Shown here: positions 1-64,000 of the stretch, piece by piece
How positions within the stretch are numbered: the first letter of the stretch is position 1
Layout: each line of letters starts with the position of its first letter
From: Spirochaetaceae bacterium
GTDB taxonomy: Bacteria; Spirochaetota; Spirochaetia; Treponematales; Treponemataceae
Direction: 5' to 3'
Length of the DNA: 64,000 nucleotides
NCBI GenBank assembly: GCA_017618015.1
Contig: JAFZVC010000037.1
Coordinates: forward strand, 62,001-126,000
Position numbers and translations under genes: made by a program
The notes under the pieces: model-generated
What the model was told of the DNA's origin: nothing
Seen by the model: the letters and a program-made list of their open reading frames with translations, nothing else
The model's database searches: none

Positions 1-1
1 T

Positions 2-2392
2 TTGGAAGGCGCGACAGTTTCTTTCGAGAGCATGGACGGGGAAGGGCGGCTTAACAACGGAGACAGCCTTGCATACATTGTTCAGGCGAAATTAGAAGAT
101 GTTTTTCCCAGCTGGAAAGATGCATCGGGGCCGAGGGATGTTTTCCCGAAAACACAATATGCGTACATTTTTGGTGGTGCGTTCAACAGCTATATCCAGA
201 AAAAATACGGTATGGAAAAGTATTCGGAGCTTTGGAAGCTTTGTGGAAGCGGCGGAGGATGGAATCCGTTCATAGACGGCTCATTCAAAAAAGTTTATGG
301 CATTTCACTTGAAGAAGAGTGGAACGCTTTCGCTGAAACGATTCCTGTTCCTGTTCTTGCGGATGATGTTGATATCTCCACTGTCGCAGAGAAACCTTCC
401 TTTCATTCGGCAATGGCTTTCAGGAACGGGGCGGAAAAAGGAATAGCTTTCCTTGAAAACAGCTCTTTTATCCGATATGCGCCGATTGATTCTGATACTG
501 GACTGCCTGGCGAAGTTCGTACGCTTCTTCTTGGAGACGGATATGTTTCGGACATGTCGTTTACCGATGACGGCAGATATCTGCTGATAAACGGAATTGG
601 CACTAATCTTGCAAATACATACAGCTTAAAGATATATGATATGGAGCAGGATGAGTATGTGGCGAAAGAAGTATACCCGCTTTCTTATGCGTGTATAGCG
701 GATTTCGCTGGATACGGAAAGTTCGTTGTCGGAGTGGCGGTGCGTTCCGGCCGGGCGTATCTTGAAATCCGTGACTTTAATGAAGTTTTGGCGCAAGGCA
801 ATGATGCAGCTGTGCTTTATTCCGCAAAATTTCCAGTTCTGCGGGAAGTATACGGTTTGTGCGCCGCCGGAGGAAAAGTCTGGTCGCTTGAGAAAGAAAA
901 CGGCTTATGGAGCGTTGTCGCCTATGAGTTCTGTGTTGAAGATAACCGCTGTTCCTTGGAGCGTCAAAAATCTTATGCTTTCCCATATGGAATAGTTCCG
1001 TCATCATTCACATACGGCGGCACGAACGGGGAAACGCACACTTTTTACTTTGCCGTTGCGGGAAAAGGGCTTTCTGCAGGCTTTGAGGAAGAGCCCGGCA
1101 CATTATCGCGCCTTCTCGTTATGGAAATACCCATGTCGCCGGATAGTTCTTTTGCCACCGCCGAACCGCATGTGCCCGCTGAAGCAACCTGTGCGCGCGT
1201 TTCCATTGCCAAAGGTGATGTCTCCGGCGGCGTACACAGACCATTCTACGACGCATCGACAGACACGCTTTATTTTATCGCGCGCAAAGCAGAGTCAATC
1301 GACGTGTCTTTCTGCCACGGAATCCCCGGCGGATTATTTGAGTTAAACCCAATATACGACAAGTTTGTCGAAAATCCGCAGGAAACCGACAATCCGCAGG
1401 AAATTTCTGAGCCGGAGCCTGAGAAACCTACGTTCCTTACTGAAAGGGGTTCCTATAATCCGCTCCGCTACGTTTTCAAGGGTGCCTTCATCCCTGCCGG
1501 AATGGATTTGACGACAGATTATGCATATCTTCTCGGTGCAACCTGGATGCTCGTTGATCCTACAGAAAACTTCAAAGCTTTAATTTCCGGCGGTTGGGAT
1601 TATTTTAACGGAAAGGTCGGAGCCAGTATCAGAACGTGGGGTGGTCCGTCTTTCCTTTCTTATGAATTATCGTTCCTTTCGGAATGGAGCCGTTTTGGTT
1701 TCAAATCGCTCCGCGGAAAATGCGTTCTTTCTGGGGCAATCCCAGTAAATACACGCCGGCAGGAAATTCAGTATGCTGACAAATTTATATATGAGTATGA
1801 TAACGATTGCCACGACTTCACGAACAAGGCGGGTATTGCTTATGCCTCTGACTTTAAGACCGGAAAAGGTTATTTCGATAAATTATCATTTACGGCTGGC
1901 GCGACATTCGTTACAGAAAGCTTTATCAATAGCAGTTCGACGTATGAAATACGTAATAACCTCGGTTTATTCGTGAATGGCGGTATTGGAGGTTTCCTTC
2001 CGATCACTGTAAACGCATCTTTAATACCGGACTCAAAACACTTTTTGGATCTTTCCGCAGAAGCTGTTCTTCTTTCATTCGAGATTCAAAAAGGCATTCC
2101 TTTATTGCCGCTATACGCAAACAGATTTACTTTGACAGGCGGTTATAGAGCGAATTGGAAAGATTCTCCGCGTAACATGATGATTCTTGATTTTCCAGAT
2201 TTGATATCGGACCTTTCTTCTTTTAACGTAAAGCATGGCGTAACATGCGGCTTAAATTTTACTCTTTCTCCGATTATGAGTCTTATGTACAGCTTCCAAT
2301 TCAAGTTTGGCGCTGATTTTACGTGGTATTTCGGAAATGAACAGGATAACAAGCTTTATGACCTTGTTTTGTGTGGTGTGTTTACATTCTGA
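2..2392 (+). CDS. Large surface/periplasmic protein, 5' end missing (peptidase MA-like tail, beta-propeller, barrel-like C-terminus)
   Basis: The frame is open from the left edge, so the true start lies outside the window; the first TTG is not a credible start. Residues 50-115 (FGGAFNSYIQKKYG, then an aromatic-rich stretch ending EEEWNAF) look like the end of a peptidase MA-like or TolB-associated domain seen in T. pallidum TP0421-type proteins. Residues about 140-450 have repeated short beta segments as in a TolB/NHL-type propeller. The last 300 residues alternate hydrophobic and polar residues and finish in Phe, as outer-membrane barrels do. The next gene, flbB, follows 46 nt later. Function is unknown; family assignment is by pattern only. 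Confidence 0.6.
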   Translation: MEGATVSFESMDGEGRLNNGDSLAYIVQAKLEDVFPSWKDASGPRDVFPKTQYAYIFGGAFNSYIQKKYGMEKYSELWKLCGSGGGWNPFIDGSFKKVYGISLEEEWNAFAETIPVPVLADDVDISTVAEKPSFHSAMAFRNGAEKGIAFLENSSFIRYAPIDSDTGLPGEVRTLLLGDGYVSDMSFTDDGRYLLINGIGTNLANTYSLKIYDMEQDEYVAKEVYPLSYACIADFAGYGKFVVGVAVRSGRAYLEIRDFNEVLAQGNDAAVLYSAKFPVLREVYGLCAAGGKVWSLEKENGLWSVVAYEFCVEDNRCSLERQKSYAFPYGIVPSSFTYGGTNGETHTFYFAVAGKGLSAGFEEEPGTLSRLLVMEIPMSPDSSFATAEPHVPAEATCARVSIAKGDVSGGVHRPFYDASTDTLYFIARKAESIDVSFCHGIPGGLFELNPIYDKFVENPQETDNPQEISEPEPEKPTFLTERGSYNPLRYVFKGAFIPAGMDLTTDYAYLLGATWMLVDPTENFKALISGGWDYFNGKVGASIRTWGGPSFLSYELSFLSEWSRFGFKSLRGKCVLSGAIPVNTRRQEIQYADKFIYEYDNDCHDFTNKAGIAYASDFKTGKGYFDKLSFTAGATFVTESFINSSSTYEIRNNLGLFVNGGIGGFLPITVNASLIPDSKHFLDLSAEAVLLSFEIQKGIPLLPLYANRFTLTGGYRANWKDSPRNMMILDFPDLISDLSSFNVKHGVTCGLNFTLSPIMSLMYSFQFKFGADFTWYFGNEQDNKLYDLVLCGVFTF

Positions 2393-2408
2393 GAATTCAC
2401 TTGTATAC

Positions 2409-2414
2409 TATAAT
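2409..2414 (+). promoter_or_regulatory. Possible -10 box upstream of flbB
   Basis: TATAAT lies 24 nt upstream of the flbB GTG. No good -35 lies 16-18 nt upstream (TTTACA at 2381 is 22 nt away), so this is weak. It could give the flbB-fliK-flgD-flgE unit its own transcript. Confidence 0.3.
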
Positions 2415-2438
2415 TATTGTTAATATGCGGGGTGGGAT

Positions 2439-3071
2439 GTGAGCGCTGCAAAAACGATCGGAAAAACAATAGTTCTGTTAATTCTCATAGTGATAATGAT
2501 TCTTGCGGGTCTTCTTTGGTTTGATCATCTAGGTGTAATCGAGATGAGAGACACGTTTGATTGGTTTTATAAACTGATTGGGCTTACGCCGCAGACATCG
2601 GTAACTGTCGAAAACCCAGAGAATATCGATCTTGCGGATCTTGGAAACGACCGCATAAAAAAGATAATCGAAGAATACGAAATACGCTCTCAAGAACTTG
2701 ATAAGCGCGAGGAAAACATCGTGACGCGTGAAGCTCAGAATGAGCAGATGGCGCAGGAACTTGATGACCGCCGCATCGCCCTTGAGGAAAGCGAAAAAAC
2801 ATTCAATAACGAGCGAAAAAGAGCCGAAGATAGAGATGCGAATATCAGGACAAGAGCAGAATATTTGAGCAGTATGCCTCCGAAGAGTGCGGTAGATATT
2901 CTTCTTGCAATGGACGATCAGGATTTTATCGATACAATCCGTATGGTTGACAAAATTGCGGCTGAATCCGGTTCCGATTCGAACGTATCATACTGGCTTA
3001 CGCTTATGCCTCCTGAACGGGTAGCAGAAATAACCCGCAAAATGGAAGCAAAACCGCAAAGCATAAATTAA
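2439..3071 (+). CDS. flbB: Periplasmic flagellar collar protein FlbB
   Basis: 210 residues, close to the Borrelia FlbB length. One N-terminal membrane segment (residues about 9-27, rich in I/L/V) is followed by a charged coiled coil (about 65-140, many E/R/D/K) and a C-terminal MgtE-N-like helical domain (PPKSAVDILLAMDDQDFIDTI onward). In Borrelia, FlbB forms the base of the motor collar and its gene sits directly before fliK (flbC), exactly as here. The start is GTG at 2439 preceded by GGGTGGGA; no ATG is available near it. Identification rests on position, length and architecture rather than a catalytic motif. Confidence 0.8.
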   Translation: MSAAKTIGKTIVLLILIVIMILAGLLWFDHLGVIEMRDTFDWFYKLIGLTPQTSVTVENPENIDLADLGNDRIKKIIEEYEIRSQELDKREENIVTREAQNEQMAQELDDRRIALEESEKTFNNERKRAEDRDANIRTRAEYLSSMPPKSAVDILLAMDDQDFIDTIRMVDKIAAESGSDSNVSYWLTLMPPERVAEITRKMEAKPQSIN

Positions 3072-3110
3072 AAATTCTGCGTTCTTTCCGATGTTTGCAT
3101 CGGAGGTATT

Positions 3111-4601
3111 ATGCCTATAACGGCACTGGATATTCTTCCGGCCCGCACCGAAGTCAGTTCTCTTTCTGGCTTCGATCCAGGTGGTAAGGCTCAAGGAACG
3201 AGCGCCGGTAAGAATGACGGTCCTTCTTTCAGCGAAATGCTGGAAAAGGCCGGACAGAAAGATACCACGGATGGAAAAGTAAATAGCGGGGAAAACGCAA
3301 AGGACAGAACTTCTGCCACTGAAAACGCTCCTGTTAAAGAAGCTCGCGAAGCTTCTGATGAAAACAAGGAAACCCCGGTATTAGAAAATCAGGAAAATCA
3401 TGTAGAACGTACTCTCCCAGAAAATGCGGCTGCCTCAGCGGATGAATTGTCTGCTTATGGTATAGACGCAGAGTATTCTGCAAATGCCTTGGAAGAAGGT
3501 TTGCTTGCAGAGCAGGATAATACTGCTCTTGATCTTGCTGCGAACATGAAGCTTTCAGAAGGTGATGAATCATCTGAAAAACTGTTAGCCCAAGCTGCGG
3601 CAGCCACGGAAAGCCAAGCTGCGTCTCAGGAGCTTCCTGAAAATGGCGTTCTGGAAAATGTGTCAGAAAATGACGCGTCTAGAATGATGGCTCTCAAGAA
3701 CGGTGCAGAAGAGGCTGTAAAGAATACAGCAAAAGAAACCGTCAGCTTGGAAGTCGCTTCAGAGTCTGGTTCTGCAGAAAGCCTTTCTGAAGAAAACCTT
3801 GATACAAAGAAAGAGAAAAAATCACGGTTTTCTGAATACGACACACTTCTTGCAATGCTCTCAAAACAAAGCGAAAAAGCAGCTTCTGCACAAGAAACAT
3901 TGTCTTCATCAGAAGATATGGTTTCAGTTGCTGCAAAGCTTAATGCTTCCGCTCCTGCAAACGAGAAAATTCAGATTGTCGATCTTCGTACAGAACAGGA
4001 ACCATCTGACAAATCACAAAAGCAGGGCTTTTCAAAGCAAGTTACGTTCGACGCAAAGGGTAACGCTGAAATTTCACTTTCGCTTGCGTCAGCTGATAAA
4101 ACTGCTTTGTCTGAGGGTGGTGTACAGAACGGAGCGGAAGGTCTTTCAAAAGCCGATTTTGCCTCTATGCTCTCAAAAGAACTTGAGACATCAGCCGGCG
4201 AGCTTGTAAAGACAGGCTCTATTGTCTTACAGAATAACGGAAAAGGTTCAATTAACTTAATTCTGCATCCGGAGCAGCTTGGAAACGTTAAGATAAAACT
4301 TGAACTTTCCGACAATCAAGTATCAGGAAAAATCGTCGTCGCAAGTCGTGAGGCTTATGATGCCTTTAAGGAGAATATCTCCGCTATAAAAGAGGCATTC
4401 TCAGCCAGCGGTTTTGAGACTGGCGGTTTTGAACTTGCATGGGGTGGTTCTGGTAACGGTGGTAGTCAGAATCAGCAGGAAGAAAGGCAGTTCGCACAGG
4501 ATCAGATTGTGAACAGAAACGGCATGAAATATGTCGATTCAATGCCGGATGTTCTTCCTGATGAATATGCAGGTTCTGGAATGGTAAATCTCGTCGCTTA
4601 A
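3111..4601 (+). CDS. fliK: Flagellar hook-length control protein FliK (Tap1/FlbC)
   Basis: 496 residues. The first 300 or so are low-complexity and rich in Glu, Ala, Ser, Asn and Lys, as expected for the disordered ruler part. The C-terminal Flg_hook domain (about residues 370-450) contains the family signature LHPEQLGNVKIKLELSDNQ followed by a KENISAIKEAF helix, the part that contacts FlhB to switch export substrate. ATG at 3111 has a good GGAGG. It lies between flbB and flgD, the standard spirochaete order. The target partner flhB is in this window at 56.4 kb, not in the same transcript. Confidence 0.92.
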   Translation: MPITALDILPARTEVSSLSGFDPGGKAQGTSAGKNDGPSFSEMLEKAGQKDTTDGKVNSGENAKDRTSATENAPVKEAREASDENKETPVLENQENHVERTLPENAAASADELSAYGIDAEYSANALEEGLLAEQDNTALDLAANMKLSEGDESSEKLLAQAAAATESQAASQELPENGVLENVSENDASRMMALKNGAEEAVKNTAKETVSLEVASESGSAESLSEENLDTKKEKKSRFSEYDTLLAMLSKQSEKAASAQETLSSSEDMVSVAAKLNASAPANEKIQIVDLRTEQEPSDKSQKQGFSKQVTFDAKGNAEISLSLASADKTALSEGGVQNGAEGLSKADFASMLSKELETSAGELVKTGSIVLQNNGKGSINLILHPEQLGNVKIKLELSDNQVSGKIVVASREAYDAFKENISAIKEAFSASGFETGGFELAWGGSGNGGSQNQQEERQFAQDQIVNRNGMKYVDSMPDVLPDEYAGSGMVNLVA

Positions 4602-4631
4602 ACGGCGTTGTGGTTGCTAGAGGGGTTGTCA

Positions 4632-5075
4632 ATGACAATTGATACAAAACTGAGCGCAGAAGATATGGTTGCTGTCAATAATGCAGTCAACCTTCAGAAT
4701 GCGAAAAACACTGCGGAAAATGGACGTACCGTAAGTCAGGAATTGGGCAAGGATGATTTTTTAAAGCTTCTTATTACACAGCTTTCCAATCAGGATCCAA
4801 CTAATCCTATGGAGAATACGGAGTTTATTGCGCAGATGGCTCAGTTTTCGTCACTTGAGCAGATGACAAACATGAGCACAAGCTTCACAAGAATGGCGAA
4901 CATGCTTTTCTCTTCAGAAGCTACAAACACAATTGGCCGTACCGTAGAGCTGAATGTAAACGGAGAAATGCAGACAGGTATCGTAGAAGCTGCGACCAGA
5001 GGCGAAAATCCTATGGTTCAGGTTAACGGTTCATTGTACAGCATGGATTACATTACAAAAGTTTACGCAGACTAA
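4632..5075 (+). CDS. flgD: Flagellar hook assembly (capping) scaffold FlgD
   Basis: 147 residues from ATG 4632. The N-terminal FlgD core is clear: [19 protein letters not shown], then [20 protein letters not shown]. FlgD caps the growing hook and guides FlgE polymerisation in the periplasm. Earlier in-frame TTG codons at 4608 and 4626 exist, but AGAGGGG at 4619-4625 is correctly spaced only for ATG 4632. It follows fliK by 30 nt and precedes flgE by 15 nt. Confidence 0.93.
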
Positions 5076-5090
5076 AGGGGAAAAAGAACT

Positions 5091-6494
5091 ATGATGAGAT
5101 CACTTTATGCTGGTGTTTCCGGCATGCAGAACCACCAGACAAGAATGGACGTTATTGGAAACAACGTTTCTAACGTAAATACAACAGGTTTTAAAAGAGG
5201 TCGTGTTAATTTTCAGGACATGATCTCACAGCAGCTTTCTGGCGCAGCAAAGCCAAACGAAGAGAAGGGCGGTGTAAACCCGAAAGAAGTTGGTCTTGGA
5301 ATGTCAGTTGCTTCCATCGACACGATTTTTAATCAGGGAAACCTTCAGTCAACAGGTGTTGCGACAGATATCGCCATTCAGGGTAACGGATTCTTCATTC
5401 TGAAGAGCGGTGACGAAACATTCTATTCAAGAGCCGGTACATTCGGTGTTGATGAGAACGGAACACTCGTAAATCCTGCAAACGGACTTCGTGTTCAGGG
5501 CTGGATGGCTCGCGAGCTTAACGGCGAAATGGTTCTCAATACTGCCGGTACACCTGAAGACCTTGTTATCCCAATTGGACAGAAAGATCCTGCTAAAGCT
5601 ACGACAAACGTAGATTTCGCTTGTAACCTTAACAAGAATACGCCTATCATCAGAGAGGGCGCTTCTGACAGCGATATCGCAAAAGCTACATGGGGAACAG
5701 AGACAAAGATTTACGACAGCTTCGGAAACGAGCATCTTCTTTCAGTTTCTTTCACACGTATCCCAGAGACAGATAACCAGTGGCGCGCAACTGTAACAGT
5801 TGACCCAGAGAACAATTTTGAGACTGAAACACGTATCGGTCTTGGAACGACAGATGGCAAACAGAACTATTTCGACGTAACGTTCGACAACTTGGGAAGA
5901 CTCCAGAGCGTCGTTGATTCTGCGACACAGCTTTCCAACGAAGAAGGCGAGATTCAGCTTCAGTGCACATTCACTGTTCCAGGTGCAAATCCGAATGTAA
6001 ATGAGAACGGTGAGCTTGTCGCTGCAAGACAGACAATGAACATCAACCTCGGAACAATCGGATCAATGAAGAACACAATTACACAGTCTGCTTCCGCAAG
6101 CTCAACAAAGGCTTTCTATCAGGACGGCTACAAGATGGGTTATCTTGATAACTTCAAGATTGATGCAAGCGGTATCATCACTGGTGTTTATTCAAACGGT
6201 ACAACAAGAACAATCGGACAGATTGGTATGGCAAGCTTTACAAACCAGGGCGGTCTTGAAAAAGCCGGTGACAACACATATGTAGCTTCTAACAACTCTG
6301 GTCTTGCAAACATCAGTACATCAGGCGTTGCAGGAAAAGGTTCACTGCTCGCTGGTGCTCTTGAAATGTCAAACGTTGACCTTACAGAGCAGATGACTGA
6401 TATGATTGTTACACAGAGAGGCTTCCAGGCCAACTCAAAGACAATCCAGACATCAGATACGCTGCTTGAGACAGTATTAAGCTTAAAGCGCTAA
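5091..6494 (+). CDS. flgE: Flagellar hook protein FlgE
   Basis: 467 residues. The N-terminus ([19 protein letters not shown], then [15 protein letters not shown]) and C-terminus ([20 protein letters not shown]) are the conserved axial-protein D0 helices. Counting from the first Met, Lys165 (in PIGQKDPAK) and Cys178 (in DFACNLN) fall at exactly the positions that form the lysinoalanine cross-link in T. denticola FlgE. ATG is doubled (5091 and 5094); AAAGGGG is upstream. It is the last gene of this flagellar unit and is followed by a terminator; in other treponemes flbD would come next. Confidence 0.96.
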
Positions 6495-6512
6495 TCTAAT
6501 ACTCAATGAATA

Positions 6513-6549
6513 ATGGGTTGACCTGAAAAAGGTCAGCCCATTTCTTTTT
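6513..6549 (+). terminator. Rho-independent terminator after flgE
   Basis: A 12-bp stem (ATGGGTTGACCT with AGGTCAGCCCAT, one G-U pair) closes a GAAAA loop and runs into TTTCTTTTT. It ends the flbB-fliK-flgD-flgE transcript. Confidence 0.9.
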
Positions 6550-6660
6550 AAACAGAGAATGAAATGGCAGAAAACAAGAATTCTCTTCCACTTTATTGAA
6601 TTATACGATAAAATATATAACGTTACTTATATTTAATTATTGAATTGAGGATTAATAACG

Positions 6661-7272
6661 ATGAAAGAATTTTTGCCGTATGATCAAGTTCGTAATAATT
6701 CACTTAAAATGGCACATCGTATTTTAAAGGACGGGTTCATTCCCGACGTAATTTATGTTTCGCTTCGTGGTGGTGCTTATGTTGCGAATGTTGTAAGTGA
6801 GTATTTTAAGATTGCCCGCAAGGATGTTCATCCTGTTCTTTATGCGGCAGTTGTAGCCCGTTCATACACGGACATCCGTGAGCGCGACAGAGTAATGATT
6901 GACGGATGGACATATTCTCCAGAACATTTGCGCCCAGGAGATAAAATCCTTCTTGTAGATGATATTTTCGATACAGGCAAGACGATTAATTATCTTGTGG
7001 AAGTTCTTTTGGAAAAAGGAATTCCGCGCAAGGATATTAAAGTTGCCGTACATGATTACAAATACTTCACACAAAAAGAAGAGCAGCTTCCTATTCAGCC
7101 CGATTATTGGTGCCGTAAGTTCGTGATTACAAAACCAGAAGAGGACAGATGGATTCACTATATGAGCCATGAGCTTATAGGACTGTCACAAGAAGAGCTT
7201 GAGGAATATTATTATAAACAGGATCCTGAGCTTAGAGAAGTTTTTCAGGATTTGTTCAAAGATAAACAGTAA
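6661..7272 (+). CDS. Type I phosphoribosyltransferase (hypoxanthine/xanthine-guanine type)
   Basis: 203 residues. The PRPP-binding loop is ILLVDDIFDTGKT (about residues 97-109), and SLRGGAYVANVVS near residue 37 is the first PRPP contact loop of the family. This argues for a purine salvage PRTase transferring ribose-5-phosphate from PRPP to a purine base in the cytoplasm. Which base is used cannot be read from the sequence. GAGG lies 10 nt upstream of the ATG. It heads a tight run of five genes ending in rnhB. Confidence 0.8.
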   Translation: MKEFLPYDQVRNNSLKMAHRILKDGFIPDVIYVSLRGGAYVANVVSEYFKIARKDVHPVLYAAVVARSYTDIRERDRVMIDGWTYSPEHLRPGDKILLVDDIFDTGKTINYLVEVLLEKGIPRKDIKVAVHDYKYFTQKEEQLPIQPDYWCRKFVITKPEEDRWIHYMSHELIGLSQEELEEYYYKQDPELREVFQDLFKDKQ

Positions 7273-7294
7273 TATAAAGAATTGGAGTTGAGAG

Positions 7295-9487
7295 ATGCGG
7301 ATGAAAAAAACAGTTGGTTTAATGTTTCTTTTTTTGTTGGAATTGTGCTGTGTTCTATCCGTTTTTTCCCAAACAAAGATAATCAGTCCTGTTGAGGGTA
7401 ATTGGCTGAACCCGCAGCCCATAATCCTCGAAAAACAGCCGGACACCGAAGTTTATTATTCGCTTTCAGGAACCGACCCGCTGAAATCGGGATTCGCATA
7501 TGACGGTCCCGTTGCGCTTTCAGGGTACGGCGACTTCAATCTTACAATCGCAACAGTCCAAAAAGACGGTAAGTATTATATACAGAACGTCAGCTGGAAT
7601 GTCTCCGGAAGGGGCCGCCCGAATTATATCCCGATTTCTGACGGTGAGTCTTATGTAAACTTTACGGAAACCACGAAAATAAGTATCCCGGACACAGTTT
7701 ACTGGGCTGCGGGTGAAATAGCGACAACCGTTCCTGATACAGCGGAAATGCAGCAAGGCGGCGTCATTTCTATGGACGGAGGCTGTTCAATCGACAGGTT
7801 CCTTCCGCTTTATCTTAAGACTTCGGCAGGATATTTCCGCTATATCCTTAAAATCAACTCTAACGCAGACTATCTTCTTGCAAAGCCAATCGCCGAACAG
7901 GAAGGAATTGAGTTTGCTTCATGGAACTACATCCGTTTCCTTAATGGCCGTAACGTAATTTACTCTTTGGACGGAGGCCCGTGGATCCAGACAAAAGATC
8001 CAGTTCTTATCGACCGTACAAAAGGCCACACCGTCGCTTGGAAACATCTTACGGCTGTATATCCGTATGAGACAGAAACATCTATACCAACTGAACCGGA
8101 CATCTTTTATATCCCTGCTAAACCTGCTTTTACAGGTTTACCGGAGGACGGTCTGACAAACTCTTCTGTTGTCGCATCTCCTGATAACTCTGATTATATC
8201 CTTGAATACACATTGCAGGACGGACGTTCCGTTTATCTCCGCTCTTTCTACGCGGACACCATAACAGGTGATATATGCGAATTCGCTCCTGAATTCACAG
8301 TTTACTACCGCGGTATTAAACAAGGAAAACTCTCGTTTTCAGTATCTATAGACAAGCGCGCGCCGGCGATGCCGGAAATCGTCACGATGGAATCATCCGG
8401 TTTCGCGCGTAGCCATATCGCGTTCAATTTTAGAAGCAACAATAAAGTATTCTATGCAGTTTCTGAACCATTGAAAGCCGCAGACGGCTTTGACCTGGCT
8501 GATGTTAAGAACGGGCTTTATACGAATACTATGCCAAATGAATTCATCCCGCTCGAAACAAACGACGAGATTGTAATTCTTCACGCATTGGATGATGCTG
8601 CGGCTCTTTACACTGTTTACGCATACTCAAAGGACGAAGCTGGTAATCGCAGCGGCATATCACAGTTCTCTACCGTCATTGATTCCGTAAATTATTACAT
8701 CGTTTCTGATGCAGTGCGTAAACTTTCAGACAAATACGATGATTCTTATCCGAAGGGCTCAAAGAATAATCCGATGTCGTCTGTAGAAGAAGCTTTGGAG
8801 ACAGGTCAGCGTTATGGAATGCCAAAGTTGTATATTGAAGGCGTCTTTAAGGATTTGCCTGAGCTTCTTTTCTACAAAAACAGCGTAATAACAGGAACAG
8901 GGGAAACCCGCCTTATATTGGGCAGTGACTCTGATATCGTTGTCCGCGATTGTTCACTTATAGTAAAAGGTTGCAGCATTGAAAAGACTGTTCCTTACAC
9001 AGGAAGCGTATTCCAGAAAAACCTTGTAAGAATTTCTGGCGGCTCATTCTATGCTGAAAACAGCGAGTTCTTCTGCTCGTTCGATAACAGCGGTACAGGC
9101 ATTACGATTGATAACGGAACACTTTCTCTTGTTTCATGCGGTCTTACGATGAAAGCATCATCGTACTCGGCGCTGTTAAGTTCAGCAATCTCTGATGTGA
9201 CGCTAAGAAATGTCCGTGGTGTTTCAACGGCAAAAACAGCCGTCGGTATAAGTGCTGCAGGCGGCACGGTAAGCATGGACAATTCACAGTTTACAGTAAA
9301 CGGTTCGTTCGGACGTGGCGCAGAATTCACGAATTTGGGCTGGTCAATGACAAATTGCTCATTCATCTCTAAAAATGCTATCTCTGCTACGACGGCTGTT
9401 TGGACAGACTCAAAATCCGTTAAGGCTGTAGAAAACAACAATACATTCAGCGGCTTTTCATCACTTATGATGAAAGCTTTGCGATAA
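7295..9487 (+). CDS. Exported protein with chitobiase-C-like segment and beta-helix-like C-terminus, function unknown
   Basis: 730 residues. Residues 1-26 form a signal peptide (MRMKK, hydrophobic core, ending VFSQ). Residues about 45-90 (EVYYSLSGTDPLKSGFAYDG) resemble the FN3-like CHB_HEX_C module found in surface proteins. Residues about 480-730 have the regular short-strand, Gly/Ser/Asn-rich pattern of a right-handed parallel beta-helix. No catalytic motif is visible. GGAG precedes ATG 7295 by 7 nt. It is followed after 25 nt by another exported protein, so a shared envelope task is likely but unknown. Confidence 0.65.
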   Translation: MRMKKTVGLMFLFLLELCCVLSVFSQTKIISPVEGNWLNPQPIILEKQPDTEVYYSLSGTDPLKSGFAYDGPVALSGYGDFNLTIATVQKDGKYYIQNVSWNVSGRGRPNYIPISDGESYVNFTETTKISIPDTVYWAAGEIATTVPDTAEMQQGGVISMDGGCSIDRFLPLYLKTSAGYFRYILKINSNADYLLAKPIAEQEGIEFASWNYIRFLNGRNVIYSLDGGPWIQTKDPVLIDRTKGHTVAWKHLTAVYPYETETSIPTEPDIFYIPAKPAFTGLPEDGLTNSSVVASPDNSDYILEYTLQDGRSVYLRSFYADTITGDICEFAPEFTVYYRGIKQGKLSFSVSIDKRAPAMPEIVTMESSGFARSHIAFNFRSNNKVFYAVSEPLKAADGFDLADVKNGLYTNTMPNEFIPLETNDEIVILHALDDAAALYTVYAYSKDEAGNRSGISQFSTVIDSVNYYIVSDAVRKLSDKYDDSYPKGSKNNPMSSVEEALETGQRYGMPKLYIEGVFKDLPELLFYKNSVITGTGETRLILGSDSDIVVRDCSLIVKGCSIEKTVPYTGSVFQKNLVRISGGSFYAENSEFFCSFDNSGTGITIDNGTLSLVSCGLTMKASSYSALLSSAISDVTLRNVRGVSTAKTAVGISAAGGTVSMDNSQFTVNGSFGRGAEFTNLGWSMTNCSFISKNAISATTAVWTDSKSVKAVENNNTFSGFSSLMMKALR

Positions 9488-9512
9488 TCGGTAAAATATG
9501 GTGGAGGTCAAA

Positions 9513-10493
9513 ATGAAACGTAACAAAAAGATTTTCATAACGATGGTGCTTGTACTTGCTTTTATAATGTGTACACCAATTTCTTCGCAGGAAAGCACGG
9601 CTTCCGCCAAGCTCACGATGGATGATTTTATCCAAACAGCTTCTTTGTGGGATAACGCGATAGATAATGATGAGTATCAGTTCTATATTGAAAAAATCAT
9701 TTATATGACGACTACCGAAGTAGAGCAGAAATATTATCCGTATATTCTTTCTGAAATGTTTTTTTACAGATATTTCGCACCGATAAGCAGTTCCATGCCT
9801 GTTTTCAGCGAGCTTGATAAAAAAGCTGACGAGCTTATCGAAACTTTCCTTGCTTTCGAGAAAAACTCGCCGGAAACATATATCGCGCATAAACTTTTCG
9901 AGGTTATTGGCGAGTTTTACGGTAACAGAGAATCTTTGCCGTCTGCGGAAAATCAAGTTTATAAAAAGACAGCAGTGCTTCCAGACGCAACAACAGAGCG
10001 TAAAAAGCTTCTTAGTGCAATCGGTGACGCAGAGGCTATGTACGCCCGTTTTTCAAAGCTTCTTGCAAGCCAGACAGGCAATGTAGAGCTTCGTTTTTCT
10101 GGCGAAGCGTATACTAGAACAAAGAACAATCCGGCTCTTGTGTATGTAATTGAGAATGAACCAACATTCGCACTTCTTAAGGATGCTTTCGAAAAATCAG
10201 ACACAATGCCGGATATCGCAGCACTCAATGATTTTGCATCACTTTATTATGCTTTCGTTGATGAAATAAAAGCTTCAAAAGAATTATTCGCAAAATGGGG
10301 AGTTCCTGTTAACTCTGTACTTCCAGAAGATTTAAGTACTTTGCTTATGATATATGACGCCGATCCGTTCCTGCTTACATGCCTTGAAAGCAGCGTAATG
10401 GAAAAGACGGAAAAAATAGTCTCTTATCTTTCTTCTTGCAGCGATTTGTATATAAACAGGATAAACAAACTGGCAAATACAACCGGAAAGTAA
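9513..10493 (+). CDS. Exported or lipoprotein of unknown function
   Basis: 326 residues from ATG 9513; an earlier in-frame ATG at 9498 is unlikely because GGTGGAGG lies between the two and fits the second. The first 25 residues (MKRNKK, hydrophobic core, FIMCTPISSQ) are a signal peptide; the Cys could be a loose spirochaete lipobox or the cleavage could be after SSQ. The mature part is predicted mostly helical and acidic, possibly repeat-like. I recognise no family. The next gene starts one nucleotide after its stop. Confidence 0.6.
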   Translation: MKRNKKIFITMVLVLAFIMCTPISSQESTASAKLTMDDFIQTASLWDNAIDNDEYQFYIEKIIYMTTTEVEQKYYPYILSEMFFYRYFAPISSSMPVFSELDKKADELIETFLAFEKNSPETYIAHKLFEVIGEFYGNRESLPSAENQVYKKTAVLPDATTERKKLLSAIGDAEAMYARFSKLLASQTGNVELRFSGEAYTRTKNNPALVYVIENEPTFALLKDAFEKSDTMPDIAALNDFASLYYAFVDEIKASKELFAKWGVPVNSVLPEDLSTLLMIYDADPFLLTCLESSVMEKTEKIVSYLSSCSDLYINRINKLANTTGK

Positions 10494-10494
10494 T

Positions 10495-11547
10495 GTGAAG
10501 AAAAATCACAGCGGATTTGTCGGTCTCTTAATTTTCCTCGCGCTGATAGCCATGTTGACTTTCGTATACATGGTGGGAACGTTTTCGCATTTTAACAACC
10601 TCGTTGACTCAATAATAAACGGTATCGCAGGTCTTTTCGGAAAGCAAATCGAAAAAGAAGTCGTTACAGAAGATGAAGCTGAACATTTCGATGAATTGAT
10701 AATAACTGATATTGAAGATTATCCTGATATTGATATTACGCAAAAAAATCCTGTCTTTTGCGGAAAATATACAGGGAACACTGACATTTTAAGTATAAGC
10801 CAACCTAATGCGTCTTTATTCAAAGTAACCGGTTTTGATGTAAAAACTAAACATTTTTCATATTCATCAGGATGGAAATATATATCTGAGCCCGTGATGT
10901 TCAGTAAATATCTCGCGATTTTTACAGGTGAGCCTGAGCTTCAGATATTCGACATAACTTCAAATCTTATCTATAGCTGTGTTGTACCTGTGTATCCCGA
11001 TAAAATAGTTCATTTTGATGCTGACATTATTGTTTTCAGCGGAAGAGACGGAAACACTTATTATTTTGATTTGAACGGAAAAACAGTGAAAAATAATGAA
11101 AATGAAAAGACAATAAAGACACCAAAAGAGATGTTTAATCCAGATTCGAAATGTACAGCCGCAATCAAATCCAGGCTCGATATGTGGACGGATAAGAAAC
11201 TCGATGTCTTGCCTGCAGTATCATTTTTCCCGACAGAGACTGATTCTGGAACGACAGCTTTATATGACAGTTCTACGGGGCTTTCTATCTATGCATTCTC
11301 ACCGTCTGAGCAGGGAAAGTATAAAATCGGTTTTGCTGAAGAAAACGGCACATGGAGTGATTGCCACGCCTTTGTTTTTGTCTTTTTGCAGGACGGAGAG
11401 ATGCTATCAATGAGTTTTGAATATTACGCCGATAAGCCACAGGTAGAAGTCAGCCTTTCTGATAATGAGCTTTATTATATTGTCTGTGGCAATATGGACG
11501 GTGTTGAAATATCAGAGAATACTGTGATAGCGGTAAAAGGTCTGTGA
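10495..11547 (+). CDS. Membrane-anchored extracytoplasmic protein of unknown function
   Basis: 350 residues from GTG 10495, the only start that keeps the membrane anchor (residues about 8-28, FVGLLIFLALIAMLTFVYMV). An acidic linker (about 58-80) leads to a beta-rich domain with repeated strand pairs (for example YSCVVPVYPDKIVHFDADIIVF), possibly propeller-like. No known motif is seen. It overlaps rnhB by one nucleotide (TGATG) and directly follows another exported protein, which suggests one transcript. Confidence 0.6.
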   Translation: MKKNHSGFVGLLIFLALIAMLTFVYMVGTFSHFNNLVDSIINGIAGLFGKQIEKEVVTEDEAEHFDELIITDIEDYPDIDITQKNPVFCGKYTGNTDILSISQPNASLFKVTGFDVKTKHFSYSSGWKYISEPVMFSKYLAIFTGEPELQIFDITSNLIYSCVVPVYPDKIVHFDADIIVFSGRDGNTYYFDLNGKTVKNNENEKTIKTPKEMFNPDSKCTAAIKSRLDMWTDKKLDVLPAVSFFPTETDSGTTALYDSSTGLSIYAFSPSEQGKYKIGFAEENGTWSDCHAFVFVFLQDGEMLSMSFEYYADKPQVEVSLSDNELYYIVCGNMDGVEISENTVIAVKGL

Positions 11548-12170
11548 TGAAAAAAGAGAAGTTTTCAGGCAATGTAGAAGAGTGGTGTAAGTCATTCGGT
11601 GAAGACGTTCTTATATGCGGTATAGATGAAGCCGGGCGTGGTCCTCTAGCCGGACCTGTTACTGCGGCTGCCGTAATACTTCCAAAAGATTTTCCGGTTG
11701 AAAAACTGGACGATTCAAAAAAGCTTTCCGAAAAAAAACGATCCGAGCTTGAATTATTGATCAAAGAAAAAGCTCTTTTTTGGGGCATTGGCGAAGCCTC
11801 ACACTTAGAAATCGATGAGCTTAATATCCTTTCTGCAACGCTTCTTGCTATGAAACGCGCGTTTTTAGCGATGCTCGAAAAAGACGAATCTTCTGTTAAA
11901 CGTAATGTCGCCGCTATTGTAGACGGTATCTTCTGTCCGGAGATTTCCGTGCCTGTAATTGCCGTTCCAAAGGCAGACGCCAAGTTCCCGTGCGTAATGG
12001 CAGCTTCGATTCTTGCGAAAACGGAGCGTGATCGTATTATGATGAAGTACGCGGAGCTTTATCCAGAATATGGCTATGAAAAGCACAAAGGATACCCGAC
12101 CGCGGCTCATAGGGAAATCTGCAAAAAAATAGGCCCTTCGCCAATACAGCGAAAGACCTTTTCCATTTAG
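11547..12170 (+). CDS. rnhB: Ribonuclease HII
   Basis: 207 residues. The signature CGIDEAGRGPLAGPVTAAAV holds the first catalytic Asp-Glu pair; DSKKLSEKKR and later PKADAKFPCVMAASILAKTERD hold the remaining active-site region. The enzyme cuts the RNA strand of RNA-DNA hybrids and single ribonucleotides in DNA. ATG 11547 overlaps the stop of the previous gene; a GTG three bases earlier is also in frame. Length is normal for the family. Confidence 0.95.
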   Translation: MKKEKFSGNVEEWCKSFGEDVLICGIDEAGRGPLAGPVTAAAVILPKDFPVEKLDDSKKLSEKKRSELELLIKEKALFWGIGEASHLEIDELNILSATLLAMKRAFLAMLEKDESSVKRNVAAIVDGIFCPEISVPVIAVPKADAKFPCVMAASILAKTERDRIMMKYAELYPEYGYEKHKGYPTAAHREICKKIGPSPIQRKTFSI

Positions 12171-12183
12171 TGCGTTATTGATT

Positions 12184-12600
12184 TTATTCAGCGTCTTTTC
12201 TTTTAGAAACGACGTGAACACGACCTGTACGTTTTACGTTGTTTGTGCTTTTCTTAGGTTCAGCTGGCTGTTCATCATCATCTTTTCTTGATCTGTAAAC
12301 ACGCTTTTTCTCGCCGATACCATTTTTGGCAGAAGCTTCCTTTTTTTCAAGGCGTTTCTTTTGTTTTTCTTTGCGGTCTTTCTCTATAAAAGAAAGAGAT
12401 TCGTCCATGCCTTTGAAGAAGTTCTGCATGTCTTCTGCAAATATTACAATTGCATGCCTGTCAAAATCTTCGCCATTTTTGCTCTTGCTTTCGACAACCT
12501 GAAGAAATACGTCACCGGTACGGTTTTCCTTTACATTAAAAAAATAAGTTCTGTTGTCAAGAACTACCTGAGTCGTAAACAGTTCACCGCGAATACCCAT
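12184..12600 (-). CDS. PUR-domain nucleic-acid-binding protein (DUF3276, Borrelia Bpur-like)
   Basis: 138 residues. The N-terminal 70 residues match the single PUR repeat seen in Borrelia Bpur: MGIRGELFTTQVVLDNRTYFFNV..., with the conserved NRTYFFNVKENRTGDVFL core. The C-terminal half is a long Lys/Arg/Glu-rich tail (RKEKQKKRLEKKEASAK). Bpur binds DNA and RNA and regulates other genes; by analogy this is a nucleoid or RNA-binding regulator. A strong AAGGAAGG precedes the ATG. It converges on rnhB with 13 nt between stops. Confidence 0.8.
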   Translation of the reverse strand: MGIRGELFTTQVVLDNRTYFFNVKENRTGDVFLQVVESKSKNGEDFDRHAIVIFAEDMQNFFKGMDESLSFIEKDRKEKQKKRLEKKEASAKNGIGEKKRVYRSRKDDDEQPAEPKKSTNNVKRTGRVHVVSKRKDAE

Positions 12601-12639
12601 AATTCCTTCCTTAGTTATTAATAAAGCGATATGAAAACC

Positions 12640-14487
12640 TTAACATATTTTGCGGTCTTTTGCAAGAGAGTCAGCTTCGGCTATCATTTTGCTATGCCAT
12701 TCAAGAAGAGAGGCTTCATCTTTTGGCTTGTTTCCTTTAACGTCGCACATAACACGGAAAACTGGTTCTGTACCGCTGCCACGCATCCAAATGTATGCTA
12801 CTGATTTTCCGGCTTCGTCCTTGAAAAGAATTTTCAAACCGCCTTTCTTTGAAATAGAGTAGTCTTTTATATCATCAGTCTGTTTCGTTCCGTTATTCGA
12901 GATAGCTGTATACGAACTAATGCCGTACTTTTCTTTAAGCTCCTGCTTTTTTGCTTCCCATTCGCTTTCAAAAACTTTCTGATATGCTTTTTTAAGTTCT
13001 GCATGGTCAGTTGTTTTTATGTGAAGCACGGCTCTTGGCTCGGAAACTCCGGTCGTTGTATATTCTGGCAGCGTAGCCATAACGTCCGTAAGAGTGAAGT
13101 CATCCTTGTAACAGGATTCCTGACCTGAGCGCGCGCACCATTCATGGAACAAGCCTTTTTTCGTTGTTCCGTCAGGGTTTACTGAATCGCGGAGTACAAG
13201 AAGTTTTATAAGCGCGAAAATACTGTTAAGCGGGTCACGTACTGCTGCCGGGTGAGTTATGTTGCCTCCGTTTGAGCCTTCGCCCAAAATGCGGACTTCA
13301 TAGCCTTCAGAGCGGAGTTCCCTCGCTTTGTTTACGACGTTTGCTTCGCCAACTTCTGCACGCCCGACTTTCGCCCCGAATGCGGCGGCAATCTCTTCTA
13401 TACGCATAGAGGTTGGGTCGTTGACTGCGACGGCGAGCTTTGTATTCTCACCAGTTTTACCTGTATATGCAAGATATGCCAGCTCAGACATAACGGAAAC
13501 AGCGAAAACTTCCTGTGCTTTAAGGACTTCTGCTTTGTTTGTCTTTTCGTTCCAAAAAACAATGTTTCCACGGTCGCCGTCGCAGTCCGGCATATAACCA
13601 AGAATGCATTCAGGGTGAGCTGTGTGAAGGGCTTCCATCTCTTTTGCGCAGTAAACAAGGTTTTCCGGCTCCGGGATAATTGCGTGTGCAATGTGTCCAG
13701 GCTTGTTGTTGAGTGTGAAAAAGCCTATTCCTGTATCAGCAAAAAAGGCTTTGTCTATAGAAACTGTCCTAGCACTTCCGTTCATGTCGCATACGATCGC
13801 AAGCGGTTTTTTCTTTGTGTTTTCTGTTATCTCCGCAAAAAGCTCGTTCTGCTTCTTTTCGTCAGTAGAGCCTGAAATAACTTCGCGAGTGAAAGCGGTG
13901 TATGTTTCGAGCGTCTTTTCTTTTACGGACGATGCGTTTGCAAGTACTGCCTCAAATGCTTCTTTGAAGCAAGAATTTGCGGCTTGGGAAGCTTTTTGCG
14001 GAGCATCTTTGTCGGCGCAAAAAGCGCGGAACGCGTCAGCAAGAATCGCTGCTTCTGAGCCGGGAATTACGCCGCCATCATTCTTTCCGAACTTTATTCC
14101 GTTATGTCCGATAGGGTTATGACTCGCGGAAATATAAACAAATCCGTCAACTTTGTGCGAGTACGACATAATCTCAGGCGCGGCGATAATTCCGGGGAAT
14201 TCAACTTCAAAGCCTTTTGCAACAAGGACTTTAATAATTTCGCGTGCAATAAGCGGACCTGTTGGTCGCGCATCAATTCCGACGACTATTCTTTTTGCGC
14301 CGGAGCGAGCCATGTAATCACCATAAACAATGGCAATTGCCTGTGAAATTGTTGTATGCGCCGCGTCAATGAGCGGAGTGGCGTCTTCTTCATCACCAGA
14401 GTCGGCGAATACACAACGCCAGCCTGATGCGGAGAGAATCATCTTAGAAACTGCTTCTTGTAAATCTGAAAATAATGTGTTTTCCAT
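12640..14487 (-). CDS. Alpha-D-phosphohexomutase (phosphoglucomutase/phosphomannomutase family)
   Basis: 615 residues, longer than the usual 450-580. Catalytic phosphoserine loop YISASHNPIGHNGIKFG (Ser122), metal-binding loop DCDGDRGN (about residue 303), sugar-binding GEGSNGGN, and phosphate-binding RGSGTEPVFRVM near the C-terminus are all present. It interconverts hexose 1- and 6-phosphates, feeding glycogen, glycan or glycolysis pathways. No Shine-Dalgarno precedes ATG 14487, which lies only 2 nt after the tmRNA 3' end on the same strand. An internal Met16 is an alternative start but also lacks a ribosome site. Confidence 0.9.
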   Translation of the reverse strand: MENTLFSDLQEAVSKMILSASGWRCVFADSGDEEDATPLIDAAHTTISQAIAIVYGDYMARSGAKRIVVGIDARPTGPLIAREIIKVLVAKGFEVEFPGIIAAPEIMSYSHKVDGFVYISASHNPIGHNGIKFGKNDGGVIPGSEAAILADAFRAFCADKDAPQKASQAANSCFKEAFEAVLANASSVKEKTLETYTAFTREVISGSTDEKKQNELFAEITENTKKKPLAIVCDMNGSARTVSIDKAFFADTGIGFFTLNNKPGHIAHAIIPEPENLVYCAKEMEALHTAHPECILGYMPDCDGDRGNIVFWNEKTNKAEVLKAQEVFAVSVMSELAYLAYTGKTGENTKLAVAVNDPTSMRIEEIAAAFGAKVGRAEVGEANVVNKARELRSEGYEVRILGEGSNGGNITHPAAVRDPLNSIFALIKLLVLRDSVNPDGTTKKGLFHEWCARSGQESCYKDDFTLTDVMATLPEYTTTGVSEPRAVLHIKTTDHAELKKAYQKVFESEWEAKKQELKEKYGISSYTAISNNGTKQTDDIKDYSISKKGGLKILFKDEAGKSVAYIWMRGSGTEPVFRVMCDVKGNKPKDEASLLEWHSKMIAEADSLAKDRKIC

Positions 14488-14489
14488 AG

Positions 14490-14844
14490 TGGAGGTGGGG
14501 GGAGTTGAACCCCCGTCCGAGCGTGCGTACCAGGAACGTCTACAAGTTTAGTAATGCGAGGTGGTTGTCGGGAGCCGGTAGCAGCATTACAAGCGTCGTC
14601 TCCGTATTCCGGTAAAAGTCCCTGATGTGTACCGGACACCGCATCAGGCAAGCTCTGATTAGCGTCAGGATTTCAATCCGCGCAGAGCGGAGCAGACTGA
14701 ATCCTGCGAATTACGCAGCGAGTGCGTATTCTTCGTAGTTGTCTTCTTCTTTTTTGGCAACTATAGTTTTTGTCTGTTCAGAGGACAGGCAACCTCACTT
14801 GCAGTTCAAGATCTCAACACGTCCGTCGAAACCGGTGCACCCCC
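14490..14844 (-). ncRNA. ssrA: Transfer-messenger RNA (tmRNA)
   Basis: The minus strand begins GGGGGTGCACCGGTTTCGAC, the standard tmRNA 5' end, and finishes with a T arm (GGGGGTTCAACTCCCCC) and ACCTCCA, which pairs with the 5' GGGGGTG. CCA is not encoded (CTA follows the discriminator A). The tag frame runs 14758 to 14711 and encodes AKKEEDNYEEYALAA then TAA, ending in the protease-recognised ALAA. It rescues stalled ribosomes. It is immediately upstream of the phosphohexomutase gene. Confidence 0.97.
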
Positions 14845-14899
14845 TAAGATAAAAATCAATGATATGAATATACTTAAGTTTGAGATGAAAAACAAGTAT

Positions 14900-15529
14900 T
14901 TATATCTTCTGAATCTGCTTTGTGTTTATATATTTTTGCCGTATCAGTATAAAGCGGACGAGGAATACGACTCCTATAAACATCATGACGCATGCTACGC
15001 AATCAATAAAAAAGTGAATTGGTGAGCCGATAAGCTCTTTTTTGAAAAGGATTGAGCTTACAATAGCCAAGATGATACCTACGGCAAGAAGGAACGATAA
15101 AGCAAAAGACTTGCTTTTCTTGCGGTTGATTCTGTCTACGTTAAGCTCATCGCCGGATGTGAAGAACGATACGATTTTTCTTATAATCCGTGTGAAAAAG
15201 CCAGGATTCCGAAGCTTTTCTAGCGCAGCATAACCAGCGAGGAGTTCTTCATCCGAGAAATCGTAACGCTGTGTGTTTTCCTCAAGCTCCATCTCAAGCT
15301 GAGAAATCTTATCCTGTGCGCTTTCAAGAATATTAACCTGAATTGTAGTCCAACCAAGCTGTTTCGCCGCTTCCAGTCTTCTCTGACCGGCGATAAGCTC
15401 GTATTTGCTGTTGAGCGTTATAGGATTCATAAGGCCATATCGCTTAAGGCTGTCTTTTAAGGCTTCCAAATCGCCTAAATCCTTGCGTATGCGCTTTTTG
15501 ACTTTTATATCATCTATACTAATAAGCAT
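14900..15529 (-). CDS. Membrane-anchored ParB-like protein (ParB N-domain plus two membrane segments)
   Basis: 209 residues. Residues about 1-85 are a ParB/Srx-type N-domain: IDDIKVKKRIRKD (box I), YELIAGQRRLEAAKQLGW (box II, GQRR in place of GERR) and EENTQRYDFSDEELL (ENxQR box III, the CTP-binding motif). There is no helix-turn-helix or dimer domain. Instead a linker leads to two membrane helices (about 142-163 and 175-200) and a short basic tail. Start Met at 15529 is preferred because AAGGAG lies 10 nt upstream; Met at 15538 would be only 1 nt from it. Function is unknown; tethering of a CTP-switch domain to the inner membrane is inference. Confidence 0.7.
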   Translation of the reverse strand: MLISIDDIKVKKRIRKDLGDLEALKDSLKRYGLMNPITLNSKYELIAGQRRLEAAKQLGWTTIQVNILESAQDKISQLEMELEENTQRYDFSDEELLAGYAALEKLRNPGFFTRIIRKIVSFFTSGDELNVDRINRKKSKSFALSFLLAVGIILAIVSSILFKKELIGSPIHFFIDCVACVMMFIGVVFLVRFILIRQKYINTKQIQKI

Positions 15530-15571
15530 TTTTGTCATTCTCCTTGAAAAAAGCGGAATGTCTCAAAATCA

Positions 15572-18205
15572 TTAATCTAATAAATAATTATATTTCAGTT
15601 CCCGCTCGTTTTCAATATCTGGAACAAGACTTGGGTCAGCATAATAATTCGATTTCTCGGAAGAAAGTGATGTATCGAAAGAATCCTGCGTATAAAGTCC
15701 CAATGATGAAAGGTCTTTTACATTTTTGTAGCTGTCAAGGAACGAAAGATCAACGTTCAGATACGGTGAACTGACATTGTTATAGCCTTTGTTTCCAGCC
15801 TGAAGCCGTTCGTCTTTAAGCCTTGAGACGCTCATTTCTTTTGCTTCTGCCATGTGAGTATGAAGCTCACAGAGCGTTGTCGGTTCGGTTCCTTCAAGGA
15901 AATAGAACGTCCGCAAGTGAGAACCGCAAGCTTCCGTAGGCAAAAGACCGGAGACTGAACAAACCTGTGCTTCAACTATGCCTGTTTGTGGCTTAAAGAA
16001 AGACTTATACGGAAGTCCGTCATTAGCAACATGCATAAAGTCGCCCCATGCATGACCGGCAAGCGTTGATCCTGTCATTTCAAGTCCGAGCGTCTTTCCT
16101 TTTTGGTCGAAACCGAACCAGAAAGCTGAAGTGTAATACGGAGTGAAACCGACGGTCCATGCATCAGCCCAGTTCTGAGTCGTTCCTGTCTTTCCGCCCG
16201 CCGGCAAATTGAAATAATCGCCGTTTGAATTCTTATATCTGAACTTATATGTGTTGTAGAAGTAACCGGAACCTTTTGCAAGTGTACCGACCGTTACAGT
16301 GTTCTGGAGCAGGCTTGTCATAATAAAGGCTGTCTGTGGCGTTATAACCTGTATTGCGTCACCTTTTTTCTGCTGTGCCTCGCGTATCTCGCGCTCAGGA
16401 TTGATAACGACCGTTCCTTTCCTGTTCTCAACAGTTCGTATAGCCATTGGCGTGACTTCTTTTCCCTGGTTTGCGAAAATAGCGAATGCGCGTGCCATCT
16501 GAATCGGCTGAACTGTACATACACCAAGACCAATCGGGTAAACAGGAATAAGCTTTCTTTCCTCAAGCTCGCTGTCCGGTATTCCGAGCAGTGCCTGAGC
16601 GCGCTTGATTGCCGCGTCAAAACCGACTCCGTTAAGAACTTTCATAGAAGGCACGTTCATGGATGTTGCAAGCGCGTACCAAAGCTGTACAGAACCTTCC
16701 CAAGTTCCCTTGAAGTTTTCTATGTAGTATTCCGAACCGTCTTCTGTATAGAACATGATCGGCATGTCGTATATTTGTGTAGCGGCTGTAAATTTGCGTG
16801 AATCAATCGCGGCAGAGTAATAAAGAGGCTTGAAACTACTACCTGGCTGCAATGTAGCTTGGGTCGCACGGATAAACTCGTTGCTGCCTTTATCGTAGAC
16901 GCTTCCGCCCACGAGCGCGTTAATATATCCAGTGCTGTTCTCTAAGGAAATCATCGTTCCTTCGATAGTATCTTTGCTCGTCGTTTCGTTCTGCGCCGCG
17001 CTCGCTTTGTTTGTAATACCCATCTTAAGCGTCTCAAGACCGTTCATAAGAGCCATTACGTCAAGAATCGGGTTGATTTTCGTCTTATATTCAACTTTGG
17101 CTTCTGTCTCGCGCCGCTGCTCGGACGTTTTTATCTCTGGTATGTTGAATACAAGAGAAATAAGCTCGGTCATCGGAATATAGATATTTATTGCACTCTG
17201 GCGTTTTTTCTCGTAGTTTGTCTGATACGTTTCGTTCGCATAGTTGATGTACTTCGTCATTATCTGCTGGGCTGCTTCCTGATGACGTAAGTTGAGAGTC
17301 GTGTTTACGGTGAAGCCGTCTGTGTATACGTTCATCGTTCCGTAGAGCATCGTGTTAAGCTCGCGCAGAACATATTCACTGAACCACGGCGCGGCATCCT
17401 CGCGCAAAGAGTATGCGGAAGCGTTCGTGCGTATATAGTCGAAGTTTGTCCAGAAATCTTCGAAAGACTCGTCAGCAGCTTCTGCTGTCAGATAACCGGA
17501 TTCTACCATCTGGTTAAGAACGTCACGCTGTCTTTCCTGCGCTCTGTTCGGATAGTCGAACGGGTTGTAATAAGCAGGATTAGAAAGCTGGATAACGAGA
17601 ATAGCAGATTCTGCAGGTGTAAGCTTCGAAGCATCGTGGCCAAAATAGTATTTCGACGCTGCGTTGATACCGTATGTACCACCGCCTAAGTAAACTTTGT
17701 TCAGGTATAGTTCCAGAATTTCGTTTTTAGAAAAACGACGCTCCATCTGGATTGCCCACCAAAGTTCTTTCAGCTTTCTGCTGTAGGAAATATCCGTTCT
17801 GTCGCAGTAAAGAGTTCCCGCTATCTGCTGTGTAAGGGTACTACCACCACCGAGTGTTTTTCCGGTGATTTTTCCGATTACAGCTCGCATGATAGAGCGA
17901 AGGCTGAATCCTCTGTGCTCAAAGAATATCTTGTCTTCACGCGTTATAAGAGCATCTATTACATGCTGCGGAATGTCGATTATGTCGATCATCTCGCGTT
18001 TTTCGTCAGCAGAGAATTCTGTTATAAGCTCGCCGTTTATATCCAGAAGTTTAGTCGGCAGGGAAGGGTTGAACTCAGTAAAGTTTTCTGTGTTCATTGT
18101 ATTTATAGTTTGTGCTACAAGCGCACCGAGCGCGGCTCCAAAAATGAGTGCGAACGGGATAGCCAAAAAGAAAAGGACGTAGGTACGCTTTCTTATTTTT
18201 TCCAT
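15572..18205 (-). CDS. Penicillin-binding protein 1A (bifunctional transglycosylase/transpeptidase)
   Basis: 877 residues, class A PBP. After a short cytoplasmic stretch and one membrane helix (about 9-32), the GT51 domain shows REDKIFFEHRGF (catalytic Glu90) and GGGSTLTQQIAG (about 119-130). The transpeptidase domain has SxxK in PGSSFKPL (about 455), SxN in TSMNVPS (about 515) and KTGT in GGKTGTTQNWADAW (about 670). It polymerises and cross-links peptidoglycan on the outer face of the inner membrane. No Shine-Dalgarno is present; a consensus promoter ends 6 nt before the ATG, so a leaderless mRNA is predicted. Confidence 0.95.
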   Translation of the reverse strand: MEKIRKRTYVLFFLAIPFALIFGAALGALVAQTINTMNTENFTEFNPSLPTKLLDINGELITEFSADEKREMIDIIDIPQHVIDALITREDKIFFEHRGFSLRSIMRAVIGKITGKTLGGGSTLTQQIAGTLYCDRTDISYSRKLKELWWAIQMERRFSKNEILELYLNKVYLGGGTYGINAASKYYFGHDASKLTPAESAILVIQLSNPAYYNPFDYPNRAQERQRDVLNQMVESGYLTAEAADESFEDFWTNFDYIRTNASAYSLREDAAPWFSEYVLRELNTMLYGTMNVYTDGFTVNTTLNLRHQEAAQQIMTKYINYANETYQTNYEKKRQSAINIYIPMTELISLVFNIPEIKTSEQRRETEAKVEYKTKINPILDVMALMNGLETLKMGITNKASAAQNETTSKDTIEGTMISLENSTGYINALVGGSVYDKGSNEFIRATQATLQPGSSFKPLYYSAAIDSRKFTAATQIYDMPIMFYTEDGSEYYIENFKGTWEGSVQLWYALATSMNVPSMKVLNGVGFDAAIKRAQALLGIPDSELEERKLIPVYPIGLGVCTVQPIQMARAFAIFANQGKEVTPMAIRTVENRKGTVVINPEREIREAQQKKGDAIQVITPQTAFIMTSLLQNTVTVGTLAKGSGYFYNTYKFRYKNSNGDYFNLPAGGKTGTTQNWADAWTVGFTPYYTSAFWFGFDQKGKTLGLEMTGSTLAGHAWGDFMHVANDGLPYKSFFKPQTGIVEAQVCSVSGLLPTEACGSHLRTFYFLEGTEPTTLCELHTHMAEAKEMSVSRLKDERLQAGNKGYNNVSSPYLNVDLSFLDSYKNVKDLSSLGLYTQDSFDTSLSSEKSNYYADPSLVPDIENERELKYNYLLD

Positions 18206-18211
18206 TCTGTA

Positions 18212-18240
18212 AGCTTAAGAAAAAGAATCTCTGCTGTCAA
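18212..18240 (-). promoter_or_regulatory. Promoter of PBP1A, predicted leaderless
   Basis: On the minus strand TTGACA, 17-nt spacer, TAAGCT, then six nucleotides (TACAGA) and the ATG of the PBP1A gene. The expected transcription start is the start codon itself. Confidence 0.65.
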
Positions 18241-18257
18241 GTCCTGATGTTAAGGGC

Positions 18258-18307
18258 AAAAAAAAAGGCCGACTCTGCAGCCGGCCATGCCCATCAGGCA
18301 GTCGGCC
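18258..18307 (-). terminator. Rho-independent terminator downstream of the M23 gene/candidate RNA
   Basis: GGCCGACT and AGTCGGCC form an 8-bp stem with a structured 25-nt interior (a further TGCC/GGCA hairpin), followed by T9 on the minus strand. Confidence 0.75.
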
Positions 18308-18341
18308 ATACAATGGGTGGGAGGGGATTTGTCTGGCCGAC
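18258..18341 (-). ncRNA. Candidate small RNA with C-rich loop and terminator
   Basis: Reading the minus strand, TCGGCCA (18340-18334) pairs with TGGCCGA (18308-18302) around a 25-nt loop containing AAATCCCCTCCCACCC. Next, GGCCGACT (18307-18300) can pair with AGTCGGCC (18274-18267), followed by nine T. The two hairpins share the central strand and so exclude each other. It could be a trans-acting RNA with an anti-Shine-Dalgarno loop, or a two-state terminator for the M23 gene read-through. A possible promoter TTCACA-N18-TAAATA lies upstream at about 18391-18420. No SRP or 6S RNA signature was found. Confidence 0.4.
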
Positions 18342-18437
18342 ATTTATTTTATCGACTGCTGATAATGATTTCTTTAGTTATTTTTGGTTTGTATTTAAAA
18401 TGAATGTAAAAAAAGTGTGAAAACTAAACTTTGTTTT

Positions 18438-19328
18438 TTAGGGAAGATAGTCCGCAGGGTTCTTGTTTTTATCGTTTTGGCGGATTTCAAAGTGAAGATG
18501 CGGACCTGTAGAAAGTCCTGTCGTTCCCACATATCCAATAATCGTGCCAGAATGAACATATCCCTCAGTAAGCTCGAATTTTGAAAGATGTGCATACACG
18601 CTCTGTAAGTTATTTTCGTGCTGTATTATGATGAAGTTTCCGTAGGTACTGTCGTTGCTTGCAGAAATAATCTCTCCGGATTTGCAGGCATAAACCGGTG
18701 TTCCTAATGGTGCTGCAAGGTCGATGCCTTTGTGGAAAAGCATATTCCCGGAAATAGGGCTTTCACGCATTCCGTAAGCGGACGTTAGGACTCCTTCTGG
18801 AAGAGGGGAACCCATGCGTGAGTCAAAGAAAAAAGCTCTTTCCGTCGGAGTAAGCCTCTCCGACTGGATAAAGTAGTATTTGCGCCCATCTAAAACGATA
18901 GCTGGCAGCTCTTTGTAGTCTGGAAAGCGGATTTGGACAAGTTTCTCTATGATTGAAGCAGGCGAATCCGTTACGAAAAGACCTGCTGCGGTTGGGATGT
19001 AAAGCATTGTGCCGGCTATTGAGCTTTCTGGTGAAGTAAAGCCGTTTAAAAGAGCGAGCGTTTCCACAGGAATGTTGCAACGGGCTGAGACTGTTATGAG
19101 TGTGTCCTTTTCTGCTGCGGTGTACGTATATATATGAGGAATAACCTTTATTCCCCGAACTTCGTCCATGTACGTTTTTTCCAAGTCTTCCATAAAACTG
19201 CGGAAAAGCGTGTTTCGTGACGATAAAGCTGGGATTTCCTTGTCCTCTGCGAAAACGGATGTAAAAACAAGCAGCAGAAAAGAAAAAAACAGAAGCGGTT
19301 TCGCAATCAGACGGAGTGGTTTTATCAT
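18438..19328 (-). CDS. LysM-M23 peptidoglycan endopeptidase
   Basis: 296 residues. Signal peptide 1-27 (MIKPLRL, hydrophobic core, SVFAE). A LysM-like module (TAAEKDTLITVSARCNIPVE onward, about 68-115) should bind peptidoglycan. The M23 domain (about 185-296) keeps the zinc and catalytic residues: FHKGIDLAAP (His and Asp) and GPHLHFEIR (HxH), with YGNFIIIQHENN between. It should cut peptide cross-links in the periplasm. The ATG overlaps the stop of the upstream membrane-protein gene by 4 nt, so they are translationally coupled. Confidence 0.9.
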   Translation of the reverse strand: MIKPLRLIAKPLLFFSFLLLVFTSVFAEDKEIPALSSRNTLFRSFMEDLEKTYMDEVRGIKVIPHIYTYTAAEKDTLITVSARCNIPVETLALLNGFTSPESSIAGTMLYIPTAAGLFVTDSPASIIEKLVQIRFPDYKELPAIVLDGRKYYFIQSERLTPTERAFFFDSRMGSPLPEGVLTSAYGMRESPISGNMLFHKGIDLAAPLGTPVYACKSGEIISASNDSTYGNFIIIQHENNLQSVYAHLSKFELTEGYVHSGTIIGYVGTTGLSTGPHLHFEIRQNDKNKNPADYLP

Positions 19329-19756
19329 TTTATTCTGTGGCTGAGATATACGGAAAGAGAGCCTGTGAATCCGAAAAGAACGACGGATGATATCAGGAAA
19401 ATGATTCCTGTGACTCTTTTTTCTGCAAAAACATTGTTTACTGCGATAATTATCAGGATGAGCGAAAGAATAATTCGGATAGTTAAAGAAAGAAGTTTGA
19501 ATATATATGTTTTCCGCGCTTTTTTGTCTGCAGCGCCTCTAATTCCGGAACGTATTTTACGCGCCACGGCATAAACTACAAGAAGAATAAACATGCACAG
19601 GACGACAGTAGTAAATCCGTCTGGATGATTCTGAGCGATATACCAAACTGGCCAGACGAAAGCGAAACAAAGACCGGCGCATGCAGCCAGACAGACGGCT
19701 ATGATACCTATCGTTTTGAAAATACCTGTAAAACCTAAAAAAACTTGCTTAATCAT
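19325..19756 (-). CDS. Small polytopic membrane protein of unknown function
   Basis: 143 residues from ATG 19756 (MIKQVFLGFTGIFKTI). Four hydrophobic stretches are visible: about 8-38, 44-63, 86-105 and 112-133, separated by a basic cytoplasmic-type loop (KIRSGIRGAADKKARK). The open frame extends upstream to 19942 but that part overlaps the ferredoxin gene on the same strand and has no ribosome site. No family recognised. Coupling to the M23 gene (ATGA overlap) suggests a role in cell-wall remodelling, which is inference. Confidence 0.65.
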   Translation of the reverse strand: MIKQVFLGFTGIFKTIGIIAVCLAACAGLCFAFVWPVWYIAQNHPDGFTTVVLCMFILLVVYAVARKIRSGIRGAADKKARKTYIFKLLSLTIRIILSLILIIIAVNNVFAEKRVTGIIFLISSVVLFGFTGSLSVYLSHRIK

Positions 19757-19774
19757 GTTTATGGATTGTGATAT

Positions 19775-19815
19775 AAAAAGGCTGTCCGCGGAAAGCAAAG
19801 TCTCCTTGGACAGCC
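19775..19815 (-). terminator. Terminator after ferredoxin
   Basis: On the minus strand GGCTGTCC, a 20-nt loop, GGACAGCC, then TTTTTAT. It separates the ferredoxin gene from the downstream membrane protein gene. Confidence 0.7.
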
Positions 19816-19824
19816 ATTTCAAAG

Positions 19825-19995
19825 TTATGCTTCTACAATAGCTCCTGTAGGACATGCAGCTGCACATGTACCACAACTTACGCATACATCTGGATTGACT
19901 TCGCGTTTTCCATTGTTCTCGCTGATTGCTCCAACTGGGCATTCGCCTTCACAAGCACCACAGTTTACGCAAGCATCTGAAATTTTGTAAGCCAT
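19825..19995 (-). CDS. 2[4Fe-4S] ferredoxin
   Basis: 56 residues. Two cluster motifs are complete: CVNCGACEGECP (residues 9-20) and CVSCGTCAAACP (38-49), each CxxCxxCxxxCP. It is a small cytoplasmic electron carrier of clostridial type, fitting an anaerobe (pyruvate:ferredoxin oxidoreductase, hydrogenase partners). AGAGGT precedes the ATG. It is flanked by its own promoter and terminator, so it is probably monocistronic. Confidence 0.95.
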   Translation of the reverse strand: MAYKISDACVNCGACEGECPVGAISENNGKREVNPDVCVSCGTCAAACPTGAIVEA

Positions 19996-20040
19996 ATCAA
20001 ATACCTCTTTCTGTTTATTATGGGAAAAATCCCTGTAAAT

Positions 20041-20069
20041 AAAATATCATAGAATCATATCAAAAACAA
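20041..20069 (-). promoter_or_regulatory. Promoter of ferredoxin gene
   Basis: Minus strand TTGTTT, 17-nt spacer, TATTTT; leader of about 40 nt before the ATG. Confidence 0.5.
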
Positions 20070-20079
20070 GAGAAATAAT

Positions 20080-20108
20080 TTTCAAATTATGTTGAAGTGT
20101 GATATTAT
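20080..20108 (+). promoter_or_regulatory. Possible deoC promoter
   Basis: TTTCAA, 17-nt spacer, TATTAT, divergent from the ferredoxin promoter. The -35 is poor. Confidence 0.4.
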
Positions 20109-20183
20109 AGATTTAAGGCAAAACTGCAATATACGCCATACATGGCGCACCGTTGCACGGAGGCTCTAATTAAGGAGGAAAAT

Positions 20184-20858
20184 ATGACAAAAAAAGCTTT
20201 GGCAGGAATGATAGACCATACGAATCTTAAGGCATTCGCAACTACAAAAGATATAGAAAACTTATGCAAAGAGGCAGCAAAAAATAAGTTTGCATCTGTT
20301 TGCGTCAATTCAATTTGGGTAAGGAAAGCAGCTGAGCTTCTTGCGGGCACAGGTGTTAAAGTTTGTACTGTTGTTGGTTTCCCGCTTGGTGCATGTTCTC
20401 ACAGAACAAAAGCTTATGAGGCAAGCGCGGCTATTCAGGACGGAGCTTCAGAAATCGATATGGTTATCGACATCGGTGCTGTGAAAGACGGTCGTTGGGA
20501 TGACGTAAAACAAGATATTGCTGATGTTGTAGGGTCTGTAAAAAGAAACGCCAAAAGAGCGGAGCGGGAATGCATCGTAAAAGTTATTCTTGAGACTTGC
20601 TATCTTACAAATGAAGAGATTGAAAAAGCTTGCCGCGTCTGTGTAAAAGCAAAGGCTAATTTTGTAAAGACTTCTACAGGTTTTGGTTCAGGTGGCGCAA
20701 CTGTTGAAGCCGTAAAACTTATGCGCGAGACAGTTGGAAAAGGAATTGGCGTAAAAGCTGCTGGTGGCATCCGCGACAAAGAAACTGCTATGGCGATGAT
20801 AGAAGCCGGCGCAAATAGAATTGGCTGTTCGAACGGCGTCGCTCTTGTAAAAGACTAG
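20184..20858 (+). CDS. deoC: Deoxyribose-phosphate aldolase
   Basis: 224 residues. The Schiff-base lysine is in ANFVKTSTGFGSGGAT, and VKAAGGIRDKETAMAMIEAG is the conserved phosphate-binding end of the DeoC barrel. It splits 2-deoxyribose 5-phosphate to acetaldehyde and glyceraldehyde 3-phosphate in deoxynucleoside catabolism. AAGGAGG sits 7 nt before ATG 20184; an in-frame ATG at 20142 lacks a ribosome site and adds residues foreign to the family. Confidence 0.96.
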   Translation: MTKKALAGMIDHTNLKAFATTKDIENLCKEAAKNKFASVCVNSIWVRKAAELLAGTGVKVCTVVGFPLGACSHRTKAYEASAAIQDGASEIDMVIDIGAVKDGRWDDVKQDIADVVGSVKRNAKRAERECIVKVILETCYLTNEEIEKACRVCVKAKANFVKTSTGFGSGGATVEAVKLMRETVGKGIGVKAAGGIRDKETAMAMIEAGANRIGCSNGVALVKD

Positions 20859-20868
20859 GCAGTCTTTT
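20849..20868 (+). terminator. Compact hairpin at the end of deoC
   Basis: AAAAGACT, loop AGGC, AGTCTTTT. The stem includes the deoC stop codon. The T tract is only the stem's own TTTT, so termination may be partial. Confidence 0.5.
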
Positions 20869-20876
20869 GATGATGC

Positions 20877-20905
20877 TTGACCGAAGTATGTTATGTTAGT
20901 AAAGT
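20877..20905 (+). promoter_or_regulatory. Promoter of bactofilin gene, predicted leaderless
   Basis: TTGACC, 17-nt spacer, TAAAGT, six nucleotides (AATAGT), then the ATG. No Shine-Dalgarno is present. Confidence 0.55.
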
Positions 20906-20911
20906 AATAGT

Positions 20912-21268
20912 ATGTTTGACGTAAAAGACACTGAATTTTTCGAGCTTGAGGAAACAAGTTTTGATACTGTCCTCGCTACAGATATAACTTTTAACGGCAA
21001 GATAAAATTCACCAAGCCGTTTATGATAAAAGGAAAAGTTTTTGGAAGCATCGAAGCTACAGGAGATCTTGTTATAGACGAGAATGCTGTGGTAAAAGCT
21101 GATATTTCAGCAGGAAGAGTGCTTGTAAAAGGCGGGCTTGAAGGCAATGTAAACGCTGAAAAGCTTGTTTTCGTAACAGCATCCGGTTCTGTTTTGGGAG
21201 ACATCATGGCTCCTCAAGTTATATTGGAACCAGGCAGCCGTTTCACCGGTAAATGTACTATGAGATAG
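20912..21268 (+). CDS. Bactofilin (polymer-forming cytoskeletal protein)
   Basis: 118 residues. The body is a repeated short beta-strand pattern (FMIKGKVFGSIEATGDLVID..., then AVVKADISAGRVLVKGGLEG) typical of the bactofilin beta-helix, with short non-structured ends. Bactofilins polymerise without nucleotide at the inner membrane and position cell-wall enzymes. An LysM-M23 peptidase and PBP1A are encoded 2-5 kb away. No Shine-Dalgarno is present; see the promoter entry. Confidence 0.88.
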   Translation: MFDVKDTEFFELEETSFDTVLATDITFNGKIKFTKPFMIKGKVFGSIEATGDLVIDENAVVKADISAGRVLVKGGLEGNVNAEKLVFVTASGSVLGDIMAPQVILEPGSRFTGKCTMR

Positions 21269-21285
21269 GAATGCAGGGGAAGCTG

Positions 21286-21909
21286 ATGAAAAAAACTGTT
21301 TCTGTTTTATTGTTTTGTTTGTTGATTACCGCATTGTTTTCCCAGACAGCGAAAAAAGACGCCTATACGCTGTGGAAAAATGGAAGCTATGCAGAAGCAA
21401 TCGAAATATGCCTTGGCGAGATAAATGACAAACCCGATAATCTTGATTCTTATGTTGTTCTTTCTTGGAGCCTTATAGACAATGGACAGTATAAGGAAGC
21501 TGAGTATTGGAGCACAAAAGGCAGGACTGTTTCCAGATACGATCCGCGTCTTGTTGAAGTGCTCGCAGAGGCGCAGTTTTATCTTGGCAACAACGAGAAA
21601 TCACTAGAAACTTTCCAGGAATATATCTCTTTAGCTACATCAAGTTCTGATCGTTTTGGCCTTGCCTATTATTTTATGGGCGAAATATACGTTAGACAAG
21701 CTAAATACAATCATGCTGATATAGCATTCTCCCAGGCAGTTATGATGAAACCGGAGCGCGATTACTGGTGGACGCGCTTAGGCTATGCGCGGGAAATGGC
21801 AGGTGAGTATAAGTCCGCCGCCAATGCTTATGATCAGGCTCTGACCCTTAATCCTGGCAGAAGTGAAGCAAAAACAGGACGGACTCGTGTCCTGCAGCAT
21901 TTGCAGTAA
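21286..21909 (+). CDS. Exported tetratricopeptide-repeat protein
   Basis: 207 residues from ATG 21286, chosen because AGGGGA lies 6 nt upstream; earlier in-frame ATGs at 21253 and 21271 overlap the bactofilin gene or lack a site. Signal peptide 1-20 (MKKTVSVLLFCLLITALFSQ). Four or so TPR units follow (AYTLWKNGSYAEAIEICLGE, then SWSLIDNGQYKEAEYW, and later AYYFMGEIYVRQAKYNHADI). TPRs mediate protein contacts, here in the periplasm. It is one base from mtaB (TAATGG). Confidence 0.8.
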   Translation: MKKTVSVLLFCLLITALFSQTAKKDAYTLWKNGSYAEAIEICLGEINDKPDNLDSYVVLSWSLIDNGQYKEAEYWSTKGRTVSRYDPRLVEVLAEAQFYLGNNEKSLETFQEYISLATSSSDRFGLAYYFMGEIYVRQAKYNHADIAFSQAVMMKPERDYWWTRLGYAREMAGEYKSAANAYDQALTLNPGRSEAKTGRTRVLQHLQ

Positions 21910-23321
21910 TGGATTCAGTCTTTAATACCGTTCATTTCGAGACTCTCGGTTGCAAGTTGAACCAGATAGAGTCAGAGGCGGCGGCAAAAGCGTTTTCGGA
22001 CTGCGGCTTCGCGGTCGATGTTTCGCCATGTACCGCAGCTTCTAATCAAAACAATAGCGTTTTTCTCTGCATAATAAACACTTGTACAGTCACTGCAAAA
22101 GCGGAACAAAAAGCAAGACGCCTTATCCGGCTTCTTTTGGAAAAATATCCGCTAGCCGCAGTCCTTGTCACAGGCTGCTATGCCGAAGTCGAACCAGAGG
22201 AAATACTCGCTATCAACAGCCGGATTGCCGTTCTTAAAGGCACCCAAAAAGAATATCTTTCAAAAATTCCGTCGATAATTGCAGATGCAGCACCCATTCA
22301 ACCCGCAAATAGCGAAGATTTCGCGGGTTACTTAAGAAATCTTATAAAAGAAATCCCAGCTGCGGAGCTTAAAAAAGCATCGTTTTCGCTTGCTACAGAC
22401 ACTTTCCTAAGCCATTCACGCGCTTCTATAAAGATACAGGACGGATGCAGCTCTTCTTGCGCGTATTGCCGCATCCATATTGCGCGCGGAAAATCTGTCT
22501 CTCTGCCAGCATCGGAAGTGTTAAAACGCGTATTAAACCTTGAAAAAGCGGGGCAGAGCGAAGTCGTCATTACAGGCGTGAACTTGTCGCAGTATTTTTC
22601 GAATGAAGACGGTGTAGTAATGCGCTTCCCGGAACTTATGAAGTTCCTTCTGGACAATACGGAAAAAATTTCATTCCGTATTTCAAGCCTTTATCCTGAT
22701 ATTGTGACCGAAGAGTTTTGTAAAATCCTTTCGGACAACCGCATCCGCCCTCATTTTCACCTTTCTGTACAATCGGGAAGCGACAAAATACTAAAAAGCA
22801 TGAAACGTCCGTATACTGCCGCTGATGTAATAGAAGCTTCCCATAAGCTGCGCGCAATAAAGCCTGACTGCTTCCTCGCCGCCGATATAATTACAGGCTT
22901 TCCTGGCGAAACAGAAGAAGATTTTTCTCTGTCTATGGAGCTTTGCCGTGAGTGCGGCTTTTCATGGGTTCATGTTTTTCCATTTTCAGCGCGGCCTGGA
23001 ACTGAAGCTTACAAAATGCGACCCCAAGTTCCACAATCTGTCTCTGGTGAGCGGGCACGAAAACTTACTTCGTTCGCAATAAACCAGAAAAAGCTTTTCC
23101 TGGAAAATCTGGTAGGTAAGCAGTTCAGGGCAATAATTGAGAAAAAAAGGATTAATGAAGTTCGGGCAGTCAGTGAAAACTTCATTCATTTACGGATCAT
23201 CGCTGATAAAGCACATGATTTTATAAGTCTTGGAGGCAAGGAAGTTACCGTAAAAATTGTACGTATTCTTCCTGTCCGGTCCCAAACAGAAAGTGTAGAG
23301 GCAGAAGCTGTTGTTGTATAA
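21909..23321 (+). CDS. mtaB: tRNA t6A37 methylthiotransferase MtaB
   Basis: 470 residues. N-terminal UPF0004 domain with ETLGCKLNQIES and NTCTVTAKAEQKARR plus GCYAE (three cluster cysteines). The radical-SAM motif is DGCSSSCAYCRI (CxxxCxxC), followed by VVITGVNLSQY and a C-terminal TRAM-like domain. The GCKLNQxE motif favours MtaB over MiaB or RimO. It makes ms2t6A in tRNAs reading ANN codons. The ATG shares one base with the stop of the TPR gene. Confidence 0.93.
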   Translation: MDSVFNTVHFETLGCKLNQIESEAAAKAFSDCGFAVDVSPCTAASNQNNSVFLCIINTCTVTAKAEQKARRLIRLLLEKYPLAAVLVTGCYAEVEPEEILAINSRIAVLKGTQKEYLSKIPSIIADAAPIQPANSEDFAGYLRNLIKEIPAAELKKASFSLATDTFLSHSRASIKIQDGCSSSCAYCRIHIARGKSVSLPASEVLKRVLNLEKAGQSEVVITGVNLSQYFSNEDGVVMRFPELMKFLLDNTEKISFRISSLYPDIVTEEFCKILSDNRIRPHFHLSVQSGSDKILKSMKRPYTAADVIEASHKLRAIKPDCFLAADIITGFPGETEEDFSLSMELCRECGFSWVHVFPFSARPGTEAYKMRPQVPQSVSGERARKLTSFAINQKKLFLENLVGKQFRAIIEKKRINEVRAVSENFIHLRIIADKAHDFISLGGKEVTVKIVRILPVRSQTESVEAEAVVV

Positions 23322-23473
23322 GAATTTACCTCTAATAAATCCAAAAACTCCAAACTATAAGGATAAATATCCGTTTTTTACATTTTTTTTAACATTTTTT
23401 TTTCAAAATGGTGTTGTTTTTATTTTTTTGCGTGTTACACTTAATAGTGAATGAAATTTTCTGTAATATGGAG

Positions 23474-23508
23474 TTTCCATGTTATGGAAAGTATCTGTAT
23501 GGTAAAAT
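23474..23508 (+). promoter_or_regulatory. Palindrome and possible -10 before the lipoprotein gene
   Basis: TTTCCAT-GTT-ATGGAAA (23474-23490) is a perfect 7-bp inverted repeat. TAAAAT at 23503-23508 could be a -10, placing the palindrome over the -35 region. The rest of the 213-nt gap from 23322 is A/T-rich with long T runs and no gene. Confidence 0.4.
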
Positions 23509-23534
23509 AACGTGAACCTTTTAAGGAGGATATC

Positions 23535-24383
23535 ATGAAGATGAACAAAATTGCATTCGCTGTAATCGCGGCGTTGTGCGCATTCACATTTTTTTCTTGC
23601 GATCTGCTGATGAACCCGATTCTGCCAGAGTCAATTCTTAAGTATGCCCCGGAGCCGGGTGAACTTGATGAAGTTCCTACGGAAGACCTTGCGAACGCCG
23701 CCAGCGACATAAGCGTTGTAGCTGATCCTGACGCTGCAAAGGCAATTATCGAGGCGCTCGGTAAGAAACCTCCAGAAGAGATTGAGGCTTTGACCGATGA
23801 GCAGAAATCTGCAATTCTTGCTCTTACGACATCGGCTATACTTCCTGTAAACACACTGCTTGGTACTGTTTATGACCTAGTAAGCGGTGAAGTAAGCCAC
23901 ATCGTACTTGATGTTCCTGTCAACAGGGACACAAACGGAAGCGGTGAGGAAGAAGACCAGATTCTTCAGGTAATGAAGAGCGTCGTAAGCAAAATTGCTT
24001 ATGTTGATACAACAGTAGCGGAAAACATTCTTCTTGATTGGGTAAAAGATAATGATGATCCAATTGCAGATAGAGAAGTTCCGAACATTCTGTTCTCAAC
24101 GCTTTCTATTGCGATTTCCGCATGTAAATCTAACCTTGATTTCGAGAATGATACAATTCCGGAATCAGCAGCAGATGCTCTTGAAGATCTTGCTGGTTTC
24201 TTTGAAAATGGCGGTAACGCAGAAAGTGTTGCACATGAAGTACTTTCTGCTCTGTCAAAAGGTGGTGTAGTAGATGAGCGTGCTGAGGCTGCGCTTGGTA
24301 ATGCCCTTGAAATTATTAGACGTCTGAGCCTGAAAGATATAACTATGGACAACATCACAAGCTATATCGGCTTTGGTGCGTAA
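23535..24383 (+). CDS. Putative lipoprotein, unknown function
   Basis: 282 residues. The signal sequence (MKMNKIAFAVIAALCAFTFF) ends at a spirochaete-type lipobox with Cys22 (FFSC). The mature part is acidic and predicted helical, with no motif I recognise. AAGGAGG precedes ATG 23535. It lies 15 nt before an outer-membrane-type protein gene, so the two are probably co-transcribed and may act together at the outer membrane. Confidence 0.7.
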   Translation: MKMNKIAFAVIAALCAFTFFSCDLLMNPILPESILKYAPEPGELDEVPTEDLANAASDISVVADPDAAKAIIEALGKKPPEEIEALTDEQKSAILALTTSAILPVNTLLGTVYDLVSGEVSHIVLDVPVNRDTNGSGEEEDQILQVMKSVVSKIAYVDTTVAENILLDWVKDNDDPIADREVPNILFSTLSIAISACKSNLDFENDTIPESAADALEDLAGFFENGGNAESVAHEVLSALSKGGVVDERAEAALGNALEIIRRLSLKDITMDNITSYIGFGA

Positions 24384-24398
24384 TAGGAGAGAGTTGAA

Positions 24399-25589
24399 AT
24401 GAAACTTAAGAAATTAGCTCTTATAGCTATTTTTATTGCCGCGGTATCTCTTGTTACCGCACAGACAACAGTAGTTGTTGACGAGCCAGGAATGATAGAC
24501 GTTCGTTCACTCGGTATGGGTGGTACTCATATCGTAGATACGAACGACTTCTACACATTGCTGAAGAACCCAGCCGGTCTTGCTTTTACAGGAAAGAAAA
24601 ACATGATTTCCGTAATCGCAGTTAATGTCGGCGGACCTTTGGACAAAGTACCTGGTATCATCGATGACCTTAATATGGGTAAGCAGGTTGAGGATATTAT
24701 TCCTGCCATCGTAGCTGACGGTATGAACGTAAACCTTAACTTAGGACTTGATGGTCCTATCTGCTTCGGAAAAATCTCTGAGACAGGTTTTGGCTGGGGA
24801 TTCTTCGAGACAGTAAACGTTGACGCGAACATTCCGTCAATCACACTTGCTAAGCTTACGGCAAAAGTTGAGATGGGCTTTGTAATGGGCTTCGGATTCA
24901 AGTTTGATCTTGGAGCTGGAACATCTGTTTCTGTCGGCGCTTCTGGAGAAGCTTTCGCACAGATTCCTCGCATTGCAATGCAGGACAGCCTTACGAACAT
25001 TCTTGCCAGTGTTCAGGAAGGAACTGAAAATCTTCCGTTCACTTCTGCAATTGGTTTGAGCTGTGACGTAGGTGCTCAGGTTCGCTTGCTTAACTTCATC
25101 GATGCAGCAATCGTATGGGAAGACATCTTCTCACCGTATTTTACAAAGACAACAACACTTGGCGAAGTAGAACAGGATCCATCTGTACTGTACTCTGACT
25201 TCGGTAATCCTACTTTCCAGGCAATGAACTTCAGGGTTGGAGCTGGTGTGAATGTATTCCCGAACGGAGCACTCGGTGGTCTTATTTCATCTCTTAAAGT
25301 ACAGCTTGATATTAAAGACTTCGGTCTTTTCTTCAGACACTTCATCGACAAAGAACTCAGCGCGCTCGAAAGAAGCCCGTGGCTGAACTTCAGTGCCGGT
25401 GTTGAGGCTGGACTTATGAGTTTCATCTATGCCCGCCTTGGTTACAGTGACGGATTCCTGTCACTCGGTGCAAGTGTAAAACTTGGCGCACTCAATCTTG
25501 ATGCAGCCATTTACACAAGAGAGCTTGGTAGAACACCAGGTGCAAACAATCAGCTTAACGTAGCTGTTTCATTAGGCCTGTTCTACTAA
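24399..25589 (+). CDS. Outer-membrane beta-barrel protein (PorV/FadL-like treponemal family)
   Basis: 396 residues. Signal peptide 1-22 (MKLKKLALIAIF, ending VTAQ). The start of the mature part, RSLGMGGTHIVDTNDFYTLL followed by KNPAGLAFTGKKN, is the pattern shared by PorV/FadL-like barrels, in which a small hatch precedes the strands. Alternating hydrophobic residues run to the end, which closes in aromatic residues (GLFY). Probable role is transport of hydrophobic compounds or protein export support. AGGAGA lies upstream; a terminator follows. Confidence 0.75.
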   Translation: MKLKKLALIAIFIAAVSLVTAQTTVVVDEPGMIDVRSLGMGGTHIVDTNDFYTLLKNPAGLAFTGKKNMISVIAVNVGGPLDKVPGIIDDLNMGKQVEDIIPAIVADGMNVNLNLGLDGPICFGKISETGFGWGFFETVNVDANIPSITLAKLTAKVEMGFVMGFGFKFDLGAGTSVSVGASGEAFAQIPRIAMQDSLTNILASVQEGTENLPFTSAIGLSCDVGAQVRLLNFIDAAIVWEDIFSPYFTKTTTLGEVEQDPSVLYSDFGNPTFQAMNFRVGAGVNVFPNGALGGLISSLKVQLDIKDFGLFFRHFIDKELSALERSPWLNFSAGVEAGLMSFIYARLGYSDGFLSLGASVKLGALNLDAAIYTRELGRTPGANNQLNVAVSLGLFY

Positions 25590-25622
25590 ATCATATAACC
25601 TGGCATAAAAAGCCAGTCAATA

Positions 25623-25656
25623 AAGCTGCCTTGGAAAACTGGGGCAGCTTTTTTTT
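25623..25656 (+). terminator. Rho-independent terminator
   Basis: AAGCTGCC, 12-nt loop, GGCAGCTT, then T tract. Ends the lipoprotein/OMP transcript. Confidence 0.9.
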
Positions 25657-25696
25657 GTCCGCAATGCGGAAGCCCTGAAACACCATATAAAATATA

Positions 25697-25725
25697 TTGA
25701 TAAAGATATAAAAAAAATATATAAT
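25697..25725 (+). promoter_or_regulatory. Promoter of Na/Pi cotransporter gene, predicted leaderless
   Basis: TTGATA, 17-nt spacer, perfect TATAAT, six nucleotides (CTGTAC), then ATG 25732. No Shine-Dalgarno is present. Confidence 0.7.
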
Positions 25726-25731
25726 CTGTAC

Positions 25732-27387
25732 ATGAACCTAGTTGTAATGATTATTCAGTTAATTGGTAACTTGGGTTTCTTGCTGTACGGTATGAAACTC
25801 ATGAGTGATGGTATTCAGAAGAGTACGGGCGAAAAACTGCAGCGGGCACTGAGTGTCATTACCGAAAACAGGTTCATGGGACTTATCACCGGTCTTCTTA
25901 TAACGATGATAATCCAGTCTTCCGGTGCGACGACTGTAATGGTCGTTACGTTCGTAAATGCCGGAATGATGACCTTAACCCAGTCTGCAAGCGTAATTTT
26001 CGGCGCAAATATTGGAACAACAATAACTGCCTGGATAGTTTCAATTTTCGGATTCAACTTCAATATCTCTGATTTTGCAATCCCTGTCTTTGGATTTGGT
26101 TTTTTCCTTGCGAAACTTATAAAGAAAAGCGGTTTTAAAGGAGTTGGCGATACCTTAATGGGTTTCGGACTCCTTTTTTTTGGTCTGAGCGGTCTTTCAT
26201 CTCTCTTCAGTCCTGATCAGATGGGTTGGCTGTTTACATTCGGCGACCACGGCATTCTTTCGCTCATAATCGGCTTTTTCGTCGGCATCGCTATTACGGC
26301 AATCCTTCATTCTTCCAGTGCATTTTCAGCCATCGTCATAACGATGGCATACAACGGACTTGTCTCTTGGGAACTTGCCGCCGCAATGACACTTGGAAGC
26401 AATATAGGCTCGACTATCGACGCCGTTCTTGCCTCGCTCGGCTCTTCCTCAGATGCGAAGCGCGCCGCCTTTATCCACGTTTTCTTCAATATCGCTGGAA
26501 CCTTATTCGCGATCTTATTCTTCAAACAGTTCTTAAAACTTGTTGTATTCCTGACACCAGGCGGGGCGGAATCAAATATTGCCATTCGTATCTCAATGAT
26601 GCATACGGTTTTCAAAGTGCTTTCTACGGCACTCATGCTTCCGTTCGTCAAACAGATAGTCAAACTTTCCAAGAAGGTCTTAAAAGACAAGCCGGGCGAC
26701 GAACAAAAAGTTTTCCACATGGATTTTACGGAAAGCAGCTTTGGAAAGGACAATATTGCAGCGCATATAATCCGCGCGGAAAAAGCTATAAAGGATATGG
26801 CAGATCACGTTACGGCGATGTTCGATCATATTCAGCTTGGTTTTATGAAGCGTGACATCTCTTTTGAAGAAGAGCATCTTGAGCAGCTTGTTGGCGAGGA
26901 AGATTTTGCAGACCAGATGCATGAACAGATTACCCGCTATATATTGCATATAGAACGCCTGCCTGTGACGGATAAACAGCTCGATAATCTTTCTATTATG
27001 ATTCAAGTAGTTGATGATTTAGAGAGTATGTCTGATGACTGCCTGAGCATCGGTATGCTTATAAAGAAAAGTGTTGACAAGAACATGACGTTTGAAGAAT
27101 CGGATATGGAACGCCTTGTCCCGTATTTGGAACTCGTAAGACAATTCCTTCAGTTCATACATATAAACATAAACAAGCATCTTAATGCAGATAAGCTTTC
27201 AATGGCACAGGAACTTGAAGATCAGATAGACGCATACAGAAAGAACCTTAAGAAAGTCGCACGAAAGCGGTTGGAGAAGGGCGCTGACGTTAAATCTGAG
27301 CTTCTGTACATCGACTTTGTACGGAATATCGAGAAAATCGGTGACAGGGCATTCAGTATTTCAGAGGCTCTTAGCCAGACACACTGA
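25732..27387 (+). CDS. Na/Pi cotransporter family protein with PhoU-like C-terminus
   Basis: 551 residues. The membrane part (1-320) contains the two inverted-repeat signatures of the family, each a QSSxA/T-type motif: IIQSSGATTVMVVTFVNAGM and ILHSSSAFSAIVITMAYNGL, with GANIGTT and GSNIGST nearby. Residues 350-551 are helical and PhoU-like (two three-helix repeats). It should import phosphate with sodium across the inner membrane. The start matches the family N-terminus (IIQLIGNLGFLLYGMKLMSDGIQ). Confidence 0.92.
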   Translation: MNLVVMIIQLIGNLGFLLYGMKLMSDGIQKSTGEKLQRALSVITENRFMGLITGLLITMIIQSSGATTVMVVTFVNAGMMTLTQSASVIFGANIGTTITAWIVSIFGFNFNISDFAIPVFGFGFFLAKLIKKSGFKGVGDTLMGFGLLFFGLSGLSSLFSPDQMGWLFTFGDHGILSLIIGFFVGIAITAILHSSSAFSAIVITMAYNGLVSWELAAAMTLGSNIGSTIDAVLASLGSSSDAKRAAFIHVFFNIAGTLFAILFFKQFLKLVVFLTPGGAESNIAIRISMMHTVFKVLSTALMLPFVKQIVKLSKKVLKDKPGDEQKVFHMDFTESSFGKDNIAAHIIRAEKAIKDMADHVTAMFDHIQLGFMKRDISFEEEHLEQLVGEEDFADQMHEQITRYILHIERLPVTDKQLDNLSIMIQVVDDLESMSDDCLSIGMLIKKSVDKNMTFEESDMERLVPYLELVRQFLQFIHININKHLNADKLSMAQELEDQIDAYRKNLKKVARKRLEKGADVKSELLYIDFVRNIEKIGDRAFSISEALSQTH

Positions 27388-27428
27388 CATGTATTCTGCA
27401 GCTTTGGCTGTGTTCCCACGCAGACATA

Positions 27429-27462
27429 AAAAAAGACCGTGTCTAAAAATGACCGGTCTTTG
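27429..27462 (-). terminator. Terminator of tRNA-Lys
   Basis: Minus strand AAAGACCG...CGGTCTTT hairpin followed by a T run, 6 nt after the tRNA. Confidence 0.9.
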
Positions 27463-27467
27463 TAAAT

Positions 27468-27540
27468 TGAGCTATGTTGGATTCGAACCAACGACCCACG
27501 CCTTAAAAGGGCGTTGCTCTACCTACTGAGCTAATAGCCC
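27468..27540 (-). tRNA. tRNA-Lys (TTT)
   Basis: 73 nt on the minus strand: acceptor GGGCTAT/ATAGCTC, D arm GCTCAGTAGGTAGAGC, anticodon arm ACGCC-CTTTTAA-GGCGT with anticodon TTT, T arm GTTGGTTCGAATCCAAC, discriminator A. CCA is not encoded. Confidence 0.97.
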
Positions 27541-27588
27541 AACTCTTTCGAGTCATCCAAGCAAGAAGCACTTGCCGAATGTTCCACT

Positions 27589-27617
27589 AATATACTTGCA
27601 AAAATAAAAAATGTCAA
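27589..27617 (-). promoter_or_regulatory. Promoter of tRNA-Lys
   Basis: Perfect TTGACA, 17-nt spacer, TATATT on the minus strand, about 49 nt before the mature 5' end. Confidence 0.8.
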
Positions 27618-27662
27618 GATAACAAAGCTCTATCAAAGCAAGAATTTGTGTGATGGAGAAAT

Positions 27663-27692
27663 TTGACAAATATAGGATTTTTGGTGTAGTAT
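27663..27692 (+). promoter_or_regulatory. Promoter of small OMP gene
   Basis: TTGACA, 18-nt spacer, TAGTAT; leader of about 70 nt to ATG 27770. Divergent from the tRNA-Lys promoter. Confidence 0.75.
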
Positions 27693-27769
27693 GAATGTAT
27701 TATTGGAGAGCTGTTCAGATTTGGACAAAATTAAATCTCCATATACTTGCAGATAAGGAGTGTCTGTTT

Positions 27770-28243
27770 ATGAAAAAAGCTGTTATGATTGCTGCACTTG
27801 TTGTTATTGGAACAGCGAGCATTTTTGCATTCGGTATTGGTGCTCAGGGTGGTACTAACTTGAACGGCGGTGGTGGTAACGCTGCGCTTACATTCAAGCT
27901 TGATAACCTTCCTTGGGTTTTTGCTGTGGATGGCTATTTTGGCAATAACCGTGTATCAGTTGGTGCAACAGCTGATATGTGGGTTGGCACTGGCACAATT
28001 TCCAAAACACCGATCGGCTATTTCTGGGGCTGGGGTGTTGCAGCTAACATCGCTCTTGGTGATCCTCTTGGATTAGGAATCGCTGCTAGAGTACTTGGTG
28101 GCTTGAATTTTATGCTTTTGGATAACTTCCTTGAGCTTTATCTTCAGGTAGCATGGCAGCCAGGATTCTCTGTACTTCCTACATTCAATTTCCAGCTGTG
28201 GAATTTCCCAGTAGCTGGTGGATTCCGCTTCTGGTTTAAGTAA
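27770..28243 (+). CDS. Small outer-membrane-type protein, unknown function
   Basis: 157 residues from ATG 27770 with AAGGAG upstream; the in-frame extension to 27695 has no ribosome site and would bury the signal peptide. Signal peptide 1-20 (MKKAVMIAALVVIGTASIFA). The mature 137 residues are Gly/aromatic-rich with alternating hydrophobics (GYFWGWGVAANIALG, LELYLQVAWQPGF) and end in FRFWFK, which suggests a small barrel. It has its own strong promoter and terminator, so it may be abundant. Confidence 0.7.
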   Translation: MKKAVMIAALVVIGTASIFAFGIGAQGGTNLNGGGGNAALTFKLDNLPWVFAVDGYFGNNRVSVGATADMWVGTGTISKTPIGYFWGWGVAANIALGDPLGLGIAARVLGGLNFMLLDNFLELYLQVAWQPGFSVLPTFNFQLWNFPVAGGFRFWFK

Positions 28244-28266
28244 TTTGGCTTAATATGGCGGATTAC

Positions 28267-28304
28267 AAAGAGCGTCTTGGTTAATTACCAGACGCTCTTT
28301 TTTT
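28267..28304. terminator. Terminator after the small OMP gene, probably bidirectional
   Basis: AAAGAGCGTC...GACGCTCTTT stem with inner TGGT/ACCA and a T run on the plus strand. The A run on the 5' side may also serve the convergent minus-strand gene. Confidence 0.85.
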
Positions 28305-28309
28305 CAAGT

Positions 28310-28984
28310 TCAGTTACTTTTAGACACTATTTTTTTGTTTCCGAACCACAACCCAAGGCTAAAAAGCCATGTAATTAAATAGATAGCAGGCATAACAAAC
28401 CAGATATTTGAAAGCTTCCCTCCAAGAAAACCATACAAGTCGTATTGGAATGTAGGCTTTCCGTTTTCCAGATGAAGAAGCACGTTTGTGGTATAGTAAA
28501 TGGAATAGATAAACATAGGTAATATGCCTATCAGTGTGTGCGAAAAGCGTAGTTGCTTTTCTACAGGCTCAAAGAAAATAAAAGACACTATGCACAGAAC
28601 AGGAATTAAGAAATGAAGGAAAAGGTTGCTGTTCTTAAAAAGCGCGAAAAAGCCTCTGTCTGAAACTGGAGCAAGGAAGCATACTGTAACCATCATTGTC
28701 AGCGTTACGCCAGTCGTTGCGGCAAGCTTAAGAAACGAAAGCCAGCGTGGCAGTGTGTTTTTTTTCTGGCGCACTGAATAAACCAAATAAACAAGAGCGA
28801 CTATTCCTGCAAGAATATTAGAATCCACCGTGAAATACCGGAAAGCGGCAAGGTTAGATGCGGAGAACTCCCACGTTGTATTATCCATAAATTGAAAACC
28901 CACTATTGTGCTGATTATTGAAAAAAGTGTAAGCACAAAAATACCGCAGTTAAAAACGGTTGCAGCTATAAATCTGTTTTTCAT
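28310..28984 (-). CDS. Pr6Pr/FAR-17a-like six-helix membrane protein
   Basis: 224 residues with about six hydrophobic segments. The stretch FRYFTVDSNILAGIVALVYL (about residues 48-67) is the hallmark of the Pr6Pr (FAR-17a/AIG1-related) membrane family, and FFALFKNSNLFLHFLIPVL with a conserved His fits too. Eukaryotic relatives hydrolyse fatty acid esters of hydroxy fatty acids; the bacterial role is not known to me. AGGAG lies 8 nt before the ATG. Monocistronic. Confidence 0.75.
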   Translation of the reverse strand: MKNRFIAATVFNCGIFVLTLFSIISTIVGFQFMDNTTWEFSASNLAAFRYFTVDSNILAGIVALVYLVYSVRQKKNTLPRWLSFLKLAATTGVTLTMMVTVCFLAPVSDRGFFALFKNSNLFLHFLIPVLCIVSFIFFEPVEKQLRFSHTLIGILPMFIYSIYYTTNVLLHLENGKPTFQYDLYGFLGGKLSNIWFVMPAIYLITWLFSLGLWFGNKKIVSKSN

Positions 28985-29051
28985 CTGATTATCTCCTGAC
29001 TTAAGTTATCATAGTTTTGGATATCATACAACGACACATTGATATGCTTAC

Positions 29052-29080
29052 TTTACACTTTTTTGTTTTATTGCTATATT
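29052..29080 (+). promoter_or_regulatory. Promoter of rpoZ-miaA
   Basis: TTTACA, 17-nt spacer, TATATT, leader of about 12 nt that contains GAGG. Confidence 0.75.
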
Positions 29081-29098
29081 TAAAATAGTGAGGTAAGT

Positions 29099-29290
29099 AT
29101 GATTTTTCCATTAGAGGAACTTGTTAAGTTTAAAGATAATATCTACGAGATTACTACTGCTGCAAGCCGTCGTGCTTATCAGCTTTCAATGGTTAAAGAC
29201 CCAATAATTGAGAAAAATGACGGAAAAGTTGTGTCCACAGCGGCACGCCAGCTTTTCACTCACGAAGTTGAGTACAGAATCGAACAGTAG
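29099..29290 (+). CDS. rpoZ: RNA polymerase omega subunit
   Basis: 63 residues, the short omega form. NIYEITTAASRRAYQLS matches the conserved omega core (xxxLVxxASxRARQL), and KVVSTAARQLF the following helix. Omega helps assemble the core polymerase. The ATG has GAGG 5 nt upstream. miaA starts 10 nt after the stop. Confidence 0.85.
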   Translation: MIFPLEELVKFKDNIYEITTAASRRAYQLSMVKDPIIEKNDGKVVSTAARQLFTHEVEYRIEQ

Positions 29291-29300
29291 AATTCTTACG

Positions 29301-30275
29301 ATGTATCCTTTTGATAAAACGGGAGTGCAGTCCGGAGAAAAGACGGAAGGCATTCCCGTTCTTGTTATTACGGCACCTACAGCCACTGGCAAAACTGAGC
29401 TTTTGGAAACTCTTTTTGCCGACAACTCTTCGTCACCTTTGGCAGGAAAGGCGGAGATAATAAGCGCCGATTCAATGCAGGTCTATAAAGGGCTTGATAT
29501 TGGAACTGCAAAACCTGACGCGTCTTTCCGCTCGCACCTGCCGCACCACCTTATAGACATATGTTCACCTGATTTCCAGTTCGGGGCCGGCGAATTCGTC
29601 AGCGCAGCAGATGCCTTATGCCATGATATTTGGAACCGCCACAAAATACCGGTCGTCTGCGGCGGAACGACATTCTATATAAAAAGCTTTTTATACGGAC
29701 TACCGCCGACACCGGAATGTAATGCGGTGGTAAGGCATGAGCTTGAACGCCGAATGAAAGAAGAAGGGGCAGAGGTGCTTTGGCAGGAGCTTCGTGGCCT
29801 TGATCCAGAAAGCGCCGAGAAAATCCACGTTAACGATGAATACCGTATAAAAAGAGCATTGGAAGTATGTCTTTCAACAGGCAAAAAAAGAAGTGATTTT
29901 GAAGTTCCTGAAAAATTGCGGTCGGGTTTTAACTTCTGCATAATCAAGCTGGAGCGGTCGCGCGAAGATTTATACAACCGGATAGACCGCCGTGTTGACC
30001 AGATGTTAGATCTTGGGCTTGCTGACGAATTCGCCGGAGTGCGCAGGGCAGGTTATAAAAGCAGTGATCCTGGGATGCAGGCAATTGGTTACCGTGAGTT
30101 TTTTATGGAAAGCGACATAGAAAGCGTTAAGGAGCTTATAAAAAAAGACACCCGCCATTATGCAAAAAAGCAGCTGACATTTTTCCGCTCAATGCCTGAC
30201 GGATTTTCGTTTTCTATGGACAACCCAGAAGAAATAAAGGAAAAAATCGAAGGTTTTTTCAGCGTCAATCTTTAA
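29301..30275 (+). CDS. miaA: tRNA dimethylallyltransferase
   Basis: 324 residues from ATG 29301. P-loop APTATGKTELLE, ADSMQVYKGLDIGTAKP (DSxQxY region contacting tRNA and the prenyl donor), PHHLIDI, and VVCGGTTFYIKSFLYGL are all standard MiaA motifs. It adds dimethylallyl to A37 of tRNAs reading UNN codons. An open frame runs back to 29208 inside rpoZ but the family N-terminus fits 29301. No Shine-Dalgarno; coupling to rpoZ is likely, and a TAGAAT 7 nt upstream is noted but has no well-spaced -35. Confidence 0.94.
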   Translation: MYPFDKTGVQSGEKTEGIPVLVITAPTATGKTELLETLFADNSSSPLAGKAEIISADSMQVYKGLDIGTAKPDASFRSHLPHHLIDICSPDFQFGAGEFVSAADALCHDIWNRHKIPVVCGGTTFYIKSFLYGLPPTPECNAVVRHELERRMKEEGAEVLWQELRGLDPESAEKIHVNDEYRIKRALEVCLSTGKKRSDFEVPEKLRSGFNFCIIKLERSREDLYNRIDRRVDQMLDLGLADEFAGVRRAGYKSSDPGMQAIGYREFFMESDIESVKELIKKDTRHYAKKQLTFFRSMPDGFSFSMDNPEEIKEKIEGFFSVNL

Positions 30276-30280
30276 AATAC

Positions 30281-30309
30281 TTGACGTAACATATATTTTA
30301 TTAGATAAT
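30281..30309 (+). promoter_or_regulatory. Promoter of the bS22-like gene
   Basis: TTGACG, 17-nt spacer, GATAAT, 24-nt leader. Confidence 0.75.
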
Positions 30310-30339
30310 ATACACCAAGTTTCAATAAGGAGTGCTATT

Positions 30340-30429
30340 GTGCCCTGTGGTAAGAAAAGAAAGCGTCAGAAAATCGCTACACATAAGCGAAAGAAGATGC
30401 TCAGACGTAATCGGCATAAGAGTAAGTAA
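30340..30429 (+). CDS. 29-residue AURKAIP1/COX24-domain protein (bS22/mS38-like ribosomal protein)
   Basis: A very short gene: GTG start, AAGGAG 7 nt upstream, protein reading PCGKKRKRQKIATHKRKK then MLRRNRHKSK. The composition and the KKRRxKMxxHKxKKxLRxxRxxxKK-like spacing are those of the AURKAIP1/COX24 domain, known as mS38 in mitochondria and bS22 in mycobacteria, where it sits in the small subunit near the decoding centre. It has its own promoter and terminator, supporting a real monocistronic gene. Confidence 0.85.
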   Translation: MPCGKKRKRQKIATHKRKKMLRRNRHKSK

Positions 30430-30458
30430 ATCTTACGGATTTTTCTATGCTTTGTAAT

Positions 30459-30504
30459 GACCGCATTTTTTGTTTTTATTAACTAAAACTGCGGTCTTTT
30501 TTTT
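30459..30504 (+). terminator. Terminator after the bS22-like gene
   Basis: GACCGCA, 24-nt loop, TGCGGTC, then TTTTTTTT. Confidence 0.85.
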
Positions 30505-30522
30505 GCCCAAAATCCAATTTTA

Positions 30523-30551
30523 TTGGTGCTTTTCTGTTAAATATATAGTAT
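30523..30551 (+). promoter_or_regulatory. Promoter of the dxs operon
   Basis: TTGGTG, 17-nt spacer, TAGTAT, with an overlapping TATAAT at 30549. Leader about 30 nt. Confidence 0.6.
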
Positions 30552-30589
30552 AATTATACTAATTAATATTGTTTGTTCGGAGCTGCGGA

Positions 30590-32464
30590 TTGTTGCTAAA
30601 TGATATATCCTCTCCTAAAGATATAAAAAATCTCTCCTATGAAGAGCTTGATAATCTAGCTTCTCAGATACGTGAAAGAATAATACAAGTCGTTGGAAGC
30701 AATGGCGGACACCTTTCCAGCAATCTTGGAGTGGTGGAGCTTACTATCGCGCTTCACCGTATCTTTGACAGCCCAGATGACGCTCTTATATGGGATGTCA
30801 GCCATCAGTCATATACACATAAAATCCTCACAGGAAGAAACGACAAACTTGACACTATCCGCATGAAAGACGGTATTTCAGGTTTTACGAAACGGAGCGA
30901 GAGCGTCCACGACTGGTTTGATGCGGGACACGCCTCTACGTCTATATCGTCTGCATTGGGGTTGCTGCAAGGAAGGCAGCTTTTGGATAAGCCCGGAAAA
31001 GTCGTTGCTATAATCGGAGATGGAGCTCTTACGGGCGGTATGGCATTTGAGGCGCTTTCTCACGCCGGGCAGATATCAAAGAATCTTATTATCATTCTTA
31101 ATGACAACAACATGTCGATAAGCAAGAATACGGGTTCTATCTCGAAATATCTCAGTCGTCTTTCAACGACACCAAACTATCAGAAGATTCGATTGAGCAT
31201 AGACCGTTTCTTTGAGAGACTGCCGTTCTCGTCCAGATTCCTCAGAAAACTTGTTTTCAGACTGAAACGTGGTCTTAAAGGTATATTCTTTCACAATAAT
31301 CTTTTTGTAGACTTTGGTTTCGAGTACGTAGGTCCTCTGAATGGCCATAACATCGAGGAAATGGAAAAAGTTTTCTCGAAAATAAAAAAGATAAACAGAC
31401 CTGTCGTTGTTCACGTAATAACTCAGAAGGGAAAGGGATACAGTCCTGCAGAAAATGATCCTACGACGTTCCATGGCATTGGACCATTCTGTATTTCTGA
31501 CGGAACAGCAGAAAAATACGATAAGCTTAGTTTTACGGAAGTTTTCTCTGAGGAAATAATCGAACTTGGCGCGACAGATGAAAGAATAGCCGCAATTACA
31601 GCCGCTATGGTAAAAGGTACGGGCCTTACGAAATTCGCCCACCGATTCCCGGGCAGATTCTTTGATACAGGAATTGCCGAAGAACATGCTGTTACGTTTG
31701 CTGGTGGTCTTGCCCGTGCTGGTATGATGCCTGTCGTCGCTATATATTCGACGTTCATGCAGCGGTCCGTTGACCAGCTTATTCACGACATCGCACTTCA
31801 GAAAGTTCCGTCAGTCTTCGTACTCGACAGGTCCGGTGCCGTTCCCGATGACGGCGAGACACATCAGGGAATATTCGACATCTCTCTGCTGCGCCCTGTT
31901 CCCGGAGTAACTCTTCTTGCACCGGCTTCTGCGGAAGAACTTAAGCTCTTCTTGCGCTGGGGCGTATCGCAGCAGCTCCCTGTTATAATCCGCTATCCAA
32001 AAGCTTCTTGTCCCGCAGAGGAAGAAGCTTTCTCTGAGCCAGTTGTATGTGGGCGTGGCGTTCTTATCGAAAATACTTTAAAGAAATGCGGTCAGGAACG
32101 GATTAAGCGTCTTTTCGTTTGCACAGGCGGTATTTATCCTGAAGTAAAAGAAGCTGTTGACGTACTTCAAAAGCGTGAAATCCCGGTCGATATCTATAAC
32201 CTTCGCTTTTTGAAGCCGCTCGACAAACAGTACTTTATAGATATTGCATCTCGTTACGATCATATAGTTTTCGTAGAGGATGGAATACGCATAGGCGGAA
32301 TAGGAACTTATTTGGAGTCACTTTTACAGCGAAGCCTAGAAGGAAAAAAGACAGCTGTTTGCGGCTTCCCGGATCGTTTCTTGGCTCAGGGAAAGCGCAG
32401 CGATATTCTTGAAGAAGCACATCTTTCTCCGTCTCATCTTGCACGAAAAATGCTGTCACTGTAA
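30590..32464 (+). CDS. dxs: 1-deoxy-D-xylulose-5-phosphate synthase
   Basis: 624 residues. Thiamine-diphosphate motif GDGALTGGMAFEALSHAG...NDNNMSIS, the early IQVVGSNGGHLSSNLGVVEL, and DTGIAEEHAVTFAGGLARAG with the catalytic Glu are all present. First step of the MEP isoprenoid pathway from pyruvate and glyceraldehyde 3-phosphate. The likely start is TTG 30590 (LLNDISSPKDIKNLS matches the family N-terminus; GGAG lies 7 nt upstream). It heads an apparent seven-gene operon to truA. Confidence 0.94.
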   Translation: MLLNDISSPKDIKNLSYEELDNLASQIRERIIQVVGSNGGHLSSNLGVVELTIALHRIFDSPDDALIWDVSHQSYTHKILTGRNDKLDTIRMKDGISGFTKRSESVHDWFDAGHASTSISSALGLLQGRQLLDKPGKVVAIIGDGALTGGMAFEALSHAGQISKNLIIILNDNNMSISKNTGSISKYLSRLSTTPNYQKIRLSIDRFFERLPFSSRFLRKLVFRLKRGLKGIFFHNNLFVDFGFEYVGPLNGHNIEEMEKVFSKIKKINRPVVVHVITQKGKGYSPAENDPTTFHGIGPFCISDGTAEKYDKLSFTEVFSEEIIELGATDERIAAITAAMVKGTGLTKFAHRFPGRFFDTGIAEEHAVTFAGGLARAGMMPVVAIYSTFMQRSVDQLIHDIALQKVPSVFVLDRSGAVPDDGETHQGIFDISLLRPVPGVTLLAPASAEELKLFLRWGVSQQLPVIIRYPKASCPAEEEAFSEPVVCGRGVLIENTLKKCGQERIKRLFVCTGGIYPEVKEAVDVLQKREIPVDIYNLRFLKPLDKQYFIDIASRYDHIVFVEDGIRIGGIGTYLESLLQRSLEGKKTAVCGFPDRFLAQGKRSDILEEAHLSPSHLARKMLSL

Positions 32465-32467
32465 AAT
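32439..32467 (+). promoter_or_regulatory. Internal promoter before folP, predicted leaderless
   Basis: TTGCAC, 17-nt spacer, TAAAAT, seven nucleotides (AATACCT), ATG 32475. It lies in the last codons of dxs. No Shine-Dalgarno is present. Confidence 0.5.
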
Positions 32468-32474
32468 AATACCT

Positions 32475-33356
32475 ATGGTACTTCCTGCGCTCAAACTTGC
32501 CGAAAAAGAAATAAAGACAGATTATCCTGCATTTATAATGGGTATAGTGAATGTGTCCGGAAATTCTTTCTGGGAGGGGAGTAACGCTGTGTGCCGCGAC
32601 ACGGACATGGCTGTAGAAACCGCTCTTAAAATGATTGAGGAAGGCGCCAACATCATTGATATTGGCGGGGAGACAACAAAACCGGGCTCACAGTACGTAA
32701 GCGCAGAAGAAGAACTTGAGCGTGTTATTCCTGTAGTAAAAAAGCTGCGGAAAAAGACGGATATTCCTGTTTCAATTGATACGAGGAAAGCTGTCGTAAT
32801 GAAGGCGGCTCTAGAAGAAGGCGCTGATATCCTTAATGATGTTTCTGCGCTGGAAGATGACGCGGATATGGTGAAGCTCGCTGCCGACTGGAAAATCCCG
32901 GTTGTCCTTATGCATAAGCGCGGAATCCCGTCAGAAATGCAAAAAAACACCGCTTACGGAAATGTTGTAGAGGAAGTTGCAGCTTATTTGGCGGAAAGAG
33001 CCGTATATGCCTGGAAAGCCGGCGTTGAAGCCGATAAAATAATACTGGACTATGGTGCGGGGTTTGGCAAAGATGTCCAGGGTAACATTGAGCTTGTAAA
33101 GCATGGTAGTGAAATAGCCGGAAAAGTTTTGGAAAAGCTAAATGCGGAAGGCGCGGACTGTAAGTTTCTTCATGTTCTCGCCGGGCTTTCCAGAAAAAGT
33201 TTCATAGGGCAGATAACTGGCAGAGAAACCGGTGAAAGGCTTTATGGAACGATTGCAGCCGACCTTTTTGCCGTGCAGCATGGAGCCTCTATTATCAGGG
33301 TGCATGATGTAGCCGCCGCAAAAGATTCTCTTGCTGTTTATAGGAGTGTTGTGTGA
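32475..33356 (+). CDS. folP: Dihydropteroate synthase (divergent loops)
   Basis: 293 residues from ATG 32475. Overall order fits DHPS: IMGIVNVSGNSFWEGSN (loop 1), NIIDIGGETTKPGS (loop 2), VSIDTRKAVVMKAALEEGADILND, LMHKRGIP, and C-terminal VLAGLSRKSFIGQ and RVHDVAAAKDSL. It should join pABA and hydroxymethyl-dihydropterin diphosphate. Loop 1 lacks the usual TPDSF and loop 2 reads TTKPG rather than STRPG. An open frame to 32409 inside dxs is not used. Stop overlaps the cdaA start. Confidence 0.88.
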   Translation: MVLPALKLAEKEIKTDYPAFIMGIVNVSGNSFWEGSNAVCRDTDMAVETALKMIEEGANIIDIGGETTKPGSQYVSAEEELERVIPVVKKLRKKTDIPVSIDTRKAVVMKAALEEGADILNDVSALEDDADMVKLAADWKIPVVLMHKRGIPSEMQKNTAYGNVVEEVAAYLAERAVYAWKAGVEADKIILDYGAGFGKDVQGNIELVKHGSEIAGKVLEKLNAEGADCKFLHVLAGLSRKSFIGQITGRETGERLYGTIAADLFAVQHGASIIRVHDVAAAKDSLAVYRSVV

Positions 33357-34168
33357 ACTCGTTCGACAGACTTGAATTGCTATATAATCAGATTCGTCCT
33401 GTTATCGATATATGTCTATTGGCATTTGTCATCTACAAGGCATACAACCTTATCGTAAAAACACACGGAATGCAGATTGTAAAAGGACTTCTTGCCTTGG
33501 GATTTGCATACACTGTGGCGTTCGTCCTTAACCTTACGACGATGCTCTGGCTCCTCAACACGATTGCACCATGGATTATCGTCTGTTTGGCAATAGTTTT
33601 CCAACCTGAACTCCGCAAGATATTTCTTAAGTTAGGCCAGGGCGATTGGTTCAAACTGGGCACAAGGACAAAACACACGTATGTTGATTCCGTCCTTATT
33701 GCGGCAGATATGCTTTCAAAGCAAAGACGAGGAATGCTCGTCGTTTTCGTAAGAAAAACAGGCCTTAAGGACATCATAGACACAGGAACGCGTATTAACG
33801 CAGACCTTACATCGAGCATTCTTGTAACGATATTTGGCCATGATACGCCGCTTCACGACGGAGCCTGCATCGTACAGAGCGGAAAAATACTTGCAGCTGG
33901 CTGCTTTTTACCACTTTCAGAGCAGTATGACATAAAAAAGACTTTCGGAACGCGCCACAGGGCTGCGCTAGGCGTTTCTGAGGAAACAGATGCTATCGTT
34001 CTTGTCGTCTCTGAAGAAACAGGTGCAATAAGCCTTGCGTATGATTCAAAGCTTTATTACGACTTGACGATGGAGCAGCTGACAAAGACGCTTGAAGATC
34101 AGCTTGAGCTGACAGCCGATTCTTACACAGAGGAGGATCCTGCAAATGATGTTACCTCAAAAGCTTAG
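33353..34168 (+). CDS. cdaA: Diadenylate cyclase CdaA
   Basis: 271 residues from GTG 33353, which overlaps the folP stop by 4 nt. Three N-terminal membrane helices (about 14-85) precede the DAC domain. Catalytic motifs are HDGACIV (DGA, about residue 168) and GTRHRAALG (RHR, about 200), followed by VVSEETGAISLAYDSKL. It makes c-di-AMP from two ATP at the inner membrane; c-di-AMP controls potassium uptake and wall homeostasis. The regulator gene cdaR follows and overlaps by 23 nt. Confidence 0.95.
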   Translation: MNSFDRLELLYNQIRPVIDICLLAFVIYKAYNLIVKTHGMQIVKGLLALGFAYTVAFVLNLTTMLWLLNTIAPWIIVCLAIVFQPELRKIFLKLGQGDWFKLGTRTKHTYVDSVLIAADMLSKQRRGMLVVFVRKTGLKDIIDTGTRINADLTSSILVTIFGHDTPLHDGACIVQSGKILAAGCFLPLSEQYDIKKTFGTRHRAALGVSEETDAIVLVVSEETGAISLAYDSKLYYDLTMEQLTKTLEDQLELTADSYTEEDPANDVTSKA

Positions 34169-35198
34169 CCATTTGCTTGATGATTGGCCTGCGAAAGTTG
34201 TATCACTTGTAGCGGCTATCCTCATATATGTGTTCTATCAGATAAATATCCTTGAGACAAAAAATATTGCAATTCCGCTTTCTGTCTACGAGAACGGAAG
34301 TGTCCGTGTCGTTTCTATAACGGAAAAAAATGCTCATGTGAAGGTGAAGGGGCGTAAAGAAGATGTCGTGACGCTTGAATCATCAGATTTTGAGACGTAC
34401 ATAGACATAAGTGCGCTCGTTGAGGAAGGCGAATATAAAGTGCCTGTAAAGGTGCAGCTTTCTGAAAACGCAACTATCATGGAAAGCTTGGAAGTTGTCG
34501 TAGAGCCTTCCGAAGTTAATGTAACAGTAGCGGAGTACGCATCAGCCTATGTGCCTGTTGAGGCTTCTGTAGCAGGTACGCCTGCGCACGGCTATGAGCT
34601 TGGCGACGTTATGGTTGATCCTCCTTCCGTAAAAATATTCGGTCCAAAAGACATCGTACAGACTGTTGATAAGCTTATAACCGAGCCTATTTCTCTTAAT
34701 GAGCGTTCAGAATCGTTCGTGCTTGAGACAGGCATTGTAAATGACAATCAGATGATTGAGTTCCCGGAGACAAGCCGCGTTTCCGTTTCTGCGGGGCTGT
34801 TGCAGTCAACGACTAAAAAAGTTTATACAGATATCCCTGTTGCCGTAATGCAGCCTTCTGAGCCGTATTACGTCGAAAATGCGGAGCTCTATGTAAAAGT
34901 AACTTTGCAGGGATCAGTTCTTAATCTCGATGATTATTCAATACCTCGTAATACTTTCTATGTAGATTGTTCATCGCTCACAGAAGAGGGAAAGTATACA
35001 ATTCCTGTAAGAAACAACAGGGTTCGTAACGGCGAGGTAGTGAGCGTGTATCCGTCTGAGCTTACGATTTACATAAAGAAAGCCGTGGAGGAACATCACG
35101 TTGAAGAACCCGCTCCTGTAACTAATGAGCATAACGAAGAGGTGACAACGCAAGAAGAGTTTGTTACGGTTCCGACGGAGCAGGGCGGCACAGAATGA
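34146..35198 (+). CDS. cdaR: CdaA regulatory protein CdaR (YbbR repeats)
   Basis: 350 residues. One N-terminal membrane helix (about 15-35, KVVSLVAAILIYVFYQI) is followed by three or so YbbR repeats of about 80-90 residues (for example AVVEPSEVNVTVAEYASAYVPV-like strands) on the outer face, ending in an acidic Thr/Glu-rich tail (about 325-350). CdaR binds and modulates CdaA. GAGGAGG within cdaA lies 9 nt before ATG 34146. Confidence 0.88.
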   Translation: MMLPQKLSHLLDDWPAKVVSLVAAILIYVFYQINILETKNIAIPLSVYENGSVRVVSITEKNAHVKVKGRKEDVVTLESSDFETYIDISALVEEGEYKVPVKVQLSENATIMESLEVVVEPSEVNVTVAEYASAYVPVEASVAGTPAHGYELGDVMVDPPSVKIFGPKDIVQTVDKLITEPISLNERSESFVLETGIVNDNQMIEFPETSRVSVSAGLLQSTTKKVYTDIPVAVMQPSEPYYVENAELYVKVTLQGSVLNLDDYSIPRNTFYVDCSSLTEEGKYTIPVRNNRVRNGEVVSVYPSELTIYIKKAVEEHHVEEPAPVTNEHNEEVTTQEEFVTVPTEQGGTE

Positions 35199-35572
35199 TT
35201 GTCGGCACCGGTATAGATATTGTTAAAAATACCCGTTTTGAAAAGTGGCTTCAAAATGAAAAGATTCTGGAAAGATTCTTTCATTCAGATGAAATTGAAT
35301 ATGTCAAAAGCAAAAAAGCAACTGGAGCAGAGCACCTTGCCGCCCGGTTCGCAGCAAAAGAGGCATACGTAAAAGCTTTGGGAACAGGATTTGTCGGCAT
35401 AAATCTTAAGGATATCTGTGTTCAGAATGAGCCTTCTGGCAAACCTGTCTTGAAACTTGAGAGCACAGCGCAGGAAAAACTCGTTGAATCGGGAGCTTCT
35501 ACAGTTCATTTGTCAATCTCGCATGAAAGGGAGTATACTGTAGCAATGGTTGTTCTTGAAAAAATACAGTAA
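35195..35572 (+). CDS. acpS: Holo-[acyl-carrier-protein] synthase
   Basis: 125 residues. IVGTGIDIVKNTRFEKW (metal-binding Asp8) and HLAARFAAKEAYVKALGTGF (RFAAKEA motif) define AcpS, which moves phosphopantetheine from CoA to ACP. ATG overlaps the cdaR stop by 4 nt. Length is normal. Confidence 0.96.
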   Translation: MIVGTGIDIVKNTRFEKWLQNEKILERFFHSDEIEYVKSKKATGAEHLAARFAAKEAYVKALGTGFVGINLKDICVQNEPSGKPVLKLESTAQEKLVESGASTVHLSISHEREYTVAMVVLEKIQ

Positions 35573-35586
35573 CGGAGGGAAGATAG

Positions 35587-36501
35587 ATGGCATACTACCG
35601 TAAATCTTCGGATATGAATAAAAAAGATCCGAATAAAAAGCTTTCAATATCGTTCTATTCTAAGCAAAAAGTCCATTGCCCTGTTTGCAAAAAAGACTTT
35701 CCTAAAGAAGAGCTTCTTTCTGGTGGCGGAAGAATGATAGCCGGTCAGCTTACCGATGAGCTCCGGCGTAACTTTGAGCCGTCCGCGAAATACGGTGTAG
35801 TATATCCGATGATATATTCAGTAGGAGCATGCCCTAACTGCCATGTCGCTTTCCTTTGGAATGATTTCCCATTATTGCAAGATGAAGCGACGATTTCAAA
35901 ACTGCTTGATAATGAAGCTGAAAGAAAAAAATCGGTAGAAACTGTATTTCCGCACTATAATCTGACTCGTGAAAAAACACTGCTTGATGGAGCGGCATCG
36001 TATTATCTGGCTCTTTTATGCTATGAAAAAATGCCAAAGCAGTTTTCTCCAACTATTAAGAAAGCCCAGATATGTCTACGCCTTGCATGGCTTTGCGGAG
36101 ATTTGGAAGCATTGTGCCCGGGATATAATTATAATTATCTCCAGCAGCGTTTTTACAGAAAATCATTGTTTTTTTATCAGGAAGCTCTTGAATTCGAAAC
36201 ATCACACGTTGAAAGTATTGCCGGTATTTCGAATTTTGGTCCTGATATCGATAAAAACTACGGATATGATGGCGTTATCTATCTATGCAGCCTTTTGGAG
36301 TTTAAATACGGTCAGACAGAAAACATTCAGGAAAGATTGCAGCGTCTGGAACAAAACAAGCGTTCTATAGCAAGAATTTTCGGTCTTGGAAAATCGTCGA
36401 AAAACAAGCCTGGTCCTCTTTTGGAGCATTCAAGGCAGCTTTACGATAATATAACGGCTGTATTAAAAGAAGCCAACATCATTGATGACGATGATATGTG
36501 A
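35587..36501 (+). CDS. DUF2225 protein with zinc-ribbon-like cysteines
   Basis: 304 residues. VHCPVCKKDF (residues about 31-40) and GACPNCHVAFLWNDF (about 82-96) are the paired CxxC motifs of DUF2225 and likely bind zinc. The C-terminal 180 residues are helical with TPR-like spacing (KKAQICLRLAWLCGD, FYQEALEFE). The family is common in spirochaetes and clostridia; its role is not known. CGGAGGG precedes the ATG. Confidence 0.85.
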   Translation: MAYYRKSSDMNKKDPNKKLSISFYSKQKVHCPVCKKDFPKEELLSGGGRMIAGQLTDELRRNFEPSAKYGVVYPMIYSVGACPNCHVAFLWNDFPLLQDEATISKLLDNEAERKKSVETVFPHYNLTREKTLLDGAASYYLALLCYEKMPKQFSPTIKKAQICLRLAWLCGDLEALCPGYNYNYLQQRFYRKSLFFYQEALEFETSHVESIAGISNFGPDIDKNYGYDGVIYLCSLLEFKYGQTENIQERLQRLEQNKRSIARIFGLGKSSKNKPGPLLEHSRQLYDNITAVLKEANIIDDDDM

Positions 36502-36516
36502 TAAATCCTTTTATTT

Positions 36517-37311
36517 ATGAAGACTATATTACTTACAGTTTCTTACGACGGCACAGATTTTTGCGGCTGGCAGCGTCAGGGCGATTGTCTTACTGGTCAC
36601 GTCCGAACAGTGCAGGAAGAGCTTGAAAAAGTTCTTGCGACTGTGCTCAAAAAAAACGTGACAGCTTGCGGTTCTGGCAGAACCGATTCTGGCGTTCATG
36701 CAATGGGGCAGGCTGTTACGTTCGTTTCTCCGATTGACTCAATTCCTGTGGAAAAATACATTCCGGCATTGAACAGCCTTCTTCCGCACGATATCCGCGT
36801 GATGAGTGCAAAGCAAGTTCCTGATGATTTTCATGCACGTTTCAGTGCCACAAGCCGCTCATACCGTTACTTCATCTACTGCGGAAAAACTCCTCCAGCA
36901 AGCGATATGCGCTTTGTATGGCCTATTTTCAGGTATCCCGATGTAGATAAGCTTAACAGGATGTGCGAATGCTTGCACGGAGAAATTGACTGCACGACTT
37001 TTTCTGCGGCAGGGGATATAAGCCCCTCTAAATGCCGCTATTTGGAAAAGGCACGTTTTTTTATGGAAGGAGAGAAGCTTGTGTTCGAAATTGCTGCCAA
37101 TGCTTTTTTGTGGCGGATGGTACGCTCAATTACAGGCACGCTTATTCAGGCTGAACAGAAAAAGATGGACGATGACTACATTGCGGAGATTCTCGCAGCG
37201 AAAAACCGGAAGCTTGCAGGACCTACAGCACCGGCAACTGGCCTTTTTTTGTGGAATGTCTCATTTGATGGGATACGAAGGGGCCCTGCCGCAGCCGAAA
37301 CTGACGGCTAA
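36517..37311 (+). CDS. truA: tRNA pseudouridine(38-40) synthase
   Basis: 264 residues. YDGTDFCGWQRQ at the N-terminus, the catalytic Asp in ACGSGRTDSGVHAMGQ, and FLWRMVRSITGTLI near the end are standard TruA motifs. It is the last gene of the dxs operon and converges on priA; the 52-nt gap holds no obvious terminator. No clear Shine-Dalgarno precedes the ATG. Confidence 0.95.
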   Translation: MKTILLTVSYDGTDFCGWQRQGDCLTGHVRTVQEELEKVLATVLKKNVTACGSGRTDSGVHAMGQAVTFVSPIDSIPVEKYIPALNSLLPHDIRVMSAKQVPDDFHARFSATSRSYRYFIYCGKTPPASDMRFVWPIFRYPDVDKLNRMCECLHGEIDCTTFSAAGDISPSKCRYLEKARFFMEGEKLVFEIAANAFLWRMVRSITGTLIQAEQKKMDDDYIAEILAAKNRKLAGPTAPATGLFLWNVSFDGIRRGPAAAETDG

Positions 37312-37363
37312 AAGATTCTCGTTGTAGTTGTTGATACGCGGATTTCGCAAACGAACTTATTCG

Positions 37364-39439
37364 TTATAGGAGCGAAATGGGATCCACGTCTATTTCTGTA
37401 TAAACACCGGTTGGCATTTTATAATCATTTAAAAACTCTTGTACAATTCTTTGAAGCGGATTTATTGATTCAGCTCTTAAAAGAAGCTGTCGTCTGTAGT
37501 TGGCTGCTATCATCCCGAGCGGGCATTCCGAAGGGCCTAATATTTCTACGGGTGGCAGAATGTTCATGTGTTTTTCATAGATGCGGTGAAGTATTTCTGT
37601 CGCGCTGACAGAAGCGTTTATGGCACATTCTTGGTCAGCAGAACGGAAAACAAGCCTTAAAAGACGCGTGTAAGGCGGAAACCCCGTCATTTGACGGATT
37701 TCAAGCTCCTGGTCATAAAAACCTTCTATGTCATTGCGACAAGCGTATGAAACAGCGGGGGTTTCCGGGCTGTATGTCTGGACAAGGACTTTTCCGTCCG
37801 GGAAAAAGCGTCCGGCTCTTCCTGCAACCTGCACAATAAGCGAGAATGTTCTTTCTGCCGCCCGGAAATCGGGCATGTGAAGACCTGAATCTGCAAGAAT
37901 GACCCCAACAAGTTTGAGCCCCGTAAAATTAAGTCCCTTAGCGACCATCTGCGTACCGAGCAGGATATCAGTTTTTCCTGTCCGGAATGCTTCAAGTTTT
38001 TCTTGAAGGATACCTTTTTTCGATATTGTGTCAGTATCTATCCTGTCTATTGTGCAGTCAGGAAACTTAGCGCGAACTTCGTTTTCAATAAATTCCGTAC
38101 CAAAGCCGCTGTATCCTACGTCAAGTGAATTGCATTCTGGACAGGCAGAAGGCGCGGGGACCGACCATCCGCAATAATGGCAGACAAGCCTTCCTAGGTT
38201 TTTGTGATATGTCAGTGAAACAGAGCAGTTCTTGCACTTAAGCTCAAAACCGCATGTGTTGCATTTGAAAAAATGCGTGAACCCGCGCCTGTTCAAAAAA
38301 AGGATTGTCTGCCTTTTTTGGGCGTGAGTCTCGCGTATCTCATCGGCTAGGCGCGGCGAAATACAGCCTGACATAGAGGAAAGTATCGTAGTATCTGTTT
38401 TTTTCTTGTTAAAAGATAATGGATCATTCAGATCGACAACTTCGATATCCGGCTCTTTGCCGCCCGCAAGCCTTTTAGAAAGCGTATGCTTTATGATTGT
38501 GCCGTCCTGCATCAGTTTCCATGCTTCTGATGACGGCGTCGCGCTGCCCATTATGACAGGAAAAGATCCTGTTAGTGCTCTTCTCATTGCGACTTGGCGG
38601 GCGTGGTACCGGGGCGTATTGTCGGATTTATAGGAGCCATCATGCTCTTCATCGATGATTATAAGTCCTAAATCAGGGACGGGAGCAAACACGGCACTCC
38701 GCGCGCCTACGATAACGCGGGCTTCTTTTTTGAGGATACGGCGCCATTCGGCAAGTTTCTGGCTGCCTGTAAGCCCGGAGTGAATGACGGCGGCTGTTTT
38801 CCCAAAGCGGGCGGCAACTGCATCGACAACCTGCGATGTTAATGCAATTTCAGGAACGAGATATATTACACCTTTGCCTTGTGAAAGAACTTTTTCTGCC
38901 GCGCCAAGAAATACTTCGGTCTTTCCGGAACCTGTTTTACCGTACAAGTAGTGAAACGTATGTTTTGTGGGGGGCTCTGTAACGTCCGCCGCGTTGTCGT
39001 CAACCGTTTTCGAGCCAGAAAGAATACCGTCTATTGCTTTTTTTTGTTCATCTGAAAGTTCCTTTGCCGAATATGAAACAGCCTCTTCGTCAAAACCGGA
39101 AAGAAGTGGCGCGGATTCTCTTCTTCCTGACGGAATCATCACAGAGAGCGCTTCTCCTTGTGCGCACAAATAATAGCGGGAAATCCATTCAGAAAGCTTT
39201 ATCTGTTCTTCTGTAAAAACAGGCTCTTTATCAATAATTCTGTCAATTTTCTTCAGTTTATCGGCTTCTACGCTGCAGTTTTTTGGAATTGTGTCAGAAA
39301 CGGCTACAATAAAGCCTGTCATCTTGCGTCTGCCGAACAGAACAGAAGCCCTTAATCCGGGGACTATGTCATCATCTTCTGATATATATGTGAAAGTGCC
39401 GTTTAAAGGAACGTTGAGGACAAGCTCGGCATACTTCAT
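37364..39439 (-). CDS. priA: Primosomal protein N' (replication restart helicase PriA)
   Basis: 691 residues. Walker A in YLYGKTGSGKTEVFL, DEEH box in IIIDEEHDGSYK, then a zinc-binding insert with paired cysteines (CNTCGFELKCKNC and CHYCGW...CPEC), and helicase motifs GTQMVAKGLNF and QVAGRAGRF. It reloads the replicative helicase at stalled forks. Its ATG shares a base with the stop of the UDG gene, so the two DNA-maintenance genes are coupled. Confidence 0.95.
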   Translation of the reverse strand: MKYAELVLNVPLNGTFTYISEDDDIVPGLRASVLFGRRKMTGFIVAVSDTIPKNCSVEADKLKKIDRIIDKEPVFTEEQIKLSEWISRYYLCAQGEALSVMIPSGRRESAPLLSGFDEEAVSYSAKELSDEQKKAIDGILSGSKTVDDNAADVTEPPTKHTFHYLYGKTGSGKTEVFLGAAEKVLSQGKGVIYLVPEIALTSQVVDAVAARFGKTAAVIHSGLTGSQKLAEWRRILKKEARVIVGARSAVFAPVPDLGLIIIDEEHDGSYKSDNTPRYHARQVAMRRALTGSFPVIMGSATPSSEAWKLMQDGTIIKHTLSKRLAGGKEPDIEVVDLNDPLSFNKKKTDTTILSSMSGCISPRLADEIRETHAQKRQTILFLNRRGFTHFFKCNTCGFELKCKNCSVSLTYHKNLGRLVCHYCGWSVPAPSACPECNSLDVGYSGFGTEFIENEVRAKFPDCTIDRIDTDTISKKGILQEKLEAFRTGKTDILLGTQMVAKGLNFTGLKLVGVILADSGLHMPDFRAAERTFSLIVQVAGRAGRFFPDGKVLVQTYSPETPAVSYACRNDIEGFYDQELEIRQMTGFPPYTRLLRLVFRSADQECAINASVSATEILHRIYEKHMNILPPVEILGPSECPLGMIAANYRRQLLLRAESINPLQRIVQEFLNDYKMPTGVYTEIDVDPISLL

Positions 39440-40275
39440 CAGCCGTTTCTCCCAGTCTGCGACGAGGAGTTGAATGAAAGTCCGGTAATTTCTTCCAGGC
39501 GTGCGCGGAACTTTTTAAGGTCTTCCCAAGCCGGCCTTTTCATTTCTTCATTACGCAAAAGCGCGCTTGGATGATATGTGGGAAGGAGAGGTATGTCTCT
39601 GTACTCAAAAAACTGACCTCTAAGTTTGTTTATTCCCGTTGTTGTATTAAGTATATTCTGTACCGCGATTCTGCCAACTGTAAGAATCATTTTTGGTTTA
39701 AGGACGCTTATTTGCGCATCAAGAAAAGAACGGCAAGCCTCCGCCTCATCCGGCATTGGGTCACGGTTGTTCGGCGGGCGGCACTTAACGATATTCGCTA
39801 TGAAGCAATTCGTGTGTCTTGAAAGATTAATAGCGGCAAGCATTTTATCAAGAAGCTGGCCGGCTTTTCCCACGAAAGGCTCTCCGGAAGCATCTTCGTC
39901 TGCACCCGGACCTTCGCCTATTACAAGCACGAGCGGCTTTGGCACACCGATGCCCGGAACTGTGTTCCGCCGTCCTTCGCAAAGACGACAGCGTTTACAA
40001 ACGGCAATTTTCCGCGCTATGTTTTCCAGAGCATCGGAAGCATCTGCGCCGCTCGAAACTGTATCTTGTAAACTCATATTTTGAGCAACAGTTTCTGTGC
40101 CGCCCACCGCAAGACTGTCACCAACTGCATGAGTTTCGGAAAATTCGCCAGAATCAGGGTGCTGTGAAGCTACGGAAACGCCAATAACACACGGTTTTTC
40201 AGGCTTACACGAAAAATACGCATCCGAAAGAGAAATAACTGAAGAGATATGTTCTAAATCTTTTTCAGAAATCAT
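39439..40275 (-). CDS. Family 4 uracil-DNA glycosylase
   Basis: 278 residues. The catalytic core is VLVIGEGPGADEDASGEPFVGKAGQLLDKML (motif GEGPGxxED in two parts) and the second motif is LPTYHPSALLRNE. Cys residues in CKRCRLCEGRR, IVKCRPP match the iron-sulphur ligands of family 4. About 75 N-terminal residues are extra and acidic and match nothing I know. It removes uracil from DNA. Confidence 0.9.
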   Translation of the reverse strand: MISEKDLEHISSVISLSDAYFSCKPEKPCVIGVSVASQHPDSGEFSETHAVGDSLAVGGTETVAQNMSLQDTVSSGADASDALENIARKIAVCKRCRLCEGRRNTVPGIGVPKPLVLVIGEGPGADEDASGEPFVGKAGQLLDKMLAAINLSRHTNCFIANIVKCRPPNNRDPMPDEAEACRSFLDAQISVLKPKMILTVGRIAVQNILNTTTGINKLRGQFFEYRDIPLLPTYHPSALLRNEEMKRPAWEDLKKFRARLEEITGLSFNSSSQTGRNG

Positions 40276-40282
40276 TTAGCGG

Positions 40283-41500
40283 TCACTTTCCTACGGAAGC
40301 TATAATTTCCTGAAGCTCCCTTTCGTTTATTTCTTTCTTTTTGTGCGAAAGAACGTAGTTATAAAAGGCGAGATATCTTTCGGTGAAAAGCTCAAGCGTG
40401 TACTGTTTTGAAATTTCACGACTTTTTTCGGAGAATTGTTCCTTAAGTTCTTTGTCACTGGCTATTTTAAGAATATATTCCGTTATTTCCTCATCTGTTT
40501 TGGCAAGATATCCATTCTCACCAGGATGAATCGTGTCGTAAAAACTTAAGTCATATCTTGCGACAATGGGAAGTCCGGTTATGAGTGACTCCAGAATTGT
40601 CATTGAGTGCATTTCTGAAAGAGATGCTGTCATAAACAGGTCTGCTATACTGTAATAGGAATGAAGGCATTTCCATTCAAGGAAACCTGTGAATATGACA
40701 TTATCTTCTATGCCTTTGTGCTTGACGTTCTCTTTGCAATGCTCCATTGCCGGACCATCGCCGATAAAAAGAAGCTTTATTGCTTTATTCTGGATAACAG
40801 CATTTCCCGCTGCGTTAATCAGCTCAAAAATCCTTTTTTCTTCGCCAAGCCTTCCTACAAAAAGACAGACGAAATCATCTTTTTTAATTCCGAGTTTTTC
40901 GCGTATCTGGCTTTTCTCTTCGTCTGAAACAGACTGTGAAGAAAACTTTGAAGCGTTCATTGCGTTCGGTATTACGACTGTATTCGCTTTTGGTGAGATT
41001 TTACTCTTTAAGTGATTGTATGCTTTAGTAGACACACCGGCGACAGCATAGAAGCGGTTATAGAACAAGCTAGTAAGCTTTCGTATGAAACAAAGCGGTA
41101 TTATCTTTCCTGCAGGAAGATAGAATCTGTAATAATCATCCCACATCGTATGCATTGTGGCGACTAATGGGATTTTTAGTTTTTTAGCAGCCTGTATACC
41201 GGCTATTCCCATCATGAATTCAGTATGACAGTGAATTAACTCTATATTATTCTTCTTAAGGAATTTTAAAACTTTGGGAAGCCACGGGAATCCGAAAAAC
41301 TGGTCTTTCATTCCCATGCCTGCAGGAACGGCTACAGCTCTGTAAATATATGGTGCTTCTTCCTCTTTTTGTTCATTTTCGACCGTAACGACTACGACAT
41401 TATGGCCTCTTTCAGAGAGGCTTTCACGAAGTTGCTCAACGACGGTAACTACACCGTTTTTAGAAGGAAGGTAGCAATCTGAAAAAAGAGCTATATTCAT
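40283..41500 (-). CDS. GT4 glycosyltransferase, probably acting on diacylglycerol
   Basis: 405 residues from ATG 41500; the frame stays open to 41677 but that part is non-homologous. MNIALFSDCYLPSKNGVVTVVEQLRESL, LIHCHTEFMMG and GVSTKAYNHLKS fit bacterial 1,2-diacylglycerol 3-glucosyltransferases. The nucleotide-sugar motif is SEMHSMTILESL (E-x7-E). Product is probably a membrane glucolipid. No Shine-Dalgarno; a promoter ends 7 nt before the ATG. Confidence 0.85.
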   Translation of the reverse strand: MNIALFSDCYLPSKNGVVTVVEQLRESLSERGHNVVVVTVENEQKEEEAPYIYRAVAVPAGMGMKDQFFGFPWLPKVLKFLKKNNIELIHCHTEFMMGIAGIQAAKKLKIPLVATMHTMWDDYYRFYLPAGKIIPLCFIRKLTSLFYNRFYAVAGVSTKAYNHLKSKISPKANTVVIPNAMNASKFSSQSVSDEEKSQIREKLGIKKDDFVCLFVGRLGEEKRIFELINAAGNAVIQNKAIKLLFIGDGPAMEHCKENVKHKGIEDNVIFTGFLEWKCLHSYYSIADLFMTASLSEMHSMTILESLITGLPIVARYDLSFYDTIHPGENGYLAKTDEEITEYILKIASDKELKEQFSEKSREISKQYTLELFTERYLAFYNYVLSHKKKEINERELQEIIASVGK

Positions 41501-41507
41501 GTTTTCT

Positions 41508-41536
41508 ATTTTACAGTATCTACGGATAAAAAGCAA
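41508..41536 (-). promoter_or_regulatory. Promoter of the GT4 gene, predicted leaderless
   Basis: Minus strand TTGCTT, 17-nt spacer, TAAAAT, seven nucleotides (AGAAAAC), ATG. Confidence 0.6.
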
Positions 41537-41569
41537 CGAACCATGAAGTTTGTGATGTTTCTCTGTTAA

Positions 41570-41598
41570 TTGACACCTGATGTAAATAAAGATATGAT
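41570..41598 (+). promoter_or_regulatory. Promoter of the Wzi-like gene
   Basis: TTGACA, 17-nt spacer, TATGAT; leader of about 11 nt holding GAGGTG. Divergent from the GT4 promoter, with 33 nt between the two -35 boxes. Confidence 0.8.
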
Positions 41599-41615
41599 TC
41601 GTTCGAGGTGTTTTT

Positions 41616-43349
41616 ATGGATTTTCGCCGAAAAAGTCTTTTCGTTGTTATTTTATTACTGCTTTCTGTAAGCTTCATCTTCCCACAGGTCGGAGCAGATG
41701 TGAACGATGATTTTTATGAAGATGCAGTTCAGTGGGAAATATCAGGGAAAATCCGAAAACTACCTATGGTTAGACCTTACCCAATTTCCCTTATAAAAGA
41801 CATTCTTATACAAGTTATGAGCTGCGATGATCATTTTGCAGCAGAGAAGGCGGCGTTTTATTACCGGCAGTTTTTCGCAGACGGCATTGTACGCGTCGGT
41901 GCCGATGCAAGCGGAATAATTGCGGTTGGTGATTATGGCGAAAACAATAAGCAGCTTTCTGTTAATCCATTTGTCTACTTGAACGCAGAATTCTTGGAAA
42001 AAGGTTCTGTTTCCGTTGGTTTGATGCCTATCCTGACGAACAGCAAAAGAGGAAAGGAAGTCCTTCCTGTGGGCAGAACAACTCGATACGATTATGAATC
42101 AGATACATCAAGCATTGGACCAATCAATATCTTTACAAGCACGATGTCGATGGTCGCTTACGGAACTCCTGATGTTTATATTCAAGCGGGTATGGCACGT
42201 TCCGATTTTGGAAACTTCTACAATGATGGAATTATTCTGAATGCCGGCGCAAACCAGACTGGTCATATATCATTTACGATAAACAAAGAAACAATCAATT
42301 TTTCGATGGGTATGCTTTTGCTTACAGGAACGAACGCTTTGGGAAAAAGTGTACGCCCGCAGAAATATCTGTATTTCCACTCGTTCCGCTATTCACCGAT
42401 TCCTGAGCTTGACCTGACCTTCTACGAAACAGCAATGACAGGCCCGCGTTTTGATTTTACATATTTGTTCCCTGCCGCTCTTTATATGCCGATTCAGCAG
42501 CTTATTGGGTTTTCTTCAGAAAACTTGATGATGGGCTTACAGGTAGGGTATGTTTTGCGCGATTCGCTGCGCTTTACCGGAGATATATGTGTTGATGATA
42601 TGAACTTTAACGATTTAATTAGGTTCCATTTCGACACGAAAATGAAGTTCGCGGCTCAGCTCGGCTTCCAATATGCTCCGTCCGGGAATAATATGCTGAA
42701 AATGCTCAGCCTTGACTACACGATGGTCACGCCTTATATGTACACGCATTCTCAGTACGACAGTAATGACCAATATATCTCTTACGGAACGAACTATCAG
42801 AATTACACGACGAACGGAAAACCTCTTGGTATACAGATGATGCCGAACTCCGACAGAGTAAAACTGAGCTTCAAGCTGGAGTTTAACCACAATATGAAGC
42901 TTACTGTGGGTGCAGCCATACAAAGGCATACAAACATAAACGAAGCTCTTCCGTTTGAATGCGTCAAACAGTATCTTATGGAAGATGAATCGAATGTTAA
43001 TACCACTGGAAACATATTCGATTATCCTGATGCTGGAAACGGATATTTTTCGTACTGTCAGCATAATTTCATGTTTCTTAACCAAAGAACAAAGTATGTC
43101 TGTATGCAGAACGACATAAAATTCGAATATACATGGGAACTTGGAAAGCGTCATACATTAACGGCGTTTGTTGACTGGCTTTATCAGTACGAAAGAAATG
43201 TCGGAATAGATCGGAATATTTATACAGGCGGTCATACTGAAGCTGAGGCTACTGAAGAACTTGCTGAAGAAATGCTTCAAGCTTGGAGAGATTCCCTGAC
43301 TAATAAAATTTCAAATTTCTTGAGCATTGGTGTAAAATATACATATTGA
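41616..43349 (+). CDS. Wzi-like outer-membrane beta-barrel (capsule assembly family)
   Basis: 577 residues. Signal peptide 1-24 (MDFRRKSLFVVILLLLSVSF, ending FPQ). The rest alternates strand-like segments, with YLYFHSFRYSPIPELDLTFYETAM followed by FDFTYLFPAALYMP, which resembles the Wzi signature (a RxEY/E-type strand then a PxxF loop). It ends IGVKYTY, with an aromatic final residue. Wzi anchors surface polysaccharide in Gram-negatives; here it sits between two glycolipid-type glycosyltransferases. Family call is by pattern only. Confidence 0.65.
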   Translation: MDFRRKSLFVVILLLLSVSFIFPQVGADVNDDFYEDAVQWEISGKIRKLPMVRPYPISLIKDILIQVMSCDDHFAAEKAAFYYRQFFADGIVRVGADASGIIAVGDYGENNKQLSVNPFVYLNAEFLEKGSVSVGLMPILTNSKRGKEVLPVGRTTRYDYESDTSSIGPINIFTSTMSMVAYGTPDVYIQAGMARSDFGNFYNDGIILNAGANQTGHISFTINKETINFSMGMLLLTGTNALGKSVRPQKYLYFHSFRYSPIPELDLTFYETAMTGPRFDFTYLFPAALYMPIQQLIGFSSENLMMGLQVGYVLRDSLRFTGDICVDDMNFNDLIRFHFDTKMKFAAQLGFQYAPSGNNMLKMLSLDYTMVTPYMYTHSQYDSNDQYISYGTNYQNYTTNGKPLGIQMMPNSDRVKLSFKLEFNHNMKLTVGAAIQRHTNINEALPFECVKQYLMEDESNVNTTGNIFDYPDAGNGYFSYCQHNFMFLNQRTKYVCMQNDIKFEYTWELGKRHTLTAFVDWLYQYERNVGIDRNIYTGGHTEAEATEELAEEMLQAWRDSLTNKISNFLSIGVKYTY

Positions 43350-43352
43350 AAT

Positions 43353-44507
43353 ATGAAAAAACGTAAGTTTCTTATTCTTTTCCTGAATACTGGCGGTGGT
43401 CATAAAGCTGCCGCAAATGTTCTAAAAACGATGATTGAGGAGCGGTATCCAGGTTCTGAAGCTAAAATCGTGAACGGATTCTCCAAAAAAAGTCGCCTGC
43501 CAAAGCTGTTTTTCGTTGACTTTTATCATATTTCAATGAATTTCTTTTCTTCTCTGTACAGTTTTGTATACAGGTTCGGAAACAATTCATTGTTCGTCCG
43601 TGTCGCTCACTTGCTTTTGCAGACATATACAATCCCATATATACGGAAAATATTCGCCAAAGAGCAGCCGACGGACATAATAAACCTTCATTTCGCGCTT
43701 GAGTCCCCATTGCATTATATGCAACGGGAGCACCCGGAGATAAACACGGTTACGATAGTTCTGGATCCATTCACTGTTCATTCATCCTGGTTTTACGACA
43801 AAAAAGGTTCGTATTTTGTCTTTTCAGAGCGGGTTCGGAAATATGCGGTCGAAAAATGCAGGATCCCGCAGGAGAATATAAAAGTCGTTCCGTTCATTTT
43901 AAACCAGAAGTTTTTGAGTGCCCCAAAGAACGATGAGCTTGTAACACTCAGACAAAAATACGGGATCGCTCCTGATAAAAAGATTGTCCTTCTTGCAGGC
44001 GGAGGCGAGGGGCTGCCAATCGTCATTAAAATAGTAAATGAGTTTATCGCCCGAAAATCAGACTATACAGTTATTGCAGTGTGCGGAAGGAATGTTGCCG
44101 CAATGACTTATTTGAATGTCCTTGCAAAATCGAACAAAACTGTTGGTTCCATTGACCTTAAAGTATTCGGTTTCGTCGATTTTATGGACGAGCTTGTAAA
44201 AATATGCGACTGCGCCGTTATAAAAGCTGGACCGGCTTCTCTTATGGAATGTTTGGCAGCAAGAAAACCAGTCGTTATCTGTGATTTTATATACGGACAG
44301 GAGCTTGGTAACGTTCAGTTTGCCGTTGATAACGGATTCGGAAAGTTCTACAGAAAGCCTTCCCGTATATGTGATGCTGTTGATTATCTTATTTCCGACG
44401 AGAAACGCCATAAAGAGATAGAAAATCGCCTTTCAAACATGCCGATCTCATTTGATACAGGAAAAGTCGTAGATACATTGTTTGATCTTGAGAAAGAAGA
44501 AAAGTAA
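43353..44507 (+). CDS. GT28-type glycolipid glycosyltransferase (MGDG synthase/UgtP-like)
   Basis: 384 residues. LFLNTGGGHKAAANVLKTMIEE is the N-terminal glycine-rich signature of MGDG synthase-like enzymes; KAGPASLMECLAARKPVVICD is the C-terminal sugar-nucleotide motif. DPFTVHSSWFYDKKGSYFV between them fits. Likely adds a second hexose to, or builds, diacylglycerol glycolipids in the inner membrane. It starts 3 nt after the Wzi-like gene, so the two are co-transcribed. No Shine-Dalgarno. Confidence 0.85.
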   Translation: MKKRKFLILFLNTGGGHKAAANVLKTMIEERYPGSEAKIVNGFSKKSRLPKLFFVDFYHISMNFFSSLYSFVYRFGNNSLFVRVAHLLLQTYTIPYIRKIFAKEQPTDIINLHFALESPLHYMQREHPEINTVTIVLDPFTVHSSWFYDKKGSYFVFSERVRKYAVEKCRIPQENIKVVPFILNQKFLSAPKNDELVTLRQKYGIAPDKKIVLLAGGGEGLPIVIKIVNEFIARKSDYTVIAVCGRNVAAMTYLNVLAKSNKTVGSIDLKVFGFVDFMDELVKICDCAVIKAGPASLMECLAARKPVVICDFIYGQELGNVQFAVDNGFGKFYRKPSRICDAVDYLISDEKRHKEIENRLSNMPISFDTGKVVDTLFDLEKEEK

Positions 44508-44566
44508 AGGATTAATCGCAACGAGGGATTGATGCCCAGCTGACCGCTGCGAATAAAACCGTCGTA

Positions 44567-45826
44567 TTATCTCTTGAATTTTTCCCAGATATGATTACGT
44601 GCGCTGAACATTTTTATTTCACGCTTTTCGAACGCTTCCTGAATAAGAGCATCGCAGTCGAGCGCGTTATAAAGTGTCATAGCATCCTCGACACGCGCCC
44701 GTAGAACGGGGTGCTCAGGGGAAAACAGAACGCAGCAGTCCTCATACGGCAGAATAGAAATATCGTAAGTGCCGATTTTTTTGGCGACATAGACAATCTC
44801 TTCTTTATCCATGCCGACAAGCGGACGTAAAAGCGGAAAATCACAGCAGCTTTCCGTAACTTCCATGTTTTCGAGCGTCTGGCTTGCAACTTGACCAAGG
44901 CTTTCGCCTGTAATAAGACAACCGCATTTTATGAACCGTGCGATAAGATTCGCAGTTTTCATCATGCACATGCGCAGAAGCAGCGTGCTGTATGCGTCCG
45001 CTTTTATCCCGTTTACGGGCGCGTGCGTGCGCGTAACTTCTTTTATCCGCATCTGGACATCTGTAAACGGAATAATGTTTATGTGTGTTTCAACACCGTA
45101 GCGTGAAATTACGCTTGCAAGGTCCTCAACTTTTTTCTGGGCTTCTGCAGACGTGTAAGGATACGCATGAAAATAAGCACACTCAACTTTCATTCCGCGT
45201 CGCATCATCTTGTAACCCGCGACAGGCGAATCCAAGCCGCCAGAAAGCAGCAGCAGGCCTTTGCCGCCTGTTCCGACGGGAAGTCCTCTGTGGCCTTTTT
45301 TCGGGTTTCCATAAACGTAGCATTTTTCACGCAGCTCAACTCTGATAAAAAGATCTGGGTTGTGAACGTCAACAGCAAGAAGTCCCTGATCAAAAACATC
45401 GCCTGCTGCTGCGCAGTTTACTTCATAGGAAGAAAGCGGAAATGACTTATCCGGGCGACGCGTATCGATTTTAAAAGTTTTTGCTCCGGCTTCCTTCGCT
45501 TCAAGGCAAAGTTTCATCACCGCTTTTTTTATGCATTCTATATCTTTGTCGCATTTTATTGCTTTTGCCCAGCCTGAAATGCCGATTAAATGCTCCAGCG
45601 TGTATTCAACAGCTTCACATGACTCTTCCGGGCATTCTATATACATACGCCCCGATTTAAGCGATACATGCGCCTTTACCGCCTCAAGATAAAGCTGTGC
45701 GTTATGTACGAGCCTTTTTTCAAACTCTTTGATATTTGAGCCCTTTAAGGTCAATTCGCCAAGTTGGACGAGGTAAGTTTCAGAGAAAATGATTTTATCT
45801 TTGTTTGTCGCTGTTATTTCACTCAT
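44567..45826 (-). CDS. thiI: tRNA uracil 4-sulfurtransferase ThiI (no rhodanese domain)
   Basis: 419 residues. N-terminal ferredoxin-like and THUMP domains (about 1-170, with QLGELTLKGSNIKEFEKRL), PP-loop LLLLSGGLDSPVAGYKMM (about 190-207) and CLITGESLGQVASQTLENM. The sequence stops after the adenylation domain, as in species lacking the rhodanese extension. It makes s4U8 in tRNA and may feed thiazole synthesis. No Shine-Dalgarno; the -10 lies 6 nt upstream of ATG. Confidence 0.94.
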   Translation of the reverse strand: MSEITATNKDKIIFSETYLVQLGELTLKGSNIKEFEKRLVHNAQLYLEAVKAHVSLKSGRMYIECPEESCEAVEYTLEHLIGISGWAKAIKCDKDIECIKKAVMKLCLEAKEAGAKTFKIDTRRPDKSFPLSSYEVNCAAAGDVFDQGLLAVDVHNPDLFIRVELREKCYVYGNPKKGHRGLPVGTGGKGLLLLSGGLDSPVAGYKMMRRGMKVECAYFHAYPYTSAEAQKKVEDLASVISRYGVETHINIIPFTDVQMRIKEVTRTHAPVNGIKADAYSTLLLRMCMMKTANLIARFIKCGCLITGESLGQVASQTLENMEVTESCCDFPLLRPLVGMDKEEIVYVAKKIGTYDISILPYEDCCVLFSPEHPVLRARVEDAMTLYNALDCDALIQEAFEKREIKMFSARNHIWEKFKR

Positions 45827-45832
45827 AGCCGA

Positions 45833-45861
45833 ATAATAGCGTAAAAATCAGAATTGGGCAA
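45833..45861 (-). promoter_or_regulatory. Promoter of thiI, predicted leaderless
   Basis: Minus strand TTGCCC, 17-nt spacer, TATTAT, six nucleotides (TCGGCT), ATG. Confidence 0.55.
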
Positions 45862-45891
45862 CGAACTGCCAGGTAATCTGCTTAAAAGAGT

Positions 45892-45919
45892 TTGACAAAA
45901 TTCTAAAAAATGTTAGAAT
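45892..45919 (+). promoter_or_regulatory. Promoter of the acyl-CoA synthetase gene
   Basis: TTGACA, 16-nt spacer, TAGAAT; leader of about 35 nt with AAGGA. Divergent from the thiI promoter. Confidence 0.75.
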
Positions 45920-45960
45920 AACTATGCTTCAAAAATAATTGGCATAAAAAAGGATTATAG

Positions 45961-47925
45961 ATGAAAAAAAATAAAATGGAGCCTGATAAAACACTCCCTA
46001 ATAATATTCCGCTTATGGTTAAGCAGCGGGCAGAGATTTGTCCGGATCTGTGCGCTCAGGCTGTAAAAAATAATGATGGAGCTTTTGTTTTTTATTCATT
46101 TTCTGATGTATATAAAGATTTTGTCTCCCTTGCAATCGCGTTCTCTGAGCTTGGTATTAAAAGAAACGATCATGTAGCGCTTTTTTCCGATAACTGCCGC
46201 GAATGGCTTCTTACTGACCTTGCTGTTCTTTCGTTAGGAGCTGCGGATGTTCCTCGTGGCTGTGATTCTATGGCTAATGAACTACAGTATATTATCTCTT
46301 TTTCTGAATGCAAAGCAGCTGTATTTGAAAACGAGCGTCAGTTTAACAAAGCTGTAGAAAAAAAAGAATCTGCGCCGCTTCTTGAGAAAGCTGTGTTCTT
46401 TAACGCGCCATCCGAAGAGACGGTTCAAAAAGCGAATTCATTCGGTATTACGACATACGTTTTCAACGATCTTCTTGAAAAAGGTCGTTCGCTTTATGAA
46501 ATCCCCGGTAAAAAAGAATTCGTTGAAAAAGAAATGGACGCCACACAGGGCAGTGATATAGCAACAATCCTTTTTACGTCAGGAACGACAGGAACTCCTA
46601 AAGGAGTTATGCTGACACATAGAAATTACATGGCACAAATGGAAGTCGTTCATCATATTCTTACTGTAAAACCAGGGGATATGTGGCTCACCGTCCTTCC
46701 TGTGTGGCACAGTTTTGAACGATGCCTTGAGTATATGGCGCTCACTCTTAAAAGCGGTATCGCTTATTCAAAGCCGGTTTCCTCTATTATGCTCGCGGAT
46801 TTTGCGAAAATACGCCCGCAGTGGATGTGCGGTGTACCGCGTCTTTGGGAATCGCTTGCGAAAGGCGTTAAGCGTGCAATGAAAAAAGAAGGCGGTATAA
46901 AGTATAAACTTTTCACTTTCTTCATCTCTGCAGGTACAAAATACGCATGGGCAAAAGAACACATAACAGGCTGTGTATGCCGCTTTACAAAACGACCGCG
47001 TTTATTAGACTTTATTGTCGGAATCTTGCCGTTTATCGTACTATGGCCTGTTCATGCGCTTGGTGAACTTCTTGTCTATCGCAAAATCCGCGATAAACTT
47101 GGCGGACGTATTACTGCGGCAATTTCCGGCGGTGGCGCGCTGCAGTATGAGACTGACTGCTTTTACAGGGCGATCGGATTTAAGCTTCTCGAAGGCTACG
47201 GCATAACAGAAGCAGGACCGGTTCTTTCCGTCCGCAATATTTTTAAGCCGCGTCCCGGTTGTGTAGGCGAGATATACCCGTCGGCTAAAATAAAAATTGT
47301 GGCAGAAAAAAACGGCATGCCTGTTTCTGCTGAATCACTCGCGCCGGGCAAGACAGGACTTGTTCTTGCGAAAGGTGACCAGATTATGAAGGGCTATTTT
47401 AAGCAGCCGGAGCTTACCGCCGGAGTCATCGACAATGACGGCTGGCTGAATACAGGCGACCTTGGAAAGCTCACGGTTGACGGAGAAATAAAGATTACAG
47501 GCCGCGCAAAAGATACAATTGTTTTGCTGAACGGCGAGAATATCGAACCGCTTGGAATAGAAACAGCACTTTGCGGAAGCCCTTATATCGAAACGGCTGT
47601 TGTTTTCGGACAGGACGAAAAATTCCTGGGAGCGCTTATTGTTGGCTCCAAAACAGGCATTATGGCGTATGCGGAAGAAAACAACATTCCGTGCAGTGAT
47701 TATGAAGAACTTCTTGCAAGACCAGAGATTGAAGACCTCATTCGTAGCGAGATAGACTCGATAATATCAGCTTCAAACGGTTTTAAGCCGTGCGAGCGTA
47801 TATACAGATTCTTTATACTTGGAAAGTCTTTCGAAATAGGCAGGGAGCTTTCTGCAAAACAAGAATTTATGCGCTATAAGGTAGCAGAACTTTACAAAGA
47901 CAAAATAGCGGAGATGTTCGAGTAA
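45961..47925 (+). CDS. Long-chain fatty acid-CoA ligase (AMP-binding)
   Basis: 654 residues. AMP-binding signature ILFTSGTTGTPKGVMLTHRN, GYGITEAGPVLSVRN (adenine motif), WLNTGDLG and ITGRAKDTIVLLNGENIEP (hinge). It activates fatty acids to acyl-CoA, for uptake and lipid synthesis. The middle carries a hydrophobic stretch (about residues 350-375, LLDFIVGILPFIVLWPVHALG) often seen in membrane-associated FadD-type enzymes. AAGGA lies upstream of the ATG. Confidence 0.92.
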   Translation: MKKNKMEPDKTLPNNIPLMVKQRAEICPDLCAQAVKNNDGAFVFYSFSDVYKDFVSLAIAFSELGIKRNDHVALFSDNCREWLLTDLAVLSLGAADVPRGCDSMANELQYIISFSECKAAVFENERQFNKAVEKKESAPLLEKAVFFNAPSEETVQKANSFGITTYVFNDLLEKGRSLYEIPGKKEFVEKEMDATQGSDIATILFTSGTTGTPKGVMLTHRNYMAQMEVVHHILTVKPGDMWLTVLPVWHSFERCLEYMALTLKSGIAYSKPVSSIMLADFAKIRPQWMCGVPRLWESLAKGVKRAMKKEGGIKYKLFTFFISAGTKYAWAKEHITGCVCRFTKRPRLLDFIVGILPFIVLWPVHALGELLVYRKIRDKLGGRITAAISGGGALQYETDCFYRAIGFKLLEGYGITEAGPVLSVRNIFKPRPGCVGEIYPSAKIKIVAEKNGMPVSAESLAPGKTGLVLAKGDQIMKGYFKQPELTAGVIDNDGWLNTGDLGKLTVDGEIKITGRAKDTIVLLNGENIEPLGIETALCGSPYIETAVVFGQDEKFLGALIVGSKTGIMAYAEENNIPCSDYEELLARPEIEDLIRSEIDSIISASNGFKPCERIYRFFILGKSFEIGRELSAKQEFMRYKVAELYKDKIAEMFE

Positions 47926-47933
47926 CAGGATTG

Positions 47934-48812
47934 ATGCTTGTGAAACTGTTTGATTATTCCGATAATCGCAGTATGGTATTCCGCAAAAAAACGTCTTTTT
48001 TGTTGATGTTCGCTCTTTTCTCTGTTTTCCAGCTTTTTGCCGTCGATAAATGCATCCCGAGTCCCGGAGTGTACGAGAACAGCAACAAGTTCATAATAAT
48101 CTCGGATGAGAACGAGCCGGACAAAGGCGTTTACAAGCTGTTTTACTCATTCTATTACGATGGCGAATATGCGTTCGAGGAAGATAAAGAGCCTTTTTGC
48201 GTCGTAGAAATTGATAACAAGCTTTATACCGATTTTTGGATTCGTTACGATACCGTTATACAATCAGAATCAGAAACAGATTCCGACACGAAATGCGTTT
48301 TCTGGCTTCCTGCCGGTAATATGAAAGAAATATCGCTTAATCCGCCGTGCAGAAAGGAGAGCCTTTACGGATACTGCGTTATATACGGCAAAAACAGCGA
48401 GATTTCGGAAGTCCTGCGCATTCATTATTGGGTCACGGATACTGAATACAGCGATATTCAGGTTTTCATTCCTCTTGAGGACGGAAAAAGCATTGCAATC
48501 CCGGAGTTTACGAAAATAGGTTCCTATAATTACAAATGCATAAACGGACGCAAACCTATTGTCCGTCATGCAGAAAAAGTCGCAGGACTTCCCGACGACG
48601 CTGTTTTTGCCACTGACGGGGATGTAATGGCTTCCGGAAAGTATTTCGCAAAAATCTCAGATTCACTAACTCTCGTAAGCGAGATTCAGGCTCACAACAG
48701 CATCGTGTATCCGCCAAGGTTCTCTGTTCTGGAAATCCGCGAGCCTTCAATTTACAAAAAACTTGAAGAGATGTCTTTAAAAGAAGAGTTCGAAAAGTTC
48801 CCGAAAAAATAA
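47934..48812 (+). CDS. Exported protein of unknown function
   Basis: 292 residues if ATG 47934 is used. The start is uncertain: GTG 47940 and ATG 47973 are also possible, and the last one gives the cleanest signal peptide (MVFRKKTSFLLMFALFSVFQ, ending LFAVD). The mature part is acidic and strand-rich with aromatic residues (YKLFYSFYYDGEYAFE). I recognise no family. It starts 8 nt after the acyl-CoA synthetase and is probably co-transcribed. Confidence 0.6.
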   Translation: MLVKLFDYSDNRSMVFRKKTSFLLMFALFSVFQLFAVDKCIPSPGVYENSNKFIIISDENEPDKGVYKLFYSFYYDGEYAFEEDKEPFCVVEIDNKLYTDFWIRYDTVIQSESETDSDTKCVFWLPAGNMKEISLNPPCRKESLYGYCVIYGKNSEISEVLRIHYWVTDTEYSDIQVFIPLEDGKSIAIPEFTKIGSYNYKCINGRKPIVRHAEKVAGLPDDAVFATDGDVMASGKYFAKISDSLTLVSEIQAHNSIVYPPRFSVLEIREPSIYKKLEEMSLKEEFEKFPKK

Positions 48813-48918
48813 TTTGCGCAAAAACATATAAACGTGTTTGTTGATAATGATGAATTGTTGCAAATAGGCTCGAAAAAACAACAAACAAGTATGTAATAAT
48901 GCTTTTTCTTCGATTTCC

Positions 48919-48945
48919 TTAACATTTTTTTCAATTTTCCGATAC
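48919..48945 (+). promoter_or_regulatory. Possible sigma-28-type promoter of the flbD-motA operon
   Basis: TTAA, 15 nt, TCCGATAC resembles the sigma-28 consensus TAAA-N15-GCCGATAA at six of eight -10 bases. The window encodes its own sigma-28. Other AT-rich -10-like sites are nearby. The 217-nt gap from 48813 holds this, a palindrome and no gene. Confidence 0.4.
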
Positions 48946-48973
48946 TAAAAGAGTAGAAATGGGTGTATTATAT

Positions 48974-48997
48974 ATCTTATTATAGTTATAATAAGAT
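48974..48997 (+). promoter_or_regulatory. 24-bp palindrome upstream of flbD
   Basis: ATCTTATTATA-GT-TATAATAAGAT: two perfect 11-bp arms with a 2-nt centre, 16 nt before the flbD ribosome site. The right arm contains TATAAT. It may be an operator for a dimeric regulator; with only 2 nt between the arms, as RNA it would fold less well than a true hairpin. Confidence 0.6.
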
Positions 48998-49013
48998 GAA
49001 AGTATTATATCGT

Positions 49014-49021
49014 AGGGGTGG
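49014..49021 (+). promoter_or_regulatory. GGGGTGG-type ribosome site of flbD
   Basis: AGGGGTGG lies 8 nt before ATG 49030 and decides that start over the in-frame GTG at 49018, which is part of the site. Confidence 0.6.
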
Positions 49022-49029
49022 ACGATACA

Positions 49030-49227
49030 ATGATTCAGGTCACAAAACTGAATGGTGAAAAATACTGGATAAATCCTCATCAGATAGAAACCATGGAAAT
49101 GAATCCGGACGTAACGCTTCTTATGCTTTCTGGGAAAAAAGTCGTTGTAAAAGATTCCCCGGAAGAAGTGCTTACACGGATAATTGAATATAGAAAAAAG
49201 ATTGGCCTTGTTGGAAACGAGCATTGA
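49030..49227 (+). CDS. flbD: Flagellar protein FlbD
   Basis: 65 residues: MIQVTKLNGEKYWINPHQIE, then MLSGKKVVVKDSPEEVLTRII. This is the small FlbD family always found next to motA in spirochaetes and clostridia. Its role is unclear; it is probably needed for motor assembly or regulation. In other treponemes it follows flgE; here flgE is 42.5 kb away. motA follows after 19 nt. Confidence 0.93.
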   Translation: MIQVTKLNGEKYWINPHQIETMEMNPDVTLLMLSGKKVVVKDSPEEVLTRIIEYRKKIGLVGNEH

Positions 49228-49246
49228 AGGTGATGGGAGGAAATAG

Positions 49247-50029
49247 ATGGATTTAGCGACAATTATTGGTCTTATCGGCGGTGCTGGCATGATCGTCATG
49301 TCTGTTCTTACTTCTGGCGGTAAAATGGGCGATATTATCGATATCCCGTCAGTTTTCATGACGATCGGTGGTTCGTTCATGGCACTGTTGATTTGCGGTC
49401 CTTTGAAGAAAACTCTCGGTATATTCGGCGTCATGGGAAAAGCTTTCAAAATACGTGATTACGGTGAGAAGACGCTCGTTCAGAACATGGTTGCGCTTTC
49501 AGAAAAAGCAAGACGTGAAGGTATTCTTGCTCTTGAAGAAGGTCTTGAAGACCTTGACGATCCGTTTATGAAAAGCGGTTTGCGCCTCGTAGTCGATGGT
49601 ACCGACGGTGCCGTTATCCGGTCTATTATGGAAAGTGAGCTTGACCAGCTTGAAGCCCGTCATATGGGAATGATTACAATTATCAACAACTGGGCCGGTT
49701 ATGGTCCAGGTTTTGGTATGATGGGTACCGTTCTTGGTCTTATTGGTATGTTGAACAACTTGGAAGATAAATCATCTCTTGGTCCTAACATGGCTGTTGC
49801 TCTTGTTACGACCCTTTACGGTTCTATGCTTGCTAACTGGCTTATCGGACCTTTTGGTCAGAAGCTGCTTGCCCATCATAATGCCGAAGTTCAGGTTAAA
49901 GAAATGATTATCGAAGGTGTTCTTTCGATTCAGGCTGGTGATAACCCGCGTATTCTTGCTATGAAGCTTCTTACATACCTTGATCCAGTTTCAAGGAAAG
50001 CAATTGAAGCTGATGTTCTTAAGGACTAA
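49247..50029 (+). CDS. motA: Flagellar stator protein MotA
   Basis: 260 residues. Four membrane helices are visible (about 2-22, 33-52, 147-170, 183-203), with the cytoplasmic loop containing ALEEGLEDLDDPFMKSGLRL. NWAGYGPGFGMMGTVLGLIGML contains the conserved ion-channel Pro/Gly region. With MotB it forms the ion-driven stator that turns FliG. GGGAGG lies upstream. Confidence 0.95.
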   Translation: MDLATIIGLIGGAGMIVMSVLTSGGKMGDIIDIPSVFMTIGGSFMALLICGPLKKTLGIFGVMGKAFKIRDYGEKTLVQNMVALSEKARREGILALEEGLEDLDDPFMKSGLRLVVDGTDGAVIRSIMESELDQLEARHMGMITIINNWAGYGPGFGMMGTVLGLIGMLNNLEDKSSLGPNMAVALVTTLYGSMLANWLIGPFGQKLLAHHNAEVQVKEMIIEGVLSIQAGDNPRILAMKLLTYLDPVSRKAIEADVLKD

Positions 50030-50035
50030 TTGAGT

Positions 50036-50773
50036 ATGGCGAAAAAAGAGAAGAAAGAACCACCCAAGCCTTCCAAGGCGTGGATGGACACCTATGGAGA
50101 CATGATTACTCTTATGCTCTGTTTCTTCGTCATGCTTTATGACCCGTCGGAGACCGATGCTGTGCAGATGGCAGCTCTTACGGCTTCAATTCAGGGCGAT
50201 CCGACTGCCGGTGGTGGTTCTCTTGCGGCTTCTGGACGATTGGCAGATTTAGGAAACACTGTAAGTAGCCTTCCTGCGTTGGAAAGAGGACGGTTGCTCG
50301 GTGTTTCTGAAAAGAAAGCCGTAAGCCTTATCGTACCGGATATTCATACGAATAAAGTAACGGTATCGAGCGATGAGCGCGGGCTTGTAATAACGCTTGC
50401 CTCGGATGCGTTTTTCAAAAAGGGTACAGCAGAGCTCAATATAGAAGATACTAGAGAGACGCTTCAGAATCTTGCTGTGTTCTTGAATTCCGATGAATTA
50501 GTAGACAGTGATGGAAATAAACGTAAGTTTAGAATAGAAGGACATACGGACCCGTATGAATATCGGGATGGTAATTATTTAAGTAATTGGGAACTTTCAA
50601 CGGCACGCGCGATAAACGTTCTTCATTATCTTTCAAACTACGGTGCGGACGAAGAAAGGTTCTCTGTAGCTGGATATGCTGACAATCAGGACATGTTTTC
50701 GAATGAAACTGAAGAAGGTCAGGCATATAATCGTCGAGTTGATATAATTATCCTAGACGAGGGACACTTTTAA
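50036..50773 (+). CDS. motB: Flagellar stator protein MotB
   Basis: 245 residues from ATG 50036 (a TTG at 50030 is also in frame). The single membrane helix starts at TYGDMITLMLCFFVMLY; Asp22 is the ion-carrying residue. The OmpA-type peptidoglycan-binding domain (about 110-240) has FRIEGHTDPYEYRDGNYLSN and NRRVDIIIL. It anchors the stator to the wall. No strong Shine-Dalgarno; it starts 6 nt after motA. Confidence 0.95.
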   Translation: MAKKEKKEPPKPSKAWMDTYGDMITLMLCFFVMLYDPSETDAVQMAALTASIQGDPTAGGGSLAASGRLADLGNTVSSLPALERGRLLGVSEKKAVSLIVPDIHTNKVTVSSDERGLVITLASDAFFKKGTAELNIEDTRETLQNLAVFLNSDELVDSDGNKRKFRIEGHTDPYEYRDGNYLSNWELSTARAINVLHYLSNYGADEERFSVAGYADNQDMFSNETEEGQAYNRRVDIIILDEGHF

Positions 50774-50931
50774 TGATACAATGTATGCGGGTGGAAAAAA
50801 ATAATCCGCATCAGTTTATAAAATGGGAAGTTTCAGGGGTTGAAAAGCTTCTGTTGCAGCCCGTTCTCTGTTGAATTTGCTTTGTGAAGCTTAAAAACGG
50901 AGAAAATTAACGAAAGTTCAGGTAGGTAATT
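50774..50931 (+). other. 158-nt gap between motB and fliL
   Basis: The gap is much larger than any other in this operon. It contains a hairpin, ATGCGG (50785-50790) with CCGCAT (50806-50811), without a T run, and a 29-codon open frame (50785-50874) without a ribosome site. No homologue recognised. Confidence 0.4.
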
Positions 50932-51495
50932 ATGGCTGATGAAGAAGATTTAGGTCTTGATGACAACATCGAAGATGATGGCGGTAGCTCCAAAAAGAAA
51001 GGCGGTGCAGGCGGATTTCTTCCTTCTTTGCTTAAGTGGGTTGCAATTGCTGTAGGTGCTATTATTCTTATAGTCGTTGTGGTTGTTATTACCATGAACA
51101 TAATGAATAAGAATGGTAACGGCACTGTATCCGTAGTTCCTGCTTCATCCGAATATACCGGAAAACGCGAGGACTTAGACTGGTATTCATCAATCGGTTC
51201 AATTCAGGCATCTACTATAGATACGCCTTCTGCAAGCGTTGTTTTCGAAGTAGTTTTGGGTTATAAGAAAGATGATAAAGCTGCTTCTACGGAGATTACA
51301 AGACGGCAGATTCAAATAAAGAACTACCTGCGTCAGAATATCTCATCAAAATCAAAGACAGAGCTTAAAGGAAAGAATACTCAGGCTTTGGAAGAAAAGC
51401 TTAGTATGGAAATTCGTAACTATATAAACGATAATATATTACAAGATTCCAAAATACGCGATGTGCTGTTCTTGCAGCTGAGCGTAGCGGAGTAA
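50932..51495 (+). CDS. fliL: Flagellar basal-body protein FliL
   Basis: 187 residues. An acidic cytoplasmic N-terminus with DEEDLGLDDNIEDDGGS, one membrane helix (about 34-57, WVAIAVGAIILIVVVVVITM) and a periplasmic domain ending IRDVLFLQLSVAE, as FliL. It surrounds and stimulates the stator. AGGTAGG lies upstream. Confidence 0.92.
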   Translation: MADEEDLGLDDNIEDDGGSSKKKGGAGGFLPSLLKWVAIAVGAIILIVVVVVITMNIMNKNGNGTVSVVPASSEYTGKREDLDWYSSIGSIQASTIDTPSASVVFEVVLGYKKDDKAASTEITRRQIQIKNYLRQNISSKSKTELKGKNTQALEEKLSMEIRNYINDNILQDSKIRDVLFLQLSVAE

Positions 51496-51505
51496 AGGGT
51501 CGTAC

Positions 51506-52543
51506 ATGAACGAAGTTCTTTCACAGGATGAGATTGACCAACTTCTTATGGCTTTCGGCTCAGGAGAGTCGGATACTGAAGATTTTAGGCAGGTCAAAGA
51601 CACCCGTAAGATAAAAATATACGATTTCAAGCGTCCTGATAAGTTCTCGAAAGAACAGATACGTACCGTGCAGATGATGCACGAGACTTTCGCGCGTCTT
51701 ACGACGACAAGCTTGTCCGCACAGCTCCGGAGCCTTGTTCATGTTCAGGTTGCTTCCGTAGACCAGCTTACGTACGAGGAGTTTATCCGTTCAATTCCGA
51801 CTCCTACAACGTTGGCTGTTATCAATATGGATCCGCTCAAAGGTAATGCCATTCTGGAAATTGACCCTGCAATCACGTTCTCGATGATTGACCGCCTTTT
51901 CGGTGGTACAGGACAGGGTACAAAAGTTCAGCGTGACCTTACTGATATTGAGCAGTCTGTTATGGAAGGTATTATCGTCCGTATTCTTGCCAACATGCGT
52001 GAGTCATGGACACAGGTAATTGACTTAAGGCCGCGCCTTGGTCAGATTGAAACGAACCCACAGTTCGCCCAGATCGTTCCTCCGAACGAAATGGTCGTTC
52101 TTGTAACGCTCGAAACAAAGGTAAGTGATGAAGAAGGAATGATGAACTTCTGTATCCCTTATCTTACTATTGAGCCGATTATTTCAAAGCTGTCAACACA
52201 GTTCTGGTTCTCTTCCGTCCGAAGAAGTTCCACAACGCAGTACCTTGGCGTTCTGAAAGAAAAGCTATCCAGCGTCGATATGGACGTTGTTGCAGAAATT
52301 GGCTCAATTAATCTTCCTATCCGTGACGTGCTCGCGTTGCGTACAGGAGACATAATAAGGCTCTCTAACGTTCGTGTTGATGATCCGCTTACGTTGAGTG
52401 TAGGAAACCAAAAGAAATTCTACTGTCAGCCCGGTGTTATCGGTAAAAGAATGGCAGTACAGATTGTAGATAAAATAATTCCGGAGAATGATTCAAATAA
52501 TTTTGAAGAATTGTCTGTAGAAGGAGAAGAATCGTATGAGTGA
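51506..52543 (+). CDS. fliM: Flagellar motor switch protein FliM
   Basis: 345 residues. N-terminal CheY-P-binding helix (VLSQDEIDQLLMAFG), middle CheC-like domain with LFGGTGQG, and C-terminal SpoA domain (about 260-330, DVLALRTGDIIRLSN). It is the C-ring component that sets rotation direction. Its end overlaps the fliY start by 8 nt. Confidence 0.95.
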   Translation: MNEVLSQDEIDQLLMAFGSGESDTEDFRQVKDTRKIKIYDFKRPDKFSKEQIRTVQMMHETFARLTTTSLSAQLRSLVHVQVASVDQLTYEEFIRSIPTPTTLAVINMDPLKGNAILEIDPAITFSMIDRLFGGTGQGTKVQRDLTDIEQSVMEGIIVRILANMRESWTQVIDLRPRLGQIETNPQFAQIVPPNEMVVLVTLETKVSDEEGMMNFCIPYLTIEPIISKLSTQFWFSSVRRSSTTQYLGVLKEKLSSVDMDVVAEIGSINLPIRDVLALRTGDIIRLSNVRVDDPLTLSVGNQKKFYCQPGVIGKRMAVQIVDKIIPENDSNNFEELSVEGEESYE

Positions 52544-53750
52544 TGGCGCCATTTCTCAGGATGAAATAGATGCTCTGTTAGCCGGTGTTGATATGGGCGG
52601 ATTAGGTTCCACGGGTAGCGTGTCTTCTTCAAGTTCATCTGTGAACGTTGATACCGCACCTCTTGCCGACTTTTTGGCGGAGACAGCGGAGACGCTTAAG
52701 AGCAGCCTTGATACGATGACAGGAAGCGCTTTTGAAGTAGGAAAGCCTACTGTTGAAGCTGTAGACAGGGACGGTATTCTTCGCAAAGTTCCTGAAATGG
52801 TTGTTTCTGTAATGAACGACTTTACAACGGCTTTGAACGGCGATCACGTATTTATTCTTGCTCCTGAATTTGCTAGTAAGCTTACTGCTCTTATAAATAA
52901 AGAGGAAAACCCAGAGCTCGATGATATGGCACTCTCTGTAGTTTCAGAGGTCGTATCTCAGCATACCGGTACAGAAAATACAAAGCTTTCACAGACAGGA
53001 AAACTTAACGGTCTTTCTTCTAAACCAGCTGAAGCAACTCACGTTCCAAAAGCAATGGTTCATTTCCAGTCGTCAAAGTTCGCCTTGGCAACTTATCCTG
53101 TAAGCGTTGACGGTGCTGCTTTCTCACTTTGGGAAGTTTTTGCGGCAGACGTTGCCAACGGAATCTCCAAAGCCCTTGGCGGCGGACAGGAAGCTTCTAC
53201 AGGCGGTCTTTCCGCTGAAGAAATGCAGTCTATGATTGGCGGTGCTCCAAATATGGGCGGAGCAGGCATGAACATGGGCGGCGCCATGGGCGGAATGAAC
53301 ATGGGAATGAACGCCGGAGCTATGGGCGGAATGAACATGGGTATGGCTGCTGGAGCCATGGGCGGAATGAACATGGGTATGGGCGGTATGGCTGCTCCTC
53401 AGGGCGGTTTCAATGGAATGCCGCAGAACATCCCGAACGTTCAGCCACTTTCTTTCCCGAACCTTCAGTCAGGAATTGGCAGTACGGAACAGCAGAACAT
53501 CGGTCTTATCATGGACGTTTACATGGAGATCACCGTTGAGCTGGGACGCACTAAAAAGCTTATAAAAGACATCCTTGGTATGGGTGAAGGTACAATCATC
53601 GAGCTTGATAAGCTTGCTGGTGAGCCTGTAGATATCCTTGTTAACCATAAACAGATAGCCCGTGGTGAGGTTGTAGTTATCGATGAAAACTTCGGTGTTC
53701 GTGTCACTGAGATTCTTTCTCCAATGGAGCGTGTCACCGATTTACATTAA
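52536..53750 (+). CDS. fliY: Flagellar motor switch protein FliY/FliN with Met-Gly repeat linker
   Basis: 404 residues. N-terminal helix GAISQDEIDALLAGVDMGG resembles the FliM CheY-binding helix. A CheC-like middle domain (about 30-215) is followed by a Met/Gly/Asn/Ala-rich linker (about 228-295, repeated AMGGMNMGM) and the C-terminal SpoA/FliN domain (IGLIMDVYMEITVELGRTKK onward). It forms the lower C-ring and may dephosphorylate CheY-P. GGAGAAG precedes the ATG. Confidence 0.93.
   Translation: MSDGAISQDEIDALLAGVDMGGLGSTGSVSSSSSSVNVDTAPLADFLAETAETLKSSLDTMTGSAFEVGKPTVEAVDRDGILRKVPEMVVSVMNDFTTALNGDHVFILAPEFASKLTALINKEENPELDDMALSVVSEVVSQHTGTENTKLSQTGKLNGLSSKPAEATHVPKAMVHFQSSKFALATYPVSVDGAAFSLWEVFAADVANGISKALGGGQEASTGGLSAEEMQSMIGGAPNMGGAGMNMGGAMGGMNMGMNAGAMGGMNMGMAAGAMGGMNMGMGGMAAPQGGFNGMPQNIPNVQPLSFPNLQSGIGSTEQQNIGLIMDVYMEITVELGRTKKLIKDILGMGEGTIIELDKLAGEPVDILVNHKQIARGEVVVIDENFGVRVTEILSPMERVTDLH
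53286..53393 (+). repeat. 36-bp tandem repeat in fliY
   Basis: Three copies, starting at 53286, 53322 and 53358, of a unit beginning ATGGGCGGAATGAACATGGG and encoding (A)MGGMNMGMxAG. A degenerate copy lies just before. The frame is kept. Confidence 0.85.
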
Positions 53751-53765
53751 ATAAACTTATTAAGG

Positions 53766-54443
53766 GTGGGGGACATTACGAAACTTTATATAAGAAAGAC
53801 GATTGCAGTCGTATTATGCATGGCTGCAATCTGTCTTGCGTTTTCTCAAAATACGCAGAATGAAACTGCAAATCCAAAAGAAATTGAAAAAACAATGATT
53901 ATTGGCAACAATTCCTCCGGTGCCAATACAACTTCTGCTACGACTGACGCTAATGGTCAAACAACTCAAGGCTCAACTGGCGAAAACAGCACGAACAACG
54001 AAAATAACGGCTCAAGCGGCTTGTCTACGTGGGATACGGTCGGGCTTTTTGTCCGCATGATTCTTGTGCTAATTCTCGTAATTGCATGTATATACTTTAT
54101 CGTCTGGCTGTTACGAAGAAGCATGCGTCCTGGCGTGCAAAATGACCCTTACCTTAAAAAGACAGCCTCTATAACGCTTTCGCCCGGAAAAACCGTTCAG
54201 GTTGTTACGTTACAGGATAAAGCTTATCTTCTTGGAGTCTCCGATTCATCTATAACCCTTATTAGTGAAATTACTGACAAGGAGCTTATTGATACGATGA
54301 ACCTGAACGCACCAGCGGCAGGCGGCAAAAAGACCGCAGACTTCGCTTCGCTTCTTTCTTCGCTTACAGGCTCCGCAAAACGGACTGGAGGATTTTTAAA
54401 ATCAAGACGCCAAAAACTTCGTGGCGAGGATGGTGAACTGTAA
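53766..54443 (+). CDS. fliO: Flagellar export protein FliO (FliZ)
   Basis: 225 residues from GTG 53766. Signal-like N-terminus (LYIRKTIAVVLCMAAICLAF), Ser/Thr/Asn-rich linker (about 40-88), membrane helix (about 97-116, VRMILVLILVIACIYFIVWL) and a cytoplasmic part with ASITLSPGKTVQVVTLQDKAYLLGV, as in FliO. It helps assemble the FliPQR export channel. Start is uncertain: the GTG lies inside a GGGTGGGGG run, and no ATG fits. Confidence 0.85.
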   Translation: MGDITKLYIRKTIAVVLCMAAICLAFSQNTQNETANPKEIEKTMIIGNNSSGANTTSATTDANGQTTQGSTGENSTNNENNGSSGLSTWDTVGLFVRMILVLILVIACIYFIVWLLRRSMRPGVQNDPYLKKTASITLSPGKTVQVVTLQDKAYLLGVSDSSITLISEITDKELIDTMNLNAPAAGGKKTADFASLLSSLTGSAKRTGGFLKSRRQKLRGEDGEL

Positions 54444-55264
54444 TGTCAAACTTGAAAAGACGGTTTATATTAATTGTTATCCTCGCCATCGTTTCGTCAG
54501 GTGTTATTTTTTCGCAGACGACGTTCCCGCAGGGAAGCACGTCCGGAACAACTACTATGACGAATACGATCAACGACATTGATATACCCGTCATAGACCT
54601 TACGATTAAAAATCCAGAAACAAACCAGGAAGTTGCTTTCTCGATACAGCTCATGCTTTTGCTGACTGTTCTGAGCCTTGCGCCGAGCATTCTTATCCTC
54701 GTTACTTGTTTCTTGCGTTTCTCAATAGTACTCGACTTTATAAAGCGTGCACTCTCTTTGCAGCAAGTGCCGCCTACAGCCGTCCTTAACGGAATCGCGT
54801 TTTTTATGACACTTTTCGTTATGTGGCCGACATTTACATCGATGTACGACAATGCTTTCAAACCTATGGCTGATGGGCAGATAGGGTTGGAAGAAGCATA
54901 TGAGAATGCAGAAACCCCGCTAAGAATATTTATGTACAAGCAGATGTACAACAACACGGATTACATAGAACTTTTTATGGATATGGGCGGATTAGACAGA
55001 CCGGCGACACTTGCCGACGTTCCGACTTACGTTCTTGTTCCGGCGTATATTCTTCATGAACTTACAGTAGCGTTTAAAATAGGTATATTGCTATATCTAC
55101 CGTTCATAATAATAGATATGGTTGTGGCGAGCATTCTCATGTCGATGGGTATGATTATGCTTCCGCCTGTCCAAATCTCAATGCCTTTTAAGCTTATGGT
55201 GTTCGTCCTTGTTGATGGCTGGGGTCTTTTGACGCAACAGCTTTTCACATCGATAGTTCCGTAG
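54443..55264 (+). CDS. fliP: Flagellar export channel protein FliP
   Basis: 273 residues. Signal peptide 1-25 (MSNLKRRFILIVILAIVSSG, ending FSQ) is typical. The core has LTVLSLAPSILILVTCFLRFSIVL and MSMGMIMLPPVQISMPFKLM. It forms five copies of the export gate. ATG overlaps the fliO stop. Confidence 0.96.
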   Translation: MSNLKRRFILIVILAIVSSGVIFSQTTFPQGSTSGTTTMTNTINDIDIPVIDLTIKNPETNQEVAFSIQLMLLLTVLSLAPSILILVTCFLRFSIVLDFIKRALSLQQVPPTAVLNGIAFFMTLFVMWPTFTSMYDNAFKPMADGQIGLEEAYENAETPLRIFMYKQMYNNTDYIELFMDMGGLDRPATLADVPTYVLVPAYILHELTVAFKIGILLYLPFIIIDMVVASILMSMGMIMLPPVQISMPFKLMVFVLVDGWGLLTQQLFTSIVP

Positions 55265-55288
55265 CGGAAATAGGAGATAATAGAAAAA

Positions 55289-55558
55289 ATGAGTGTCAGT
55301 GACTTAGTTAACCTTATTCAGCAGGGAGTCTTTGAGATTCTAAAAGTTACAGCTCCTATCCTTGGCGCAGCCCTTATCGTTGGTCTTATTGTCGCTATTT
55401 TTCAGGCTACTACATCAATTCAGGAGCAGACGCTTACTTTTGTTCCTAAGCTTTTCGCAATTCTTGGAGTCCTTGTTCTTTTAGGTGTTTGGATATTGTC
55501 TTCAATAGAGCAATACACAATACGCATTTTCGATATGATTCCGAATGTAGCGCGGTGA
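55289..55558 (+). CDS. fliQ: Flagellar export channel protein FliQ
   Basis: 89 residues, two membrane helices (about 20-42 and 52-72) with ATTSIQEQTLTFVPKL between, the FliQ signature. TAGGAG is upstream. Length is normal. Confidence 0.95.
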   Translation: MSVSDLVNLIQQGVFEILKVTAPILGAALIVGLIVAIFQATTSIQEQTLTFVPKLFAILGVLVLLGVWILSSIEQYTIRIFDMIPNVAR

Positions 55559-55580
55559 GTGTGAAGTTTGGGAGGATTGA

Positions 55581-56372
55581 ATGCTGGAAAGGATTGTTGC
55601 GACAGCACCTGTTTTCCTTTTGGTTGCGGTAAGATGTTTCGCTCTTATCCGCACCACGCCTCTGCTTTCTTCCAGCGCTGTTCCCGGAGTAGCTAAAGTC
55701 GCTCTTGCCGGCTTCGCTGCATATCTTGTCCTTCCATCGGTCGAATCATACGGCTGGAATATTGACGCAAATCATCTTTCTTACATATTTCTTTTGCTTG
55801 GAGAAGCTTTAATTGGTGTTATCACTGGCTTCTACATTACGATGATATATGCCGCATTCAGCTCAGCTGGTCAGTTCTTTTCACTTCAAATGGGTTTTAG
55901 CGCGGCGGAATCATACGATGCGCTCTCTCAGATTGAGAATCCTCTGATGGGTCAGTACCTTAATCTTGTCGCAATGCTCGTATTCCTTCAGATAAAAGGT
56001 TTCCAAACACTTTTTGTCACCGGTGTTACAAAAAGCTTTTCTGCGCTCAATGCAGTTTCTATGATAAGCGGTCGCGAAAGGTTCCTTTCATTTTTGTTGA
56101 AAGGACTTACTGAGCTTTTCCTTGATGCAATGATGATATCACTTCCGATGATAGCATCTCTTTTCCTTGTCACGACGAGCATGGGTATTCTTTCAAAAGC
56201 AGCCCCGCAGATGAACCTGCTTTCAGAAGGACTTCCTATAACAATATTAGTTACGTTCTTTTTGCTGTCGCAACTTATTCCGGTAATGACGAACTTTTTC
56301 GCCGTTCTTTTTGAACGTGGCTTTGAAAAAGTTGCCACGCTGTTCACTTCGTTCATGGCAGGCACATCATGA
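55581..56372 (+). CDS. fliR: Flagellar export channel protein FliR
   Basis: 263 residues with about six membrane helices. VRCFALIRTTPLLSSSAVPG at the N-terminus, GEALIGVITGF and the PQMNLLSEGLPITILV stretch fit FliR. GGGAGG precedes the ATG. It overlaps flhB by 4 nt. Confidence 0.95.
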   Translation: MLERIVATAPVFLLVAVRCFALIRTTPLLSSSAVPGVAKVALAGFAAYLVLPSVESYGWNIDANHLSYIFLLLGEALIGVITGFYITMIYAAFSSAGQFFSLQMGFSAAESYDALSQIENPLMGQYLNLVAMLVFLQIKGFQTLFVTGVTKSFSALNAVSMISGRERFLSFLLKGLTELFLDAMMISLPMIASLFLVTTSMGILSKAAPQMNLLSEGLPITILVTFFLLSQLIPVMTNFFAVLFERGFEKVATLFTSFMAGTS

Positions 56373-57457
56373 TAGATCTTCAATGGTTTGCCTCCGCAGA
56401 GGAAGAAGACAGGACAGAACAACCTTCCGAACATAAACTCCGTAAAGCGAGGGAAGAAGGACGCATACCCAAAAGCCAGGAATTGACAAGCGGACTAGTA
56501 ATGCTTCTTGTAATACTATGTCTCGTGCTTCTTGGCTCATGGATTTTTTCGGGTTGTATAGATGTTATCGTTTTTTATTTATCGCACTGCACCGATACGG
56601 AACTGACAGATCCTGTCGTGGGAAAAGTTTTCCTTCAGTTTTTCCTGAAGACAATAGTTCCTCTTGCTGTTACTGCGCTTATAGCGGCTCTTGCCGGAAA
56701 CATTATACAGAACAAAGGCTTCATTTTTACGACAAAGACGATTACGCCAAAGTTCAACAAGCTTATCCCGAAATTCGGCGAATACTTTAAAAAAACGCTG
56801 TTTTCAATGGAAGGCCTGTTTAACGTAGCAAAGTCTTTGATGAAAGTTGCCGCTGTTTTTATTGCCGCCTGGATAATAATAAAAAATGACCTTCCAACGC
56901 TGCTTTCAATGATGAACGTAAACCTTTGGAACGGCATGGTATATCTTGGCGGAATGGTTATAAAGCTTCTTCTTGTGGCGGCTGTAATTTTCCTTGTTGT
57001 CGCAATCCCTGACTATTTTGTGCAGCGTCATCAGTTCATGGAATCGATGAAAATGACAAAACAGGAAGTAAAAGAGGAATTCAAGGAGTTAGAGGGAGAT
57101 CCGCTTGTAAAGGGCAGGCTTAAAAGTTATATACGCGAAATGATGAGCATGAACATGCGCGATAATGTTGCCAAAGCAGACGTTGTTATAACAAACCCTA
57201 CGCATTATGCCGTGGCGCTTCAGTACGACAGGGATACAATGCCGGCTCCTATGGTGACAGCGAAAGGTGTAGACTCCGTTGCGCAGAGAATTAAGCAAAT
57301 TGCGCGTGAAAATGATGTAGAAATCGTAGAAAATAAACCTTTAGCGCGTGCACTCTATGCGGAAGTTGAAATTGGTGATATAATACCAGAACAGTATTAT
57401 CAGGCATTAAGTATTATCTTGATGCGTGTATATAAGATAAAAGCAAAGCGGTTCTGA
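56369..57457 (+). CDS. flhB: Flagellar export switch protein FlhB
   Basis: 362 residues. EEDRTEQPSEHKLRKAREEGRI at the N-terminus, four membrane helices, and the autocleavage motif NPTH in ADVVITNPTHYAVALQYD (about residue 273). The cytoplasmic part reads hook completion through FliK. ATG overlaps the fliR stop; no separate ribosome site. Confidence 0.96.
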   Translation: MIDLQWFASAEEEDRTEQPSEHKLRKAREEGRIPKSQELTSGLVMLLVILCLVLLGSWIFSGCIDVIVFYLSHCTDTELTDPVVGKVFLQFFLKTIVPLAVTALIAALAGNIIQNKGFIFTTKTITPKFNKLIPKFGEYFKKTLFSMEGLFNVAKSLMKVAAVFIAAWIIIKNDLPTLLSMMNVNLWNGMVYLGGMVIKLLLVAAVIFLVVAIPDYFVQRHQFMESMKMTKQEVKEEFKELEGDPLVKGRLKSYIREMMSMNMRDNVAKADVVITNPTHYAVALQYDRDTMPAPMVTAKGVDSVAQRIKQIARENDVEIVENKPLARALYAEVEIGDIIPEQYYQALSIILMRVYKIKAKRF

Positions 57458-57489
57458 TGAGCTGCTTGAAAAAGTGACGGTCAACTAAA

Positions 57490-57500
57490 AATGGGTGGGG
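57490..57500 (+). promoter_or_regulatory. GGGTGGGG-type ribosome site of flhA
   Basis: AATGGGTGGGG lies 6 nt before ATG 57507. Its first ten bases are identical to 18312-18321 on the plus strand, opposite the candidate small RNA loop. Confidence 0.6.
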
Positions 57501-57506
57501 ATCTAA

Positions 57507-59606
57507 ATGGCTGGCAAGTCTCAAAGAAATATTACTGATATTTTCGTAGCGGCGGCGGTTGTCATCGTTATAGCGATGATAATCATACCTCTACCTACGA
57601 TTCTTCTCGATACATTAATGGCAGTGAACGTACTTGGTTCCGTTCTTGTCCTTCTTCTTGTTATTTTCTCTTCGCGCGCGATAGATTTCTCATCGTTTCC
57701 TACCGTTCTTCTTATAATAACCGTGTACGGACTGGGACTTAACGTGTCTTCGACAAGGCATATTCTTGCTGATGGTATGAAATTCGATGGAAAGATGGTC
57801 AAAGCGTTTGCAAACTTCGTTGTCGGTTCTTCTGATACGAAAGGTCTTGTCGTAGGTCTCGTTATTTTCATAATTATCATCGCGGTGCAGGCGTTCGTTA
57901 TCACAAAAGGCGCAACAAGGGTCGCTGAGGTCGCAGCGCGCTTCACGTTGGACGCGATGCCGCAGAAACAGATGGCGGCTGAGCAGGAGTATAATTCTGG
58001 CGTAATAACAGAAGAAGAGCTTAAGCAAAAAAAGCTTGATATACAAAGAGAAGCTGATTTCTACGGCAATATGGACGGTGCCTCCAAGTTCGTTTCTGGA
58101 AACGTAAAAGTCGGTATTTTTATAACGATAATAAACATCGTTGCTGGTCTTATAATTGGAGTCGGCATTGGAACTGAAGATTTTTCATCAGCAGTAGGTG
58201 TATACACCCGCTTTACAATCGGTGACGGTCTTCTTTCTCAGCTCCCATCGCTGCTCATTTCTTTTGCGACAGGTCTTATCGTTACGCGCTCTGCCTCGGA
58301 ACAAGGGGCTACGCTCGGTACCGATATAAAGAAGCAGTTTTCGCAGTCATCACTCGTTTATTACGTAGGTGGAGCTGTTATGCTGCTTATAGGCGTTCTT
58401 CCGGGCTTCCCGTGGTATGTTCTTATCCCTCTTGGAGCCTTCCTCTTTTATATAGGCTGGCGGCTTGGCATGCTCAACAAAAAAGCCGCTACGGCAAAGG
58501 CACAGGAAAAAGGAGTTCAAAAAGCGTCTGCAAGCGCATCCCCACAGACTCCTGCTGCCACAAGCCCTATCGCGCCTCTTGATCCGCTTTCTTTGGAGCT
58601 CGGTTATGTGCTTATCCCGCTCGTTGACAAAGATAAAGGTGCCGAACTGCTTGAGCGTATTACAAGGATGAGGCAGGAAGCCGCCCTTGACTTAGGACTT
58701 GCTGTGCCGAGCATCCGTATCATAGACAATATTAGTCTTGATCCAAGCGAATACAGCTTTAAGATAAAAGGCGTAGAAGTCGGTCGCGGAAAAATCCGCA
58801 TGGGCTGCTATATGTGTATGAATGCCGGCGGTGTTGTAAAGGAGCTGCAGGGCGACCCGACGCGCGACCCGGCTTTTGGACTTCCTGCCATTTGGGTTCC
58901 GGAAAAGCGCCGCGAAGAAGCGGAGCGGGCAGGGTACGCTGTTGTTGACCCACCGACAATAATTGCGACACACCTTACCGAGCTTATAAAGCGCCATGCC
59001 TCTGAAATTCTTGGAAGACAGGAAGTCAAAGCTATTCTCGATGCGCTCGAAAAAGATTACCCTGCTGTTATCAAAGAAGCACAGGAAAAATTCTCGCTCG
59101 GCGAAATTCAGAAAGTTATGCAGGGCTTGCTTGTCGAGCAAGTTTCTGTACGCAATATGGTCGTTATTTTGGAAACAATGCTCGATTATGCCGACGTTAC
59201 CAAAAAAACAGATGTTCTTGTCGAACGTGTTCGTGAGGCTTTGGGAAGGCAAATTTGTCTTCAGTATGTGGACACTGACAATAATGATGTTCATACGCTT
59301 AAAGTACTTACCGTTGAGCCGAGCTTCCTGACGAAGCTCTTGGAAAGTCGGGTTGAAACGACAACTGGTCCAATAGCGGCGTTGGATCCTGCTTTACAGA
59401 GGGAATGGATAGTCGCTCTGTCTGGCACGATAGCGTCAGTAAGAGAAAAAGGCTTTATGCCTGTCATAATGAGTCCGTCAGAAACTCGTCTTCTTGTTAA
59501 GAAGAGTGCGGAAAGAGAAATACCGAACCTTGTCGTAATTTCTGTTTCGGAAATTGCAACAGATATTCATGTCGAAATGTTAGGAGAAATAAAAGTTGGA
59601 AACTAG
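57507..59606 (+). CDS. flhA: Flagellar export gate protein FlhA
   Basis: 699 residues. About eight N-terminal membrane helices (to residue 330), with the FHIPEP signature region TVYGLGLNVSSTRHIL and DAMPQKQMA. The cytoplasmic domain (about 360-699) contains LGYVLIPLVDKDKGAELLERI and LSLGEIQKVMQGLLVEQV-like helices that dock chaperones. It couples proton flow to export. Confidence 0.97.
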   Translation: MAGKSQRNITDIFVAAAVVIVIAMIIIPLPTILLDTLMAVNVLGSVLVLLLVIFSSRAIDFSSFPTVLLIITVYGLGLNVSSTRHILADGMKFDGKMVKAFANFVVGSSDTKGLVVGLVIFIIIIAVQAFVITKGATRVAEVAARFTLDAMPQKQMAAEQEYNSGVITEEELKQKKLDIQREADFYGNMDGASKFVSGNVKVGIFITIINIVAGLIIGVGIGTEDFSSAVGVYTRFTIGDGLLSQLPSLLISFATGLIVTRSASEQGATLGTDIKKQFSQSSLVYYVGGAVMLLIGVLPGFPWYVLIPLGAFLFYIGWRLGMLNKKAATAKAQEKGVQKASASASPQTPAATSPIAPLDPLSLELGYVLIPLVDKDKGAELLERITRMRQEAALDLGLAVPSIRIIDNISLDPSEYSFKIKGVEVGRGKIRMGCYMCMNAGGVVKELQGDPTRDPAFGLPAIWVPEKRREEAERAGYAVVDPPTIIATHLTELIKRHASEILGRQEVKAILDALEKDYPAVIKEAQEKFSLGEIQKVMQGLLVEQVSVRNMVVILETMLDYADVTKKTDVLVERVREALGRQICLQYVDTDNNDVHTLKVLTVEPSFLTKLLESRVETTTGPIAALDPALQREWIVALSGTIASVREKGFMPVIMSPSETRLLVKKSAEREIPNLVVISVSEIATDIHVEMLGEIKVGN

Positions 59607-60900
59607 AAATTCTAATAATGTTCAGACGGTCATTGAAAGGTCAAGGGATGAGTGTGTGGCGAAAATCAGACAGCTGCACGGAAATCAGTTCAGAGTGCTC
59701 AATTGGAAGACGGTAAAGCAGGGCGGCTTTTTGGGCTTGTTCAGCCATTATGCTGTACAGGCTACTTTTGTCGTTGATAACAGCGATTCATATTCACGCT
59801 ATGGACAGGCTGATCGTTATGGGCAATCAGAACGCTATGGACAGACAGAAAAAAAGGCTGCGCCTCAACCAGAAGATTTTGAGACAGCAAAAAATAAAAT
59901 ATTGCAGAACACGAAGACAAATTCAAACCCGCAGTTTCAAGTAATTCTTGAAGAAGTTAAGAATCTTCGTGATGAGATAAAAAGCGTAAGGCATGATGCT
60001 GATAAAGAAGACGAAATAATCATTAAAATCCGCGATATTCTTGAGGACAACGAGTTTTCTCCGCATTATGTGCGCAGCATAATAGACAGAATAAAGAAAG
60101 AGTATTCGGCTGCGGAACTTGAAGATATTGAAAACTTTAACGAGGTTCAGGATGCTGTTGTTGACTGGATAGGCGAATCTATCCGCACGACTGTTCCTGA
60201 ACTTAGAACACGTCCGCATATAATAACGCTTGTTGGTCCCACAGGAGTTGGCAAGACGACGACCGTAGCAAAGCTTGCAGCTATGTACGCGAATCCTGCG
60301 ATTAACGGCATTGTACAGCATCGTATGAATGTTCGCATGATAACAATCGATAATTTCAGAATCGCGGCTATTCCTCAGATCGAAAAATACGGCGAAATTA
60401 TGCAAATTCCTGTTGAAACGGTCGATAAACTCGGAGATCTTGAAGAAAAAATCACAAGAATGGATATAAATACCGATGTTATACTTATAGACACAATAGG
60501 TTATAGTCCTAAGGATTATGAGAGCATCGGCAGAATGAAAAAAGTTTTGGAGATGCGCGGAACAGGTTCAGAATCTTTCCTTACAGTCATGGCTTCCACG
60601 AAAGCCAGTGATTTGCGGGAAATAATGAAGCAATACGAAATTTTTGGCTACGAATCTGTAATAATCACGAAGCTTGACGAGACTGATTGTGTCGGAAACC
60701 TTTTAAGTGTCTTGAACGAGAAAAATAAATCGGTTGCTTTTATAACAACCGGTCAAAAAGTTCCGCATGACATTGAAAAAGCAACGGTTTTAAGGCTGCT
60801 TATGCAACTAAAAGGTTTCAAAATCAACAGGGAGCATTTAGAAGAGAAGTTCTCTGCAACTGATAACGATGGAGAAGAAGATGGAAGATCAAGCATCTGA
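59596..60900 (+). CDS. flhF: Flagellar placement GTPase FlhF
   Basis: 434 residues from TTG 59596, overlapping flhA by 11 nt; AGGAG is 9 nt upstream. An N-terminal B domain (about 1-66) is followed by a short repeat linker (RYGQAD, RYGQSE, RYGQTE), the N domain, and the SRP-type G domain: IITLVGPTGVGKTTTVAKLA, DTIGYSPKD, ITKLDETD. It sets flagellar site and number with FlhG. Confidence 0.94.
   Translation: METRNSNNVQTVIERSRDECVAKIRQLHGNQFRVLNWKTVKQGGFLGLFSHYAVQATFVVDNSDSYSRYGQADRYGQSERYGQTEKKAAPQPEDFETAKNKILQNTKTNSNPQFQVILEEVKNLRDEIKSVRHDADKEDEIIIKIRDILEDNEFSPHYVRSIIDRIKKEYSAAELEDIENFNEVQDAVVDWIGESIRTTVPELRTRPHIITLVGPTGVGKTTTVAKLAAMYANPAINGIVQHRMNVRMITIDNFRIAAIPQIEKYGEIMQIPVETVDKLGDLEEKITRMDINTDVILIDTIGYSPKDYESIGRMKKVLEMRGTGSESFLTVMASTKASDLREIMKQYEIFGYESVIITKLDETDCVGNLLSVLNEKNKSVAFITTGQKVPHDIEKATVLRLLMQLKGFKINREHLEEKFSATDNDGEEDGRSSI
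59797..59850 (+). repeat. 18-bp tandem repeat in flhF
   Basis: Three imperfect 18-bp units encoding RYGQAD, RYGQSE and RYGQTE. Confidence 0.8.
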
Positions 60901-61765
60901 ATTAAGAGCGATGTTCGGAAAGAGCAATTATAATAACACTTCAACCAGCACTATGCAGCCGCCGCATAAAACGCGTGTAATCGCTGTTACGAGCGGTAAG
61001 GGTGGTGTCGGAAAGTCAAATATATCGGTAAACTTGGCAATTGCGTTCGCGCAAACCGGCAAAAAAGTTGTTCTGATTGACGGTGACCTTGGTATGGCGA
61101 ACGTTAACGTTCTTCTTGGAATAACGCCAAAAGCAAACCTTCTTGATGTTCTGAACAAAAAGAAAAAGATGAGCGACATCATCCTGAACACGGAGCTCGG
61201 TATACAGATAATTGCCGGCGCGAACGGCTTCTCCACAATAGCTAACCTTACCGACGAGCAGCGTGATTTTTTTGCGGAAGAGTTTACGACCCTTTCCAGT
61301 TTCGATGTAATCATCATAGACACTGGCGCGGGTGTATCAGAAAACGTTCTTCGCTTTATTGAGTCTGCGGACGAAGCATACGTCGTTACAACTCCGGAAC
61401 CAACAGCCATTACAGATGCATACGGCCTTATAAAAATTATTGCAACTGAGTTTTCTGACTCGAAAATAGTGATGAAACTTATCGTCAATAAGGTTCATTC
61501 CGCGGACGAAGGAAAACGCATTGCAGAGCGTATAATAACGATTGTAGCGCAGTTTTTGAACGCGCCAGTGGAATATCTTGGGTTTATCTATGATGATTCG
61601 GTAGTGACTTCTTCTGTTCTTAGACAGAAGCCTTTTATGGTGTCACAGCCGTCATCAAAAGCCGCAATGTGTATAAAGCACATTGTCGGACGAATAGATA
61701 AGACAACTGTTAAGCCTAGCGGTGGTTTTTCTGCCTTTTTGCGAAAAATTATAGGAAAAAAGTGA
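60881..61765 (+). CDS. flhG: Flagellar number regulator FlhG (FleN, MinD-like ATPase)
   Basis: 294 residues from ATG 60881 with GGAG 6 nt upstream; an ATG at 60869 is also in frame. N-terminal motif DQASELRAMFG activates FlhF GTPase in the family. Deviant Walker A VTSGKGGVGKSNISVNLA, switch VIIDTGAGVSENVL, and MinD-type C-terminal helix region. It overlaps flhF by 20 nt. Confidence 0.94.
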   Translation: MEDQASELRAMFGKSNYNNTSTSTMQPPHKTRVIAVTSGKGGVGKSNISVNLAIAFAQTGKKVVLIDGDLGMANVNVLLGITPKANLLDVLNKKKKMSDIILNTELGIQIIAGANGFSTIANLTDEQRDFFAEEFTTLSSFDVIIIDTGAGVSENVLRFIESADEAYVVTTPEPTAITDAYGLIKIIATEFSDSKIVMKLIVNKVHSADEGKRIAERIITIVAQFLNAPVEYLGFIYDDSVVTSSVLRQKPFMVSQPSSKAAMCIKHIVGRIDKTTVKPSGGFSAFLRKIIGKK

Positions 61766-61794
61766 TTGACCTTATGCTATTTTTGGCTTAAGCT
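61766..61794 (+). promoter_or_regulatory. Possible internal promoter before the fliA-linked orf
   Basis: TTGACC, 17-nt spacer, TAAGCT; leader of about 11-13 nt with GTGGGGG. It may uncouple fliA from the upstream genes. Confidence 0.45.
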
Positions 61795-61800
61795 GATTAG

Positions 61801-61811
61801 TGGGGGATTTG
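61801..61811 (+). promoter_or_regulatory. GGGGG-type ribosome site of the fliA-linked orf
   Basis: GTGGGGGATTTG upstream of ATG 61813; GGGGATTTG (61803-61811) is identical to 18323-18331. Confidence 0.55.
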
Positions 61812-61812
61812 C

Positions 61813-62607
61813 ATGATTAACCTGAAATTCATCGGCATCTTAGCTGTTTTCGGGTTTCTGCTGTCTTTTGTTCTGGGACTATTAGGTGATGTAAGCTTTG
61901 GCTTTGTCATCCTAAGAGCGGTTATTTCTGCATTAGTTTCAGGTGGTACAGCGGCACTTGTTTCTTTCGTGTTCCGTAAATTTTTATCAGAGAATGCTGC
62001 AGAAACACAAACTGTCAGGTCTTCTGCAACGACGGGTAACCTTGTAGATATCCGCATTGATGAAGAGCCTCTTCCAGACACAGATAATTCTCCCGATTTT
62101 TTCGTTTCGCAAGCATATTCAACTGCTTCAAACAGGTTTCCGTACGGTCAGCAGAGTAAAATGACCGCTGAGACCGAAACGGCAGCCGCTCCAAAAGAGC
62201 CAGCTGCTGCGGAACAACCAGTTCCAAAAGGAGTTTCAGAAGCTCCTAAAACGGAGAGTCCGGTTATAAAAGCCGGTGCGGTTGCTGACAAGGGCAAACC
62301 AGAACCAAAGGTAGAGGCATTCGTTCCTAAGCCGCTGGTTTCTAATGAAAGCCCTAAACCTGAAAAAGCAGAGCCTGCGGCATCTGGAAAACCTTCTGTT
62401 GTCGAGGAGCTTGACTCTTTGTCTGAGCTGCCTGACATAGAAAGTATGGTTTCCGATTCTATTGGATCGGGACCAGATGTTATCGAGGACAGTTCGTTTG
62501 CTTCCGAAGGCTTGGTATCCGGTATTTCAACATCGGATCTCACTTCCGGAAACGATTCGACTGTGATTGCTGATGCGATTCGAACACTATTGAAACGTGA
62601 AGGTTGA
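61813..62607 (+). CDS. Membrane protein of the fliA operon, unknown function
   Basis: 264 residues. Two N-terminal membrane helices (about 7-25 and 31-54, INLKFIGILAVFGFLLSFVL and GGTAALVSFVF), then a long Pro/Ala/Glu/Ser-rich cytoplasmic tail (about 75-235), and a short conserved-looking end DSTVIADAIRTLLKREG. T. pallidum has an uncharacterised gene at the same place before its sigma-28 gene. Its start overlaps nothing, and fliA follows at once. Confidence 0.8.
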   Translation: MINLKFIGILAVFGFLLSFVLGLLGDVSFGFVILRAVISALVSGGTAALVSFVFRKFLSENAAETQTVRSSATTGNLVDIRIDEEPLPDTDNSPDFFVSQAYSTASNRFPYGQQSKMTAETETAAAPKEPAAAEQPVPKGVSEAPKTESPVIKAGAVADKGKPEPKVEAFVPKPLVSNESPKPEKAEPAASGKPSVVEELDSLSELPDIESMVSDSIGSGPDVIEDSSFASEGLVSGISTSDLTSGNDSTVIADAIRTLLKREG

Positions 62608-62609
62608 AA

Positions 62610-63398
62610 ATGGCAGCTTCCCCTTTTGAACAAAAAACAGAAGAAGAACTTTGGCTCGAATACAAGAAAAAAAAGTCACCTCAGCTTAGGGATGCCTTTA
62701 TACGACAATATATGCCACTCGTCAAATATGTTGCGGGTAAGGTATCTGTCGGAATGCCAGGAAGCGTGGAGTTCGATGACCTTGTAGGATTCGGTCAGTT
62801 CGGACTTCTTGACGCTATCAATAAATACGATCCAGAAAAAAACGTAAAATTCAAAACATATGCCGTTACAAGAATCCGCGGTGCAATACTTGATGAGCTC
62901 CGTCAGCTTGACTGGGTTCCACGTTCAGTTCGTCAAAAATCAAGAGAAATTGAAGATGCTATCGTCCGTATAGAGTCAAAATTGGGACGTACCGCAACAG
63001 ACGATGAAATTGCTGAAGAGCTTGGAATAAGCGTTTCAGAGCTTCAGCAGACAGTTATGAAAGTCTCTGGAACAAGTGTTCTTTCTCTTAATGATGTTTG
63101 GTATTCAGGCGATGATTCTGACAAAGTTTCTATAGGTGACAGCATCGAATCACCGTCATCAATGAACCCGGATGTTATCGTTGAGCGCGAGGAAGTTCGC
63201 CGCGTCATTATAGAGGCTATAAACGAGCTTCCTGAGAAAGAGAAGATGGTTCTCGTGTTGTATTATCACGAGGATTTAACTTTCAAAGAAATTGGTCAAG
63301 TTCTTAACGTAAGCGAATCCCGCATCTCGCAGCTTCATACAAAAGCGAACCTTAGATTGCGGGCAAAACTGACGAATATCCGCAAGGGTATTATATAA
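62610..63398 (+). CDS. fliA: Flagellar sigma-28 factor FliA/WhiG
   Basis: 262 residues from ATG 62610 (TTG 62604 also in frame). Region 2 holds VKYVAGKVSVGMPGSVEFDD and FGQFGLLDAINKYDPEKN, region 3 EDAIVRIESKLGRTATDDEI, and region 4 ELPEKEKMVLVLYYHEDLTF with an HTH at SESRISQLHTKANLRLR. It directs RNA polymerase to late flagellar promoters. Confidence 0.96.
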   Translation: MAASPFEQKTEEELWLEYKKKKSPQLRDAFIRQYMPLVKYVAGKVSVGMPGSVEFDDLVGFGQFGLLDAINKYDPEKNVKFKTYAVTRIRGAILDELRQLDWVPRSVRQKSREIEDAIVRIESKLGRTATDDEIAEELGISVSELQQTVMKVSGTSVLSLNDVWYSGDDSDKVSIGDSIESPSSMNPDVIVEREEVRRVIIEAINELPEKEKMVLVLYYHEDLTFKEIGQVLNVSESRISQLHTKANLRLRAKLTNIRKGII

Positions 63399-63413
63399 GC
63401 CGCAGGGATTGCC

Positions 63414-64000
63414 ATGGTCACGCTAGAAAAAATTCGTACGGACCTAGGAAAAACGCTCGAAGAGGATAAAAAACTTCATTATGTAGAAGTTCGTGCGGAC
63501 ACTCTTGAAGAAGCCCTTGATGACGCAGCCCTGCAGCTTAACTGCCGTGTCGTACATCTGGAATATGAAGTTCTGGAAGCCGGTTTTGCCGGTATGTTCG
63601 GTCTTATGAAAAAGCCCTGGTTTATAAGGGCGTATCAAAATCCTGAAGAAGCCAAAAAAGCAAGCATCAGAAAAAGCCAGGCTGGCACAGATGCGGATAC
63701 TATTATCGAGGAAGAGAAGCCTATCGATAAGGACGGCGTCTTCTACGTACATTATTTCTCATCGCAGATTAACCTTAAAGTCGTCATGCCAGTAGGAAAG
63801 GGCGTTCCTGTGCAGCTTTCCGAAGTTTTAGGAAGACTCAAGCGTTCAGATACAATCATGATTGAGGACGACCTTGTAAAACAGCTCGTAAAGAACGGCA
63901 CAGACGGCAAATATGTACCTGTCGGTCAATATCAGCATAATCCTGCGGCAGATGCTCTTCTTACAGTCGAAATCTCGAATGACGAGATGAAAGCTTCCAT
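63414..64000 (+). CDS. Flagellar assembly protein A-like (Jag_N plus FapA/DUF342), 3' end missing
   Basis: ATG 63414 with GCAGGGA upstream; the frame is open to the right edge (195 codons visible). Residues about 20-75 (YVEVRADTLEEALDDAALQL, then FAGMFGLMKKPWF) form a Jag_N-type domain. From about residue 105 (DGVFYVHYFSSQINLKVVMP, GKGVPVQLSEVLGRLKR) it resembles the start of the FapA/DUF342 domain. It directly follows fliA by 15 nt, as in other treponemes. Confidence 0.8.
   Translation, partial: MVTLEKIRTDLGKTLEEDKKLHYVEVRADTLEEALDDAALQLNCRVVHLEYEVLEAGFAGMFGLMKKPWFIRAYQNPEEAKKASIRKSQAGTDADTIIEEEKPIDKDGVFYVHYFSSQINLKVVMPVGKGVPVQLSEVLGRLKRSDTIMIEDDLVKQLVKNGTDGKYVPVGQYQHNPAADALLTVEISNDEMKAS

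Follow-up and report, generated by a model that had tools for sequence, protein, structure and literature searches.

A phosphohexomutase start codon two nucleotides from the tmRNA 3' end in Treponemataceae: a possible bacterial form of tRNA punctuation

In the window analysed here (the whole stretch of DNA, 64,000 nucleotides long), a gene for a phosphohexomutase starts 2 nt past the end of the gene for tmRNA, the RNA that rescues stuck ribosomes. This junction is real and lineage-specific. The account that we favour, and hold to be somewhat probable, is that the tmRNA promoter transcribes both genes, that RNase Z cleaves their joint transcript just behind the discriminator A73, and that the resulting 5'-CU-AUG message is translated in near-leaderless fashion from Met1. 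The wider proposal, for which the case seems to us evenly balanced, is that this is a bacterial form of tRNA punctuation, in which the RNase Z cut of tmRNA creates a near-leaderless enzyme mRNA, has replaced a leaderless promoter, and has arisen independently with another gene in a second genus (genome G042).

Anatomy of the junction

The features concerned are as follows; G000 denotes the genome of the window.

12640-14487, minus strand: phosphohexomutase (PGM/PMM superfamily), 615 aa, Met1 at 14487 (ORF; Pfam PF02878, PF02880; N-terminus MENT conserved in G005 and G006)
14440-14442, minus strand: Met16 codon, rival internal start (no Shine-Dalgarno sequence; no -10 box in leaderless position)
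14488-14489, minus strand: 2-nt spacer CT, predicted 5' end of the mutase mRNA (5'-CU-AUG) (from sequence)
14490-14497, minus strand: tmRNA acceptor 3' strand CACCTCC plus discriminator A, predicted RNase Z cut 14490/14489 (from sequence)
14490-14844, minus strand: tmRNA (ssrA), mature 3' end A73 at 14490, CCA not encoded (Rfam RF00023, 147.9 bits; ARAGORN)
14711-14758, minus strand: tmRNA tag reading frame, AKKEEDNYEEYALAA and stop (ARAGORN, gene positions 87-134)
14867-14872, minus strand: -10 TATATT of the tmRNA promoter, presumed driver of tmRNA and mutase (from sequence; conserved in G005)
14890-14895, minus strand: -35-like TTGTTT of the tmRNA promoter (from sequence; conserved in G005)

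The order on the minus strand is A73 (14490), C14489, T14488 and the ATG (14487-14485). A preliminary description had given these ends and the 2-nt gap, and had noted the lack of a Shine-Dalgarno (SD) sequence before Met1; the sequence, the RF00023 match and the ORF bear out the former, and the latter is also correct, the bases upstream of the ATG being those of the tmRNA T arm and acceptor stem. RF00023 covers the tmRNA at full length (model positions 1-374), with both the tRNA-like domain and the tag frame present; the match runs on to 14487 because the model includes the CCA positions, which here read CTA. The acceptor stem, GGGGGUG/CACCUCC, closes at 14491.

The mutase carries PGM_PMM domains I and III, with scores for PF02878 (79 bits) and PF02880 (23.9 bits) above the gathering score, and so belongs to that superfamily; since it reaches none of the NCBIfam equivalog cut-offs, it is called a phosphohexomutase at most and no substrate is assigned. 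Just upstream of the tmRNA, at 14900-15538 on the minus strand, lies a gene whose product has a ParB N-terminal domain and hydrophobic segments in its C-terminal part; no equivalog model fits it.

Conservation and rarity

Seven genomes of this genus within the Treponemataceae were compared, among them G000, a rumen Treponema relative. The sister genome G006 (RUI404), an independently assembled MAG, has the same junction in the form A73-TT-ATG, with TT in place of CT, which rules out an assembly artefact. Comparison of tmRNA-mutase synteny among relatives, as proposed in the preliminary description, showed the order to be kept with a spacer of about 60-90 nt in G005 (MAG RUI560), G002 and G001; outside the genus, no same-strand adjacency of the two genes was seen when coordinates were compared in 118 genomes of the family. 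In the mutase tree G000 and G006 are nested within the spacer-bearing members of the genus, with moderate support for the grouping (94/82). The two remaining genomes are without a close mutase ortholog; G003 has an intact tmRNA, and from G004 neither tmRNA nor mutase was recovered in full.

An ATG 0-6 nt past the tmRNA end occurs in 17 of 274 genomes of the family and 26 of 393 of the phylum, roughly the chance level, but a long conserved ORF at that place is not chance: an ATG near the tmRNA end that opens a real long gene is rare, and most of the other such ATGs open ORFs of less than 100 aa. Three candidate parallels, an aroA-like ORF in G041 and those in G360 and G559, were set aside, as in each the protein is likely to begin at an internal Met or at a point beyond the abutting ATG. 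When G000 was searched by pattern for ATGs that abut tRNA genes, most matches were due to chance, and the genuine tRNAs among them were followed by neighbouring genes or terminators, with no long ORF starting at the junction.

Leaderless-type promoters

In two of the spacer-bearing relatives the mutase appears to have a promoter of its own at a distance typical of leaderless genes. The box TATACT ends 7 nt before the Met1-equivalent ATG in G005, and TGTTATAGT, with its TATAGT box, ends 6 nt before the ATG in G002. These two and 12 loci from other Treponemataceae, T. berlinense included, make up 14 distinct mutase loci in which TANNNT lies 6-10 nt before the ATG of a short N-terminus and no SD is found; TGn stands ahead of the box in 11 of the 14. 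About 17 other mutase orthologs carry an SD, mostly with a longer N-terminus. Among genera of the family the mutase alternates between a short N-terminus with a leaderless-type promoter and a longer one (about 37-51 aa before SASGWR) with an SD. At three loci of the T. bryantii group the mutase apparently starts at a TTG, after an ATGGGAG stretch that provides an SD, with a possible short upstream start. Leaderless genes being defined here by a -10 box 5-10 nt upstream of a start without an SD, no such box is present for the mutase in G000 or G006.

The same arrangement is frequent elsewhere in these genomes. For G000, with starts sampled from about 225 kb, a -10 box at 5-9 nt was found at 23 of 80 non-SD ATG starts (about 29%) versus 26 of 970 internal ATGs (2.7%; p 1e-14), and for G002 at 35 of 76 versus 51 of 812 (p 9e-19); starts that bear an SD almost never have a box at those distances. 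Judging from these sequence counts, leaderless initiation appears to be common in this genus. Leaderless transcripts are known experimentally from another spirochaete, Leptospira interrogans (PMC5243855), and, according to an earlier in-silico survey, 6 of 18 Spirochaetes genomes had leaderless genes, which averaged about 4% in those six (PMC3160421). The counts add sequence evidence for common leaderless initiation in the Treponemataceae, a family for which no transcript map was found in the open literature searched.

The start codon of the mutase

The N-termini of the mutases are MENTLFSDLQEAVSKMILSASGW in G000, MENTSYSDLQDAVAKMILSASGW in G006, MENTQYTDLQDAISKMILSASGW in G005, MNTTNFQEALSKLILSASGW in G002 and MDTSSLILSASGW in G001. 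The first four residues, MENT, are identical in G000, G005 and G006, and the G005 -10 box is placed for the equivalent of Met1. At the position of Met16, G002 and G001 have Leu, and the ATG of each lies upstream of it; other orthologs also begin upstream, such as MNTTNFQEALSKLILSAS and MDTSSLILSAS, the latter with Leu at that position. Within codons 2-15, G000 and G006 differ at 7 of 42 nt, a far lower share than the 67 of 134 third positions that differ in codons 17-150, and there are no indels; this constraint is real but not clearly of the protein type, because the changes, few as they are, are not mainly synonymous (2 synonymous to 4 nonsynonymous codons).

The preliminary description had offered two alternatives, processing of the tmRNA 3' end to give a leaderless mutase mRNA, or an internal start at Met16 (14442). 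The first, in a near-leaderless form, is now the better supported, given the ortholog starts upstream, the G005 box before the Met1 equivalent and the abundance of leaderless-type genes in the genus. For translation from Met16, in which the preceding 45 nt would be a short leader left by tmRNA processing or transcribed from an unrecognised start, it can be said that this Met stands directly before the conserved core ILSASGWR, that many orthologs have a Met there, and that the protein-level constraint on codons 2-15 is weak. Against it stand the upstream starts and the Leu of G002 and G001, the shared MENT, and the low divergence of codons 2-15. An SD upstream of Met16, which, together with a transcription start there, the preliminary description would have taken as evidence against processing, was looked for and not found, nor is there a -10 box at leaderless distance from that codon. 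We therefore favour Met1 as the start on these comparisons and regard Met16 as unlikely. The two starts predict different N-terminal peptides, MENTLFSDLQEAVSK for Met1 and MILSASGWR for Met16.

Transcription and processing

A likely tmRNA promoter, TTGTTT-17 nt-TATATT, stands in the same form upstream of the G005 tmRNA. No minus-strand terminator was found between the tmRNA and the mutase, and a sigma70-like consensus scan, which also missed the likely tmRNA promoter, gave no minus-strand promoter-like site between that promoter and the mutase ATG. Simple terminators follow 41 of 104 distinct tmRNA 3' ends in the family, and none of the 104 has an encoded CCA; the listed tRNA genes have none either. 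Since the tmRNA and tRNA genes examined encode no CCA, their 3' ends must be formed by cleavage behind the discriminator, the CCA being added afterwards. RNase Z, which cuts CCA-less precursors directly after the discriminator (PMC7479834), is found above the cut-off in 7 of 7 genomes of the genus (TIGR02651, 361.8 bits in G000).

In the favoured account, tmRNA and mutase would be transcribed together from the tmRNA promoter, with no terminator between them; RNase Z would cut the precursor after A73 (14490), as the tmRNA gene encodes no CCA; and the tmRNA would then receive its CCA by addition, leaving a near-leaderless mutase mRNA, 5'-CU-AUGGAAAAC..., whose translation would start at Met1 by the leaderless mode of initiation apparently common in the genus. 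The 5' region of this predicted mRNA folds weakly: with -5.9 kcal/mol over 60 nt it shows no more structure than shuffled sequences. Because G000 and G006 nest inside the spacer-bearing members, the spacer and the mutase's own leaderless-type promoter were probably lost in their common ancestor, with the cut now supplying the 5' end.

Several points count against this proposal. The C at trailer position +1 may slow the predicted cut, cytidines at the start of a trailer being inhibitory to RNase Z, with CC and CCA the documented poor substrates (PMC7479834). In one in vitro test of the B. subtilis enzyme, about half of the products were cut 5-6 nt further downstream (PMC7479834), which at the mutase junction would destroy the AUG. 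The 2-nt leader also means that the predicted message is not strictly leaderless, and leaderless translation in mycobacteria requires an RTG at the 5' end (PMC4633059).

Translation could also begin at Met1 without an SD on an unprocessed or differently trimmed tmRNA-mutase precursor, the tmRNA body serving as a structured leader and the RNase Z cut being incidental. No spacer, terminator or promoter parts the two genes, and many genes in this genome are without an SD, but the place where the 30S subunit binds would be taken up by the folded tRNA-like domain, the CACCUCC ahead of the start is similar to an anti-SD, and tmRNA maturation, from what is known of its biology, would need a cut at this place; we consider this decidedly unlikely. 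A promoter within the tmRNA gene that yields a separate mutase transcript is very unlikely, for the scan from the tmRNA 5' end to the ATG gave no minus-strand site and the leaderless -10 position falls in the GC-rich acceptor stem, even if the scan knew only the sigma70-like consensus, missing the likely tmRNA promoter itself, and ancestral mutase genes had a promoter of their own.

Parallels in other lineages

If tRNA punctuation is taken to mean that a start codon lies 0-3 nt beyond a tRNA-like 3' end whose CCA is not encoded, the sequence arrangement is present in G000 (A73-CT-ATG) and G006, and G042, a member of another genus, has it with a different gene. There the tmRNA is followed by the CT-ATG of a 199-aa outer-membrane-type protein (G042:C41:5100-7455), several orthologs of which are preceded by leaders of the SD type and begin with a similar MK(H/R) signal peptide. 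As far as its sequence indicates, this is an independent abutment of a tmRNA and an ORF, parallel to the mutase junction. In G524, from another family, the tmRNA and an ORF of 441 aa are parted by 1 nt (A), and the product of the ORF has a signal-peptide-like N-terminus. Each of these two parallels is represented by one genome, and neither protein has a Pfam match.

Relationship to known systems and significance

The preliminary description had suggested that the junction ties ribosome rescue to a sugar-phosphate enzyme. Such a regulatory or functional link is unsupported beyond the location of the genes, the mutase of relatives either having its own promoter or being unlinked to tmRNA.

The closest likeness is to the tRNA punctuation of animal mitochondria, as summarised in PMC11112386 (citing Ojala 1981): a CCA-less tRNA-like 3' end abuts a start codon, and the cut of a tRNA 3' endonuclease would form the 3' end of the RNA and, on its other side, an mRNA nearly devoid of a 5' UTR. 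Unlike the mitochondrial system as outlined there, this one is in a bacterium and involves tmRNA in place of a tRNA and a single gene where mitochondria have a transcript of the whole genome, with processing that is predicted. The mutase also resembles the leaderless mRNAs of mycobacteria (PMC4633059) and of Leptospira, which gives a spirochaete precedent (PMC5243855), in lacking an SD and in having its AUG at or near the predicted 5' end; their 5' end is a transcription start, whereas that of the mutase would be made by RNA processing, 2 nt before the AUG. With the RNase Z processing of CCA-less pre-tRNAs in B. subtilis and archaea (PMC7479834) it shares the predicted cut directly after the discriminator and subsequent CCA addition, though the trailer, normally discarded in those systems, would in this case serve as an mRNA. 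No precedent for a bacterial leaderless mRNA made by tRNA or tmRNA 3' processing was found in the open literature, subscription journals being outside the search.

If the proposal is true, the junction would be the bacterial equivalent of tRNA punctuation in mitochondria, enabled by a high share of leaderless genes, and a concrete case of RNase Z producing an mRNA instead of discarding a trailer; it would also allow the choice of start codon to be examined where the structure of tmRNA fixes the junction.
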